Positions 1-64,000 of a DNA stretch of 64,000 bases are shown here, piece after piece. The position numbers and the translations under genes were made by a program. A model generated the notes under the pieces. It saw only the letters and a program-made list of their open reading frames with translations, was not told the DNA's origin and did not search any database. This DNA comes from Aphelidium insulamus (Eukaryota; Aphelidiomycota; Aphelidea; Aphelidiaceae). The first letter of the stretch is position 1; every line of letters starts with the position of its first letter. The DNA lies in assembly GCA_036784855.1 (NCBI GenBank), contig JAZDSV010000006.1, positions 159,001-223,000 on the forward strand, read 5' to 3'.

Positions 1-97
1 CACAATAAATGAGAGTCGCTGCCACACTCGCTGAATGCTGACGGAAGCTGTAAAAAACGGAATAATAGTCCGGGACACCCCATAACCACAATCTGAC

Positions 98-1064
98 ATG
101 GCGCCGCCAACGCTGCTATTCGCGCAGTCCAGGTGGTTCCGCTCCGCCGAGGAGAAGCTGAGTGTCGCCATGGAGCACAATGACACCTATCCGTTCACCC
201 GGGTGTCGGCCGTGAGTGCGTTGCATGTGGTTGGATGTTTTAGCACAATGTCCTCAACAAGACGCTCACCCGATAGACTTGGAGCTGAGTCGGGCACCCA
301 CGGCATTCACCGCGTGGGCCGTGCTGTCGGTGGCCAGTGCACTGGCAGTGATCATCATTGCCTCCACGGACGACGGCCAGGACTCGGATGCCATGCGTCA
401 GGCACGCGCATGACTGTTCACTGCACTGCCATCATTACAGTCACCAATGCCGGGACGTCTCCTAGAGCTGGTTCGTGCTGGCGGTGGGGGCACTGGCAGG
501 CTGTCTAGCTGCAACATACAGTGCAAGGCACCGATACGCATATGTGCTGGACACGGTGTCGCACGAGTACGAGTACGTGTACGCGCTCCCCGGCAGTAAG
601 CGGCGAGAAACATATGTCCGCGGCCCGTACCACAACGTGTACATTCGGCTGCGCAAGGAGACCACGCACGGCACCAAGCGCTACTATCTGGTGCTGAATG
701 GATACCGGCTGGACGGGCTGCGCATTTCTGGCTCCTCTGGCCACGTTCATGTTAGTTGTGCAGGTTTCTCTTCTGTCGTGGTGTTCTGTCGATGTCTGTC
801 TGGCGCTGCACATACACTGGCAAAACTATCCACCTATACTACCCATATACTGGCAACTATCTACCGCTGTCTGACTGCGCTGCCACTGCTGTAGGAGATG
901 CGCAGACTTGGACAGCAGATTGCCGCGCGGCTAAACTTGAACTTTTTTGACGTTGGCAACTCGTCGGAGCATCGTACGTGCCTGCCGGTACCGTGTCTCT
1001 TAGTCATCTAACCATTTATCTGTATGCAGACCAAATACGGCACACTCGCCCCGCCAAGTGGTGA
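98..1064 (+). CDS. TMEM249-like membrane protein (CatSper auxiliary family)
   Basis: Multi-exon gene beginning at the ATG at 98 (MAPPTLLFAQSRWF). A hydrophobic segment lies in exon 2 (TAWAVLSVASALAVIIIA) and a second follows an intron (VLAVGALAGCLAATY). Next comes a charged beta-rich stretch with YVRGPYHNVYIRLRK and RYYLVLNGYRLDGLRI. The last exons read EMRRLGQQIAARLNLNFFDV and SEHHQIRHTRP before the TGA at 1062-1064. The order of two membrane helices, an 'NVYIRL' block and an 'LGRRLAxxLNxNYFD...HH' tail is what I recall for TMEM249, a small auxiliary subunit of the sperm CatSper channel. Residue-level identity is from memory and unsearched. The exon 1/exon 2 junction near 210-243 is uncertain in phase. 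A flagellar role fits a zoosporic organism but is inference. Confidence 0.55.
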
Positions 1065-1151
1065 CATGTTCTAATAATGATGATGATGTCAATAACAGCC
1101 ACATACATCTATTATGTGCGTGTGCGTATCTACTTGTCGTCATCGCGCCGT

Positions 1152-2089
1152 CTACTTTCTCTTCTTCATCTTGCCGGTGCTGCCCTTCTTGTGCTTGTTG
1201 CTGTTTGCCTCGCGCTGCTTCTTCTCCTGCTCCTCTATGCGTATGAGTTCCTCGGCAATCTTGGCCGACATTTCGTCCTCTTCCTGGTTCTGTGCGGTGC
1301 TGACACGGCCCAGCTCTGCCTCGACACGCTTTGCTTCTTCCGCGCGCCGTGCCAACTCTGCCTCATGCTGCCTGCGCTTCTCCGCCATCAGTAGCTGCCG
1401 TGCCTGCGGGAATATCTGCTCTCCCCTGCGTACATTATTAACGTTGTATGTGAATGACATACAACAATACACGGCAACATAATACATCATCCACATATAC
1501 TATACACACACATAAATATATATATATATATATATATCATATACTTATACACAGGTAGGACACACCATCCAGGTTTCAGCGCCTCGGCAGCGCGCACAAC
1601 ATCGCCGATTTCCTGTTCCAGCGCCGTCTCGCCCAGCTGAAATTGCTTCCACATGTCCTCACTGATGGAACCGCTCCGCACCAGCGACTGCAGCATCTGC
1701 TTCTGCTCCGACATGTCCAGCGCCTTGTCAATGTCAAAAATGGCGCGTCGCATCAGCGCCTGGCCCAGCTGCGGCAGCGGCACGTCTTCCAGCGCCTGCA
1801 GCCGTAGAAACTCTTCCTTGTGCCGGTTCTCGGCCAACCACGTGAAGTTGGCCACCACGGGGTCCCACTGGCCGTCGGCTATGTGATTACGGTTAGTGGC
1901 AGCGTCGCTGTGAACACATCCACTACATCCACAGCCACACAGGGACACGTCCAGTACAGACACAGCACACTGCACACACGTACGCAGCTTGGGCAGGTTG
2001 ACCACGGTACTCTGGCGCTGCACCCATCGCAGGATGTAGAAACCGGCCGAGAAGAAGATGGCCAGCACGGGAAAAACCGTCCAGCTCAT
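1152..2089 (-). CDS. SEC66: SEC66/SEC71-like subunit of the Sec63 ER translocon complex
   Basis: Single-pass ER membrane protein that in yeast joins Sec62/Sec63/Sec72 for post-translational translocation. The start at 2089 gives MSWTVFPVLAIFFSAGFYIL, a clean N-terminal signal anchor. After an intron come DGQWDPVVANFTWLAENRHKEE and the diagnostic core ALMRRAIFDIDKALDM, LQSLVRSGSISEDMWKQF and EQEIGDVVRAAEALKPGW. The family pattern is 'LxRRAxxDvxRxxxxxxxKxxLxxLlqkGsVGddlW'. A second intron, about 170 nt and containing an (AT)n run, separates this from a highly charged helical tail (EQIFPQARQLLMAEKRRQHE...) ending in a lysine/arginine cluster (KMKKRK). The family is essentially fungal, so this is a useful taxonomic marker. 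Confidence 0.85.
1515..1538. repeat. (AT)n dinucleotide run inside the second SEC66 intron
   Basis: Alternating AT tract located between the exon ending at the KPGW codons and the exon beginning GEQIF. It is intronic on the minus-strand transcript and has no coding content. Confidence 0.8.
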
Positions 2090-2391
2090 TTGGCCGCCTG
2101 GGATCGAAACGTGCAGTTGATTGTCAATCTGTCAACTACAATATGTACAATACATGTGCATCTTGCCTACCTCCATATCCTCTATATATAACGTGCTACT
2201 CAATATGCATCCATACATATTGTTTCATATGTCTTGGTCCAATGGCACGTATCGTGTCTGTTAGTGAAGACACACCATCTGCATCCAGCACATACATATA
2301 GTGGCTAAAATACATGCACTATAATACAGTATTCTTTAGTATGTATGTAGGGATGGTAATGTGACTCGTCTAATTAAATGTATTACAAGTG

Positions 2392-3390
2392 TCAATATTC
2401 AAGAATGGGCGCTCCCATGTCACTGACAGCGGGAATGTTGCACTTGAGGTCAAACGCCTTGCTCAATACAATTTTGAATATCTTTTGCACGTTGATGCCC
2501 ATGGATGACGAGGTGAATATAAGTGATGCCTTCATGGCCTTTGCAAACTTTCGCGCCTGTCGAGAAATGTTATCAACAATGCATAATAAGAAGATGATGA
2601 AATACATCGAAAAAAAACTTACTTGAGTGGTAACCTCAACTTGATCCTCCTTGGTCATGGCTGTGAATGCATCGTACTTTGTCCCAATGAGAAATGGCAA
2701 GGCTGTCTGAGGGAGATATCATCAGCACCACAACAGGCAAGTTCAAGGTACATAATCCCACCTTGTTGAAGCCACGCGCCTGTCGATACCACTCCTTGAC
2801 GCTGTTTAGTGTGGACTTGCGCGACAGATCAAACATGAATAGCAGGGCGATGGATTCGTTGCACACTGCATACAGATTAATAATGGAATGCTTATTGAAG
2901 CTAGTTTTGTACCCAGCGGCAGCATGTTGACAAACTCTCGCTGACCTACACAATTGAAGCGATGGTGAACACCCGATAGTTTACCCACCTCCCAGATCCC
3001 AGATACTAAACGTGATTTCATTGTTGCGCAGCGTGATACTCTTTTCCAAAAAGTTTACACCTGCGAAAATGACCGATATTTTGAAGTATATGGAGCGTGC
3101 CATGAGATACACACCCAGCGTCTGTATGTAGTCCTCATCGAACGATCCCTCCACATATTTCACCATCAGTGATGTTTTCCCTGCACGGCAGTAGTGAGTG
3201 TGCGGTTCAGCGAATAACGGATAGTGTCGACAATACCGATCTGACTGTCGCCCAGCATGCCCACCTTGAGCACAATACTGTTCTTCTTCACTTCCGGCTG
3301 CCCGGGTGCACTTACGCTGCCGCGTGTGGCAGCAGCACGGGATGACCGTGCAGAGGCGGGGGAGCGGTCTGCCAGCGGAGAGTCGCTCAT
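2392..3390 (-). CDS. SPG1/TEM1-family small GTPase of septation/mitotic-exit signalling
   Basis: Ras-superfamily GTPase that triggers the septation initiation or mitotic exit pathway at the spindle pole in fungi. Reading the minus strand through short introns gives a Ser/Ala-rich N-terminus, then IVLKVGMLGDSQIG joined to KTSLMVKYVEGSFDEDY (P-loop). These are followed by VNFLEKSITLRNNEITFSIW (switch I region), DLGG then QREFVNMLPL (switch II), ALLFMFDLSRKSTLNSVKEW, FLIGTKYD (the N/TKxD guanine motif as TKYD) and a C-terminal helix. The exceptional similarity of 'VEGSFDEDYIQTLGVNF' and 'ITFSIWDLGGQREF' to Spg1/Tem1 makes the subfamily clear. At least five introns of about 45-60 nt are needed. 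There is no C-terminal CAAX box, as expected for this subfamily. Confidence 0.92.
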
Positions 3391-4044
3391 TGTGGGCTGT
3401 GCGTATTCTGTATGGGTGGTGGCAAAGACACTCGGCGAACAGTCAACGCGGCAAACAGACCAGGTTGATTGACGAGACTTGACCGTGGCCTTAATGGATT
3501 TTTCTCACTTTGCTTTCTTTCATTCTTGCATTCTCGGCCGCACGTCCATGCGGCGTCCAGTAAGCTGGCTGATATATGGTGTGAATGGCACGTGTTGGCA
3601 TCTGTCACGTGCCAATTTGATATACACCCTTCCGTCCGTGTGCGTCAGATGATGAGATGTCTTCACTTCGTAGTAGATAGGGACAACAGACCTCAATTGT
3701 GGTGACCTATAGACCACTTCTGATGACTGCACACTTACACATTTATTCTATCGTTGACACTTTGCATGCCACGTCTCTTAGCCTCTCTGCAGTCGCTTAT
3801 TGAGTACATGTACCTACACGATTTGGATGGCTGTCATGTAATTATATGTATGCGCGTATAGAGTGCATGTACATACACCTATTGAATTGCTGCTCTAGGA
3901 ATACAAATGTATGTAAGGCGGGCGATAAAGATCCACAACCGTACAATCAGATTGTTTGTGCACCGTCATTTGTCCACTGTCTGCATTCCACGGCACGGCG
4001 GGCGCACACAGTCTGCCGCAGCACCAACCACTGTTACTACAGTA
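3391..4044. other. Divergent intergenic region between SPG1 and NCKAP1
   Basis: About 650 bp separating the minus-strand GTPase from the plus-strand NCKAP1 start. It must hold both promoters and 5' UTRs. I see no RNA gene and no convincing long ORF. Short TGTATG/ACATACA-type motifs are scattered through it. Confidence 0.6.
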
Positions 4045-7000
4045 ATGGAGACCAAGAAAATTGCCGAGCACCTGTGCATCCTTAGTGGATATGCCGGCAA
4101 TCTGCTGCCGGCACTGTACAATGTCAAACATGTCCTGGACCCCGACACATATCCCACGCTGGACTCTGCCATTGCCGATGGCACCAACAAGACCGCCACG
4201 CCCAAGCAGGAACAGCCGCGGCTGCTGTCCGACTCGGGGCTTCAAGCGCTGGTCAAGACGCTGGTCAAAAAGTTTCCAGACTGTCCCGATATGACAAAGG
4301 TGCTTGGCTGCGCCACCACACCCTCGGCACCTCTCACACCTTGTGTCTAGGTGGCAGGCTATCAGGCACTTATAACAGACAGCAAGGCCATCGCCGAGGA
4401 ACTGAAGCCATTCTACCAACTGTTTATCGATGTCATGGAGTTTTGCGAGACAGCAGAGGCCACGTTGCTCGCGTGCGAGAAGCTCTCTGGACTCAATGCA
4501 AGTGTCAGCACATTGTTGCCCATCATTTGACTGACACTGACATAATATTGTATGTAGTGCGTCCACCACCACACGCTGACAGATAACTTCTTTTCGCTTC
4601 TGGCCAGTCTGATTCTCATTCATTTGTCTATGCAAGAGTCTGTCCAGTCAAAGAAGGCCGTCATCGCCGCATATCATTTCTTATACGTGGCAGAGAACCG
4701 AATGGTGGAGCCAAAGTTTGCGCGGTACTTAATTTCTTGTAAGCGTGTATGGATCGTCTGATTAAATGTCAGTTTATGCACGTATTTCAATCAATATGAG
4801 CGCACTCTAGCCACGCTGCAAGAGACTTTTGCCGGGATGGGAATGTTTGTTACCACGCTGCTTCAGTCGCTGTCGGTGGAGTTTTCGCGATATGGTTTTA
4901 TGACCGTGGAACAGCTGCGCAAAGATGGAGGTCTGCTCATAGGGAACAATGTGAAAACGGCTTCGATGGATGATAACGTAGGCCGTCAGTGAACTTATCT
5001 CTGCCGCCAGCTGACTAGGGAACAGAAATATCGACTGATGCCGTACTTTAATCAGTATTCAACATACGTGGTAACGAGTTTCCTGTGCTGTCCCGGGGAA
5101 GTGCTGCGACAGTCTCAGTGCGCCGATATGCTAAAGACGGTTCTCTCACAAAACTTGGGCGTGGGTTTTTTTCGCAGTGAGGTGAGCAAAATTATTGTGC
5201 TCGAGCCGTATAATTTATTTTTGTTAGGCTTTGAATGCGCTGAATGAATTCGAGCAAACGGTCAAAAATAATGCCAAACTTTCCAAGATTCGCAGCATAG
5301 TCAGGTATGTGCCTGAAGTTTCAATATCATTTAAAATGACTCTGTTAAGTGAGAGCAACGGCTCTGCAATGGCTCGAGCCGTGCAGTTTCATCACGATCG
5401 TCGCGAGTATATCCGATACGCGTTGCACCATCTGGTGTGCCTCTGCAGCGATCGTCCTTTTGTTTTGGGATATAAAATGCCGGTAAGGGGATTTCGTAAT
5501 GTACTGTACTGCAGCTTAGGTAATTAGGTTGTGGAATCTGCCCTTGCACTTGCTAGAGAGGAGCTATTATGGTACTTTTCGCACCACGACAAGACCATGG
5601 CTGCCAAGTTACCAAAGAATGCCGGAAAAGTGGCACAACTGCAGACGACCGATATTAGCGTCGTGGAGATAATTTCACTGATGTTTCAGCTGCATGATGT
5701 GGTAATTCAGCATCACAAGCTGATCGAAGACTTTTACATCAACATGTTCACGACCCATTACGGGCCACTAATTGAAAACATTATCATTGAGATTATGCGA
5801 ACTAACGCACCGAGCGACTTTATTACCCAAAGCTTTACGGATATTTTGGCTTGCGTTCAAAAACCTGGCGGCGACGCACAGCTACTCGTACGGGACCCGT
5901 GTATATTGTGTGATTACAAGAGATAATTTTCGTAGTCCTTGCGGTTGAATTTTTCCCGGCTCTTGGTTCACTTTCATTCCATCGACACCACTGTCGCCAT
6001 ATCTACCGTGCCCGATTTCATTAATGCCATGAATGAGATCCAAAATCGTTCAAGGTCACAATTTGTGAATCTCTTACTAATACTGACAAGTATTTGACAG
6101 ATTTATTGATAACGTGCAAGAAGTCGTGCAAAAAGCGGCGTCTCTGGAGTTTCTTTACTATTACCGTCCACTTCTGCAAGAGCATTATGATGAAGTGTTT
6201 CGGAGCAATTCGGCGCAACTACAGTTTTGCTGGATATTTCCACGTCTGGCGGCCGAGTTCACCAAGAATTGCGTTCCGTATTATGCCACGGAATTCGATC
6301 GCATAGGATTTCGTAGCGTGCAATTCGCTGAAGACTTTTACATTTCACTGAGCCGAACATGTGCCAATTACGTTCACGCAGTGGCTGCATTTCAAATACA
6401 GTTCGCCGAGCAGCTACTGTCACAGAACGCCGCCAACTTTGTCCCTGATCGTAGAGATAAGAAGCAGGGTCGCAAGCTTGTGGAACGACCTGTAAACAAA
6501 CCTGGCTATGAAAGTAATCTGCGGACAAACTCTAGCGCATTGTCCAAGTTCGTTTCAAAAACGTATTTGTTCGTCATCATGTGACTTGTGTCTAGTTTGC
6601 CCATTTTGAAACAGTCTCTCAACTATGCACTTGCGTGCATCACTCACAGTCAGTCTGTGTCGGTACACGACGTGGTATTTGTGCCAAAATCGTTCTTCAA
6701 AGACGTGCTCACTTCTAAATTGCGCGGGTAAGTTGGACTTTCAGCGATTACGACGTCATTTATTTCTCTAGATTTCTGATGGGAAACGTGTTTGTGGAAG
6801 AGTCGCCGGTATCTCCATCGCGAGAAGTACTCGATGATCCCCCGTTTGCGGTCAAGCGGCCGAGCGCGTTTCTTTCGGAGGTTGACGCTTATGCAAGTGT
6901 ACTTATGGACATTGACAGCACGACGTCGTTGGATCTATACGATCTGTTAAAAGAAGTCATGCTGGAGCAAGTGGATCTCACTCAGGCGAAAAAGATTGGC

Positions 7001-8454
7001 ATGGACGCGCCAGACGTAGCTGTGACAAAGAAGGACGCCAAAACTGGCAAAGCCCGCAAAGGCGTGTTTGTCGCAAGTCCGCAAAACTTTTGCTTCCTTG
7101 TTACTTATGCCAACTGGTGAGCGTCGCGTGTACTTTAGTTCATTGCTTACCTGCCTAGGTATGTCGACTACGTGCGGGAAAAAGGATGTGGCGGCGTTGC
7201 TACATATTCATCTCTGCATCGCGCGATGATGAGTAATCCAGCCAGTTTTTTTAAAGCGCAGCATTTTACAGATCCATCCGGTAAGTGTCACTCATTGTTA
7301 TGTATCTTATTGAGTCCAGAGCTTGTTGCGCTGTGCCAGCTTATTGGTCCATACGGCGTCCGATATATTGATGAGCGGCTTAACCAGCAAATTTCTCTCA
7401 TTACAAAAGATATCAAGGTAATGATAGGAATACTGAATAAGTGATGACTCACAGCATTTTTAGGACATTGTGGCGTCCAATGTGGATGCGCTGCTGACAG
7501 TTCAAGCGTCCTACTCTGATTCCCAGTTGGACGACACCATTAAGAAACTGAAACGTAGGAAATGCTGTTTAGTATTGATGTGCCACTAACGTGGGCAGAA
7601 ATGGATATGTTAATACAAAGTACAATCAACCTTGGGGTCATTCTGGAATTCCGGCGAAACTTATTTGACGCATTATCAATGGTGCTAGACATTGCGTCGC
7701 CATCTTTGTACCAATCTGTCCATGCGGCGCACGGGAGATATCCACCAAATTTCTATGGCATTCCAGACTTTCTGTCGCTCGATCAGCTGGCGAATTTTAT
7801 CGGGATACATTTTAACGTGGACACTACACTTCGATCATGGCTACAAATTCACTGCAGTACGTGGTTTGCGCTTGTCGTCTGCTGGCATGCTCACACTTAG
7901 GGAACCCAAATGCCGATCACAGAGTTTACGCATTATTTCCGTATGTTTTTGCGGTTGCTCTGCGCATTTTAGCCGCTGATGAGCGAAGCACATTCAACAT
8001 ATCGCTGGACGGTAAGTCGTCGTACATCTTTGTAAATTTATCATTTGCAGCCCTGGACAATAACGGAACGTCAATGATCGTTGCTGTCGCCACACTACTA
8101 ACATCTTTGGTTTCCATAACTGCGCCCAACGATCCGGCTCAAATGATGTTTCTTCATCGGGAATTTTTGAGGGTCAGCGCGACAATGCTGTTGCAAATGA
8201 AAGGTGTCAAGGAGGGACCGCGAGGTGAATCTGTAAAGTCGGCCATTCTGCTACTCTCTCGGGTATGTCTATTTTCAACTTATTTCTGCCAGTGTAATCA
8301 TTCTAGTTTGTAACGGAATCGCCGGTGTTAAGTGAGGACATACTGGAAGAGTTTATCCCCTACTGGTTGATCCGGTCAACATACGCCGATCTGTATCGAA
8401 AGGAAGGGTTGCGAAAGCGGTTGCAAGAGAAAACCGAAGACGAGATTGCCTAAT
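4045..8454 (+). CDS. NCKAP1/HEM (Nap1) subunit of the WAVE/SCAR regulatory complex
   Basis: Large helical scaffold of the WAVE complex, which links Rac to Arp2/3-driven branched actin at the cell cortex. The start at 4045 gives METKKIAEHLCILSGYAGNL, matching the 'KLAEKLTILNDRGxGMLTRLYNIKK' family N-terminus. More than ten exons follow. Recognisable blocks include FYQLFIDVMEFCETAE (cf. FVDVMEF), LFVNIRG-like regions, ESALALAREELLWYFSHHDK (cf. ARDEIIWLLRHADN), LIGPYGVRYIDERLNQQI (cf. LLGPYGMKFLSESL), INLGVILEFRRNLFDALSMV (cf. IIGVILSFRSLAQEAL) and, at the end, LEEFIPYWLIRSTYADLYRK. The stop is at 8452-8454, with AATAAA 22 nt on. Its presence implies WAVE-dependent motility, which is known in chytrids and lost in Dikarya. 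Confidence 0.93.
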
Positions 8455-8475
8455 ATTTCCGCTGTACATATTTTT

Positions 8476-8481
8476 AATAAA
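8476..8481 (+). terminator. Polyadenylation signal of NCKAP1
   Basis: Canonical AATAAA 22 nt after the NCKAP1 stop codon, preceded by a T-rich stretch. Confidence 0.65.
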
Positions 8482-8557
8482 GGTGTTTATATGGAATTTT
8501 CAGCTGAATTTGCACCGCGTAAAATTATATCCCAGTGCGGTGCAAGGCCAAAAATAA

Positions 8558-8639
8558 TGCTTCCTGTGAGACTCGAACTCACGCCTCTTTCGAGACTGCA
8601 ACTTGAGTGCAGCGCCTTAGACCGCTCGGCCAAGAAAGC
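8558..8639 (-). tRNA. tRNA-Leu (anticodon CAA), intronless
   Basis: 82-nt cloverleaf read on the minus strand. The acceptor is GCTTTCT/AGGAAGC with discriminator A. The anticodon stem CTGCA/TGCAG encloses loop CTCAAGT, giving anticodon CAA. A class II variable arm (CTCGAAAGAG region) and T-arm GTGAG-TTCGAGT-CTCAC follow. The sequence is identical to the copy at 10609-10690. A T-run (TTATTTTTG on the sense strand) just downstream fits a Pol III terminator. No intron is present next to the anticodon, although many eukaryotic tRNA-Leu(CAA) genes have one. Confidence 0.95.
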
Positions 8640-8775
8640 TAATTGGCTGGAAAGCATGTTAGTATCTACTGAATGGGTTGCTCTGCAGCATTGATTTGAA
8701 TTCAAACATGTACAACTTGAGTAGTTTTTTGTATAAGTGAAGGTTATGGTAACGGTGGAATTAAATATACGATGA

Positions 8776-10020
8776 TCAACATCTAATGTCACAAACACCC
8801 GATTGTCGCCCCGATGCATCAAACGACATTATACATGCATTACTCTTCGAGCTGGCACACACGCACTTGAGGCATGGCAGTATGACCTGAAGCTTGTTCT
8901 CCGTGGAGCCCTTGCCGTCATCAGCACCGTCAATTGCCTGCAGTTGAAACTGGCGCAGATGGTGCACTTTGATATCATCTGCATTCCGCGTCGGCACTAG
9001 TGCAATTGCGTGACACCCACCGCTCCCACGAGATTCTCCAACCAGCAGGATAGTGACCAGCGATGCAGCACCCTTGACACCACGACACGGACCAGGGACG
9101 GCGCTGTGCAAAATGAACAGTCCAGCTGGCTCGTGCATCAGCTGCATGATGGCCACGCAGAATAGTGCCGTTCCAGTGGCAAGATTAACGCGACACACGT
9201 TGCTTGCCGTGAGTATCAGCGCACTGTCCTCGTTTCCATCCCCGACGTCAATGTGCACCAGTTGCTCAATTCTTTCCGTTATACCGCAGTCAATGAAGCG
9301 CTCGCCGTCGAAAGCTGTGTCGAGCAGCCTCAAGCAATTTCCATCCGAGTACGCGAGTAGGCTGGAGTCTGTGACCATCATCAACAGCTCTGATGGCAAC
9401 CGCGTAGATCGTTCAACCCGGCGACTTAGTTTGCACACGGAAATCAGTCGAAGCTGATGCATGTCGAGTATCAGTGAATAGAGCGCCACGTCCATGTCAT
9501 TGGCTAGTGCAGTAAGTGTGGTGCCGCCCGGTGACCACAACATGGTGGAGCCGTTCGCGACCACCTGCTCGGGCAGTGCGACACTGCAGACACTAGTCAA
9601 GCGCGCATTGCTGTCTGGCGGTGAGCGGCGACTTGACCGAGTAGCCTCCAAGTGAGGCGAAGGGTCCAGTGTCACAATGTGTAGGCGGCCGGCCGATGTA
9701 ATGACTGCGGCGCGCCCAGAACTAGCGTGGAGAGCCACCGACAGGACTGTGCCGGTCATAGCATCATGAGTGGGTGGCATGGGGACGGGATGGCAACGGC
9801 ACATGAGATGCTGGCTCGACAAGGCGCTTAGCTGGTTGACCAGCGGCCGCTCGGCAATAACAGTCGCTGGATGCTCCGTGCCGGCATTGCGTGTCACGGT
9901 GGACGATGTGGCAGCCGCCTTGGCCGCAAGTGTCTCCACCCTGTGCAACGATCGCAGCAGCCTGTCCCGCTTCTTCAGCAGCTCTTGGCGGCTGCATTTC
10001 GCGCCGTTCGTTTGCTTCAT
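8776..10020 (-). CDS. Unrecognised protein, beta-propeller-like
   Basis: Single-exon ORF of 414 aa from the ATG at 10020 (MKQTNGAKCSRQELLKKR). The N-terminal 45 residues form a basic, heptad-like helix (LLKKRDRLLRSLHRVETLAAK). The rest is a run of short beta-type segments with spaced hydrophobic and Gly/Asp/Ser turns, for example VLSVALHASSGRAAVITSAG, STMLWSPGGTTLTALANDMD and LILTASNVCRVNLATG. That is what a degenerate WD40-like propeller looks like. I do not recognise the family. It lies between the two inverted tRNA-Leu genes. No catalytic motif, signal peptide or membrane segment is visible. Confidence 0.6.
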   Translation of the reverse strand: MKQTNGAKCSRQELLKKRDRLLRSLHRVETLAAKAAATSSTVTRNAGTEHPATVIAERPLVNQLSALSSQHLMCRCHPVPMPPTHDAMTGTVLSVALHASSGRAAVITSAGRLHIVTLDPSPHLEATRSSRRSPPDSNARLTSVCSVALPEQVVANGSTMLWSPGGTTLTALANDMDVALYSLILDMHQLRLISVCKLSRRVERSTRLPSELLMMVTDSSLLAYSDGNCLRLLDTAFDGERFIDCGITERIEQLVHIDVGDGNEDSALILTASNVCRVNLATGTALFCVAIMQLMHEPAGLFILHSAVPGPCRGVKGAASLVTILLVGESRGSGGCHAIALVPTRNADDIKVHHLRQFQLQAIDGADDGKGSTENKLQVILPCLKCVCASSKSNACIMSFDASGRQSGVCDIRC

Positions 10021-10156
10021 TGACTGAACGTGCTTCACACATTTATCTCTGTACTCAGCATACTATGCACATATAAATATATTTATGACAATAATATATA
10101 TGTATGTAGAGAGGTGCCATCTATTATTGTTGTGGTGTGCAGACATGTGGTCGCGC

Positions 10157-10498
10157 TCACTGCAGAGTCTTGAGCCACCAGCCGTACTTGCGGAACAGAA
10201 TTACGGCCGTGCCGAATACCGCCGTGTGGAATAATAGGTTCATGTTCTTGAAGAGCAGGCGCGGGTGCGTGAATTCACGCTTCACCATCTGCCAGATCGT
10301 GGCATCGCGTTGCACAGGCGTCAGTGGGGGCGACGACGCCTTGTTGCCGGCCGCGGCAGCGCTGGTGGTGGCAACTGCCACTGCGGTCGCCGCAGCCGAC
10401 TCTTTCTGCACCACGGCCGTGCTGGGTGGTGAAGACGGGGCGGCGGCGGCGGCAGAAGTCGTCGAAGATGACGCGGAAGTGTTTTTTTTCTTGGCCAT
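10157..10498 (-). CDS. Small tail-anchored protein, unrecognised
   Basis: 113-aa single-exon ORF. The first half is low-complexity Ala/Ser/Pro (after MAKKKNTSASSS). The second half reads QRDATIWQMVKREFTHPRLL then NMNLLFHTAVFGTAVILFRK before YGWWLKTLQ-stop. That gives one C-terminal membrane helix with positive charges on both sides, the layout of small mitochondrial outer-membrane or ER tail-anchored proteins. I cannot assign it to Tom5/6/7 or RAMP4. The conserved-looking second half argues that it is a real gene. Confidence 0.55.
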   Translation of the reverse strand: MAKKKNTSASSSTTSAAAAAPSSPPSTAVVQKESAAATAVAVATTSAAAAGNKASSPPLTPVQRDATIWQMVKREFTHPRLLFKNMNLLFHTAVFGTAVILFRKYGWWLKTLQ

Positions 10499-10608
10499 GA
10501 TTATCTGATCTTTGCAAGGAAGGACCGGTACCCTACTGCTGGCATGATATTATATGTAATTTCGTAGTGGTGATAATATTATCTATTGGATCTCATCTGA
10601 GGGCATAA

Positions 10609-10690
10609 GCTTTCTTGGCCGAGCGGTCTAAGGCGCTGCACTCAAGTTGCAGTCTCGAAAGAGGCGTGAGTTCGAGTCTCACAGGAAGCA
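10609..10690 (+). tRNA. tRNA-Leu (anticodon CAA), second identical copy
   Basis: Same 82-nt sequence as the minus-strand copy at 8558-8639, here on the plus strand. The acceptor stem, CTCAAGT anticodon loop and T-arm are all intact. It is followed by TTATTTTTG, a likely Pol III terminator also shared with the other copy. Upstream flanks differ beyond a few bases. Confidence 0.95.
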
Positions 10691-10878
10691 TTATTTTTGC
10701 TGCTTGTATTTATGTCTCCTGAGCCAAGAGATGATACCAATGGCCAGATGATATATGTATGCCAGCAAAGTAGGGTCGCGAGAGATCCATCTGTTCTTCT
10801 TTGTTGCTCTTCTTGCTCTCGTCCTTCTTCTTCTTTTTTTTGCATCATCCTTCTTCTTTCTTCTTTCCTTCGCATTTC

Positions 10879-12435
10879 ATGTTGAGGCAAATATGCACGC
10901 GGCGGCCATATAACGCGTCACCGGCGTGGCGTGCACGGGCGCGGCCCACAAGGTCACCCACACCACTCACACCTGCGCACAATGCCGTCACTCTTGCCAC
11001 AACATCATCCACAGCCTCATCCATAACTTCATCCACGCCAGCCACTGCCCTCCGCGTGCAATCCCTGCTGGCTGGGCAGCAGTTGAAAAGTCCACCGCCG
11101 GACCGGCCAGTCACGCGCGAGTTCACGGTGGGCGAGTTCGAGCACGATATGCTGCTGCGCAAGTTTCTCCAGTTCCACGTCGACTTTCCCATCTCGCTCA
11201 TTGAGAAGCTGACGCGTAACCGCCGCGTCTGGGTGCTTCGAGGCGGGTCCAAAGTGCGCGCACTCAACTCCAAGTCGCTGGTGCAGCGCGGCGACATTGT
11301 CCGCATACACCACCTGTTCAAGGATGTGGCGCGTCCGACCGGAAAGCACGTGATGCTGCAGCCGCCCGTGCTGCCCGAGGACGCGCACCAGCTGCAGAGC
11401 ACCATCCTGTACAAGGATGCCGACATTATCGTGGTCAACAAGCCGGGGGACTTGGCTGTGCATGCCGGCACACGGACAGCCACGCATCTGCAACGGTTCC
11501 TGCGCGCACTCCGCTTTGACTATGACGAGCAGCCGCAGCTGGTGCACCGTCTGGACAAGAAGACGTCTGGCACGCTGATTCTGGCGCGGAATCGTCTGGC
11601 CGCACGTAAACTGGGAGAGATGTTTCGCCGTTCTGCCTCCGCCGACACGGACACTACCGGCATCGCTGACAGCACTGCTAACAAGCGTCTGCCATCCATC
11701 GACGCATTTGGCAACATTGTCGCCCCTATTAGCGGCTTCAACAGTGATGAGGATCCCGATGGCGACACATTAGAGGGGGAAACAACTGTGCCTGCAATGA
11801 CCATGCAAAAGACGTACTGGGCCATACTGACTGGGCATCCCGAGATCGACAGCGACACCATCGACCACCATCTGTTCATATCGCCCACGGCCGGTGTCAA
11901 TCTGGCAGATGAGGCAGACTCCGGCGGTGATGGCGGCCGGGTGCGCGTGCGACACCCTGCACACACGTCACCCTACGAGTCCAAGTATTTAAAGTCGGCC
12001 GTGACCGAGTACGAGGTGATCGCCAGCATTGGTCGGTGCGGCAGCTGGGTGCGCCTGATGCCCCGCACCGGCCGTAAACACCAGCTGCGCGTGCACTGCG
12101 CCTCCGTGCTAAAGTGCCCGGTGCTGGGCGACACAAGGTACGGCGAGAAGTCGTTCCGACGCCTGCATGAATTCGGCTGGGGACAGTATTTGGATTTCAC
12201 GCGTGGCAGCGGCATGAAGGGCAACGAGGACGGCATGCCCATGTTTCTACACCTGCGTCAGATTGTAATCAAAGATTACTTTCGGCACCTGGGTGGCGGT
12301 GGCAAAGGTGTGGCGCTCGGAGAGCAGAGGGATGACGCTCGCACAGACTTTGACCTCACTGTAACTGCGCCGCTGACACCCGACTGGCGGAATCTGATGC
12401 GTGTCTGCAATCTAAACAGTCGCCTGCCAAGATAG
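10879..12435 (+). CDS. RluA-family rRNA/tRNA pseudouridine synthase, probably mitochondrial
   Basis: The chosen start at 10879 (MLRQICTRRPYNASPAWRAR) gives an Arg/Ala/Ser-rich, acid-free N-terminus typical of a mitochondrial targeting sequence. The frame is also open 26 codons upstream, but that part is a phenylalanine-rich tract from a CTT/TTC repeat. An S4-like region (LIEKLTRNRRVWVL...VQRGDIVRIHHLF) precedes the catalytic domain ADIIVVNKPGDLAVHAGT and LVHRLDKKTSGTLILARN. The aspartate of HRLDKxTSG is the catalytic residue of RluA enzymes. Later motifs are RTGRKHQLRVHCA and PVLGDTRYG. A roughly 60-residue acidic insertion sits between motifs. It is single-exon, 518 aa. The likely target is mitochondrial rRNA or tRNA, by analogy with RPUSD-type enzymes. 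Confidence 0.88.
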   Translation: MLRQICTRRPYNASPAWRARARPTRSPTPLTPAHNAVTLATTSSTASSITSSTPATALRVQSLLAGQQLKSPPPDRPVTREFTVGEFEHDMLLRKFLQFHVDFPISLIEKLTRNRRVWVLRGGSKVRALNSKSLVQRGDIVRIHHLFKDVARPTGKHVMLQPPVLPEDAHQLQSTILYKDADIIVVNKPGDLAVHAGTRTATHLQRFLRALRFDYDEQPQLVHRLDKKTSGTLILARNRLAARKLGEMFRRSASADTDTTGIADSTANKRLPSIDAFGNIVAPISGFNSDEDPDGDTLEGETTVPAMTMQKTYWAILTGHPEIDSDTIDHHLFISPTAGVNLADEADSGGDGGRVRVRHPAHTSPYESKYLKSAVTEYEVIASIGRCGSWVRLMPRTGRKHQLRVHCASVLKCPVLGDTRYGEKSFRRLHEFGWGQYLDFTRGSGMKGNEDGMPMFLHLRQIVIKDYFRHLGGGGKGVALGEQRDDARTDFDLTVTAPLTPDWRNLMRVCNLNSRLPR

Positions 12436-12697
12436 ACTTGATAGATTAGATATATATATTATTTGAAGATATTTTTACGCGTGTCGTCGTGGAGGAACAG
12501 GCACATCTGAAGCACTCTTGCCACGGCTCAACCTCAATTTGGACCACGGCAGAGCATTGTACTCGCCACTCACAGCGGTCACGGCACAGCACGCCACAAT
12601 TAACGATTGTATGCGCATTATATTCTGTGAACGAGAGAACGTTGCACAAGACAATTCAATCACGCGATTGGCCAGTTGTAACAATAACAAGCACATT

Positions 12698-15600
12698 TTA
12701 TTGTTCCTCGACGAGCTCTGTTGCTCTCACGTCGCCGCTTGTTTCTGCCACAGCAGTCGCAGGCGCAATAATTTCTATATTGGCGGCGGCAAATACGGGC
12801 TCAGGATTCCTTCCACGAGACACGCACGCAACGTAGTAGGCTTGATACATTTGCTGCCGAATGGACGGAGAGCAGCCCTTGGCCAGACTGCCAAGCATCT
12901 TTTCATCCTCGGCGCCATAGTCAAAGCGCTTCATATTCTCGTTCGACATCCACACCCTGACCACTTGAGTTAATATATATATAGATATATACAAAAAATA
13001 TTGATGTCCCACTTGCCATGTCCTCCGTTTGTCCAGATCGCGGTCAAAGAAGCGGCCGAGGTAATGATCGTGGGCGGCCTTCAAATTCACTATCGTCGCG
13101 TCCGGTTCATCGATCTTGTCCACGGTGCCCTGCACGATATTTAGTACAGAACAATCAATATTGATTACAAACCTCGGCAGGGAACCAGGGGAATCCAGAC
13201 AGCTTGGCCCACATGAGGTTGTCATCACCGAGCTTGTTAAGCATGGCGCGTGGCATGAGCTTGAGGCGCTGCTGGTGCAGAACTGCCAACTGATCGCACG
13301 CAGCCCGCGCATCGTCGCCGATCAGCACAGTTCGTCGAGAAATAGATTTGCGTCCACGGCCTCGTCGTCGATGGGCAACCGCGACTGCGGCGTCATCCGT
13401 CTTGATCTTCTTGTCCGTTTGACCACCGTCATCGGCATCGCCGTCCAGTGTGCGTTTTGTGCTGCCTTTAAGACCACCTGGATATTAGCGTTTTGACAAA
13501 CACTAATAAATTCACTCACCATCCAACGCCACATCTGCCGCGTCGTCCATGTGACCATCAACGTCTGAATCTAGTCCAGTGCTGGTGGCTGCGTCGACAA
13601 GGATTTCGGGTTCTGGTTGGTTCTGGTAGGCGAACTTGAATATTTCGGGAGGGAGCTCCAGTGAGCCATCGGGTGGCACTTGTAGCGCTTGCCACGAGTG
13701 GAGTCCATTGGCGAGAATAGGCGCAGAAAGTGAGCGTAACCGGTGCGCTATTCTGGCATAGAGGGTGTCGGGGCGGTTGTAGAGTAAAGCGTTGGAGATG
13801 ATGAGAGCCACGTCGGCCTAGTGATAAATATGAAAGATACATCATGATACAAAACCGCTTACCTGGAACTCGTCGAATGTTGAGTACTCAAAGTTGCTAA
13901 TCTTTTCGGTGATGGTCCGGAAATCCATTGGCCGCGCAATTATATCGAGATAGTCCGGCACATCCTCCACGGACACTGGTTCCGCGAAAAGACCTCGCTT
14001 GTCGAGTCTGTATTCGTTACGCTTTGCTGTTTCGTATCATTTTAATTGTGCACTTACTTTTTTATGTCCTCAATTGTGCGACGCAATATGCACGACAGCG
14101 GTGCCAAGCACAGATAGAGTGACTCCAATTGGATTTGGGCACTCTTCAGTTTCTCCTTTTCACGTTTCCGCACCAGTTCAGCAATCATCCGCACCTTCTC
14201 AAGGTCGGTCCTGATGTGGTGCAATATGCGCAGACGCTCCAGCTGATAGGCTTCATCTTGTCGGATTGAAGTAGAGTACGCGGTCCATGGCTATGAAAGC
14301 GTCAGATGTCTGACAGAGTGCAGAAAAAATATTGTACCTCCAAGTGCAGCCTCTTTAGAAGCGGAGCACCTCGACGCAGAGCACGTTTCTGTGACCAATA
14401 CCGACACACAGAGACGATAAACTTTTGCTTTTGCCTGATGACCAACTTTTTGACATCCAGAAACTCGGATATTTGCCGGACTACGTATTCGGGCGCTATC
14501 GGAACAGCTTGATGGAAGCCTCGCTGGTATGCACGCGCTGCCTTCTCATGCAACGCCGACCTCTCGGCACTGGTTGCATCCACGTCGTCGCCGTCAAATT
14601 GGATGGTATCGTGTTCGATGAGAGAGTCTGACACGTCACCCGCCGCCCCCACTTGTCTGCTTTGATCGTCGTCGGTGCCATTTCCATCAGCCTGATCGTC
14701 CACCACCTCAATGTGCTCATGCTCATCCGGTTCCCAGTTTGCCTGTGCACAATCGTTGACATTCGTGCTGCAGTTAACACAAAGCACCTACGGGAGTATG
14801 CCGCTGGCAGAATACGCGATATGTGGCATGATCGTTGCCATTGGCGGTGTTGTGTTTAATCTTCATGTACAAGCCGGACTTGCGGGCGCAGGTGACATGA
14901 AATGCAGTGAAACACGATGATTTGCTGCACTGAATACAGGCGCCATGCTTTTCCTTGCATATTGAACAGTTCTGTTGGTGACTTTAGCAAATATGGAATG
15001 GTGTGTTATTGTAATCACATACCAGCCTCCACCGACTTTTTGGTATCCTCTCAACGCCCTCGACAGGTTCCATGTAAACGGGATTGGCCACGACAACTTC
15101 CGGGATCCAAATGGCGCACAGGAGATGCACCCACTGATTGCCCGTCGTCTGTTTGAATGCCCCGCCCTCGTTTGGACAGAATAAGCATGACTGCGGCCGA
15201 GTGTGAGACAGCGTCAGACACGCTCATATATAAACAACTCACCACCGGGCTCTCTGGCTGTATCATACACTTGCGGCACATCCACTGACCCTCGGGAATG
15301 TACGGTACGCCGTAGCACTCTTGATGGACGGCAAGGTTGCATCCGTCGCAGAATACGATCGCATTACTATTCTCACACTCGCCGCTCTGGCAAATGTTGC
15401 AGTTGGACTCTTCGTGCGTCATGGGCTCTGCCTGTGCCTTTTGCAGGTCTTTGGTCTGATATGGTCAACACGTCATTTGATTCTGTAGGAACGATGATAT
15501 ACATGTACAATTAAAGTAAATGCTAATAATGTAACAAGAACTCACCAGGTTGAACCAGTGCTTCTCCAGCTGGTCAATAACCATTTCAAAGATGTCGCGC

Positions 15601-16959
15601 GAAATCTCTGGCAAGCCGTCGTCGCCACGCCTCGCATTGACAAGATTCAGCCAGCACAAGTCTATAGGTGCACAACTTATACACAAGCTGTATACATCAA
15701 TTATTGCCCGACCTTGCTCGTCCATGTCATATTCCACTCGCACTTTCAGCTCGTCTTCAGTGGGCTCGACAAGGCGCGAGACGGTGTCCGGCCGCTGATA
15801 CCGCACCAACGCGGAGAAGAGACCACCATACTCTGGCTGCTCGTCCACAAGTTCAAAGTGTGATCGCGGCAGCTGCTCCAGACTATTTTTAAGGAACAGC
15901 AAGGGTCCCGGGGCAGGCCGCCAACTGACAGTGTGCTCTTGAACAGCCTTGCAGTCTCCATTTTTAGCGGGTTCGTCCACGTCAGCCATAGTGTCTTCGG
16001 GGCTAAGTGCGTCATCATCATCGTTGTCGTGGTGAACTTCAGACGCCGCGTCAGACACAACCTCCACCACGTCGCCATGACCATCGCTGTCGGCCTCACT
16101 GACCAAATCTTCAATCGCCACAATGCCGTTGGCCACGGGACTGTTCTCGCCAGACACCACGCCGCTGTCATCGCGTGCCGGCAATGACGGTGATGATGAG
16201 CGCTGGTGATGGTGCCGTATTCTGTCCACCACCCCGTTGACCATGTGTGTCAGCGACGAGAGCAGAGAGCCGGCCATGTCTGTGCTGATTTCGTCTGCAG
16301 CTTGCTGTGCAGGCGGTGTGTTGACGGCTGTGTTGCCGTCCGTAGTGGTAGTAGTATTGGTGGTGGTGGTGGTGGTGGTGTCAGAGGTGGAAGCTGCAGT
16401 GCTTTCTGCGCGTTCTACGGGAGTACTGGTGTCGGCAGAAGGAGGCTCCTCGTGCTCTGATGGCGGCTGGGTCCTTATAACGGTCAGTGGCGCCTCTGGC
16501 TCCAGGTCGGGAAAGTAGTCGCGATAGCTGCGCTCTTCCCGCGGCTTATCCGCCGACAGGCTAGGTGCACCGTGCGTGCCTGCCGCGGCATCTTTCCCCG
16601 CGCCCAGAGTGGATGAGAGGCCGTTGCCGGAGGAGCCTTGCACCCCGGCGCCGGTTTCATCAGTGTCGCCCACAGCAGCTGAGAGGTCTCCGTTCTGTAG
16701 CGCCTTCTCCCGACGCCTCTTCTCCCTGGACAGCCTGTCTCGCAGTCGCTTGGCCTCCCGGCGCTCCGCTACGAACGGTTATGTATCAGGAGGCGAATGG
16801 TGTGAGTCCTCTCCGTGGCTGCCTACCTTGGCGCATACGCTTGGATGGACGGCGTCCAGACACGTTGAAGCTCCCCAGCGGTTTACCCCGGTACTCTACA
16901 GAGGGAGCTGGCCGCACCGATGACGCAGCCAGGGCGCCGTGCCGATCGCCGTCCGTCAT
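12698..16959 (-). CDS. BRPF/Nto1-type histone acetyltransferase scaffold (EPL1-PHD-ePHD-bromodomain-PWWP)
   Basis: Chromatin-reader scaffold of MYST acetyltransferase complexes (NuA3 in yeast, MOZ/MORF in animals). The start at 16959 is [15 protein letters not shown] first intron follows KRMRQ, then a basic helix and a long acidic Ser/Thr-rich linker. Domains in order are: EPL1 core ([28 protein letters not shown] then [13 protein letters not shown]); PHD finger ([40 protein letters not shown]); extended PHD ([34 protein letters not shown] region); bromodomain ([20 protein letters not shown]); and PWWP ([31 protein letters not shown]). About ten short introns. The full five-domain order is like animal BRPF1. 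Yeast Nto1 lacks the bromodomain and PWWP, so this is the ancestral-looking architecture. Confidence 0.93.
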
Positions 16960-17095
16960 GTGTGCCGTAATTAGCCGGTGCTTACACAAACTCTCTCCGC
17001 TTCTACGCGCTGCAAATGTTCCTACGTATGTGTACGTGTATGTATATATCTTGGCTCGGTGCACATGCTAGTATGTACTACTATGTATAGGTTTG

Positions 17096-20000
17096 TTATA
17101 TGGGAATTGACGGAGGCGACAAAGTGTCAAACGCGGGCAGCGATATTCCCAACGACTTTTGAATGGCGTGCAGAGATTTGTGGACATGGCTGCCGGGGCT
17201 GTCCCGCCGTCTGTTACCGTCATCCATGGGGACGCTGGCGGTGGAGGCGCTCTTGAATATTCGTGATGATACTTTGCCAAGTTGTGCTGCTCCTGCTGCT
17301 GGTCGGAGACTCTTGTCCACCTTGGCATCTGGCATGTCGGCCATAATCGGTGCCAGTTGCGATGATAGCGCTTCATTCAGCTTCAATGTGACGGCCTTGA
17401 ACACCGGCACAGGCACAAACACAACAGTTGCCGGATGTGCCAGTCTATGGCGGTACATTAACTAGTGCTGTAACATACAAAATTCTCATCCAAGTATTGC
17501 ACAGATAACTGCAGAGCTACAATATTACCTGAGAGCGTCAGTCACCCACGGTGTCATATTGGCCAAATCGTGCAGTGTAAGCAGTAAGATATGGTAGCAA
17601 TCGCTTTCCACAGGAATAGTCGAATGTGGCTGCATGTTTAGATACTGAACGACCAAGGTACCGAAACTTACTGATACGTCTACATCCACAAACTTCACAA
17701 GCGGATACTTGGCCTTGTACGATGAGAGTTTTCTGCCGCTTCGTACTAGTGGGCAATTAATGGGCCTTTGCGGGAGATCGGCCGGCATCGCCTGCTGGTC
17801 AAACCTTTAACGTTAATAATCATCAACGGCAACGTACAACATATTGTCCGCGCGCTTTATCAACTAGGTGTCGTGCAATGTTGTCCAGGGGCGTCGTATT
17901 CATAGCATCGACAGTCTTATTGAGATGAACGGGGCAGAATATGGTGAATTTTAAAGTGGACAGTATGCTGCCCGTTGCTTGTCGATGGCTGATATCGCGC
18001 GCACTGAAAAGGCTATGAGCACGCCATACACATACACTGTCCAGCATTGATTCCCATGGCATGTAAGCCAAAGACGGCGAGGTGCACAGAAACTGTGGTT
18101 TGGCATAAGAAGTATGTGATTGTTCATCAAGTATTAAGTACCGTCTGCGGTTGGAATGCATCACTTGAAGACTTGACATCGTCCCCATGTGCTAGATGCA
18201 ACAAACGTAGCGTCAAGTTTAGCCGTAAGACATCCTGCAAATAAACATTCCACGCGACACGCATCAAGCACATACTTCCTTTAACTTTGCTATTACAGTC
18301 CCATATCTGGAGTAAAACTGTGCGTCGACAGTTTGCTCGATGAGAGTCTCGCCGATGTACTGAATCTGTTCAAGTGTAAATATATAATATGACCGTATAC
18401 CAGCTCTACCTCGTGACCAACTGTCCACAATTGTATGTTTTCGATACCCTTTTGTGACACGTTATTCTTGGATACGAGATGCAGCAGCAACTCTGTCCCG
18501 ACGTTCTGTCCATAATATTGTCAAAAAATTAATTCACTGGCACCATATATACCTCTGTGGACTGGACATCTTGGACAGTCTTGTGATCGCCAACAAGGTC
18601 ATATCTATATCTTCTTGCACTATCATCTGGTCTCTTCATAGCCAAGCAGTATTGAGCTCTGCCGACGAATGTCATCGGGGAATTTACAAGTACTAATAGT
18701 ACGAACGGTGACAGCTTCATTTCTTCGTTCACTAGCGACAATGCAGCTCGCGCCTCAGCGGTCATGCTAATGACTAATGGTATGTCCTCCACAGCTCTAC
18801 TCTCGTGGCCGGCCTCCTGTGGCGAAAACAGGCACGCTAGGACGTCCGCCATGGACGACAGAAGTGGTGCCTACATGTGCAGTAATTAGCACACCGATTT
18901 TCGCTAAAAACCACTCGCCTTTACAGAAACGTGTGCCGTATCTTGATAGGCCAGAATAATTTTTATGAATGTGGCATCGGTCAAGCAGCTGGCCCCCGGA
19001 CGTAACTTTACCACCTCAGTCAGATTACTACGCTGATCTGGCAACTGGACAGGACCTCTATCATTGAACTCGGCGCTGTGCGCGCTTTGTCGTTTACATC
19101 TAGTCCATCAGTTGGCACTGACTGATGTAAGCAAATCATATCTTGCCTGTACAAGACTTGGATTGAGAGAAGGGGAATGATGGTTGCGATACAATAATCT
19201 AGGTCCAGAAAGTAGACGACCTTTGCGGCATTCGACTCTGTGCGACAAATTTGATCGAATGTGTAAACGTTACGCTCGTCCTCCGGCAAGCTCTTCTTCA
19301 ATGCATTTAGCGTAACCCAGATTGACGAAATTATCCCGCTGCCATGTAATCTGTACATTCGACGATAGAATTTGTAGTTTTGGAGCCACAATTCGGCGGC
19401 ACTTTCGCAAACCTCTTGTACAGTGGATATTGTCGACGCGGGAAGGCTCTCCACCGACATCTTGGAATGTCGAGAGCGACTGTCTTCATCGTGGCTTGAC
19501 ATTGATCCCGCCAGCGATGATGTTCTTTTTCTGCTCCCAACTTGTATCTCACCAAATTTGGCACTATCTCCTATTCCGCTGTCCTTTCTCGTAATTGCGG
19601 TCCACATGTGAGTGGAGCAGTGGAAAGCGGAATTTTGCACACTCATCAATGAGTCGACGATCCAGATGTTATCACGGGTCAAATCAGGCACATCCAAACT
19701 TGCAAGTAGTCGGACTGAACGCATCATTATCTTAGTATTCTTTTCGCACTCACCCAGCTTGCAGCAGGTCCACAGCTCCGATATGTGAAGATAATCTCGC
19801 ATCATATCGCGACATAATTGCCAATATCGTCGCGAGAGAGATGAATACCCAGCTAAAAATGCCCATTCTGCAAGGGAAAGAATGCTTATGGCGATATAAT
19901 GCAAATTTCCGGCAGTCACGCAGTCAGTCACCGTGTCGTGGACGAATTTGCCAAAGTGTTCCAGATCCATCAACATTTCCAACTTTGGCTCTTTGCGCAG

Positions 20001-23000
20001 ATCAGCCAATGTCTGACTGAGCCGCAAGCCGTCAAAAATTGACCCACGAAGAGAATAGTCCATGAAAATTGATATTGCTCGAACTAAGTGCAACTTGAGC
20101 CATGTCTCTGATATAACTAAGCAATCTATGTTACCTCGACACTTTAACGCAAAGTATGGCTGCTCATTCCTTTTCGCTTCTGAATCCAGAAGAATACTAA
20201 ATACATACTTGACGACGTCCAATTCACTCGCAAACATTGCCGGATACAAATCTGTCTGACGGGCATGCGACGCACTTTGACTCGCCTCGAAAATATATTG
20301 CAAACTTCTTCGTGGCATTTCACTCAACTGCGAAAGTTTACCGCCAAGCTCAGACATATCGGAATCGTTAGAAATATTATTGTTGTGCGACATGGACCAC
20401 GCCATGGACTTTTGCTGGTAGGCGCAGTCAAAGTTGGCCACGCACATATAAATCACTCGCAAATTCCAACGCCCTGCATGACCGGCTCGATTTAAAAATC
20501 GATTGAACCAGTACAATGACTTGTGAATGTGCCCGGCATCTCGGAAAATTCGCGCCATCACTTTGGTGGCCGCCAAATAAGTTTCTTCATCGACTAAAAG
20601 GACAGTCGTGCTGGGAGCCGCAATATCTTTCAAGTAATGAATGAGTCGATTGGTTTTTGCTGAGCACATGCCATCTTGCAGCTGGTCCATAATTGTCTGC
20701 AGCCACATTGGCGCGCTCGCAAATTCATTCACGACCCGTAATATTGCCATAGCGTCTGCCGGAGCACCTTGTTTCCACAGAAGCTTCGCAAGTAGCACAA
20801 CAACTTCTCCAAGTTGCTGCTGCGTCGGAAGTTTATCTAGAACAGCCGAGTGGACCAGATCGAATGCATCAGCATTTTTGTTGCCAATAAGCAAGTACTT
20901 TGCTCTGCGTATGCGCAACTTGACAACATTCCCCTTTACTATTGCGGGGCTGTACTTTAAATCTCCTCCCGTATCTAAATTTCTCGCCGGATTGTCGCTA
21001 GTGGCGATGATCCAGGCTTGAAGAGCTCTTTCCGTCCTGTTCAATACATCAATGGCCTTCAGTCGCAGTCCAGCGAGCTCGCAAACGTCGCACACCGACA
21101 TAACCACCATGACCAGTTCGTTGAGAAGTCTTCGCTCCTGATACACATCGGCAGCTTGCAGGTAGTACGATAGCGCATCGTCAAGCTGTCGTTCAGCAGC
21201 ACAAAGCCTGGCCACACATAGCAAATCGTCGACGGGCCGTTGTATGCGCTGATAGGTGAGATTTTGCAGCGCGGAGCGATAAGCAGCCACGGCATATATA
21301 GCCTTGCCATTCTTGACGAACAACCCGCCAAGAAGCTGGATAATATTGTACCCGAGCAGTGAGAGAATGGGTGCCGCATTGGGAGCGGGAATGTGCAACA
21401 AGCTGATAGTATGTAGCGATTCGAATGCCAGCTGCTCGGCAGTCGCCAAATCACCGAACTCGTGCGCGTAAAAGTAACTCAGTACATATCCGGCTTTGGC
21501 CTTGACGGTACTCGGTTCAGCAAGCTTGAACAGCGACATCATTTCAGCTACTCGCAGCTCAGTGTCAGTGGATATCTTGTGGTGCTGATGGAGCACACTC
21601 TCCTGGTCACTGCTCACATCGTCCTGATTATCACGGATTAGCTCATGTATAAATAATGATAAACATTGCGTTGCCCACCATTGATGTGTCCACAATCTCG
21701 GAGCCGGAAAGCGGTGATATGCCCAAGTAGTTGCAGTGCAGATCCGTGAGCACTTGCAACCTCAACTCGAGCAATTTGCTTGGCGGTATCTGCACAAAAT
21801 TTATTAATGCGAAGGATATAAACAATACTGGAAACAGTACATTGTCCGCCTCACGATCGCAAGCCGCATAAATGGAACACAGCTCGCGATCGAGCACCGA
21901 TGGATGTTCCGTTGCAAGATGAGCCTTGTGTTCAAGCTGCATAGATCACACATTTAAGAGACAACACTTAGGTGTAAGCCTACTTGAAGTGTCCGCAACT
22001 GCAATCTGGTCCAAGTTTCGCTCTTAAATAAGCGCTCGTATCCACGCAGGGCGTCATCGCGGTACTCGGGAACTGCCCGCAAGTGCGCTTGATGCCACGA
22101 CAGCAGCAAAGCCGTCTCGGCAACTTGATCTTCAATGATACTGCTACCGGAATACTGTGCAACTTCCGTAAACAGAGCACAGCACAACTCGTGGCATTCG
22201 TCCGCATTGTTGTCGCGATAAAACTCCAGGTAGTGGTAGATGATGGCGCGGCACCAGGAGGCGGAGAGCGGCTCGGCAGCTGACAGATCGTGCGTCATCT
22301 GGGCGGCCAGAGAACTGTCGCCGATCCGATCCCCGCTGGTAGTCACGCACGCCGTCAACCACTGCACCATACGCGTTTCGGGCACCCGAATCGACGGCTC
22401 ATTCAAGAATGATGGAGATTTCGGCAATCTGTGCCGCCTGGTCAGTATGTATGTAGGAGACATGTATGGACAGACCGAACAACTTTGGCCGCAGATTTCG
22501 ACGCGGACTCAATTCTGTGCTCTGCCGGTATCTGCATGTCATCGTCCATTCGGAATGGAGGCGGCCTGTCCTCCGGCTGTGCATCGCTGATACCCGGGGC
22601 AAAGTGTCCACCGCGCTTGACAGCTTGGCCAAATATCTGCGTGTCCATGCATCAGGCAACTGCGGCACGGGTGTGACCACGACAAACCTCCATGTCCCAG
22701 TCTTCGGTATCAGCAGTAGCTTCTGGTACTACTGGTGTCACGCCGCCGGTACCTGTGCCCGCATTACCATCGACTGCGCCACCCTGACTCGGCGATGAAG
22801 CAGTCGGCGGCAGTGTGGCGAAATCCTGGTCCCAGTCCTCCGTGTCGAAACAGTCGGCCTCCAGCCCTTGCACCACCAGCTCTGCCGTGGCCTGCGCAGC
22901 GGCATGCGTGTATGCAGAGGCAACACCTGGCGCTGTCACTGCATCGGCCGATTGTGCCGCCGGGGAATGTGCATGGCCGCCAAACAGTGCGCCCATGTCG

Positions 23001-23137
23001 TCCGCGTCCGAGTCATCCCAGTGCCGACTGCTTATGCCGCCAGCAGATGCGGCCGCCGAGTTCACCAGGGATGTTGGAGTGTCGTTGCGCACCTGGAAGT
23101 CGTCGTCCCAGTTCTCGTCGTCGTCGTCGCCGTTCAT
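17096..23137 (-). CDS. Very large helical-repeat protein with N-terminal W-D-x-D-F motifs, unrecognised
   Basis: Series of minus-strand exons joined by short introns, starting at 23137 with MNGDDDDENWDDDF. The N-terminal exon has three acidic tryptophan motifs (ENWDDDF, TEDWDQDF, TEDWDMEV). A Pro-rich basic linker follows, then a long alpha-helical part: PSFLNEPSIRVPETRMVQWL, LEHKAHLATEHPSVLDREL, and a roughly 840-codon exon with TPR-like helix pairs (FGDLATAEQLAFESLHTISL, YYLQAADVYQERRLLNEL). C-terminal exons include SPSLAYMPWESMLDSVCVWR and end PSIPI at 17096. I estimate 1700-1900 aa in total. The 'MPWES' segment faintly recalls the start of CHAT/separase-type domains, but I see no matching His/Cys dyad. 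The boundaries could hide two genes. Function unknown. Confidence 0.55.
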
Positions 23138-23595
23138 GTTATGTCTGTGCGCGCGCGCGTGTGTGTGCGTTTGTGTGGGGATGGTGTGTGGGGGTGGTGT
23201 GTACGTGGAGGGTGTTTGTGTGTGTGGACGCGTATATATCCTGTCTCTGCGGTTCTCTATTGGCCCATGTCTATGTGTGGGTGTATGGTGTGTGACTGTG
23301 TGGCCGTGTCCTGTGTCTGTGCCTGTGTGGAGCCCTCTTATGGGACCACCTATATGGGCGCGTACTTGGATGTGTATCTGCAGTACACGCCCTGTACATA
23401 TTACACCCAGAGGAGAGGGCGACACGCAAAGACAGATCTTACACATAGATAACGTGGATGGGGGTTCCCGTAGGCCATTGGGCCACTGGGCAGAGATATT
23501 AGTATATGCAGTCACATGTGTGCATATGTCCATCAGCATTATAGCATAGTAACCAAGCGCGTGAGTACACCAACATTCAAGCCACTTTTATCTCC
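23138..23595. other. Divergent intergenic region with a GT-rich low-complexity tract
   Basis: Roughly 460 bp between the large minus-strand gene and the plus-strand coiled-coil gene. About 23150-23330 is strongly GT-biased (GTGTGTG, TGTGTGG), so the long open frames here are composition artefacts. It presumably carries both promoters. I see no RNA gene. Confidence 0.6.
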
Positions 23596-25455
23596 ATGAG
23601 CAATCGGCGTCTGGGCGGGGCAGACACTGAGCCGGACGTGCGCCGCGCGGTCGAACGCCAGGAGCGACAACATGCAGCGAAACTGGACTCACTGGTCGCG
23701 CTGTATGGCAGCGCGGTGCAGCCACGAAAACGCGAGTATGTCACTACTGGCACTGTGAGATGACTGACTGACTGTCTGGAAAGGCCGCCACGCCGCACTC
23801 TCAACCCCGAGACCATTCAAGAGGAATACTTCCGCGCCAAGAAGGAGGCGATGGCGTTAAAGAGCGACAACACCGTGCTAAAGAGTCAGTTGCGTGCGCG
23901 GGACGAAGAATGTCTGCGGAAAGACCGAATGTACGCCGAACTGCTGGAGAACAGTGTACGTGTGTATTGTGTAGTGTGTTGGTAGATTACAGAAGATTAC
24001 TACACAATACTCACCAATATTACGCAGATCACGATTAGTCCTGACAACGCTTCGTTGGGGCACCGGAAGGAACAGCACGCGGTAGATACTCGTATAATAC
24101 CGTACTACTAGTTGATAGTGGCAGATTGTTGGCAATTTGAAACGAGTAGTGGCGGAAAAGTCTCGAACAATCGCCCAGCTGGAGAACGAGCTGTCGGTTA
24201 TAAAGTCTCGAATACGCTTTACTCGCGTGCAGCAATTAGAAGTCGACTTAAAGCGGCACTACCAAGAGGTAAGCATATTCTTATTCAGATGTTATCTTTG
24301 TGTTGATCAGTATGGTATCTAGTCGATTGCGCTGCGACGCATGCTCGAACACGCCAAGATTAACGCGCCGATACTGGACATGTCTTCGTCAAATGCCGAC
24401 ACAGTCCACCTAATCAACGACCACAAGTCACTGATTGAACACAGGGAGCGGGTGAGCGAATTGGAGCACGAGTGCCGCGAAAAGACATCCACTATTGTTG
24501 CAATGGAACAAGATATGGAAGCGCTGCGAAACGACGTATCACGCATGCAAGAAGAGGCGGCTGAAGGCGTCAGACAACTGGAGTCGGCAACGTTAGAGCT
24601 GACTAATTATCGCAATGCTGCCGAAGCCGACAAAGCCAAGCTCATTAAACAGATTGATGCGCTGAGGGCAGCCAATACATCCAGCATTAACGCTAAAATC
24701 AAGCAGCTGGAGCAGGAGAAAAGTGCTATAAAGGCTAAATTGGACACGATTCGCGGCGCAACCGAAAACAATTCCACCACTACGGACGCCCTGCAGATCG
24801 ATCTTACGGCCGCTAGAGAAAACATCGCCGAACTGGAAGCCAAATTATTGAAACAGTCTGCCAGCGCTACTTCCGAGACACAAAAACTACGGGGTGACGA
24901 CAGCGGGACACTGGGGCGTACACGTGCCACTTCAATGACTGAACTAGAACAAATCGGAGAGTTGGAAATGACGGTCAAGAGTCAGCAAGCACAGATTGAT
25001 GGTACGCACACGATACTACTACATGTTTTTAATTGCGTATCAATATAGACTTGAGCCGACAAAAGCTTGTTCTCGATCAGACGGTCACACAGTTGCGATT
25101 CAAGGAGGATATCACTAACCAGACTATCGGAGAATTGCAGAAACAGATTGAGCGCTTGCTCGAAAAGGCCGAGGACGACACGCTGAGAACGCTGCCGGCA
25201 TCACGTCACTCCATAGTCAGTCTGTCGCCGAATAGGCCGCCACCAACTCCAATGGACTTAAAGTTTGGACAGCAGCTGCCGCCAGCAGTCAGAAAACCGT
25301 CAAATGCAATAGTCATCCCAACGGACGCCAGCATTAGCTCCATCCCGTCCAGTGCCAATGTCAATGAAGATTCGTCCAGCTTACAACGCGCCACCAAGAT
25401 TGACCGCAGGAAAGCGAGTCTAATCAGCACAAACAGCGCCGACATTTTGGTGTGA
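23596..25455 (+). CDS. Long coiled-coil protein, unrecognised
   Basis: Starts MSNRRLGGADTEPDVRRAVE at 23596. Exons are joined across introns near 23735-23785, 23955-24124, 24268-24323 and 25002-25048. Most of the product is heptad-repeat coiled coil: LNPETIQEEYFRAKKEAMAL, VGNLKRVVAEKSRTIAQLEN, HKSLIEHRERVSELEHECRE, IKQLEQEKSAIKAKLDTIRG. A Ser/Pro-rich tail with LSPNRPPPTPMDLKFGQQLP follows, ending SADILV-stop. An AATAAA lies 26 nt after the stop, so I end the gene here rather than splicing into the RGS gene that follows. The style (IQCE/CCDC-like) fits a centrosomal or ciliary scaffold, but that is inference. Confidence 0.7.
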
Positions 25456-25480
25456 TTTGTCCAGACAGAATGCAAGGGGC

Positions 25481-25486
25481 AATAAA
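25481..25486 (+). terminator. Polyadenylation signal after the coiled-coil gene
   Basis: AATAAA 26 nt beyond the TGA ending SADILV. It supports separating this gene from the RGS-domain gene starting at 25604. Confidence 0.55.
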
Positions 25487-25603
25487 GAGACAGCTGACCA
25501 ATCAGATCACCCGCAATTTCACATTCTACCAATCACGTTGTAACAGTGCACTGTCACACGCTCAGCTGGACACAAGTCTGCCATTGTCGGAGACAAAAAA
25601 CGT

Positions 25604-27190
25604 ATGGCAGCACGACACGGCGGTGCAAACACTGCCGCAGTGCCAGTCACGCATATCCGCGACGCAGCTGAATGCGCCGCTCCTTCTGCGCTGTTGCGTG
25701 ATTTGGATTCGTTGCGCGCGCTGCTCTCGGACGACAGCGACGATGGCAATGCCAGTGGCGGCGCGATCACACCGAAACCAAATACCAAACCGCACAACAA
25801 TTCAAATGTCCCACCGCCGATAAGCCGTCTGGACGGCAACACGGAGCGCCTGCAGGCACTGGCTATCAGCGCCAAATCGCCGGTATCACCGCTGGACCGC
25901 GGTACGGTCGAGCTGTTTCACGTGACGCCACGTAGAAAGCAACACCAGCCACCGCAGCGGGATGACATCGCACCTCACCGCAACCCGTTCGCCAAACCCG
26001 CCACGCCTACGACCACGGTCGACGAGCTGGAATCAGGTCGAAGCCGCAGTAGGGGCCGACCGGCAAAGAAGGCAAAGAGCCGCCGACAGCGCACCATGTC
26101 CGAACCGCCGACATTCCGATCCCATCGCGCAGTGCATACCAAAAAAGCCAAGAAGGAGGAGTTGGAGGCGATACGGCGCCGTCTATTCACCGTGGATGCA
26201 GTCGCCGCGCAGAAGAGCAGTCTTGACAAACTGAAACAAAGTGCTAATGCGCGCAAGCAGCGTCGAAATCGGGAATCTCCCGCCGCCGCTTCACGGGCGA
26301 CTAGTGACACAAATAGCAGCGTACCACCAGCTAGACAAGAGCGCGTAGTGCCACTGGTCAGAAAGCCGCGAGTGGACGCCGACAACATGCCTTCCGCCAT
26401 GGCGAAAAAGTCTAGCGATATGTCGCCTCTCGGAATCAGCAAGGCATTCACCAAACCAGCAGAAGCCGTGGCGGACCAGCAGCCGACGGAAGTTTCTGTG
26501 AGAGACATTGAGAGGAACGGGCTAAAGGCAATGCTCTCCGGCAAAGTGCCCATCGCGTACTTTCTCTTCTCAGTGGTGCAAGATATGTCGTCGGAGAATC
26601 TGATATTCTTTCTCGAAGTGGAACTGTACCGGCGCGCACAATTCGCCTCGCTGGCCACTCAGATGGAGAGCGCCGCCCATATAGTCGACACGTTCTTGAC
26701 ATCAAGCAGCTATTTCGAGCTGAACCTGGACGCCCGCACCAAGAAGCAAACACTGGAGCGCATACAGACGGCATTCTCGCTGTCGGCGCTAGACCCGAAA
26801 TCCGATGTTGAGCGCCGCGAATGCTTTGCAGACTGCAAGACGGCCATCATCAAGACCATGGAAGATTCTTTTCGCAAATTCCGCACCGGGCCGTTATATC
26901 AGGCAATGAAGAATGATTTGGGGGAGGGGCCAGAGTACACGGAGGCGATGCGACGCAAAGCGGCCACGCTGCTGACAACGCTACTGCAGCCGGACTCGGA
27001 GCGCGTGCGCATACTCAAGCCGCATATTCGCAAGTTCTGCCAGAGCAAACTCCTCCTCGATTTTGATGACGACACGTTGAATCTGAAGCAGCTTCAGCAG
27101 AGCAACACCGACACCAAGGCAGGTTGCATAATTAAGCCGACAGTTATTACAGCGCCTGCGTCAAAGCAGAGAATTCGCGGCGGTGCTTAA
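25604..27190 (+). CDS. RGS-domain protein (GTPase activator for heterotrimeric G-alpha)
   Basis: Single-exon ORF of 528 aa starting MAARHGGANTAAVPV. The first two-thirds are disordered and rich in Ser, Pro, Arg and Lys, with basic clusters (SRGRPAKKAKSRRQR) resembling nuclear or membrane-binding patches. Residues of about 305-450 form a recognisable RGS fold: RNGLKAMLSGKVPIAYFLFS, SSENLIFFLEVELYRRAQF, LNLDARTKKQTLERIQ, then a helical segment ending EDSFRKFRTGPLYQAMKNDL. The 'SxENLxFxxEVExY' and 'FxxFxxSxLYxxMxxD' motifs are diagnostic. RGS proteins switch off G-alpha signalling. The stop at 27188-27190 is followed by AATAAA at 27201. It converges on the ENPP gene with about 70 bp between stops. 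Confidence 0.88.
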   Translation: MAARHGGANTAAVPVTHIRDAAECAAPSALLRDLDSLRALLSDDSDDGNASGGAITPKPNTKPHNNSNVPPPISRLDGNTERLQALAISAKSPVSPLDRGTVELFHVTPRRKQHQPPQRDDIAPHRNPFAKPATPTTTVDELESGRSRSRGRPAKKAKSRRQRTMSEPPTFRSHRAVHTKKAKKEELEAIRRRLFTVDAVAAQKSSLDKLKQSANARKQRRNRESPAAASRATSDTNSSVPPARQERVVPLVRKPRVDADNMPSAMAKKSSDMSPLGISKAFTKPAEAVADQQPTEVSVRDIERNGLKAMLSGKVPIAYFLFSVVQDMSSENLIFFLEVELYRRAQFASLATQMESAAHIVDTFLTSSSYFELNLDARTKKQTLERIQTAFSLSALDPKSDVERRECFADCKTAIIKTMEDSFRKFRTGPLYQAMKNDLGEGPEYTEAMRRKAATLLTTLLQPDSERVRILKPHIRKFCQSKLLLDFDDDTLNLKQLQQSNTDTKAGCIIKPTVITAPASKQRIRGGA

Positions 27191-27200
27191 GTTGCGTCGT

Positions 27201-27206
27201 AATAAA
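27201..27206 (+). terminator. Polyadenylation signal of the RGS gene
   Basis: AATAAA 10 nt past the RGS stop codon, inside the 68-bp gap to the convergent ENPP stop. Confidence 0.6.
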
Positions 27207-27258
27207 GCTGAAATTTCCTGTAGCCTTCTCATTCATATTCCATGAGCTGCGTATGATT

Positions 27259-28438
27259 TCAGCGCAGCAGTTGGCGCAGCGCGCGAGTTCCTTCCACAGT
27301 GGCGTTGTGCATAGCAGGCGTGATTCCCAGAACTTCACATACGAGACCATATAGGTCGGTATTTTGAGCTGCGGGCACCATCGCGCCTCCAGACCTAAAT
27401 TGTGGCCCAACAGCCAGCAAGATTGCATGCATGTCAGCTAGCCGCGGGTCATAGCCGTGGGTACCCAGCTGCGAGTGATTCTCATCAGTTACGGCAAGCG
27501 TGAATGGCGAGTCTGCGACGGCGATCATTGGCCCGACCCGGCTCGAAAGACCGTACTGGTACTCGACAGGAATATCATCGCGCAAGTACACGTTCCATGA
27601 ACCGTTGGCCCGGCTAAGCAGTGACAGCTGTTGATAAATCTCACCAGACATTGACACATTGTTGGGCCAAATGTGGACCACACTGGAGTAACCATACGTG
27701 GTCACTTGCCGCATGTCGAATTGAGCGGCGAGCGGAATAATACTTTGGCTGCCGGTAGAAGTCATTCCGTGATCGCTGACGATGATTACGTTGACGTCCG
27801 TACGTCCAATATCCGTCAGTCCAGACATTACCCGGGAAACAGCGCCGTCTACTATCGTGAGTGAGGTGTTTACCTGCCTTGCGATTAGAAATATCACTGC
27901 ACTATTAATATACATATGTCAATACCTGAGCCGACTGAGGGCCAAATTTATGGCCTGCCGAATCCACATCAGACATGTACAAGGCTACAAAGTGCGGGGA
28001 TTCCGTCACATCCGCGTTAAGCCACTTGAGCGCCGTTTCAACCCGGTCTAGCGCAGTCATATTGGCGGCCATTGACTCGTACGGCAGCCAGATATCAGGA
28101 CGAATTCCACCATGCTCTACCTCGCTTCCGGGCCAGAATGCCACAGCCGTGCGCTTGCCTTGCTTGCGTGCCGTGATCCACAACTGTTGCCGAGTCAAGT
28201 CAGTCTCCGAATAATGTATGTAATGAAAGTCAACAATATGATAAACTAAATTCCACTCACCGGTTCACCCAGCCACCAGCGCTCCTCGGTATTAGAGGAA
28301 AGAGTGCGATAAGAGAAATTGGCGTTTAACGCCGGGTCAAAAAATTCATTGTCCACAATGCCGTGCGAGTCTGGCACCATCCCAGTGACGAGTGTGTAAT
28401 GATTTGGAAATGTCTTTGTCTGCTCACAGCTATTTAGA

Positions 28439-28479
<41 letters not shown>

Positions 28480-28859
28480 CTCGTACGTAAAGTAGTACAT
28501 ACCGGAAACTGAGAAAGCAAGTGCTGCGCCGCGCATCCAGTGCGAGCTGCAATGGCAGTGAGGGCGGGAGTCAGGCCGCGACTCAAATACTCTGCACGGA
28601 ATCCGTCGATGGAGATCAGAAGCAGCGGATGGCCCGCGCGGACAGCTACACCCGCGCTGCCGCGTCCGCCACTCAGCGACACGGTCAAGGCGGCGCAGAT
28701 GCCGACCAGCAGCACGGCGACCACCGCCAGCACCCAAAGACGCTGACGAATAACCGGCCGCCGGGGACCAGCTACAACACGGTCAGGGTCCTCGATGTCT
28801 GGCATGCTCTCCCGGAGCTCCACATAGTCTGGCCGGTTGGCTGTGCGGGTGCCAAACAT
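27259..28859 (-). CDS. ENPP-type ectonucleotide pyrophosphatase/phosphodiesterase
   Basis: Type II membrane enzyme that hydrolyses nucleotide or phospholipid phosphodiesters outside the cell or in the vacuole lumen. The start at 28859 (MFGTRTANRPDYVELRES) gives a short cytosolic tail, then the membrane anchor LWVLAVVAVLLVGICAALTV. The alkaline-phosphatase-fold metal sites are intact: LLLISIDGFRAEYLSRG (first Asp), the nucleophile segment TKTFPNHYTLVTGMVPDSHG (Thr before FPNH), MSDVDSAGHKFGP (DxxxH), NVIIVSDHGMTS (SDHGM) and QLGTHGYDP (final His). The end is at 27259. Introns are short. One of them, between FPV and CEQTKTF, holds a (TA)n tract. The catalytic domain stands alone, as in yeast NPP1/2, with no somatomedin or nuclease-like domains. 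Confidence 0.93.
28441..28476. repeat. (TA)n dinucleotide tract within an ENPP intron
   Basis: About 18 TA units, lying between the exon ending LLSQFPV and the exon starting CEQTKTFPN on the minus strand. It is intronic, so length variation should not alter the protein unless splicing is affected. Confidence 0.85.
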
Positions 28860-28933
28860 GTTTGCAGTAAATATCGCGCAGTGAGAAAGTGGAACACTAG
28901 GATATATTCACGCTTTGCACTTGCAGATAAATT

Positions 28934-31900
28934 TCATTTAAACTTTGCCTTGAATGTCAGGACCTGCATAGCGGCATCAGCAGTGCATGTACGGCTCAAA
29001 CAACTAACTAGACTAACCTGGAACGGCTTGATGTTAAAGGTAAACGAAGACGAATCGGCTGCCAGAGAAATAGCGGCATCAGCAAGAGGCTCTTCAAGGG
29101 TATTAACCATGGTGACCGACTCCATTAGCCAGTGTGAGTTCAACGTTGCATTGCAGCGGCCACCACATGCTTCATAAAATCGCAGAATAACGTCGTTCGA
29201 ATCTTCCGCCCTCTTTACACAGTCCAGTACAACATTTCCGCCGCCGCTAGTCACGGTAAAATATTGCATTACGGAACATTTGTGGTCAGGTGTGCCGATG
29301 TGGCACATAACCGCGTTGAGGGGAATGTTGAAGTTTGCTGCTTCTCTGACTACGGCGTTGGAACTCTGAAATGATCCAGCGTGCGGGAACAGAGCGTATT
29401 TGAACTGGTGGTGACCTGCACATCAAGTCGTCAATGCATGCGTTAGGGATCGATGATCACACGCACCAATATCACAGTGCGCATCGGGCGCCTTTGGTGC
29501 ACGCAACAAGCTCAAACGCATGATGTTACCATGGGTGGAGTATCCGTACTTGCAGTCGTTCAAGATTGCCGCGCCGTAACCGTACTCTGACAAGTCGGCA
29601 AACTTGTGACCGCATACTTCAAACTTTGCCAGATCCCACGATGTATTGAAATGAGTGGGTCGCTGGACCCAGCCGTACGCAGTCTCGTATGTGGCATAAT
29701 CGGAATGAATGTTGAGCGCAAACTCTACTTTCAGGAAGCGTCTGTTCTCATTCCAGTCGATCTCGGTGTCAAAGTCGAGCCGCGGCGAGATGGCAGTGAG
29801 TGTGATGACCTGCTTCATTGAGCTGGTGGCAGAAATTTTGCGCTCCACCAGCAGCGATACTCGAAGCGGCCCAGACTCATTAATTCTTATTGACGCCTCC
29901 GCAGGGATATCATAGCGCTTATCCAGATGGTACACCTCCACATCCCATGAGTCCCAGAAGAGAGGAATGTCTTCAAACATCACAAAGCGATTTCCTCGCT
30001 GACCTTGTACAATCACGTAACGGCATTCAGTTTTGTCAAAATAACTTGAGACTTCGCCGCTATTGCCAACTGTTACTCGGCAAAATAAATTTTCCAAAAC
30101 GTATCCATCAGCAATCGCTTTAATTGAGGCCGGTTCAATTTTTTGCGTCGTGGCAGATATAGGCCCGAGACTAAATGCTGGAATCGAAACTGTATCATCG
30201 TATTAGCGCAGATATTCATATAGTATAAAACTTACTGACTGCAAGCTCCCCTTTCTCGACATCTAAAATTTCAGTTCTATCAAAGGGACTGGTGTTGAGT
30301 ACAAGCGTTTTATGTGTCGCTTCCTTTCGGTCTGACTTAGTCTGTGTCGCTACGATGTGCGCTAGAGCAGCATCTTTCAATTTTGAGGCCGATGATACGA
30401 CATCCTGGTAAAACCGGGTTGAATCCTGATACACCATTTCAATAGAAGACCCGGGAAGAACGTCGTGAAATTGATTTAGCAACACCAGCTTCCACAAGCG
30501 ATCCAATTCTCCTTTCGGATACTGGAATGTAATTTCGGATTTTTGAGCGATAACAGAGAGCAGTTCAACGTCTCGCAACAGCAATTCGCATTTTCGGTTG
30601 AGTTTCTAATTGTTACAGTGTCAACCAAAGCGATTACTGAAGCTACCTTCGTGAGCGCTTGCGAGGTGTATGTGCCACGATGAAGCTCAAAATATAACTC
30701 GCCACGCCACTCCAACAAATTTCTACCGGATTCCTTTTCTACTCGCCGGAAAAAATCGTTGGGGTCACTGTGACAATAATTAGTTGGTCAGAAATCGGAC
30801 GGTCAGTATTACCCGCATTGAACAACAGGAAGACCATCCTTATGACGTCAGTAAGGAAGAGTATCGTTCAATACGCTACTTACCACATCGTGCATTCGGG
30901 ATAAACGCTCCAACATGGCAGGCAAAGGTCCGCCACCACCATCACCGTTGCCAAACACCTGCGCCAAACAATGTAAGCAGAGATGGTACACATGCTTCGC
31001 ACCGACCATCAGACTTGAGTTGCTGTACTCCTTATCCTTGTGATTCTTCACGGCAAAGAGAGCTTCCTTCACATTCGCCTGGCCGCAGTATGTATCGCCG
31101 GGCGGAAAGTGAGTCAGAATCCGCGTTCCATCAATACCAGCCCAACTGTAAAGCTTATGAGCAATCACGACAGAAGTAATACCAACTTACTAAAATGTCG
31201 TGTGTGGAAACTATACATGATCAGCTCTGATGAGGTAAGAACCTCAACTCACCTTATTGATGTTATTCCAGGAAAGCTTCTGGGTGAGAAAGTAGCGGAT
31301 ATCCGCATTATGACAGATTTGGGGGAGCTTGTCATGACATTACTATTGTTGACGTGCTTCTCAACCTACCTGACCAGCATATCCAAAAGTGTCTGGGAGC
31401 CAAAAGGTATCGGCCGCGGCACCAAAATGCTTTTTCATGAAACGCTGTCCGTACAAGAATTGGCGAACAAAAGATTCGCCGCTTGGTATCTAGCTGGTTA
31501 AGTTGTAGCAATGTTTTCAAATACCTACATTGCAGTCCATCTCCACCCAAGTGCCACCAATGGGTATAAATTGTCCAGATTTGGCTTTCAGCTTTATTCG
31601 CTCAAACAGACCCGGATACAGTTGTTCAATCCACTCAAACTGCTGTGCCTGGGAACATGCGAATCGGTACTCGGGATATCTGTCCATTAGATCCAGTTGA
31701 GTTGACCAAGAGCGTGCGCATTTGCGTTTCGTCTCGTCATACGGCCACAGCCAAGCTAATTATATGAGTTGTAGACTGTACAATTTGCACCATCAGCGTA
31801 CCGGTATCGATGTGGCAGTGTCCAATCGCGGTGACACGGTGAGTGCTCGCCGACTGCTTCATCAGAAAACGCCGAGCAACTTCAGAGGCATCTTTCCATG

Positions 31901-32995
31901 ATCTAAAGTATCGAACTAATATCAAAGTGTAAACGTGTAACCCACGCTCTGTTGTCGATGTGAAATGCATCAATAATCTTATTGGCGCAAACGAGGGCTA
32001 CATATTAAACTTGGTAGTAAAGATCTAAGTGCGATGCCTACCTTCAGCGCCACGCTGAGAATCGGCCGGCATTTCCTACAGATTCTTAGTTGGGCCAGAG
32101 CAACCTCAGTGACACTTGCCTTGGCCATGCCAGCAATGATCTGAAAGTCATAAAACACATTCCACGCCTCCTTGTCAATGCAGATGAGCTCGGCAGTTTT
32201 CAGCACAAAGTATCTGGCAGCAATATAAGGCACAGTAAACAGTATGATATAATGATACTAACCGTTCGGGGTCGGGAGCATTGATCATGCCATCCTTGCC
32301 CGCGCCGAACCTGAACGCATTATTAGTTATGAGTCTCGGCAATGTCCCGCGGTTGTGCACTTGCATGGTATTGCACGCCATTTCAATATACAAGTCAACG
32401 ACCTGTGCATTTGAATGAGATAAATCTGCATCATACATATTCAAGGCGAACCTCGCCTCCTTGGGCATTGTCACAGATTATGAACTCGGCGTGGCGGTCC
32501 CAACCCTTGCCACCTGTCAGACCTTGCAGCGGACGTCCGTCTAAAGGTGTGAAATTCAGCACAGTTTTTGTAAGCGAGGTGCTGTACCCGTCGACCACAC
32601 CATTGCCTCGTTGTCGGCGTCCCACTGCAGCATCACGTGCTCGTCAGCCCAGTCAGCTGGCACCTGACACTTGACGCGAAACCACACCGTGGCCCAGGTG
32701 GGCCCAAACTTTTGCCCCACTACCGCGTCCTTGTATCCCTCTGCTGCCTTGGCATCCTTGAACGAGCTGCATGTGGTAGAGTTGGTAGGTGTTGGCGCTC
32801 AAAGAGAGAGAGAGATAGGGGGGGGGGGGCTTACATGCGCTCAAGGTTGGGCACGGTGTACGCCTCCAGGTGGACAGCAGATTCCGAGCGCTTCCTCACC
32901 AGGCACGAATGCAAGTTCACGTCAGCAAAGTAGGTGTCGCTGGTGAACTTTTCCAGCCGCTCCAGCGAGATGGAACGGTGGAACTTGTACGCCAT
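28934..32995 (-). CDS. AMS1: Glycoside hydrolase 38 alpha-mannosidase (Ams1/MAN2C1 class)
   Basis: Cytosolic/vacuolar alpha-mannosidase that trims free oligosaccharides. Yeast Ams1 reaches the vacuole by the Cvt pathway. The start at 32995 gives [20 protein letters not shown], like Ams1. About fifteen exons follow. Key blocks: [44 protein letters not shown] then AWLWP (zinc-site HxD), [46 protein letters not shown], and the nucleophile segment [13 protein letters not shown] (Asp of WLPDTFGY). C-terminal beta-domain exons contain [20 protein letters not shown] and [20 protein letters not shown], ending FKAKFK. Intron 1 has a striking pyrimidine tract. It lies 75 bp from ENPP and 67 bp from the RRM gene, all on the same strand. 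Confidence 0.93.
32803..32829. repeat. (GA)n and G12 homopolymer forming the pyrimidine tract of GH38 intron 1
   Basis: On the coding (minus) strand this reads C12 then TATCTCTCTCTCTCT, a little upstream of the intron-1 acceptor that precedes the [12 protein letters not shown] exon. It looks like an expanded polypyrimidine tract. G12 length is also prone to sequencing error. Confidence 0.7.
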
Positions 32996-33062
32996 TTTGT
33001 ACGAGTTGCAAGTGATGATTATATTTTGTGCATCGAAACAGTACCGAGCGCGCCTTGTGCCA

Positions 33063-35056
33063 TTACTGATACCCCGCTGACAGCTGCATGTGCAATAGCG
33101 CCTTTTGAATAGCGTCAACTCGGTGCTGTGCGGCATGCAGTTCCGTAACCAGGTCATCGTATGATACACTGGGGGCTACTGAGCGATCGGACGCGACAGA
33201 GGCCGACATTTTACGCTGTCGATCCGACATTGCACCTTCAGAGCTCTGCTGCTGCCATGCGCGGCCGGTAGCGGTAGAGTTTGGCGCTGCAGCTGCCACT
33301 TGTGCGTACTCGCGTCCAGGGATTCGTTTAACCGAAGTTGGCGTGCGTGTAATTGCGGAGCAACGACTGGCATCATCCATTCCAATGGGTAGTTCTACGC
33401 GACTGCTGCGCCCCGATTCACTGCCGCCCATATGTGGCACAGAGTCGCTGGTATAGTTGACGGGGGCCTCTGTCAGTTTGTCAAGCAGATCTTGCGGGCA
33501 TTGCAGTTCCTGTGATGTTGCATTGTAAATACATAAATCAGTGAAATGTAAAAAACGGCACATACCGCCACTTGAAGTAGAACAGACTTTTGACGCTCGG
33601 TGAAGCCTTGACAGGACACGCCCACTCGGGCCAGACGCACCATCAGCTTCGGGCTGACGTGCTGATAATCCCGGCTACTCGCCATGTTATCTGTGAAGTT
33701 ATGGCACGACTGAATTACCGTAAATGAGCCTTCAGCGTTTCCATTGCAACTATGGCGGATGAATGATATAGTCGACTACTTTATAAACTTACTGACTTTT
33801 CAGCATCTCAAAGATATGGTCGCGTTGCATGATGGACGGACACGTGTCTTCGTCGCTCCATGCAATCTGGCTGACAATGCTAATTATGCTTTCGAACGGG
33901 CGGTCGGCGCATTTACGGGAAAAGTGCAACTGTAATCGTGAGAGGAAAGTGCAGTGTGAAAAGACCAGTGTTAAAACTATCAAAAAAGCCGCTCACCTTG
34001 TAGTGTTTGCAAACGAGCAATATGGTGTTGATTTCGTCGCGCTCCAAATAAACCCGGGACTCCATGCCGGCAGGCGTAGGATTGTAGCGGGGAAACAGAC
34101 GTCCGACTAGTTCCCGCTTCGACGCAATACGTGTGCCCACAGTGCGACCTTTCAAGAAGGCACGAGGGCGCTCGCGAATGAAATGTTGCACTGCACCTTG
34201 TTCCTTGAATTCCACATACGCATCCGACATTGTTTTGCCAATTGACTTGCCGCCGCTCCCAGTTGATCTGGCGAGTAAATAATAGTGCTTGTAGAGCATC
34301 AAAGTACCTATCCATCAGCAAATGCACGCCAAATTCAACGGGCGAATACGGCTGAATCCACTGCACTATCTCATCGGTTGTCACGTCCCACGGGATGTTA
34401 CTGAACGGTGAGTGACACGAAACAAACCAATTAGAGTATATATTTACGAGATGCAGAGTATTGCCGGGTCTTTATTTCGTTCTTGACGCGGTTCACGTGT
34501 AATCTCTTGCTTCAACAAGTTTTCCTCGTGGTTGTAATCATTGTAGCAGTTAGTTTCATCGGCGTGCTTTTGCTGCTGCACAAGATAATGAGAGTAGCGC
34601 TTGGCCGGCGACGGTGTCGGATAATCTGCAATGCTGTAAATCAAGTCGCCAATGACAATAATAGCATACCCGCATGCATCTGTTTGGTCACGTAGGAGGG
34701 ACGCTTAATTGGAGGCGGGCGCACCGGCGTGGACGAATACGGCACCACAGGGTCACTGTCACGCGAAAAACGCGGCGGGGTCTGCACACGGAAAGTAAGT
34801 CGGTAGAACAGTCGCGCACTACAACACAATATACCACTTCAAATGTGTCCAGCCCAGGCGGAGCACAGCGGATTATACGCGACTGCTGCTGCTCCCAAGA
34901 GCGCTGCTGCATCGCAAGAGCGTTTCTGTGCATTGCGTACAGTTTGTTAAAACAGTGATTTTTCTTTCTTCGTGGTTGTTGTGCTTTTTCTTTTTTCTTT
35001 TTCTTTTTCTTGCTTTCCCGTTTCAGATGGCGGCGCGGTTTGTGCAGTTCATTCAT
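33063..35056 (-). CDS. RNA-binding protein with an atypical RRM domain
   Basis: The first exon begins MNELHKPRRHLKRESKKKKK, a strongly basic, NLS-like N-terminus, followed by a Gln-rich helix. Further exons give TPPRFSRDSDPVVPYSSTPV and DYPTPSPAKRYSHYLVQQQK. The RRM is NIPWDVTTDEIVQWIQPYSP, then GVHLLMDRYTGKTMSDAYVE and FVEF-like KEQGAVQHFIRERPRAFLKG. The lack of aromatic RNP1 residues resembles the hnRNP F/ESRP-type quasi-RRM. The region after it (VGRLFPRYNPTPAGMESRVY, FESIISIVSQIAWSDED, MASSRDYQHVSPKLMVRLAR) is a conserved-looking helical extension, and the tail is disordered and Ser-rich. RNA target unknown. Several introns of about 50-60 nt. Confidence 0.75.
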
Positions 35057-35498
35057 TAATATTTAAAAGACAGCAGCTGTGGTGTCACGATTTCTGCCTA
35101 CACATGCACGCATGCAGTTAGAATGATGCAGAAGCAAAGTCCTTGCTTGTAGAAAAGACGCCATTACACTCAGCCATCGCTACTGATGGCACAGAACAAA
35201 GTCAGCAAACCGTTATAAGATAGTTTTGGTCACTCTTTAGCTCCAAGTGCGAAATATATTTATGTGGGAGTGGCATAGATTATCTATGGCAAGAGGAATG
35301 CCCCTCAGGTCATAATTAATGTGCTCGAACTCGTTAAATGTGACATTTTGAATCTACTTTAACGCTACCCTTTACATGGCTCATGTATGTATGTATAGCC
35401 CTTTGTCGTCGGGTTTCTTTCGTGGCATAACGACCGGCACTGCAGCATTTCAATTGCAAAATTCAGAGTTCGCATCAACAACAAGCCTAATCACCGCA
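35057..35498. other. Divergent promoter region between the RRM gene and mitochondrial uS5
   Basis: About 440 bp of AT-rich, non-coding sequence with a CATGTATGTATGTA element near 35380. It serves two divergently transcribed genes. No RNA gene is visible. Confidence 0.55.
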
Positions 35499-36269
35499 AT
35501 GCTTCCGGCACAGATCCAGCGATTGCGGCCGTGGAGGAGCCTACAGGCCGGATGGCACGCGCATTTCTCGCGATCGCTGGCCACACAGCAACCGGCGTCC
35601 CCGGCAGCTGGTGGTGCACGCCGCACCAACCGGCCCGACAACCCAAAAGCCGCGTCATTCTCCCCGCTGGCCACAACAATGGGTGGCGGTAGCGGCGGCG
35701 GCGGCAAGTACCGGTCACCGTACGACACGAGCTACCCGCGCCTGGACACCATGCCGGAGGAGGTGCCGGTGCGGCGACCGTACGAGCGCATACTCACGGT
35801 GCGGCGCATGGTACGCGTCTCGGCCAAGGGCAAGCACATGACATACGACGCGTGGGCTCTCGTGGGCGATCGACACGGCTCGGCGGCCCTGGCTAATGGC
35901 AAAGCGTCACAGGGATACAAGGCCACCCAGCTGGCCATATCGCGCGCACGCCGCAGCATGAAGCACTATGACTTTTACCAGGGCCGCACGCTCTACCACG
36001 ACATCACGTCCCAGTTCCACACGCTACGTCTGCGCCTGTTGTCCAAGCAGCCGGGGCACTCGGTGCGCGCACAAGGTGTCGTGTACGACGTGTTCCAGGC
36101 GCTGGGTGTGCACGATGTAGGCGCCAAGATCATGCAGGGCACCACCAACCCGATCACGGTGGCCAAGGCGGTGTTCCACGCCCTCGACCATCACCACATC
36201 ACTCCAGAGCACGTGGCACAGGCGCGCGGGAAGCGTGTCTCGGACGTGGTGTCCACTCACACTGGATAG
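35499..36269 (+). CDS. MRPS5: Mitochondrial small-subunit ribosomal protein uS5m
   Basis: 256 aa from the ATG at 35499. MLPAQIQRLRPWRSLQAGWH is an Arg-rich presequence. An in-frame ATG 41 codons upstream would disrupt this. After a Gly-rich linker comes the S5 N-terminal domain: RRPYERILTVRRMVRVSAKG, then YDAWALVGDRHGSAALANGK and ATQLAISRARRSMKHY. These match the 'xVxRVtKVxKGGRxxxFxAxVVVGdgxGxxGxGxGKaxEvxxAIxkA' pattern. The C-terminal S5 fold is VFQALGVHDVGAKIMQGTTN and PITVAKAVFHALDHH. Single exon. It helps form the decoding-site side of the mitoribosome small subunit. Confidence 0.9.
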   Translation: MLPAQIQRLRPWRSLQAGWHAHFSRSLATQQPASPAAGGARRTNRPDNPKAASFSPLATTMGGGSGGGGKYRSPYDTSYPRLDTMPEEVPVRRPYERILTVRRMVRVSAKGKHMTYDAWALVGDRHGSAALANGKASQGYKATQLAISRARRSMKHYDFYQGRTLYHDITSQFHTLRLRLLSKQPGHSVRAQGVVYDVFQALGVHDVGAKIMQGTTNPITVAKAVFHALDHHHITPEHVAQARGKRVSDVVSTHTG

Positions 36270-36572
36270 TTGGCATTGGTAATACTACACGGTCAACTAT
36301 ATCTAGACGCGGTATATATATAAGTGTCCATGAAACTTATTATACTGTTCATTAAGCTCCCTTTAGTAAGATTTTATATCATTGTAGACAGAAGTGTCGC
36401 CGCAGTAACCATAACATAGCGCGCACTCAATGCGGCATTGTTCATTCACATATACTTGTAAAATGTTATTATTAGTGTTAAATTAAGGTTTAATTTAAGT
36501 TAATGTGAGGAATTAATTATCAAGTTACCGGTTAGTACTTGGGAGTGGTGTGGTGTGTGTGCCAGCAGCTGC
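36270..36572. other. AT-rich convergent intergenic region
   Basis: Gap of 303 bp between the stops of uS5m (+) and the bZIP gene (-). It is AT-rich (TTAAATTAAGG-type runs) with a TATATATATAAG stretch near 36312 and no coding or RNA signal. It presumably holds two 3' UTRs. Confidence 0.6.
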
Positions 36573-38023
36573 CTATTGTGAGTTGTTTGAGTGGCTGCAT
36601 GTTCCCAGGCTCGATTGTAGCAGTTCGCGGCACTCCCGGATAGCGGTGCGCAGCATCATCTCCTCCGTGATCAGACGGTCGTTGGTCAGTTGCAGCGAGT
36701 TGAGTTGGTTCTCCAGGTAGGCCTTGGTGGCCACCTGTTTCTGGCGGTAGCGACTCGCTGCCTGTCTGTTGCGCGACCGTCTGCTGGCCAGATCATTGGC
36801 CGATGTGGCGTCCTCCTCCGCTATCCGCTGACTCCGGTGCGACGCCGATCCCAGCCGCATCATCGCGGCAGCAGCTGACGCCGACGTGGAGCCCAGTGCT
36901 GATGTGGACACTGATGACACGCGTCTGGGCCGGCTGGCGAAATCCGAGCTATTGTCGACTGAGAGAGCGCGACGCGGCAAGTTCAGCGACTGGGCATACG
37001 AGTCGCTGGCGGTGGTTGCGGCGTCATACAGCGTGTTGGATACACTGGCGGCGGCCGCAACGCTCGCAAAGTCGGACAGTGAACACCGCTCCCGCTCGTC
37101 GGCCGATTTGTCAGTGTTCATGTCGCTGTGCAGCTACACACACCAGCCAATTAGCGTTTCACCCAACACTGCATACAGACACACGTACCAAATCGGCAAT
37201 GGACACGGAGGAAGAGTGTGGAATGGAGACGCGTGACGGGGCGCCGCTGCTGGTGGAGGTGGAGCGATCATCGGTCAATGACGGCGTGGCATGGTGGTGC
37301 ATAGAGTGGGCGTGCTCGTTCGAGTGATAGGCACCCACCGATACCGGGATGTAGGGCGCATGCCGATGGAAGTGGAGCGGGTGTGCGTGCGCTGTGTACG
37401 CGTGCTGTCTTTGGGCGCCGTGGTGGGGCGCTGGCTGCGGGACTGGTAGGTCGGCCATGCCCATGTGTGAGTATGCGCCCGGCGCCTTGGGTATCCGTGG
37501 GTCTGCCGTAGACGACTGCGCGGACCAGTAGGGCGGCATGGTGGGTGGTTGTTGTTGTTGTTGTTGTGAGGTGGCGGCCACAGGTGTGGCATTCAAGAAT
37601 GTTGGACAAGCTCCCGGGGATTCGGTACCACCGGGGCGCCGGGATAAACTGTACAGCTTCGGGTCTGTGGAGTAGTACATGGCTATGATCATCCCGCGCG
37701 CTACAAGTGCAGCCAGTAAAGAGCAGTGAGTGAGTGGGAGGGCGTGTGTGGTGTGCTGTCTGTGGCCTGGAGTGTCGCAGTGGTAGCCGATGCCCAGCAC
37801 AGCGCACTACGTGAATCTCTACACGTGGAGTTAGTCCCCCGTCAATGTGCGCCAATGGCACTCTTGGGCCAAGGTATAGTGGTGATGAGGGTCACGCAAG
37901 TAAACATGTGTGTGTGTGTGTCTATATGTAGGCGCGGCACAGACTTACCGGGAACTCGGAGCGGCGTGCGGGGCGATGGGCGCCGGCGATTATTTTGCGC
38001 ACAGTGAGGCTGGTCTTGCTCAT
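36573..38023 (-). CDS. bZIP transcription factor
   Basis: The first exon starts MSKTSLTVRKIIAGAHRPAR at 38023 and is followed by a GTAAGT donor. The second exon has a His/Pro/Gln-rich, low-complexity activation-type region with a polyglutamine run and repeated His-Ala/His-Pro. The last exon carries the bZIP: basic region SRRSRNRQAASRYRQKQ (the N-x7-R spacing within NRQAASRYR), then a leucine-heptad helix KAYLENQLNSLQLTNDRLIT ending near CRELLQSS. DNA-binding homodimer or heterodimer. Target genes are unknown. The N-terminal exon call is somewhat less certain than the bZIP exon. Confidence 0.85.
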
Positions 38024-38203
38024 TGTGTCTCCCAATAGTCTGGTGACATCATGGCGCTGATGTCATGGCTTTTTTCAGCCTAAAACGCAACCTTAATCCC
38101 ATTGTTAGTCATGCGCGCTCGTTGTTCTCTGACTGTTCCGCGCATTGACTCATCGGAGGGGGTTAACAGCGTGGGAGTAATACATATGCATGTTAACATT
38201 TAT

Positions 38204-39355
38204 TTAATTCAGTGACACGCGTCTGCGAGGAAGGGAGATCATGGGACCGGCGAGAGGGGGTAAAACATGAGCCGTGTCCTGGTGAGCAGTTGGACGGTGG
38301 CGCATACGATGGATCCACGATGCCAGACGCGACTTGACAGCGCTGCCACCACTGTTGCTGCGCTGATAGAGCAGGAACTGACTGCGCAACCCTGATCGTT
38401 CCCGCGCTTTATAATCACCCGCACGGTAATGGTATGATGGCGCAGTGGCCGGTAACTCGCCGAATATCACACGCAGTCTCTCCTCGTCGTTGCGCCAGTG
38501 CGGTGAGCACAGACGATACTCCACGGGGTATGAGACGTCATTTTTCGTCCACCACCGATGCTGCTTCACGTGATAGCGCAGCCACGGTCCTTTACAAAAG
38601 TTGCATTGTTGCACTTCGCGTAGCTGCCGACCAACAGTGAGAGGCAGGTTGCTACTATTTACGCCCGCAGCACCACTATTTACGCGTACCACGGCACATA
38701 ATGCCAACTCTGCCAAGGTAGGCAGAGTGGCGACTTCTTGACTGCTGCCCTCATCTGTGTGAAAGGTGCCGAATTCATGCCCCGGCAGTGCGGTCAGTAG
38801 CGGGCACATTGTGGCGTAGAAGCGACGCAAGTGTCGCAGTTCACTCACTTCCACGGGGAGCACGCGAATCGGGTTGAATGAGATGTCAAGGTGCGCGAGT
38901 TGAGTCAGCCGACCTATGGCAGCTGGCAGCGTGAACAGGATATTGTGCGACACGCTGAGAGTGGTCAGACGTGTCAACTGGAACAAGGAATCGGGCAGTT
39001 CCGTCAGTCGGTTGTGGTTCACTTTGAGCGTGGTGAGGTTGCGCAGCAAACCGATGCTGCTGGGAATCGACTGCAAGCGATTCTTCTCCAGCGAGAGCAC
39101 AGTCAGCCGTTGCAGGTAACCGATTTCGGCCGGAACAGCCGTCAGATCGTTGCAGCATAGATATACTTCCGTAGCGACGGCAGCCAACTGTCCGATGCTT
39201 CCATGCACGCGTGTCACGCCCTTGTCACACAGATGCAGATCGCGCAGGTTGTCGGCATCAGCGAATCGAATGTAATGCTCTTCCTCGTCACGGTTGGTGA
39301 TGGCGATGCCGCGCAATGGACGCGTGCTCTGCGCTAATATGGTATCTCCAGACAT
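38204..39355 (-). CDS. Leucine-rich repeat protein (Ras-suppressor/SHOC2-like LRRs)
   Basis: 383-aa single-exon ORF. Residues of about 35-190 contain at least six consecutive 23-residue LRRs: LTAVPAEIGYLQRLTVLSLE, LQSIPSSIGLLRNLTTLKVN, LTELPDSLFQLTRLTTLSVS, LFTLPAAIGRLTQLAHLDIS. The 'xLxxLPxxIGxLxxLxxLxLsxNxL' consensus is that of plant PIRL/SHOC2-type LRRs. After them is a Cys/His/Trp-bearing region (CNFCKGPWLRYHVKQHRWWT) and a basic tail. I recognise no catalytic domain. A protein-interaction or signalling adaptor is likely. Its start lies only 70 bp from the RIB7-like stop. Confidence 0.85.
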   Translation of the reverse strand: MSGDTILAQSTRPLRGIAITNRDEEEHYIRFADADNLRDLHLCDKGVTRVHGSIGQLAAVATEVYLCCNDLTAVPAEIGYLQRLTVLSLEKNRLQSIPSSIGLLRNLTTLKVNHNRLTELPDSLFQLTRLTTLSVSHNILFTLPAAIGRLTQLAHLDISFNPIRVLPVEVSELRHLRRFYATMCPLLTALPGHEFGTFHTDEGSSQEVATLPTLAELALCAVVRVNSGAAGVNSSNLPLTVGRQLREVQQCNFCKGPWLRYHVKQHRWWTKNDVSYPVEYRLCSPHWRNDEERLRVIFGELPATAPSYHYRAGDYKARERSGLRSQFLLYQRSNSGGSAVKSRLASWIHRMRHRPTAHQDTAHVLPPLAGPMISLPRRRVSLN

Positions 39356-39424
39356 GTAGACAGCAGATGGTATATACAGAGATAAAGATGAAATTGTACA
39401 ACAGCGCAGCTTAATAACTGTTGC

Positions 39425-40399
39425 TTAATTATTTCCGTTGATGGCATCACTTGTTGCCGCGGATTGGCTTCGTGCAATCACGCTGCACCGCAGGAACAAA
39501 TGCCGATCGCCGCCCTGTCGCACACTCTTGAACAGTAGCGCCGGTGCAGTTTCCGCTGTGAACGCTCTTCTTCCAGTTCCAGTTGCTGTAGCATCATACT
39601 GGTTGCCAGCATTCGTTTGGTTTGGCGCAGTAAAGGCCATGGGACGCGGCATGCCGGCCACATTGTGAGTGCCGGCAATGTGTCCCGTAACAGTGTGTCG
39701 AATCTCGTCAACGAGACCCGCATGCAGCATTTGACTAGCCAGCTTGCCGCCACAACTAAGATCCACGTACCGAACGGCGTACGTGTTGAACAAGACGGAC
39801 AGCAGTTCGTCCATGCTGACGCTCATAGTATCGTCAGAAGTGCATGGAACCACCGTCACGTGAGGTCCCACGCGCTCAAACCGCTGCGCAAGCTTTGTTG
39901 ATAGAGACTGGGGACATGCGATTAGTATTCTTCTATCCTTATTTTCGTCAAGCTGAAAGTATGGGTGTTGCGAGTCCAGTTCTGCATAAGTAAGACGCGA
40001 AGATCGCGCTTCATGTATACATACATACACATATACATATATACACACATCCAACTGCATACAGCACACACACATACATATACATACATACATACATACA
40101 CACATACATACATACACACATACACACACACATACATACATACATACATACATACATACATACATACATACATACATACATACACATACATATACACATA
40201 CATACATACATACATACATACATACATACATACATACATACATACATACATACATACATACATACACACACACATACACACATACATACATACACACACA
40301 CATACAACACATACACATACATACACATACACACACATACACACACACATATACACATACATACATACATATACATACACCCAACTATACACACACACA

Positions 40400-40439
<40 letters not shown>

Positions 40440-41120
40440 TACATACATACATACATCCACACTACACACACACACACATACACACATACATACACATACA
40501 TACATACATACATACATACATACATACATACATACATACATAAATACATACATAATACATACATACATACACACATAACCACACAACCACACACACACAC
40601 ATACACGATGCACAGCTATCACCACGCGATCGCACCTCCACTGCTTGTCACGCACACCTGCAACGGCTCCTTACGGGCATTGAGCCCAGAACGCCGCCTC
40701 TCCTCTTGCAAATCCTCATAAGTGGTGGCACAGGCGCGCAAGTCGGGTTCCGCGCGCAACACGGCTCCGGTGACAATAACCGCATCCGCCTGGCTCCAGC
40801 CGGCGTTCAGGATGCGCCAGTCTACCTGTGCCTCCTCGGGATGGCTGTGTACCAATGCGATCTCCCTACACCCATACATCATGAGCGGCGTGCGTAGACC
40901 TTACCGCGACAACTTGCCGCGGCCCCGAAGCACCTTGCTCGTGGAAGCTGAGCACGCCGTCATACGACGTGACCACATTCCACCACACTGCCACCTCTGT
41001 CAGCTTCACAGAGCATCTGCACACGCACACACCGTATGGTCTGCCGGGCTGAGATGGCTCGCAGCCAGCAAGGTCGAGGTGTTGGCGCAGTTCCGGCACT
41101 GTCCCCACAAAATACTCCAT
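39425..41120 (-). CDS. RIB7: RibD-C/RIB7-like pyrimidinone-phosphate reductase (riboflavin synthesis)
   Basis: The start at 41120 gives MEYFVGTVPELRQHLDLAGC, comparable with the short N-terminus of yeast Rib7. After an intron comes NVVTSYDGVLSF (the 'xxSLDGxI' strand), then ILNAGWSQADAVIVTGAVLR with AEPDLR (cf. 'DAILVGxxTvxxDnPxL'). A roughly 650-nt intron holding a giant microsatellite follows. The final exon has RRILIACPQSLSTKLAQRF and YVDLSCGGKLASQMLHAGLV with DEI (cf. 'vxvEGGxxxxxxxlxxxLvDEl'). The Rib7 step reduces the ribosylamino-pyrimidinone phosphate with NADPH in fungal riboflavin biosynthesis. Divergence at 'SLD' (SYD) leaves some room for a related RibD-C reductase. It is head-to-head with TYW4. 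Confidence 0.75.
40014..40612. repeat. ~600-bp compound (TACA)n/(CA)n microsatellite in a RIB7-like intron
   Basis: Almost uninterrupted TACA tetranucleotide blocks alternating with CA dinucleotide blocks. The long open frames here on both strands are purely repeat-encoded. It sits between the exon carrying VCVTSSGG and the exon carrying LDSQHPYFQL. On the transcript it is a (UAUG)/(UG) repeat. Confidence 0.95.
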
Positions 41121-41125
41121 CACGC

Positions 41126-44100
41126 ATGACGTTTCCGCCACCACCGACGCCCCAAGCAGCCGCGGACGACGATGCCGTGCGCGCCACAAACAGCAGCAGC
41201 ATCCAGAGCAAGCGATCTATGCAGCATTGGGGCTACCTGCCAACTCTGGACGCGCGGCCGCACGTCGACATTGCGCATGACGGCGGCTCACGACGCGTTC
41301 CCCGACGCGCCCCGCTGATCAATCGGTAAGGATGGCTGGCGTGAGTGTACTCCATGCATATTCTCTGACATACACGCAGCGGCTATTACATACGCACGGT
41401 GGCCATGGACCATGTCATACGGGAGTTTGTGCGCTGCGTGTCGGCTGCCGGCATGGCACCGCAAATCATCTCGCTTGGTTGCGGCTTTGACCTCTCCTAC
41501 TTTCGCCTGCTGTGCGGTGGTGACTTAGACAGCGGCAGTGGCAGGGTGGCAGGATATGATGCCTGTGGAGATGCTGTGACCACCACCTGGGTGGATGTGG
41601 ACTTTGCCGAGTTGACGCGCAAGAAGCGTCAAACCATCCTGGCAGAGGCGGCGCTGCATGACCGGCTCTTCCCGCCGTTGCCATTGAGCACGGCTGAGAC
41701 GCCACGCCGCTCGGAGCCGCACCGTCAATGCCACATTGACGGTGCAGCAGAGCTCCACGCACCGCACTACCACTTGATGCCGTGCGATTTGCGGCGCACC
41801 GACCAGCTGGACGCATTGCTTGCGTGGCTGAGTGCCCGCGGCAGTTTTGACACGGCCGCCCCGACGCTCTGCATATCCGAGTGCGTGCTAACCTACCTGC
41901 AGGTGGAGCAGGCAGACGCGCTGCTCTGCCATCTCAGCGCCACCCTGACCGCCTGTGCCGTGATGGCGTACGAACAGGTGCGGCCGGACGACGCGTTCGG
42001 CGTGACAATGACGCGGCACTTTGACCGCATGCACGCGCCCATCCACGCCATCCACCGATATCCCACACTGGCTACACAGCGACGGCGCTTCATGGACAAC
42101 GGCTTCCTGGACTGCCAGCTGGTGGACTTGAATCGGTTCTGGCTGGACCCGCGGTTGACTGATGCTGCAGAGAGGGGGCGCATTGCCGCGCTCGAATGGT
42201 TCGACGAGCACGAGGAGTGGGCTCTTAAGTGTGCACACTACTTTGTCGCGTATGCATACAGTGCCACCGATTCCGCCATGGCTGCTGTCCTGGCCAGTGT
42301 GCAGCTGGAAGTGCCAATGTCAGGGTGTTCATCAGCGAAGTTGAATATCAATTTCGGCGTTACCGCGGGGCCAACAGTCATGTCGGCGCAAACCATCAAT
42401 ATGATCAACGGGGAAGCAGCCTTGGAGCGGTGGGGACACACTGCCACGTCACTTGGTGACGGAGAAAAGGTTTTCATATTCGGTGGCTACGGCCACAATG
42501 CATCCAGCAATGCAGACACGAAACAGTCCCAGTACGCAAGACAGGCCCACCCGTGCACCATTTGCACTACAGGGAAACTAGCCGGTAAGTTACAATAACT
42601 ATTGCAGTGCTAAATACTAATATTAAATTGCTAATGGCGGGCAGAGTTTGTGCAGCATAACTCATATGGCGAAATACCGCCAGCAAGGATTTATCACACT
42701 GCCACCGGCATCGGCAATCATGTCTACGTATTTGGTGGCCGCGCTGGTCCCGCCCAAGCATTCAGTGACTTGTGGGAGTGCCGGCATGGCGATGACACTA
42801 CACTGGAGTGGAAGCGTCTCGAGACTGGCAACGGGCCAGGCGCCCGATTTCGACATGCCGCTTGTCTCCTGCCGCCATGCCCCGTGACCCGCGACGAAGA
42901 GGCAATCTTGGTTCATGGCGGGTTGACCCCATCACCTGGTGGCAAGTGTTCTTTTGTGGCGCCTGACCGCCATTCCTGGTTGTTTCTGCTAAAGTCACGT
43001 TTTTGGGTGAAGGCAGATTTCGGACTGCCGCCGTCCATACACTCTTTCTCAATGGTGCACAACAATGGTTCAGTATTTTGCTTCGGTGGGATGAACGATA
43101 ACCATTTTCCTCGTCATGGCATCATAGAGTGCAAACTTCCCACCGACTGTGTTGGCCGGCCACCCCTGGTATCCGCCCATACCCCAATTGGATGGGTCGG
43201 CAGAATTGGTCCACAGGTCCATTCCACGGGCCCTGGACGCTTCTTAGTTGTCGGCGGTGTTATAAGCGACTCACAAGTCCTGGACGGAGAATTAGATAAC
43301 CACAACATGGTGGAGGTCGATTTAGTGTCAAATGTGTGTCGATCAGTGCTTTTGCCGCAATTCGACCCACCGACGATGTGGAGCGGGCATAAATCCGTCT
43401 TGGCGCCTGGCAACACTGATGGCACATTCAAACTACGAGTTTTTGGTGGCGGCGCAGTCTGTTTCTCCATGGGCTCATACTTCAATGGTGGCATCAAAGA
43501 AATTTCACTGCATTGTTGTGGTGCAAGAGAACCCACTGTGGCTTCCGGTCAAGGGTGGATTGCGCATTCAACGCAGGTGCCATCCTTTGATTACTGCAAC
43601 GTAGGTAATGATGACCTGAGCGCCTTGTACGCTGGTCGTCGGCCGTTTGTCATTCGAGGTGCGCCACTCGGTGACTGCACCACTCGATGGGCGTCAAAGG
43701 AATATCTGAGGAACTCGGCATTGACTTATCAAGATACAAAGGTGAGCGTCCATGTTGGCCAACACGCACAGCTGGGATTCGCTGGTGGCAAAAATTACAA
43801 GTACCACACAATGCCGTGGAAGTCAATTGTTAACCAGATGTTTGCCGACGACAATTCCCATTTGTATTTGCGCTCCATTGGGGTGAATGCACGAAAAGAA
43901 GCATCTCACATGTCAAAGTCGTTTCCAAATCTTGCTCGCGATGTCAAAATACCCGGCAAGATTGCTGCAATGATTAGCGGACAGCCTGCATCAGATCTGT
44001 GTCTAGAAGATTTTGAAAAGCAGTGCACAAGATATTTTAGTTCTGTGCTGCGAATGTCAAGCCCCGGCATGAAAGTGTGGACTCATTATGATGTGATGGA

Positions 44101-44653
44101 CAATGTACTGATGCAAACACGGCGCACAAAGTTCGTCACCCTGTTTCCTCCTGATCAGTCTGCTGCTCTGTATGTCGATCCAGCCATCAACAAGAGCAGC
44201 AGTCCCGTACTGGATGTGTTTGCACCGTATGACTCACCATTTGCGTCCGAGGCGGCAATGAGTGAAGAGGAGCTTCATGAAGCATATCGGCTGTACCCGC
44301 GGTTCTTTGACGAAGCTCGAAAATCTGCATGGACCACGACACTCTATGAGGGAGATATCCTTTTCATACCGGCGCTATGGTTCCATCATACATACGCCAG
44401 CGGAGAAGATGAAAGGGACGGACCCGTCATGTCGGTAAACGTTTTTTGGCGACATTTGGAACCTGCGTGCTACGACTCCAAGGACTTGTATGGAAACAAG
44501 GATCTGCTGCGGGCAAATGAAGCTTCAGCCCATTTTAACAAGGCGATGCTGTGTCTTGATGACCTGAAGGACCATGCACCAGATTATCACCGTTTCTACG
44601 TGGACAAGCTGACTGAAATGCTGACAGAAAGAATTAAATGCGAACTGGAATAG
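41126..44653 (+). CDS. TYW4: TYW4/PPM2 wybutosine methyltransferase-methoxycarbonylase with kelch and JmjC domains
   Basis: Final enzyme of wybutosine formation at position 37 of tRNA-Phe. The start at 41126 keeps the conserved N-terminus ATNSSSIQSKRSM and, across an intron, APLINRGYYIRTVAMDHVIR. The SAM-binding core is QIISLGCGFDLSYFRL, then VDVDFAELTRKKR, ISECVLTYLQVEQADALL and YEQVRPDDAFG. A kelch propeller follows (FIFGGYGHNASSN, YVFGGRAGPAQAFSDLWECR, VFCFGGMNDNHFPRHG). The JmjC domain has the iron ligands HYD in KVWTHYDVMDNVLMQ and the His of PALWFHHTYAS. The stop at 44653 is 32 bp from the convergent MCCC2 stop. The three-domain order is the fungal TYW4 form. In animals the hydroxylase is a separate protein, TYW5. 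Confidence 0.93.
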
Positions 44654-44685
44654 AGCCATGACGAATGTTTATCACTACAAAGATT

Positions 44686-46692
44686 TCACATTCTAAACAC
44701 CCCAAAGTCGGTGTCGCTCACTGGCCGGTTCATTGCCGCGCTTAAACCCAGCCCGAGCACATCTCTTGTTTGCTCCGGAGCAATAACACCGTCGTCCCAT
44801 AAGCGTGCACTGGAAAAGTATGGGTGTCCCTCCGACTCGTAACGGTCAACGATCGGTTTCTTGAAAGCAGCTTCGGCTTCTGCGGACCACGTCTCTCCTT
44901 TTTTCGCCTTGGAATCACGGGTCACCGTGGCAAGGACATTGGCTGCCTGCTCGCCGCCCATCACCGAGATCCGGGAGTTTGGCCACATCCACATCAGTCG
45001 AGGGCTGATTGATAATTAGAGACGATACGGATAATGACGGCCACACTTACCTGTAAGCACGACCGCACATTCCATAATTTCCCGCACCAAAGCTGCCACC
45101 AATGATGACTGTGAATTTCGGGACATTGGCACACGAAACTGCAGTGACCATTTTGGCTCCATTCTTGGCAATTCCACCCGCCTCTGCTTTTGAGCCGACC
45201 ATGAAGCCGGTGATGTTTTGCAGAAAAACGAGTGGAATCTTTCGCTGACTGCATAGCTGTACAAAATGCGCGCCCTTCAGTGCCGACTCTGAGAACAAGA
45301 TCCCGTTGTTGGCCACTATGCCGACCGGGTGACCGTGAATATGCGCAAATCCTGCATACGTCTAGTCAGTAGAAGATTCAATACCAAAAAGAGCCTACCA
45401 GTGACAAGCGATGTTCCGTAGTGCTCCTTGAATTCTTGGAACTCGCTGCCGTCCACAATGCGTGCAATAACATTCTTAACATCGAACGTCTTTTTCAGAT
45501 TGTCGCCAACGATGCCGCCCAGTTCCGCGGGAGAGTACAGTGGCGCCTTGACGGGCCGCAAGCGCACACTCGGGCGCTTAACAATATTCAACGAGTCTAC
45601 AATGCGACGGCCAATAGACAAAGCATGCTCGTCATTCAGTGCATAGTGATCTGTCACGCCGCTGGTACGACAGTGCAAATCAGCCCCGCCCAAGTCCTCT
45701 GCCGACACTTCTTCGCCGGTGGCTGCCTTGACTGCACAAATGAATGAGTGATTAGTCGAACGACATATGATTAAAACACCATGAACAAACCTAGGGGAGG
45801 CCCAGCCAAGAAAATCGTGCCTTGCTTGGCGACAATCACAGACTCATCCGACATGGCGGGCACGTAAGCACCACCGGCCGTGCAAGAGCCCATGACGATC
45901 GCGATTTGCGGAATGCCCTCGGCAGACATATTGGCCTGGTTGTAGAATATGCGGCCAAAGTGTTCCTTGTCGGGAAACACGTCTGCCTGTCTCGGCAAAT
46001 TGGCACCTAAAGTTAACGCGGATGCCACATTAGATGCACATGGCACACCTCCCGAATCCACCAGGTAGATGCACGGCAGCTTGTTCTCTCGGGCAATCTC
46101 CTGTGCACGCAAATGCTTCTTGACGGTAATGGGATAGTAGGTGCCGCCTTTCACCGTGGGATCATTTGCCACGACGACACACTCGACACTGATTGTCACT
46201 AATCAGCAATGCGATGGCATTGACGAGCGACCCTCACCCGCTGACACGCCCGATACCAGTGATGATACCACCAGCCGGCACATCATCTTCATACAGCTGG
46301 TGCCCAGCCAGCTGAGACAGCTCCAGGAAGGGCGCGCCGGGGTCGAGCAGGCGTGCGACACGATCACGCGGCAACAGCTTGTTGCGCGCCAGATGCCGCT
46401 TTCTCGCCACCTCACCTCCGCCCAGACTGATGGTGTCGACGGTGGAGCGCAGGTGCGCCACCAAGTCGGACATGCGACTCGCATTCTCCACGAATTGCGG
46501 CTGCGTGGTGTCGACGGTGTTGGGCAGGACGCGCAGTTCGCGCTCACCCGGGTAAATGGAAGCATCGCGGTCAGCCGTCCAGGTTGCCAGTGAACGTCCA
46601 CGACTGTGCCAGCATCCTGCGCGTGAAGCCCCGATGCCACCGCGACGCCAAAGGCTGCCAACGGTCAAGCCGCGCCGGCCGTGGGAAAGCAT
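44686..46692 (-). CDS. MCCC2: Methylcrotonyl-CoA carboxylase beta (carboxyltransferase) subunit, mitochondrial
   Basis: Carboxyltransferase half of the biotin enzyme in leucine degradation. The ATG at 46692 gives [19 protein letters not shown], an Arg-rich mitochondrial presequence. Family blocks in order: [100 protein letters not shown] with [89 protein letters not shown] and [20 protein letters not shown]. '[15 protein letters not shown]' and '[11 protein letters not shown]' separate it from propionyl-CoA carboxylase. Introns are short. The alpha (biotin) subunit is not in this window. Confidence 0.95.
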
Positions 46693-46886
46693 TTCAAACA
46701 CAGTCGGTGAGCATTGTCATGACACCCCATTAAGGCACTCACATACATAATTGACAATCAATTAAATATCTAGAGTCCGGTGCAATGTATGGCGGCATAC
46801 TTTATTTATACTACCTCCCTCCATGTCTATGACACTTTTGTTCTCCCGCCGTAGATGTATGTACGACCAAAGCAGAAACGGTCAAA

Positions 46887-47174
46887 TTAGGGAGGTTTTG
46901 GCAAGGGCTTCTGATCCATATTTTCGAGGCAATTGCTCACGCATATCCTTTTTCCTCCGCTGGATTCATAATTATTACTCGAGCACCTGTTGTTACATAA
47001 ACGTATTGCATTTTTTCGAATGCTGTTAGTTTTCTTGACAGATGCCAGCAACTTTTCTCCGCGGTTCATGTGTGACGCTGCGACCCCCTGAGTGCCCACG
47101 GCGTTAGAGACAACATCATGACTGCTAACGCACAGGATTCCACTGAATAATACTGCAATGATGTTAAAGCGCAT
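46887..47174 (-). CDS. Small secreted protein with a twin CX3C motif
   Basis: 95-aa single-exon ORF from the ATG at 47174. MRFNIIAVLFSGILCVSSHD is a good signal peptide (hydrophobic core, small residues before the predicted cleavage). The mature part has few cysteines, arranged LCNNRCSS...KRICVSNCLEN, that is C-x3-C-x13-C-x3-C. This is the alpha-helical-hairpin spacing seen in small TIM chaperones and in plant alpha-hairpinins. Small TIMs lack a signal peptide, so a secreted two-disulfide hairpin is the better reading. The tail is DQKPLPKPP. Two CCAAT boxes lie within 80 bp upstream. I recognise no homologue and the function is unknown. Confidence 0.55.
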   Translation of the reverse strand: MRFNIIAVLFSGILCVSSHDVVSNAVGTQGVAASHMNRGEKLLASVKKTNSIRKNAIRLCNNRCSSNNYESSGGKRICVSNCLENMDQKPLPKPP

Positions 47175-47492
47175 TTTAGTTTGACGTAGCAAGAGAGCTC
47201 GATCAATTGCTGTACACTCGGCTCTGAGTTGATTGGCTGCGCACATTATTGGTTGCACAACATTGTCTTTAGGCTGAGCACGTCTATGGCTGCATCTTGC
47301 GTAATACTTTCCTTATGTATTTAAACCATTGTAGAAGAAAATCGTTTCCGACAATGGCGGCTCTTCTTTCATGAATAGTCAAGCTATTTTTATTTAATAA
47401 TGCTATTGTATTGGGAATCATTCATACGTCCGGTGCAAATTGGGAGGTCTGCAGTTAAATCTATCAATCTGGCCACATACATATATATATAT
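47175..47492. promoter_or_regulatory. Divergent promoter between the secreted hairpin gene and BRE1
   Basis: 318 bp with inverted CCAAT boxes on the secreted-gene side: CGCAGCCAATCAA (sense of the minus strand, 47229-47241) and a second CCAAT-type box at about 47247-47252. An ATGTATTTAAA stretch lies near 47312. On the BRE1 side an (AT)n run lies directly before the BRE1 start. No other gene seen. Confidence 0.45.
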
Positions 47493-50448
47493 ATGAACAA
47501 CACTAAGCGGCCGCTATCTCCGGGCGCCAATGACGCGCTGCCGGCAGAGAATGGCCACAGTGCCGCTGCTGTGGGGGTGCCTAATAAAAGAGTTGCAGTG
47601 GCACAGTCGCCACTGCCGGCGCCCTCATCTCCTCTGCCAGCTGCCCTTCCAGATGCCGCTCCCTTGGTCATTGATGAGGTGCGGCCATTGACTGCATACA
47701 CGCACGCCTACTTACCGCTGCATGGCACGCAGGAATACATAGAGTCATTCCAAAAGGACGCTATATGGCGCGAGTTGCAGGCACAGAAGCGCGAGAATGA
47801 GCGCCTGGCTGCCAGATGTGCCCAGCTAGAGGCGTCGCAGCGGTCAAGTGTGGAGGCGTTTGTCTACACGGCGCGGCACTGGATGAGTGTACGCATGACT
47901 GTACCCTGTATGCGTGCATGGGCGCCACAGCTGACGGCCGTTATTGTGTAGGTTGATGAGCGGCTACATCATGCACTTCCTACTCCTAGTGGAACGGCTA
48001 CTGGTATGGCTTTATGTCTCGATGTAAAGTGCTTACGTGGGCATACAGGTGTGGTTGAGGGCCCCGTGGCGCTAGAGTCCATTCTGGCATCGGGCGTGGT
48101 CGCCAACGCCGCAGACATCGATGAAGCGTGTCGGAGAATGTCGACGCGGACTCTCGCACTACTGGGGCGACTGGACGCGCTTAATGACCGGCAGCTAGAT
48201 CCTCCTGACGGCAACCAGCAGTCAGTGCAAGTGCAGCAGACCGCCACTATATCCAAGCTGCAAGCCTCGCTTCACGCAGCAGAGCACACTATTGCACTGC
48301 TGACGACACAACTCGACACTGAACGGCACACTGTGACCACGCTGGAACGCAAGCTTGACCGACAGCGCAGTGCAGTCGTCGGCAAATTGACTGCTGCCTA
48401 CGCCAGTGTCGACACTCAACAGCCTCAGCAATCAATTCCTTCTACCGCGCCAACTCAACAACCACAACAGCAACAGCAACTGCCACAAACCCACAGCCAT
48501 TCAGTTGATGACAAGGCGCTGCAGGAACAACTGGACCAGCTCCGCGAAGAGTTGGAGTTGGCGCAAAAGCTTGCCGAGTCGAGCAACGCCGAGCTGCGCG
48601 CAGTGACTTCGGAGCGCAATAGTGCCGTGCAAGAGCTCGATCAGCTTCGCGTGGAGGTACTGCTAATTCATATACATGCGCCCCTCTAAGACTATTCCAG
48701 CTGCGCCTCCTGCCGGAACACATCATCACTGATCACGGTGCATTCCGCAAACTGCGGCAAGAGGCCGAGTTCTGGCGCGCTGAAGTGACAACGGTGAAGG
48801 AAAAGTGCGACGAGTTGCACCGTGAGCTGGAGGCAATGCGCTCCAGCCGTGCCGCATATGAAGCGACGCTGCGGGCTGAAGAAGTGGAGCTGCGCCGTAT
48901 ACTCGAGGCCGATGTGAAGCGGCTGGGAGATGATCTCGCGCGCATCCGAACACACCGCGATCAGCTCAGTCAGGTCTGCAAAGAATTTGCTATAAGTATG
49001 ATCTTTTGTTAATAACTTGCAGTCACTGGACGTGGAAAAGGCCAAGCGGAACAAGCACGACAAGACTAGTGCAGAACTGGCGCTCGCGGCCAAAGTAAAT
49101 CACAGCCGCGTAATGTGTTTGCTGGAGGATATCCGTCGGATGAAGCTGCGGATGGCTGCTTGCGCCGGTGATCCCGTTCTATACCGCAATGTACTGATAG
49201 CCAGCGAAGTCAAGACTGCCGATGTTAATGTTAATAGCGAGCCAACGTCGCCCACCAGCAGCACTAAAGCCAGTAACAACACCAATACGACTAGTAATGG
49301 CAACCTGCCGTCACTGCCCGACACGCCAGACCTGGTACAGAGTTTGCAAGATCGCTTGGCCGCCGCGGAAAACACAATAGCCACACTGAAAGCGGCGCTG
49401 AAAGAGTGGCCAGAGGAGGCGGAGGAGCGGCGCCAACTGTTTGACGAGCGAGACCGACTGCGCAAACAAGTGGCAGACTACGCGGCACTGCACGGCACCG
49501 TCGACACTGATGTGCAGGCAGCACTGCAGCAAAAGGAGTCCAAGATCAAGCAGCTCGAGCTGCAGGTCCAGTCCTACCAGCAGACCGAGGACGGCCTAGT
49601 GATGGAGATCGAAACCATCAGCAAAAGTTTCACCCGATTAGAGACCCGGCAACAAGAGTACACGAACCTGGCGGCGCTCAAGGACGAGCAGATCACCAAG
49701 CTGATTGCGGAGCGGACAAAGTACGACCAGAAGCTGGCCGTGCTGCAAAAGGAGCGCGATTCCCAGTCAAACAAGGCGATTGCACTCGGCAAACAGACGC
49801 AGCGACAGTCGGAACTCGTTCAGGCGCTGGAGAGCACCGACCGCAAGAAGGAGGCGGCTGTGGCAGCGCTGGAACGAGAGCTGGCTCAGTGGAAATCGCT
49901 GAATGCACTGAACGAGCGAAAGGCTCAGGAAGCGCTGGGCCTGACGGAGGCGCTGAATGCGCGCATCGACAAAAACACCGGCAAATACCAGGAGGTGAGA
50001 CATTTATACTATTGTAGAACTCTCGCTGTAACATCTCGGCGCGCAGGTCCAAACACTGATCAGGCAAAAGGAGACAGCGGCCGAAGAGCTGCGTGAACAG
50101 CTGCACTCGCTGCAGGAAGAGACGAAAAAGAGCCAGGTGAAGTTGAAACACTTGTCCAGACGGCTGCAAGCTGCCACTGGAGGCAGCGCAGATTCCAGCG
50201 GCCAAGACGTGGGCGGCGATACAAATGACGTGGCCGCCCTGAAGAGTCAAGTGGCATCGCTTAAGGACTGGAAAAAGATTGCGCAGTGCAGCGTATGCGA
50301 GTTCCGCATCAAGAACCACGTGATCACGCGATGTATGCACGCATTTTGCAAAGAGTGCATAGACACCCGGCTGGAGACACGGCAGCGAAAATGTCCCCAA
50401 TGCGGTGGCATGTTTGGTCCAGGCGACATAAAGAATCTCTTTCTTTAA
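47493..50448 (+). CDS. BRE1: BRE1/RNF20-type E3 ligase for histone H2B monoubiquitination
   Basis: Nuclear RING ligase that, with Rad6, ubiquitinates H2B during transcription. The start at 47493 (MNNTKRPLSPGANDALPAEN) gives a disordered N-terminus. After it, QEYIESFQKDAIWRELQAQK matches the Rad6-binding helix region. Five or more short introns split a coiled coil of over 600 residues (TISKLQASLHAAEHTIALLT, EQLDQLREELELAQKLAESS, QQKESKIKQLELQVQSYQQT). The last exon ends with the family's characteristic RING: CSVCEFRIKNHVITRCMHAF, CKECIDTRLETRQRKCPQCG, then MFGPGDIKNLFL at the extreme C-terminus. 'DTRxxTRQRKCPxCgxxFgxxDxxxixl' is specific to BRE1/RNF20/RNF40. Confidence 0.93.
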
Positions 50449-50528
50449 ACACTCTCTGATATATTCCTGTCTGCCCCAAATGTGTCGCAGGAATCAGAAG
50501 ACATCGAATTAATGTAGATATATGAACA

Positions 50529-51476
50529 TCACCAGAAAAGGAGCAGAAAGGCGACCAGACCGACGCCGTAGCACAGCGAGACCAGCAGGCTGCGCAAACT
50601 TCCGGGCGGACCAGCCGCGGCGCAGTCACCGTAATAATCAGGAAAGCCAAACACATTACAAACCGCATGCACCGCAACCGGCACAGCCAGCCGACCAGAT
50701 GTCAGGAAGATCCGCGCGGCATACCACCCAAACACCGTGGTGTAGGCAAACTGGAACAGTGTCGACTGCACCAGCGATGGAAGCGGTTGCGTGCCATACC
50801 GACCGTAAAAGTGGTGCAAATGTGCTGCACACACGCGCTGTTATGCCTTTCGTAGTTTCCACTCGTTGCACACAGAGACACGCCACGCACCTGCGCCAAA
50901 CAAGAGCGGTGTCCATTTGACGCACGCCGCATCGTCAATGCCCCCGAGGCGCCACGCGGTAATGCAGCAGGCGCGGTACACAAACTCTTCCGTCACCGGG
51001 CCGGCCACATAGTTGCGCACGGCTATTATGCCGGATGCGAGCTGCGGCGACCGGCGACCACGGGCGAGACACGCGCCGGCAATGGGCCCCGCAAACAGTA
51101 CGCACACGGCGACGAGAGCACGCGCACTCTGCACCACGTCACCCACCAACTGCACGGGCCACACGCCAAGCGCGCCATACACTCTCTGCCTGTTGGAGGC
51201 GGCATGGCTGTCCGATAGCGAGCACACTGTGGCAAGCAGCACCAGCACGGCGCCACTGGTCAGGCAGCTGAAACAGGCGGCCAGGATCCGGGCGCGGACT
51301 ACGCGTGGCTGGTCGCGATGCAGCGAGATGGCGCGTGTATGTTGTTTGGCGCCGGTAGCGGCGGGTATGCTGCACGCGGAGAACAGGTGCAGCAGCAGCA
51401 CATAGCCAACGGCAACGACAACACTGGCGCCAATGCCGACTGCCGGCGTCCACAATGGCAGTGTGATCGGTAGCAT
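50529..51476 (-). CDS. RCE1: RCE1-type CAAX prenyl endopeptidase
   Basis: ER membrane protease that removes the -AAX tripeptide after prenylation of Ras/Rho-type proteins. The start is at 51476 (MLPITLPLWTPAVGIGASVV). Several membrane segments are visible: VVVAVGYVLLLHLFSACSI, LAACFSCLTSGAVLVLLATV, RALVAVCVLFAGPIAGACLA. The ABI/CPBP catalytic motifs are intact: GPVTEEFVYRACC (EExxxR), the segment PLLFGAG joined by one intron to AHLHHFYGRYG (FxxxH), and VPVAVHAVCNVFGFP (HxxxN). The last helix is LVSLCYGVGLVAFLLLFW. About 290 aa after splicing, matching yeast Rce1 in size. Confidence 0.92.
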
Positions 51477-52009
51477 TGTCTGCGTGTTGTCTGTATTCTT
51501 AGCTATGCCAACAAGCGCACTTTAAGCCTTACAGGTCAGAATTATTATTATAATAAACATTATTATATAGCGATTGGGCTGTCATATTATACTGATACTG
51601 ATATTGTGCTGATGACCACCAGCGTAGATGCACAGACAAGGCACAAAAATAATACAGGCAGAGCCACTTGGACCTGTGTCGTTATGCTCAATGCTCAATG
51701 TCCAACGTGCTTTGACAAAGAAAGCTCAGTAGTTGTACAATAGTGACAAGTGTGTTCTCGGCATTGCACGTGAGCGGTGGCATCAGTCAATCATAGTCTC
51801 CATGAGTAACTATGGCTGGTGCATATGTACGTAGATGGGCACCACATCCTAATTGAAGCACCACCTGGCAAGCTCTTTAACACAGGCAACTAGGGTTACG
51901 CACTCGCACAACCCTAAAGCGCGATGCTGCAGCCCAAACCGAAGCGGCAAAACTTTTTCAGGGTCAACATCGTGTCGTGTACATAAATACATATAAGGCG
52001 GCTCAGGAG
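51477..52009. promoter_or_regulatory. Divergent intergenic region with an inverted pair of AACCCTA elements
   Basis: 533 bp between RCE1 (-) and the small membrane protein (+). At 51891-51897 is TAGGGTT and at 51910-51916 AACCCTA, a perfect inverted pair with a 12-nt spacer. It resembles telo-box/Tbf1-type elements found in fungal promoters. The remainder is AT-rich (TTATTATTATAAT near 51541), with no RNA gene visible. Confidence 0.4.
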
Positions 52010-52793
52010 ATGTTTACCCGCGGGATGCGCTATGCGGCTGGCGCTGCACGCAGCCACGGCAAATCGCGCTTCTATTCCTCATTCACATCCGGCTGCTCGT
52101 CAATGCCCAGAACATCATTCAAGAGGTCATCGGCACCCGCCGGTGCCGCGTTCGCCAACGCATCATCGGGCACCACCCCGGGCGCGTTGTCCGGTTTCTC
52201 TCGCAATGCCATCGCTGCCATCGAGCGTCAGACTATTCAGCGCTCCATGACTATCGGTGAGTGAGTAGGTGATATTTCCAAGCAGTGCCAAGATATTAAC
52301 ATTTATATCTGCAGCACTGGCCACAAACTTGCCCGAGCTATTGACACTGGCGGCGCGAGGTCCATCGGCACTTACCGACGAAGATGCCGAAGCAGAGGAG
52401 GACGATGAATGTACGTGCTGCCCATCATACATATGTATGTACGTAGTGTGTTGTATTCCTTATCAACAATGATTCTGCCTACTACCCTATACTCCTGTAC
52501 CATTACTTTTTGTGCCGAGTATAATCTCCATTGTGTAGCCTTATGTGCAACATTTATGCTCAGCATACGAGTTTTGGTCTGAGTATGAAGCGATGCTTTG
52601 TATTGCTGTACTATGTATCGTTTTTATTATCTGTGTAAATATGCTCCCGCTTATCAATGTGCAGCAATTCCAAAAACCACAAGCTTTCATCACTATTATC
52701 TGCATCGATTTGTCTCTCCTCGATAAATGTATGTACTTTTGTATAATATTTGGTGGTTCCTTTAGTTCCGGTACTAATTTCGCGTCTGTGTAG
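52010..52793 (+). CDS. Probable mitochondrial or ER membrane protein, unrecognised
   Basis: Three-exon model. Exon 1 starts MFTRGMRYAAGAARSHGKSR at 52010. It is Arg/Ser/Ala-rich without acids, like a mitochondrial presequence, and ends IERQTIQRSMTI before a GTGAGT donor. Exon 2 is ALATNLPELLTLAARGPSAL followed by an acidic run (DEDAEAEEDDE). Exon 3, joined in phase after TTTATGCTCAG, starts SYEFWSEYEAML. It contains two hydrophobic stretches (CIAVLCIVFIICVNMLPLI and FITIICIDLSL...MYFCIIFGG), ending TNFASV. The phases agree at both junctions. I recognise no family. Exon 3 has unusually AT-rich codon use compared with exons 1-2, so it may instead be UTR. Confidence 0.4.
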
Positions 52794-53123
52794 CTCTTGT
52801 CGGTATCTTTTGTGCCGCATGCTATTCTTATTAATGGCGCCAACCATGCACACCACTCACTCACTGATACATTCGCACTTGAGATAAACTGCATCAACTC
52901 CTGATTATTTTTGATTTATACCATTTGCTGTTTTCTCCACATTGATCTTCTCATGTTCATTGTTCATAGCAGCCACCGTAACATTTATACGCTAGCAAGT
53001 CGCGGTGTTGGACTATTGTTTTACACGGGAACTGCAATAAACTGAACTGACTACATAAACCGAACATGAAGAGTGAAAAAATGTTGTAGGGTTCCATTAT
53101 GACAGTAATGCCAGCGAATGGCA
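52794..53123. other. AT-rich convergent intergenic region
   Basis: 330 bp between two convergent gene ends, AT-rich with CAATAAA at about 53035. Nothing further is recognised. Confidence 0.5.
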
Positions 53124-54536
53124 TCATGGTGGGGGAAGCTTGGTCTGTGAGCTGCTCTCTATGTTGGCGCTGCGAGTGACGGCGAGATACCGTGTCTGGG
53201 CGTCGATCTGCGTCGAGTCCACCACTTCAATCTCGTCCAGTCGCTCCTCCGCTGCCTCTTCCTCCTCTTCACTGCCACGACTGTCTTGGTCCCCGTCCCC
53301 ATCGCCGTCCGCGTCCATCACATCCGTGGTGCCGTGCCGCTTGCCTGCTGCTTTCATGCCACCGCTGTTGACTGCCGCCGCGGTGAATGCGCCACTGTCA
53401 CCGCCAGTAGCGCCGCCGCCACCACTGTGCCCATTGTCCACATCCGCTGAGCCGGTGGACGGTGTGCCCGATGATATCGACGAGAGGCGCGGCAGTGGCT
53501 GCAGCATCTGTTCCATGATGCGCGTGAGATCCCGCTCAATCACGTCTATGGCGCGTTTCCTAATGCGGAACACGAAGCCGGCCTCGTACTGTTGCCGGTT
53601 CACGTGCTCGTGCAGTATGAAGGGAATAGCGAGCGGCATTGCAAGTCCGAGTGTCCATCGTGCGCAAGCACTGCACCCGGCGCCAAAAAAGCGGCCGGTG
53701 TAGGTGGCCGGCACGCGGTCAACGTACTCGTCGTTGGTGATCTTGACGTCGAACTCGTCAAACTGGTCGCCAAACTGTTCCTTGAGCGAGTTGCAGACGG
53801 ACTTTAGGCGGCTGGACGCCACGTACTTGTAGATGGCGATCTGTTTGTGGCGGTGGCGCCGGTCCTGCCAGTAGTCCACCACGGCGCCCGGGTTGTAGAG
53901 CAAGAAGTCGGTGTCGATGTAGGGCGTGAGCTCCGTCTTGATGTCAAAGAGCTTGACGCGTCGCCCCGTGCCATTCGCGGGCTGACTGCCGCTGCCCGTG
54001 GTGTGTGTGGTGGGTGAGTCGTGCGACTCTGTGCCAGCTGCCGAGTGTGCGCTGGCCGTGCCGCCGCCGCCGCCGCCACTGGCAGCCTTCTCCTCCACGC
54101 GGTACGCCACCTTCCGAATGTACAGTTTGGGCGGCGTGACAAAGAACTGCATGCCGTTCAGCGCCGCCACCACCTGCTCGTACGCCGGCGACTCCAGCTG
54201 GTTGCTGGTGATGATGCTGGTCTCGGGGTTGCGGAAAACGGCCGGTGCATTCGGCGGGAAGTTTGGCCGGTTCTTCAGAAAGTCTTCGGCGACCACGCTC
54301 GGCGACTGGTACAGTGACCGCGACTTGTTCAGTGTGTTGCGGCTCTTGGCGCCGCCCAGGCCGTCCGAGCTCTCGCCAAAACTGTGGCGATGGGTGGACG
54401 ACTTGTCCGTCTGGGTGTGGCTGGACTCGGTGAAGGCGATGCTCTTGGCGCTGCGATCGGCCTGTGTGCCCTGCGTGGAATAGATTTTGGACGCGTCCAG
54501 TGGCAGAGTGGTCTTGCTGCTCTTCAGGCTCTCCAT
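53124..54536 (-). CDS. Unrecognised protein with disordered termini and a folded core
   Basis: Single-exon frame. I start at the first real ATG, 54536 (MESLKSSKTTLPLDASKIYS). The frame is open to 54827 but without ATG, so an upstream exon is possible. Residues of about 100-330 look folded: PAYEQVVAALNGMQFFVTPP, KLYIRKVAYRVEEKA, a poly-Gly spacer, RVKLFDIKTELTPYIDTDFL, SSRLKSVCNSLKEQFGDQFD, GCSACARWTLGLAMPLAIPF and GFVFRIRKRAIDVIERDLTR. A run of six glycines and an acidic tail (SEEEEEAAEERLDEIEV) are low complexity. One weak hydrophobic stretch exists but no signal peptide. No family recognised. Confidence 0.65.
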   Translation of the reverse strand: MESLKSSKTTLPLDASKIYSTQGTQADRSAKSIAFTESSHTQTDKSSTHRHSFGESSDGLGGAKSRNTLNKSRSLYQSPSVVAEDFLKNRPNFPPNAPAVFRNPETSIITSNQLESPAYEQVVAALNGMQFFVTPPKLYIRKVAYRVEEKAASGGGGGGTASAHSAAGTESHDSPTTHTTGSGSQPANGTGRRVKLFDIKTELTPYIDTDFLLYNPGAVVDYWQDRRHRHKQIAIYKYVASSRLKSVCNSLKEQFGDQFDEFDVKITNDEYVDRVPATYTGRFFGAGCSACARWTLGLAMPLAIPFILHEHVNRQQYEAGFVFRIRKRAIDVIERDLTRIMEQMLQPLPRLSSISSGTPSTGSADVDNGHSGGGGATGGDSGAFTAAAVNSGGMKAAGKRHGTTDVMDADGDGDGDQDSRGSEEEEEAAEERLDEIEVVDSTQIDAQTRYLAVTRSANIESSSQTKLPPP

Positions 54537-55310
54537 CTTGACCGCAGGGTTACTATTTGCTGTTGCTGCTGCTGTGTGGTGATGGGCGGTCGGGGATGAT
54601 GGTGGATGTTCGGCGGCGGAGCTTCTTCGACGACTGCCGCGATGTGGCTGCACTGGGGAACAACTGCTGCTGGTGCTGTTGTCTACACCGACTGCGCAAA
54701 GAATATCGGCAAAGGCGGGCACAGCAGATACGGCAGCACTACTGACAGCGGGTCCGGGATGGGCCGACGGCCGCGCTTGTCTATCCGTGGCTGACAGTGA
54801 GATGGTGTGGGGCCCGCAAGCTGCCACTCGTCGCGTAGTAACAGTTGGAGGTGTGGGGTGCGCGTATCAAGTTGCTAGGGTGTGCGAGATATACCGCTCC
54901 TAGACACTAGACACCACCGACTATATATGAATACTATTTATAGAAAGAGTAGATGTGAATATACGTGATTCTTCGGCGGTCAAGTAGTTGCGCGACCTCT
55001 GATTCGCTGTTCTTGCAGTCAATGACTCTCCGCCCGATTTCTAGCCCACACTTGCTCGGCTATTAATCGGGAGACTTGTCATGCATATAGGTGATATAAA
55101 CGAACGTGTATAAAGGAACCTGGACATGCGCTACTTTTAGTTGTTTAGTTGTATTGATTTATTTAAGTGAATCGATCGGATTGCCAACTACTGCAGCGCT
55201 GGCTTGCCTTGGAGGTATTTTATCACCTGCGAAGCATGGCGCTTTTCTTCTTGCGACGTGTTGCCATGTTCATGTACCACTGTAAGAACAGCAATAAATT
55301 CCTTAAGTAG
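54537..55310. other. Intergenic region, nothing recognised
   Basis: About 770 bp between the 5' end of one minus-strand gene and the 3' end of the next. The left third is open on both strands and may hold a 5' exon of the gene ending at 53124. The rest is AT-rich with CAATAAAT at about 55291 on the plus strand. No RNA gene seen. Confidence 0.4.
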
Positions 55311-56327
55311 CTACTTTTGCCTTTCACCTCTCCGATATAGCAAATCAGGATCCTTAAGCTGACCAAGAATAAATTTCGTCGGACCATGAACCAAGTCGGA
55401 AGATGAGAGTCTCAGCAATGCATCAAATATATCCGTACGGCGACCAAAAATAGATGCCGCACCAAGCGGCGTGATGTTACCGCTGCCTAGAGTGATGTCT
55501 GCTTCATTTTTGAACATTCGCCATAGGCACCTGCTTGCTGCAACATGCCTCATAGAGAGCAGTGCGACCAAGAAATTTCTTGTTGACATCGGCACCGTTA
55601 TCAATCAGCGCCTGAATAAAGTTAGGCGACCCGTGCAGCACGGCTGCCCTGAGCAAAGTAGAACCTGCCATAGCGTCTCGATAAATTACCTGCAAAATCA
55701 AAGTCAACTTCGTAGGAATGCCCGTTGTTGCCAGATTCAGCAGCGGCTTTGTGGAGCTCTTTAAAACTCTCATGTAGCCGACGCCTCTCTTCCAAGTAGC
55801 GACGCGGAAATGATGCTGCGCGTTTCAAAAAACTGTCGGTCCGCGGGGCGCTCGGCCAGCCAGTCGCGACATCGTTAGTAACGTACTCTGCGGCCAAAAG
55901 TTTTGTGCCTTCGTGATCCTCTAGTGATCTATTAGACAATAACGACCACTATCTAAGTACGATTCATCTATACCTGTGATAATTGCGCTGTCGGTAGGCG
56001 TCAGTAAGTATTCTTTGCCGGTTAGATAATCCGGAATGTCGTGTACCGCGCGCCGCTCATCACTTCCAACTAAAAAATCATTATTAAGGTAAGTAGCGTG
56101 GATGCATCACATAAATATAACATACCTGCTTGAGTGCGCGAGCTGCTGGAAGACGAGCCTTCGAGAAGCGTTCTGTCACCGAGAAGATCGTGGTTGTAAC
56201 TGCAACGGCCAACAGCAATAGGAGGTGCTGAATCGCGCGACACGGCTCCGTAACTATGATGAGTAGCCGTTGCGACAGCAGCAGTAAAAATAAACGCAAC
56301 GCAGCGCGAAATGATGCTCGCGTTCAT
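55311..56327 (-). CDS. Secreted ankyrin-repeat protein (possibly frame-damaged)
   Basis: The ATG at 56327 gives MNASIISRCVAFIFTAAVAT, a clear signal peptide. Exon 1 ends SSSSSSRTQAG before GTATGT. Exon 2 is GSDERRAVHDIPDYLTGKEY and exon 3 SLEDHEGTKLLAAEYVTNDV through KELHKAAAESGNNGHSYEVD. Ankyrin units follow: GSTLLRAAVLHGSPNFIQAL with IDNGADVNKK; GRTALYEACCSKQ; NEADITLGSGNITPLGAASI; the end is LLYRRGERQK at 55311. Joining the ankyrin units needs 'introns' of only 25 nt (55685-55710) and 32 nt (about 55508-55540) or single-base frame changes. So it may be micro-introns, a pseudogene or sequence errors. A secreted ankyrin protein suggests an exported, possibly host- or substrate-facing role (inference). 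Confidence 0.55.
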
Positions 56328-56430
56328 TGCGCAAAAAGTTGCGAGCTTTAGCAATTTGCGCGTTTTTATAACGCGGCAAGGGGTATGCCGGCGGGGGTTC
56401 CCTTGATTGGCTGCGAGTGCTCCTTGGTTA
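56328..56430 (-). promoter_or_regulatory. CCAAT and TATA elements upstream of the secreted ankyrin gene
   Basis: On the minus strand CGCAGCCAATCAA lies at 56403-56415 and TTATAAAAA at about 56363-56372, followed by the ATG at 56327. The spacing (CCAAT about 40 bp before TATA) is that of a strong core promoter. The 13-bp CCAAT context is identical to that upstream of the secreted hairpin gene at 47174. Confidence 0.5.
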
Positions 56431-56699
56431 CTCCTGCACTCAGCAGCATTTTGCGTAATCAGTTTTAGTGCACGGAGAATATCTTATTGTCAGTCTAAAC
56501 AAACTATATCTTTTAGAATTGGCTGAATTGATGAAAGGTCTGTCAGTCTCCATATTGCATATGTAGATATTTCGAATCAAGTTGGGTAACGTAAATAATA
56601 TATATGCGCATTCCATGTAGAAATAGTGTAATCTTGACGCTTCAATTTTTACTGCCTCAATGTGGGAAGTTGCATTGGTTAACCCGACTAGAGGGCCTC
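56431..56699. other. AT-rich gap before the Fanzor 3' hairpin
   Basis: About 270 bp of AT-rich sequence between the ankyrin-gene promoter and the hairpin at 56700. No gene or RNA is recognised. If an omega-RNA guide segment existed it would be expected at the right edge of this stretch. Confidence 0.4.
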
Positions 56700-56740
56700 G
56701 ACATTGTCCGTCCTAGACATAGTCCAGGATGGACAATGTC
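56700..56740 (-). other. Hairpin just 3' of the Fanzor pseudogene, candidate omega-RNA scaffold or element end
   Basis: Arms GACATTGTCCGTCCT (56700-56714) and AGGATGGACAATGTC (56726-56740) pair with one G/T-type mismatch around an 11-nt loop. It begins 30 bp past the Fanzor stop, on the 3' side, which is where TnpB/Fanzor guide-RNA scaffolds and element ends lie. Part of it (CCTAGACATAGTCC) recurs inverted at 59845-59857. Confidence 0.45.
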
Positions 56741-56769
56741 CGGCTTGCTAGCCTTCTCCAGGTGAGCAT

Positions 56770-58996
56770 TCAGCTCCCCCTGCAAGGCAGCCGACATAGG
56801 TCAGCTGGTTGCAGTTGCTGCCTGATGGCAGCATTGGCAATTCGCCAAATATTAGTAGCAGCGTTACAATTGCGGTTCCAAATGTGTGCGCAATTGTCAC
56901 AAGTGACACAACTTCTGTCCATCACGCCATCACGTGGTCGCCGCTCTTGTGGCGCACAGTTTGCACGCAGTTGCTGATTAGTGGCACACCAGCTACACTG
57001 CTTGCTTGAGCGGAATTCATCCACCAAGTAAACCTTGTAACCAGCTCTACGCAACGTTGTACGAAATCCTTTCCCCTTCACTGGCTGCGATGCTGACTCT
57101 GCGCCCAGTCACCAATTGCCACAATTGTATCTTGTGGTGGCCCAAAGAGCTGGCAAAATTTGTTGATCATTAATGCCTCCGATTTTTGCCGCAGAAAGTA
57201 TGAGCCCAAGTTTAACTTTCAAAACAGATGTTGGCCATAAAATTGTTGGACGCGATGATTGTATGTCAATTTTGCTTGAAGATAGCCGCGGTATTCAGCA
57301 AAGTTGAGCGTTTTGTGGTTGAAGGCGGTGAGCATCAATTCCCATTGTGTAACAGACATGTTGTCAATTATCTCGCGCTTTTGCAACTTCTGCCTAATTG
57401 CTGCATACTTGTCGGCCAATGTTTCATTATTGCGTTGCTACCGAAATTTCGTCTGATTTCGATCGGATCCCTGCACGCAATAGAGCAAGTTGCCCATATT
57501 CGGATCAATTCCAACAATTTTTTTTTAGCCAGATCAGAATAGTCGGCGAGCTCGTCAATATACTGATCTGGAGGCGTACAGGAGTGTTTTCGCTTTCGTT
57601 TTGGTACCTCCTTCTTCAGTATAATGCAGCAGCTGACGGAATCGGTTACTATTTGAAAGTCAAAGCGAAATTGATTTCGTCCATCCTTTTGCAACTTGAA
57701 ACATTGTTGGTCAGTGCGGAAAAAATTGTTCCACAAATCTTTTTTTGTTTGCTCCGTTAAGGACTTGGTATCTTTTCGTGGAATGTTTGCTGCATTTTTC
57801 GGATAACATATATCAATTAGTGCTTTAGTGTCGATTCAAATATGTTTTGGTACCACGCTGGTCTGCACAGGAAGTACATTGTACACTCGTGCATCACGAC
57901 CTTCAACTTGACGCATCATGTACACCATTGGCCGCATATAATCAAACGTCCGCGCCTTCAGGTCATAAACAATATTGTCATTGGTAAGTGGTCGCCGAGG
58001 AAGAACAAATGGTCGCTGGGCTGCAATCCAAACGTGATATTGCTCGTCCGAAGTGGCTTCCAGGTGTGGATTAAGCAGGTCCATCTTGATGCTTTTTAGA
58101 TCAGCGCAAAGCCGATCTTTTGCAGCCTGTTTGCACTCTTCATTGGGATCAAGATCGATTTCTTGTAACCGTTCTTGCTTGTTGAAGCTCACGTTGACAA
58201 ATCGCTCAATGTATTTCACAAACGTGCCTACAATATTGTTGCGATACATTGTCTCAATTTCTTGTGCCGCGTAGTGTAGTACCTGTAGTAGTTGCACGTA
58301 AGAATATTTTTTGACGCAATGTGTAATACATACCTGGCCTAGATTCGCATAAGAGATACGCTCCTGCTGAATCGGCTGAAAAAATTGCTCATATACTGGC
58401 TGCATTTTGCGAAATATCTCGTAATTTTCGCCCTGTAAGTGGTAACCTCTTGTCGGCGGCAATGATACAATTTTCATTGCCATCATTGCGTGTGCATAAT
58501 TGACTGGTGGTAAATCTTCATTTTGATGATAGAGTCGCAGAAGGTAGAGCTTTAGGAAGAGGTATCCTTGGGTAACAATGATGTTTGTTCGTTTAACGGC
58601 ATCATGTATCGCTTCCATCGCAGTTGGGCCATAGCGGTATTCATTGGGGTCAACTGTAGTTGGATTGGCACTTTTGCCGCCTTTTGTTCTTGGCTGATCA
58701 GGCGGCTCGTCTGTGACAGTATTTTCATGCCTATTGTCGGTGTTATTATTATTCCCTCGTTCACTTTTCCTTTTTCGAGTGCCGCGTCGTCCTGGCGGCG
58801 GTTGTTGTCTGCGGCGTACACCCATTGGAACTTTCACGTTGTTGACCTTTCTGTATTTGATTCGGATTTTTGGCGGAACTCGTGGCACAATTATGCGCTC
58901 CATCTTGATCACATGGCGCATACTCGTTTTTATAGTCTGATATATAGCGCCGTCTCCAGGATCAGGAACATTGCTGGATGACCCAGAGCCAGCCAT
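56770..58996 (-). pseudogene. Fanzor (eukaryotic TnpB-like RNA-guided nuclease) relic
   Basis: The start at 58996 gives MAGSGSSSNVPDPGDG. A basic, NLS-like stretch (RRGTRKRKSER), a long helical region (AMEAIHDAVKRTNIIVTQGY; EIETMYRNNIVGTFVKYIER) and RTFDYMRPMVYMMRQVEG follow. A 51-nt intron (58283-58333) splices cleanly. Next come the Fanzor-typical HI-x-IDTKALID, LWNNFFR, FRFDFQIVTDSVS, RuvC-I GIDPNMGNLLYC, a helix (DKYAAIRQKLQKREIIDNMS), the RuvC-II stretch IVAIGDW, KVYLVDEFRSSKQCSWC and the second zinc half CVTCDNCAHIWNRNCNAATN. Lesions: TGA 57836-57838, a frame change in A9 (57518-57526), TAG 57438-57440, TGA 57219-57221, a frame change at about 57090-57105, and the RuvC-III Asp replaced by Asn (codon 56869-56871). 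Everything else is collinear, so this is a decayed copy rather than a chance match. Confidence 0.85.
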
Positions 58997-59049
58997 TGCT
59001 ATCTGAATATTCACATATTTCCATGAGTTCACGATCAGAAAATGTTATT

Positions 59050-59480
59050 AACGTGCCGTATCAGCAACTGGAATTCCCTGTAGCGTAATCAGAGGTGTGT
59101 GCAGTGGCTGATATCTGAATCAAAATTAGCGAAAATCGTATTAACGCACAACGTACCTTCTCGGAGTTTTATAGTGGAAATCAGTTTAGGTGATTGTTGG
59201 TATCAAATTGCAAGGCGCGTGTAGGTTAAATGCACCGTACCAACAATGAATGCCCTAGTACGTAATCGGAGTGGCGTGTAGTCGACAATGTCTGTATTAA
59301 TATTAGATCGTCACATGAAGCACAACATACATTTTCAGAGTTTATGGTGGAATCGGTGTGGCCGATTGTTGACCGGTGCAAAATCAAATCGAAACTGCGC
59401 TATATCTGCATTGGCATAAGAATAGTCGCACAAAAGCACAAAGTACCTTTCTCAGAGCTTAATGTTGTAATCAGCAGAAG
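59050..59480 (-). repeat. Three degenerate tandem exon-intron modules in the Fanzor 5' leader
   Basis: A 35-39-nt block starting GCACAA recurs at 59146-59184, 59320-59356 and 59437-59475. On the minus strand each copy ends an exon-like stretch with a donor-like GTACGT/GTATGT/GTACTT. Each is followed by a T-rich intron-like stretch with CAG. The exon-like parts of copies 1 and 2 (about 59050-59114 and 59225-59290) also align, sharing CTCYGATTACG and AGGG-ATTC. Confidence 0.55.
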
Positions 59481-59531
59481 AATTTGTGAAAATGTGTGCG
59501 TGTGAATCGAGCTGCGTGCTTGAGGCCCGTC

Positions 59532-59541
59532 CTTTTATATC
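59532..59541 (-). promoter_or_regulatory. TATA box of the Fanzor relic
   Basis: On the minus strand GGATATAAAAGG, about 540 bp upstream of the Fanzor ATG and directly upstream of the repeated leader modules. A perfect TTGACAGCTGTCAA palindrome follows at 59547-59560, then an AAGGTCA half-site array at 59563-59600 and a CCAAT-type box (CCGACCAATCA) at about 59611-59621. Together this looks like a once-active core promoter. Confidence 0.5.
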
Positions 59542-59562
59542 CGCGTTTGACAGCTGTCAAGA

Positions 59563-59600
59563 GCCAAGGTCAAGGTCAAGGTTGAAAGGTCAAGGTCACG
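59563..59600. repeat. Array of AAGGTCA half-sites
   Basis: Five to six copies of AAGGTC(A) in direct orientation (CCAAGGTCAAGGTCAAGG, then AAAGGTCAAGGTCACGGTCA) in the region upstream of the Fanzor TATA box. Confidence 0.65.
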
Positions 59601-59716
59601 GTCAGCATTTGATTGGTCGGTAATGACGCGGCGCCACCAGTAGGTTCCCACGAATGTACCTGTGGCACAACGCACGGCATCTGTGAAGCGATTCAAAAAT
59701 TATGGCCTTGTTCTAA

Positions 59717-59752
59717 TAGCGTGACAATAGCGTGACAATAGCGTGACAATCA
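59717..59752. repeat. Three-copy 11-bp tandem repeat (AGCGTGACAAT)
   Basis: Perfect tandem repeat of AGCGTGACAAT in three copies, in the non-coding stretch between the Fanzor leader and the right candidate inverted repeat. Confidence 0.8.
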
Positions 59753-59828
59753 CTGCGTGTAGTTATGCTAGCAGGAACGTTTAAGTACGATGCGAAAAAT
59801 TTATAGCATAGTACTGCTTTTGGCCGCT

Positions 59829-59857
59829 GATATTGTTATGGTGCGGACATGTCTAGG
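59829..59857. repeat. Right candidate inverted repeat of the Fanzor-bearing element
   Basis: GATATTGT (59829-59836) and GGACATGTCTAGG (59845-59857) are the inverted counterparts of ACAATGTC (56733-56740) and CCTAGACATAGTCC (56712-56725), with one 1-nt indel in the core and one mismatch in the outer block. The pair would bracket 3.1 kb containing the Fanzor relic with its promoter. Confidence 0.35.
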
Positions 59858-60223
59858 TCCAGCATGAAGACGCTCTGATGGATGACGTGGACAATATTAG
59901 TGGCGCGGCCTGGCATTATTGGAGAAGCTTTCTGTTGAGCTTGACAATAATGATATAGGCATGATGTGGCATGGGGCAGTGCGTACGCGTTTCGGGTAGT
60001 ATTGCTGTACGTGAAGAAGCAGCGTCACGATTCCACGGGCGGCATCGTGAACCATAGTGCAAAGAGTGTCAAACAAATGAACTTGAATGAAGGTGAAAAT
60101 GAACTTAAATGAGAGGCGTAGCATACGAATAAAAACGGTTTGGTGGGTGGATGCATAGATTATTATGAAGCATTGCAGTGGTTTGTAAATGCGTACGTGA
60201 TCTCATCCGGAAGCGTTAGCAGA
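59858..60223. other. Intergenic region right of the candidate Fanzor-element end
   Basis: About 365 bp between the right candidate inverted repeat and the stop codon of the next minus-strand ORF. It includes GAATAAAAAC at about 60128 on the plus strand. Nothing else recognised. Confidence 0.4.
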
Positions 60224-61920
60224 TCACCTATTTTGACGGGGCGTGGCTACCTTGCGCTGCTTGCTGGGACCCATGGCGGCAAGCGCCGGTTTGCGCTTGG
60301 CAACAGGGACGGGTGTTACTATGTCCGAAATGGGCATTACAGGTGTGTCAACACCATTGTCAGCCGAGGAGGAGCTACCGCTGGCTTCAGCCATGTACAT
60401 TGCACGACTTGGGCCAGCAGCATTAGAATTGCGTGTTGGTGTCTTCCCTTTGCTCGCAGCAGTGCTACGCGCTGATTGCTTTGGCGCTGCATTTTTGTGA
60501 AAGTTTCGAAGCGCATCCGAGACATTCGGGTCCCCAGAAAGCGTGCTGCCATCAAAGTCACGTGCCGGAATCTTGCCCTTCTCGGCCGCAGTGCGTGGAT
60601 GGTCGACAATTTCAACAAAGTCACGTGACGGCATCTTGCCCTTCTCGGCAGCGGTGCGCGCACGCTGGGCATGCTGAGTGCTGGAGCCGGCACCATTGTC
60701 CACGCCACCACTGTTGTCAGCATCATCGGCATCGTCAATCAGCGTAATTACCGTCTTACGCGTAGCTGTAGCAGTGCGTGCCGCCTCTGCAGCAACTTCT
60801 TCGTCATGAGCATCGATCTGTTCGAGCAAGTCCGCCAAAATTTTGTCATTGTTCGCCGACGAACCCAATGGCGGTTTGGTGGAGGATGCCGCAGTGGTTG
60901 CTTCGGCCTTTAAACCAGGGGTTCCCGTTGCATCAGCTTTTGCCGCAGTACCACGGCGCGTAGCTGGAGGAAGCGGCGACGAAGCGGCGGTCAGAGTAGC
61001 GTGGCGCGCAGGTTGCGTAGGTCGGCGGAAGTTCCACAGCGAGCTGGCAGCGGGCGACGTAACACCGGGCGTAGCGGCGGCAATCACATTACGTCCTCCA
61101 GTGACAGATGCAAACGTGAAGTCAGTTGGATCGAGGCAGATCCTTGTCACCGAGTTGTCCGCAACAACAACATCACCCAGGCAGCCTGCAGAGCAGATTA
61201 GTTATTACACGGTGTAAAACACTGGGCACGTACCGCTGAAGAACAACGCAGAGCGGCAACGGACTTCCCCACCATGTTGCCATACTGAGTGACGTTGTAG
61301 GCGCACTCGAACTGACGGTATCCAGTCAGTGACTGCGAGATATATCAACGCATATCGTACCGTGACATTGGCACTAATGCTGTTGGCGTACAGTGGCGTT
61401 TCGATCTGGATTGCCGTGTTGCTGGGGCCGTTGTACGCGCCCACACCAAAGATACGCGGAGAGAATGGCGCTGCAGTTTGTTTTGTGTGTCAGTATGAAT
61501 GCATGTATACGCGTGTATGCGTGTGTGTAAACGTACGCTGATCGCCATGCAGCGGGAGCAAACGGCTCCCGCTCCTTGCCTCCACCAGCATGAAAATCGG
61601 CTCGAGAGAACGCGTGTTGACGCGACCTTCTAGGATGTAGGTGCACGTCGGCATGGGTTCAACCACCTCGCGATCCACGTCCGTCCACGACACCAAGATG
61701 ATGTCCACGGCTGCAACAGGAGACACTGTCAGTCACTGTTACACGGCACTGTCACAGCAATCACGATGTGCTTACGGTGCGTGGTGCCGGCAAAAACCGT
61801 GGCATTGCTGCGGATCCAGCGCGAACCACGCGCGTCCGAGTCGTCCGGGTTGCAGAGTGCTGAAATGTGCTCAAGGAAGACTGCGGGCGCTGCGACGCGC
61901 GGCTTTTATGCTGCGGCAGA
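60224..61920 (-). CDS. Unrecognised protein with a repeated, disordered C-terminal tail
   Basis: Minus-strand exons joined by short introns. Exon 1 (left end near 61798, starting codon not identified) includes ALCNPDDSDARGSRWIRSNA. Exon 2 is VDIILVSWTDVDREVVEPMP with CTYILEGRVNTRSLEPIFML. Exon 3 is PRIFGVGAYNGPSNTAIQIE, exon 4 YNVTQYGNMVGKSVAALRCS, and the last, long exon starts GCLGDVVVADNSVTRICLDP. The folded part has the beta-strand spacing of a small globular domain. The tail is Ala/Ser/Thr-rich with an imperfect repeat: RTAAEKGKMPSRDF, RTAAEKGKIPARDF, STAASKGKTPTRNS. It ends SKQRKVATPRQNR, a nuclear-type basic end. Family unknown. It may be cargo of the neighbouring mobile elements. Confidence 0.5.
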
Positions 61921-62209
61921 AGTTGTATCACATAATTTCAGGCAGGAGCGAGGATTGGTCGTCAAGGTGGAGAGGGCCAATCGGGGCAGAAAGTGCACAT
62001 TTTTGTAAATTAGTTGTCGGGCGCTTTTATGATATGAATCCATCATCACTCTGGGTGAAGTGGGAAAATTTTTTCCGCCAATCACAACGTAGCGGCGAAC
62101 AGCCGCTATTCCCCCTTGCGCTGTGTGTGCGCTATAAATACAATGTGCTTGTCAGTGTGTCAGCTCTTTGTTTATTCAGTCGGTGAGCCGCCGCCGCCGC
62201 CGTGCTCGC
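61921..62209. promoter_or_regulatory. Non-coding gap with plus-strand TATA and the Crypton polyadenylation signal
   Basis: The gap holds TATAAATA at 62133-62140 (+) and TTTATT at 62171-62176. Read on the minus strand the latter is AATAAA, 34 nt after the recombinase stop. CCAAT-type motifs lie at about 61955 and 61978. GCATAAAAGCCGC just inside the next gene and CATAAAAGCGCC near 62025 are TATA-like on the minus strand. Confidence 0.4.
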
Positions 62210-64000
62210 TCACTGGGCGCACTTGGTCTGGCAGGCCTTCTTGAACGTGGATGGCGATATCTTGACGCCCCACGTCGCCGCAAAGGTCTCCATGCTGCCA
62301 TTGCAGTGCTCACGCAGGCAGCGCAGCACCGGCTTCACCTGCGAGTGTATCATGTTGCGCGCCGTCTCGGTCAGGTCCGCTGTTGTGGTTGTGTTCACCA
62401 CATCGTTAATGGCCTGTATGGCCGTCACTTGCGCTTGCAGGGTCTTGGCGTTCTTCAGCTCGCCTCGTAGCCCGTCCAGGTTGTTGTCGCCGCCACGCTT
62501 GCGCTTCTTGGCCACCGCTGCCTCCACGCCCACCGCTGGTTCTGCACCACTGCGTTCGCCGCTTGGACCTGCCGGTGCAACAATCTGCAGGCCACTTGTT
62601 CCTTCTGCACTGCTGGCGTCGCTTCGCTGTCGCGAATATGCAACTCGGTCGCCGCTTCTACCACGAATTTGACCGAGCGTTGTGGATGCGAAACTGGTGC
62701 GTTGCATAGTACAACAATGAATTTCGATGCCACCGCGTACAGATTCTTTGAGGCGAGGTTGTTGTTGGCGTTCACCTGGCGACCGAGTTGCATATTCGCA
62801 CAGAAGTTTGGCACCCAAGTCGATTTCAATGTTCCGACGGCATTGCGCTGGGCGAGGTGCAACAGGAAACTTGCATCCTGCTTGTATAGCGCCGCATGGT
62901 TGTCGCACTTGTGGCGCGCACTGTTCTTGATCTCGATATCGCTTCCACCGCCCCACACTGCAAGCAAGTACGCCGTTTTGCGATTAGAATGCGATCCGAA
63001 TGGCCCGTGGCGATTAATCAGTTTGCCGCACAGGTCTTTGTATCGCCGCTGGTACGTCTATATGTGTCATATAAGTCAATAAACAATTATTCAACGAAAC
63101 CTGATAACCAATATTTTCCTGTGGGCCTACATGGCCTTCTCCATTGGCATCGGCGAGGGTCTTGAGACGTTCCTGGGTTGGAAACAGGTATCCAGATTTA
63201 ATACCTGAAATGTGAGTCAATTGCATGTAATAGAGCAGATACCGGCAAGGTGAATGAAGGCCAACAAATGGCGCACAGGGCACAGCATTGGCATGTCATC
63301 ATCCTTCCACAGCATCAATGAAACGGCCCGATTGTCACTCTTCCCCATAATATAGAAGCCAATGCCGTCCACATCGCCGTTGCTGGGCTGAATTGACGTT
63401 ATATCCCAATTGATGCAATTCGCCTTGTTGTCACATTTCAGTGACAGTTGTGACACCTCGTCTTCACGCAAGAACAGTCGGCATGCCACCAGCGTCATTG
63501 TCCAAAACTCAAGGTCCCACAAATTGTTTGCACTGACGAGGTGGTCGCGGAGTGCCAGCAACTCCCATGGAGTGAGTGCCGAATCGCCTTGTGCCTGGTA
63601 GTTTGCGCTGTCCTTGTTGCTGCGCTTGTACACATTCAGCATCAGCACTGAGTCTCGTGGATTGCCACGCCGCCAAATCAATGAGTGACCGCGGTGGAAC
63701 TTGCACCCCTGGTGTCTTCCTTGTCCTTGTACAGCATGACGCACGTTGGACACGTGTCTTGAAAGGCCCCTGCTGGCCGCGCGACTCGTGTATGGCACCA
63801 ATAGTCGCCAGCATTTGGTCCACGTTCTTTGGGTCGTTCCAACCGCCCTGACACAGCATTGGCTCGCCCTTGACATTGAGAACCGGCGATGCCATCATCC
63901 TTGAGCAGCGGTGACCCGGCCGGCAAGCGCTAAAACGCACAAAGAGCGAAATCGTCCGCGGCAGCATTGACGGACAGAATGGCTGCGGCGGCTCGTCCAG
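62210..64000 (-). pseudogene. Crypton-like tyrosine recombinase, decayed and truncated by the window edge
   Basis: DNA transposase of the tyrosine-recombinase class. Blocks read: VLNVKGEPMLCQGGWNDPKN, DTCPTCVMLYKDKEDTRG (zinc-type Cys pair), SLIWRRGNPRDSVLMLNVYK, ALTPWELLALRDHLVS, ACRLFLREDEVSQLSL (box I Arg), YIMGKSDNRAVSLMLWKDDD, CPVRHLLAFIHLA, then across introns of 38 nt (63205-63242) and 43 nt (63058-63100) QRRYKDLCGKLINRHGPF, GSHSNRKTAYLLAVWGG (HxxR) and SARHKCDNHAALYKQDAS (His and Tyr). The tail ends LREHCNGSMETFAATWGVKI and TFKKACQTK. Single-base frame changes near 63705, 63760 and 63890, plus one between about 62500 and 62700, break the ORF. The N-terminus lies beyond 64000. Confidence 0.8.

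Follow-up and report, generated by a model that had tools for sequence, protein, structure and literature searches.

A decayed Fanzor1 gene beside the 3' end of a probable Helitron1-type transposon in Aphelidium insulamus, with reassorted 5' modules

Fanzor genes are already known from Helitrons (PMC3627910; also mentioned in PMC10432273), the papers cited here being available as partial text, to which the statements drawn from them refer. CRe-1, CRe-2 and CRe-3 of Chlamydomonas reinhardtii are Helitron-type elements without transposase that carry a Fanzor1 gene with introns; several families have common 5' ends, and copies with the consensus 5' end are without TSDs, the 5'-truncated ones having TSDs of 7–19 bp (PMC3627910). 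They belong to Helitron2, with two hairpins, ATIRs and a TTTT target (PMC3627910). SPu-1 of Spizellomyces punctatus, which encodes SpuFz1, also carries a Fanzor1 and has Fanzor-less ghost elements, and it is a 2.1-kb element with 33-bp TIRs and TA TSDs that is not Helitron-like (PMC3627910, PMC10432273). Regarding PpFz1 of Parasitella parasitica, its TAM is 5'-ATN and it carries an FRI insertion in RuvC (PMC11423790). Helraiser/Helibat1 has a 5'-TC, a CTAG-3' and a palindrome 11 nt from the end; Helraiser targets AT, with TT as a minor alternative, and encodes RepHel, and no Fanzor is mentioned in the text covered (PMC4778049).

Here we analysed a window of 64,000 nucleotides from Aphelidium insulamus (contig JAZDSV010000006.1, C129:159001-223000, of a 17.95-Mb genome in 169 contigs), in which a broken Fanzor gene lies at one end of a 5.35-kb element, beside the 3' end of that element. 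To the reading that this is a non-autonomous Helitron1-type rolling-circle transposon bearing the RNA-guided nuclease Fanzor1 next to its 3' end, of which the window copy is dead, we give a probability of about 0.8. The features of the gene are as follows, in window positions (L numbers denote loci, L022 being the window copy).

56770..58996 (-): decayed Fanzor1 gene, with its ATG at 58996 and its last frame ending at 56770
58283..58333 (-): probable 51-nt spliceosomal intron, GTATGT..ACTACAG
57836..57838 (-): premature stop 1, TGA, a nonsense change (CGA in L012 and L019, same stop in L023)
57495..57512 (-): RuvC-I, GIDPNM
57438..57440 (-): premature stop 2, TAG, made by a 9-bp deletion
57219..57221 (-): premature stop 3, TGA, a nonsense change
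57010..57030 (-): alternative catalytic Glu, YLVDEFR (VDEF)
56890..56997 (-): four-Cys zinc finger, CSWC at 56986-56997 and CVTCDNC at 56890-56910
56861..56877 (-): RuvC-III, NRN, with Asn in place of Asp

An initial annotation, made from the letters alone, had proposed a Fanzor gene here, and this identity was borne out. A Pfam scan matched PF07282 (TNB zinc-finger domain) at E=1e-9 in the last 112 aa, no Pfam family being matched by the other four of the five ORF pieces, and these 112 aa alone matched PpFz1 (Parasitella Fanzor 1) at E=1.3e-6, so that the Fanzor homology is not due to chance. L012, an open-frame paralogue of the same family (family A), matched SpuFz1, PpFz1 and GtFz1 at 1.3e-27, 4.7e-21 and 2.3e-7, respectively, and L020 of family C matched PpFz1 at 2.7e-29 in an alignment running from residue 38 onward. 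The homology to characterised Fanzor1 proteins thus reaches past the zinc finger. At the level of sequence comparison, the window gene is confirmed as a decayed Fanzor1. The motifs that had been described as collinear do lie on the minus strand, in the order and at the place given, but are spread over three reading frames in the ORF pieces 57836-59044 (402 aa), 57368-57835, 57219-57437, 57078-57218 and 56770-57108 (all minus strand), the 402-aa piece ending at premature stop 1, which is the 'x' of HI-x-IDT. The GDW stretch taken for RuvC-II exists but holds no Glu; the catalytic Glu of Fanzors sits just upstream of the TNB domain (PMC11423790). Likewise, the motif given as NRxCNAATN is present but reads NRN-CNAATN, the catalytic Asp being Asn. 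The Fanzor1 motif, defined as D-X(125,275)-[TS][TS]-X-X-C4 zinc finger-X(5,50)-RD (PMC3627910), is complete in L020 and in homologues, and the window copy departs from it at the final RD, having RN and broken frames. In the WED domain, families B and C have the TDG motif, a Fanzor1 feature (PMC10711439), where the aligned family A sequences and the homologue P0011 read TDS.

Compared with its paralogues, the window copy carries the three premature stops listed above and two frameshifts, one from a single base lost in an A run upstream of RuvC-I and the other from a 10-bp deletion upstream of the zinc finger. The word fossil, used in the initial annotation, suits this copy but not the Fanzors of this genome as a whole, which include the near-identical family C copies described below. 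Among four family A copies (six pairwise comparisons), CpG transitions occurred at 0.10–0.20 per CpG site against 0.013–0.025 other differences per remaining site, that is, at about 5–10 times the other rate. Decay driven by methylation would fit this enrichment, but is left as one candidate cause because CpG observed/expected shows no depletion in the window's element (1.08) or in the window (1.04), the value for L020 being 0.58. The intron claimed earlier is supported as an intron-like, in-frame insertion of 51 nt. All three aligned copies of family A in which this stretch survives have it (window, L019 and L023; the stretch is deleted in L012 and lacking in L010, and L009 is outside the alignment). 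Neither the proteins of families B and C nor 11 aligned homologues contain it, and a spliceosomal intron is plausible here.

The genome-wide search for paralogues that had been called for gave 18 PF07282 loci in three families (16 of the 18 matches over the cut-off, one of these being counted by its neighbours). By sequence, family A has six members (L009, L010, L012, L019, L022 and L023), family B eight (L011, L013-L017, L025 and L026) and family C three (L018, L020 and L021), L024 being one divergent B-like copy. Representative proteins of A, B and C share 42–47% amino acid identity and form one clade in a tree of 27 proteins (support 82; A with B, 100). This grouping disfavours separate capture of the three from different sources, and their ancient divergence within one lineage appears more likely than independent capture.

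Regarding the catalytic residues, RuvC-I has D in 12 of the 18 loci and N in six (L009, L010, L012, L023, L011 and L024), and RuvC-III reads RD in 12 and RN in three (window copy, L019 and L023), the pattern not being found in the remaining three (L011, L017 and L024). None of the six family A copies has both Asp together, and D-E-D is retained in 6/8 copies of family B and in all three of family C. All 18 loci have the alternative RuvC-II Glu upstream of the zinc finger, as YLVDEF in A, YLVNEF in B and L024, and YLVDEH in C. The RuvC-III Asn alone was ruled out as proof of dead catalysis, since GtFz1 itself has Asn at this position and activity is higher in SpuFz1 D606N (PMC11423790). Among the three copies of family C no substitution occurs in the last 400 bp, so this family moved recently. 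L020 has a short local frame disturbance relative to L018 and L021. Among these three copies substitutions amount to 0–0.7% and indel cells to as much as 1.3% in a 100-bp bin, an excess that hints at assembly indel errors, which all three may carry. At about residues 380-595, L020 also has an insertion of ~215 aa between the WED TDG and RuvC-I, with a second half rich in Arg, Gly and His, which is absent from the other aligned rows.

The extent first assigned, 56770-58996, covers the gene but misses the Helitron-like carrier, whose features are as follows.

56688..62037 (-): whole Helitron-like element, 5,350 bp, 5'-TC at 62037 and CTAG-3' at 56688
60150..62037 (-): 5' module (left terminal side), common to elements with other Fanzor families
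60150..60254 (-): hinge of ~105 bp where the exchanged halves join, from 12 copies compared
56700..56740 (-): 3' terminal hairpin (Helitron-type right terminal sequence; candidate guide-RNA scaffold end), z=-7.6 for the last 60 nt

The TCATAT start at 62037 is common to 10 intact left ends, and pairwise comparison gave family A a sharp right end at CTAG, the same four bases closing families B and C; both marks of Helitron1, 5'-TC and CTRR-3', are hence present. The base 5' of the left end is A in 9/10 intact left ends, the sole exception being the window copy with T, and the base after CTAG is T in all 16 right ends read (L014 and L024 left out, one internal CCTCTAG match in L009 dropped, L009 and L010 forming one site). 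At host base frequencies, and if these bases are host sequence, the chance of this is P ~2e-5 for at least 9/10 left ends and 5e-10 for 15 independent right ends. A search with the family A end gave 5 exact matches and 6 with one mismatch, and its reversed control gave 16, so that chance may explain the one-mismatch rows. No duplication of at least 7 nt was found at the junctions of six copies with an intact left end and a right end (window, L015, L017, L018, L020 and L026). In L010 and L016, whose left ends are damaged, the first bases of the right flank recur at the left junction, preceded by an A, over 11 bp in L010 and 12 bp in L016, the last 6 of which could be element sequence. Since each repeat opens with the T found directly after CTAG, this T is favoured as target sequence.

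The 3' hairpin stops 12 nt before the CTAG end in family A (z from -6.2 to -7.6 in four copies), is missing from the family A copies L009 and L010, and is not significant in the last 60 nt of three B copies and one C copy (z from -1.2 to -1.7). A single copy from each of A, B and C was examined for TIRs, ATIRs and a 5' hairpin and had none (no inverted match of at least 7 nt, no 5' fold), and the element thus shows neither Helitron2 mark, ATIRs or 5' hairpin. Helitron_like_N (PF14214) and DUF6570 (PF20209) had no match in the genome, profiles that matched in no control genome either, and PIF1 had 21 matches. An empty site was not found in the left-flank repeat copy L058, which stops matching at GGATTC with no continuation into the window's right flank. 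The left flank, 62038-62100 and beyond, is a repeat with 11 other places, where the match also stops within ~15 bases of the junction. In the 5' module, a 325-aa frame at 60224-61201 was considered as a companion gene and is not called one: it has no Pfam family at E<=0.1, no homologue among 8,000 candidates scored and no strong excess of third-position substitutions in 10 comparisons, and frame-breaking indels occur. A viral origin was also rejected, none of 14 pattern matches in viral contigs being a relative by tblastn.

The 5' module of the window copy differs by 3.9–5.6% substitutions from 9/10 other copies compared and by 12.2% from L025; between families, the modules differ by 3.2–5.6% in 10/11 copies compared, and L025 by 8.5–12.2% from the rest (L012, L016, L023, L026 and shorter remnants being outside the comparison). 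For instance, the window differs by 3.9% from L019, also of family A, and by 4.2% from L020 of family C. The Fanzor half of L012 is 88–100% identical to the window in 16/17 200-bp bins, the remaining bin being a deletion in L012, and its 5' part matches the window in only 3/9 bins, at 71–74%, and other type I modules at 65–77%; near-identical family A Fanzors hence carry two 5' modules that are only ~65–77% alike. Next to L023, too, lies the second module type (98% over 158 bp), which is also found at C89 (88%) and C46 (87%). In the hinge, whose edges are sharp, the other 11 copies are 85.7–94.3% identical to the window, including L012 with its other 5' module. Because the families share a module and family A carries two, the Fanzor gene and its 3' end form a cassette reassorted with Helitron 5' ends, and these comparisons show that 5' modules and Fanzor/3'-end cassettes have been exchanged. 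In Helraiser, a new 3' end can come from read-through or from insertion next to another Helitron (PMC4778049), and 3' ends gained in this way would produce the pattern seen here, most likely by replication past a weak 3' end into the 3' half of a neighbouring element. As for movement, RepHel supplied in trans would move the element; a transcript through the 3' hairpin could act as omega RNA scaffold, with flanking host DNA as guide, and working copies would cut the allele without the insertion, whose repair would then copy the element in.

The base following the T is C at 5/5 independent family A sites, and A at 9/9 family B and 4/4 family C ends with an exact end (16 nt in B), the chance of a constant next base being 0.0046 for A (5 sites), 2.8e-5 for B and 0.017 for C. 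The B and C end patterns allowed two mismatches, so that other flanking bases would appear, and these searches gave 2 and 1 more rows with mismatches inside the end, which are not counted. A Fanzor-less relative of the family A 3' end also has C after the T, at C92:86572. This locus, L059 (C92:86550-87050), has the family A 3' hairpin and the CTAG/TC end (slashes here and below mark the junction). The base after the T tracks the Fanzor/3' cassette, not the 5' module, and the TC and TA bases are probably target, since the two duplications start with TC and TA. Such constancy could be imposed by the transposase or by Fanzor cutting, and the ATN TAM of PpFz1 (PMC11423790) makes the latter origin worth testing. 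We entertain, tentatively and with more doubt than belief, that Fanzor, 3' hairpin and CTAG are an exchangeable homing cassette, in which the hairpin would be both Helitron terminator (as DNA) and omega RNA scaffold and the insertion site would be the Fanzor TAM, A/TC in A and A/TA in B and C; if so, only insertions whose empty allele is cuttable (PpFz1-like ATN) would have spread. In family A, divergence peaks in the last 100 nt, with a mean difference of 6.6% (1.5–3.8% in the seven other bins). This stretch differs by ~1% in B (other bins 0–7.3%) and not at all in C, a uniformly young family, and its conservation gives no support either way for a guide RNA.

Against the Helitron1 reading stand the lack of a PF14214 or DUF6570 match, the weak or missing hairpins, the T at the window's left end, the failure to find an empty site and, for the omega RNA part of the scheme, the divergent last 100 nt of family A; one may ask whether this is an unclassified TE, moved by another recombinase, whose ends read TC...CTAG by coincidence. 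Unclassified fungal Fanzor carriers do exist, such as Mucor MCi-2 with 11–12-bp TSDs and variable 5' regions (PMC3627910), and the hairpin weakness in B and C and the failure to find RepHel, with profiles that matched in no control genome either, would suit such an element. However, the A and T junctions, the CTAG end, the family A hairpin 12 nt from the end and the absence of TIR and ATIR are Helitron-like, and duplications are confined to L010 and L016, the copies whose left ends are damaged, so we regard this explanation as unlikely.

The sharp hinge edges, and the pairing of different Fanzor families with a nearly identical 5' module, could also mean that the module is a separate repeat beside which Fanzor elements repeatedly inserted. 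We consider this quite improbable: order, orientation and hinge recur in 12 copies, the flanks beyond the left end vary by site, and elements moving as one unit are a likelier cause than many separate insertions at a single place. Least credible is that much of the window copy's apparent decay is assembly error, even though one of its lesions lies in a homopolymer run and the family C copies show the indel excess given above; two nonsense substitutions, the 9-bp and 10-bp deletions and the Asp-to-Asn change are not homopolymer slips, and the CpG transition excess is a signature of decay.

Six separate dynein heavy-chain loci at E<=1e-40 agree with the zoosporic host suggested by the initial annotation, which took it for a probable fungus, and support a flagellated cell as host. 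Pfam matches in the window (Epl1, BRE1, RGS, LCM/Kelch/Cupin) were read as eukaryotic. At window 41369-44650 (+), LCM methyltransferase, Kelch and Cupin_8 domains lie in two adjoining frames, a set that we take to be reminiscent of TYW4. The only RNA families at gathering threshold in the window are two tRNAs, both tRNA-Leu (CAA), in opposite orientation and ~2 kb apart, at 8558-8639 (-) and 10609-10690 (+). Elsewhere, a long frame at L023, 7055-9049, adjoins the family A Fanzor copy; by eye, we take it to resemble a Ty3/gypsy polyprotein. The host of SPu-1, Spizellomyces punctatus, is a zoosporic fungus.

Read as a Helitron1-type Fanzor carrier, the element resembles CRe-1, CRe-2 and CRe-3 in its Fanzor1 gene, the lack of a transposase, a probable intron, 5' ends common to several families and the link between truncation and TSDs (PMC3627910). 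Unlike them, it has one 3' hairpin, no ATIR, TC/CTAG ends and A and T junctions, that is, the Helitron1 type, and its common 5' part is ~1.9 kb against 200 bp in the CRe elements (PMC3627910). Its likeness to SPu-1 lies in the Fanzor1 itself, SpuFz1 being the best fold match of the one predicted model folded, and in the ghost elements (PMC3627910, PMC10432273), to which the C92 locus may be compared. The family A and C alignments leave PpFz1 chain residues ~1015-1090 uncovered, which may be the FRI insertion, and family C, unlike PpFz1, has the long insertion before RuvC-I; the ATN TAM (PMC11423790) would suit the A/TC and A/TA sites. The 5'-TC, the CTAG-3' and the A and T junctions recall Helraiser, which differs in encoding RepHel (PMC4778049). 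A Helitron1-type Fanzor carrier in a fungus is not described in the literature covered, subscription papers lying mostly outside it, and the novelty is therefore provisional: the association of Fanzor with Helitrons is known, and what is provisionally new is the Helitron1 type in a flagellated host together with the reassortment. That literature also held no test of why an HUH-type copying transposon would keep an RNA-guided nuclease. Here, three Fanzor families coexist in one genome, with Helitron1-type ends and differently combined halves, and the three C copies, which are nearly identical, have the full triad. With such a set in one genome, the idea of peel-and-paste plus cut-and-copy can be tested in eukaryotes, TAMs (ATC, ATA) and guide-RNA ends being predicted in advance.
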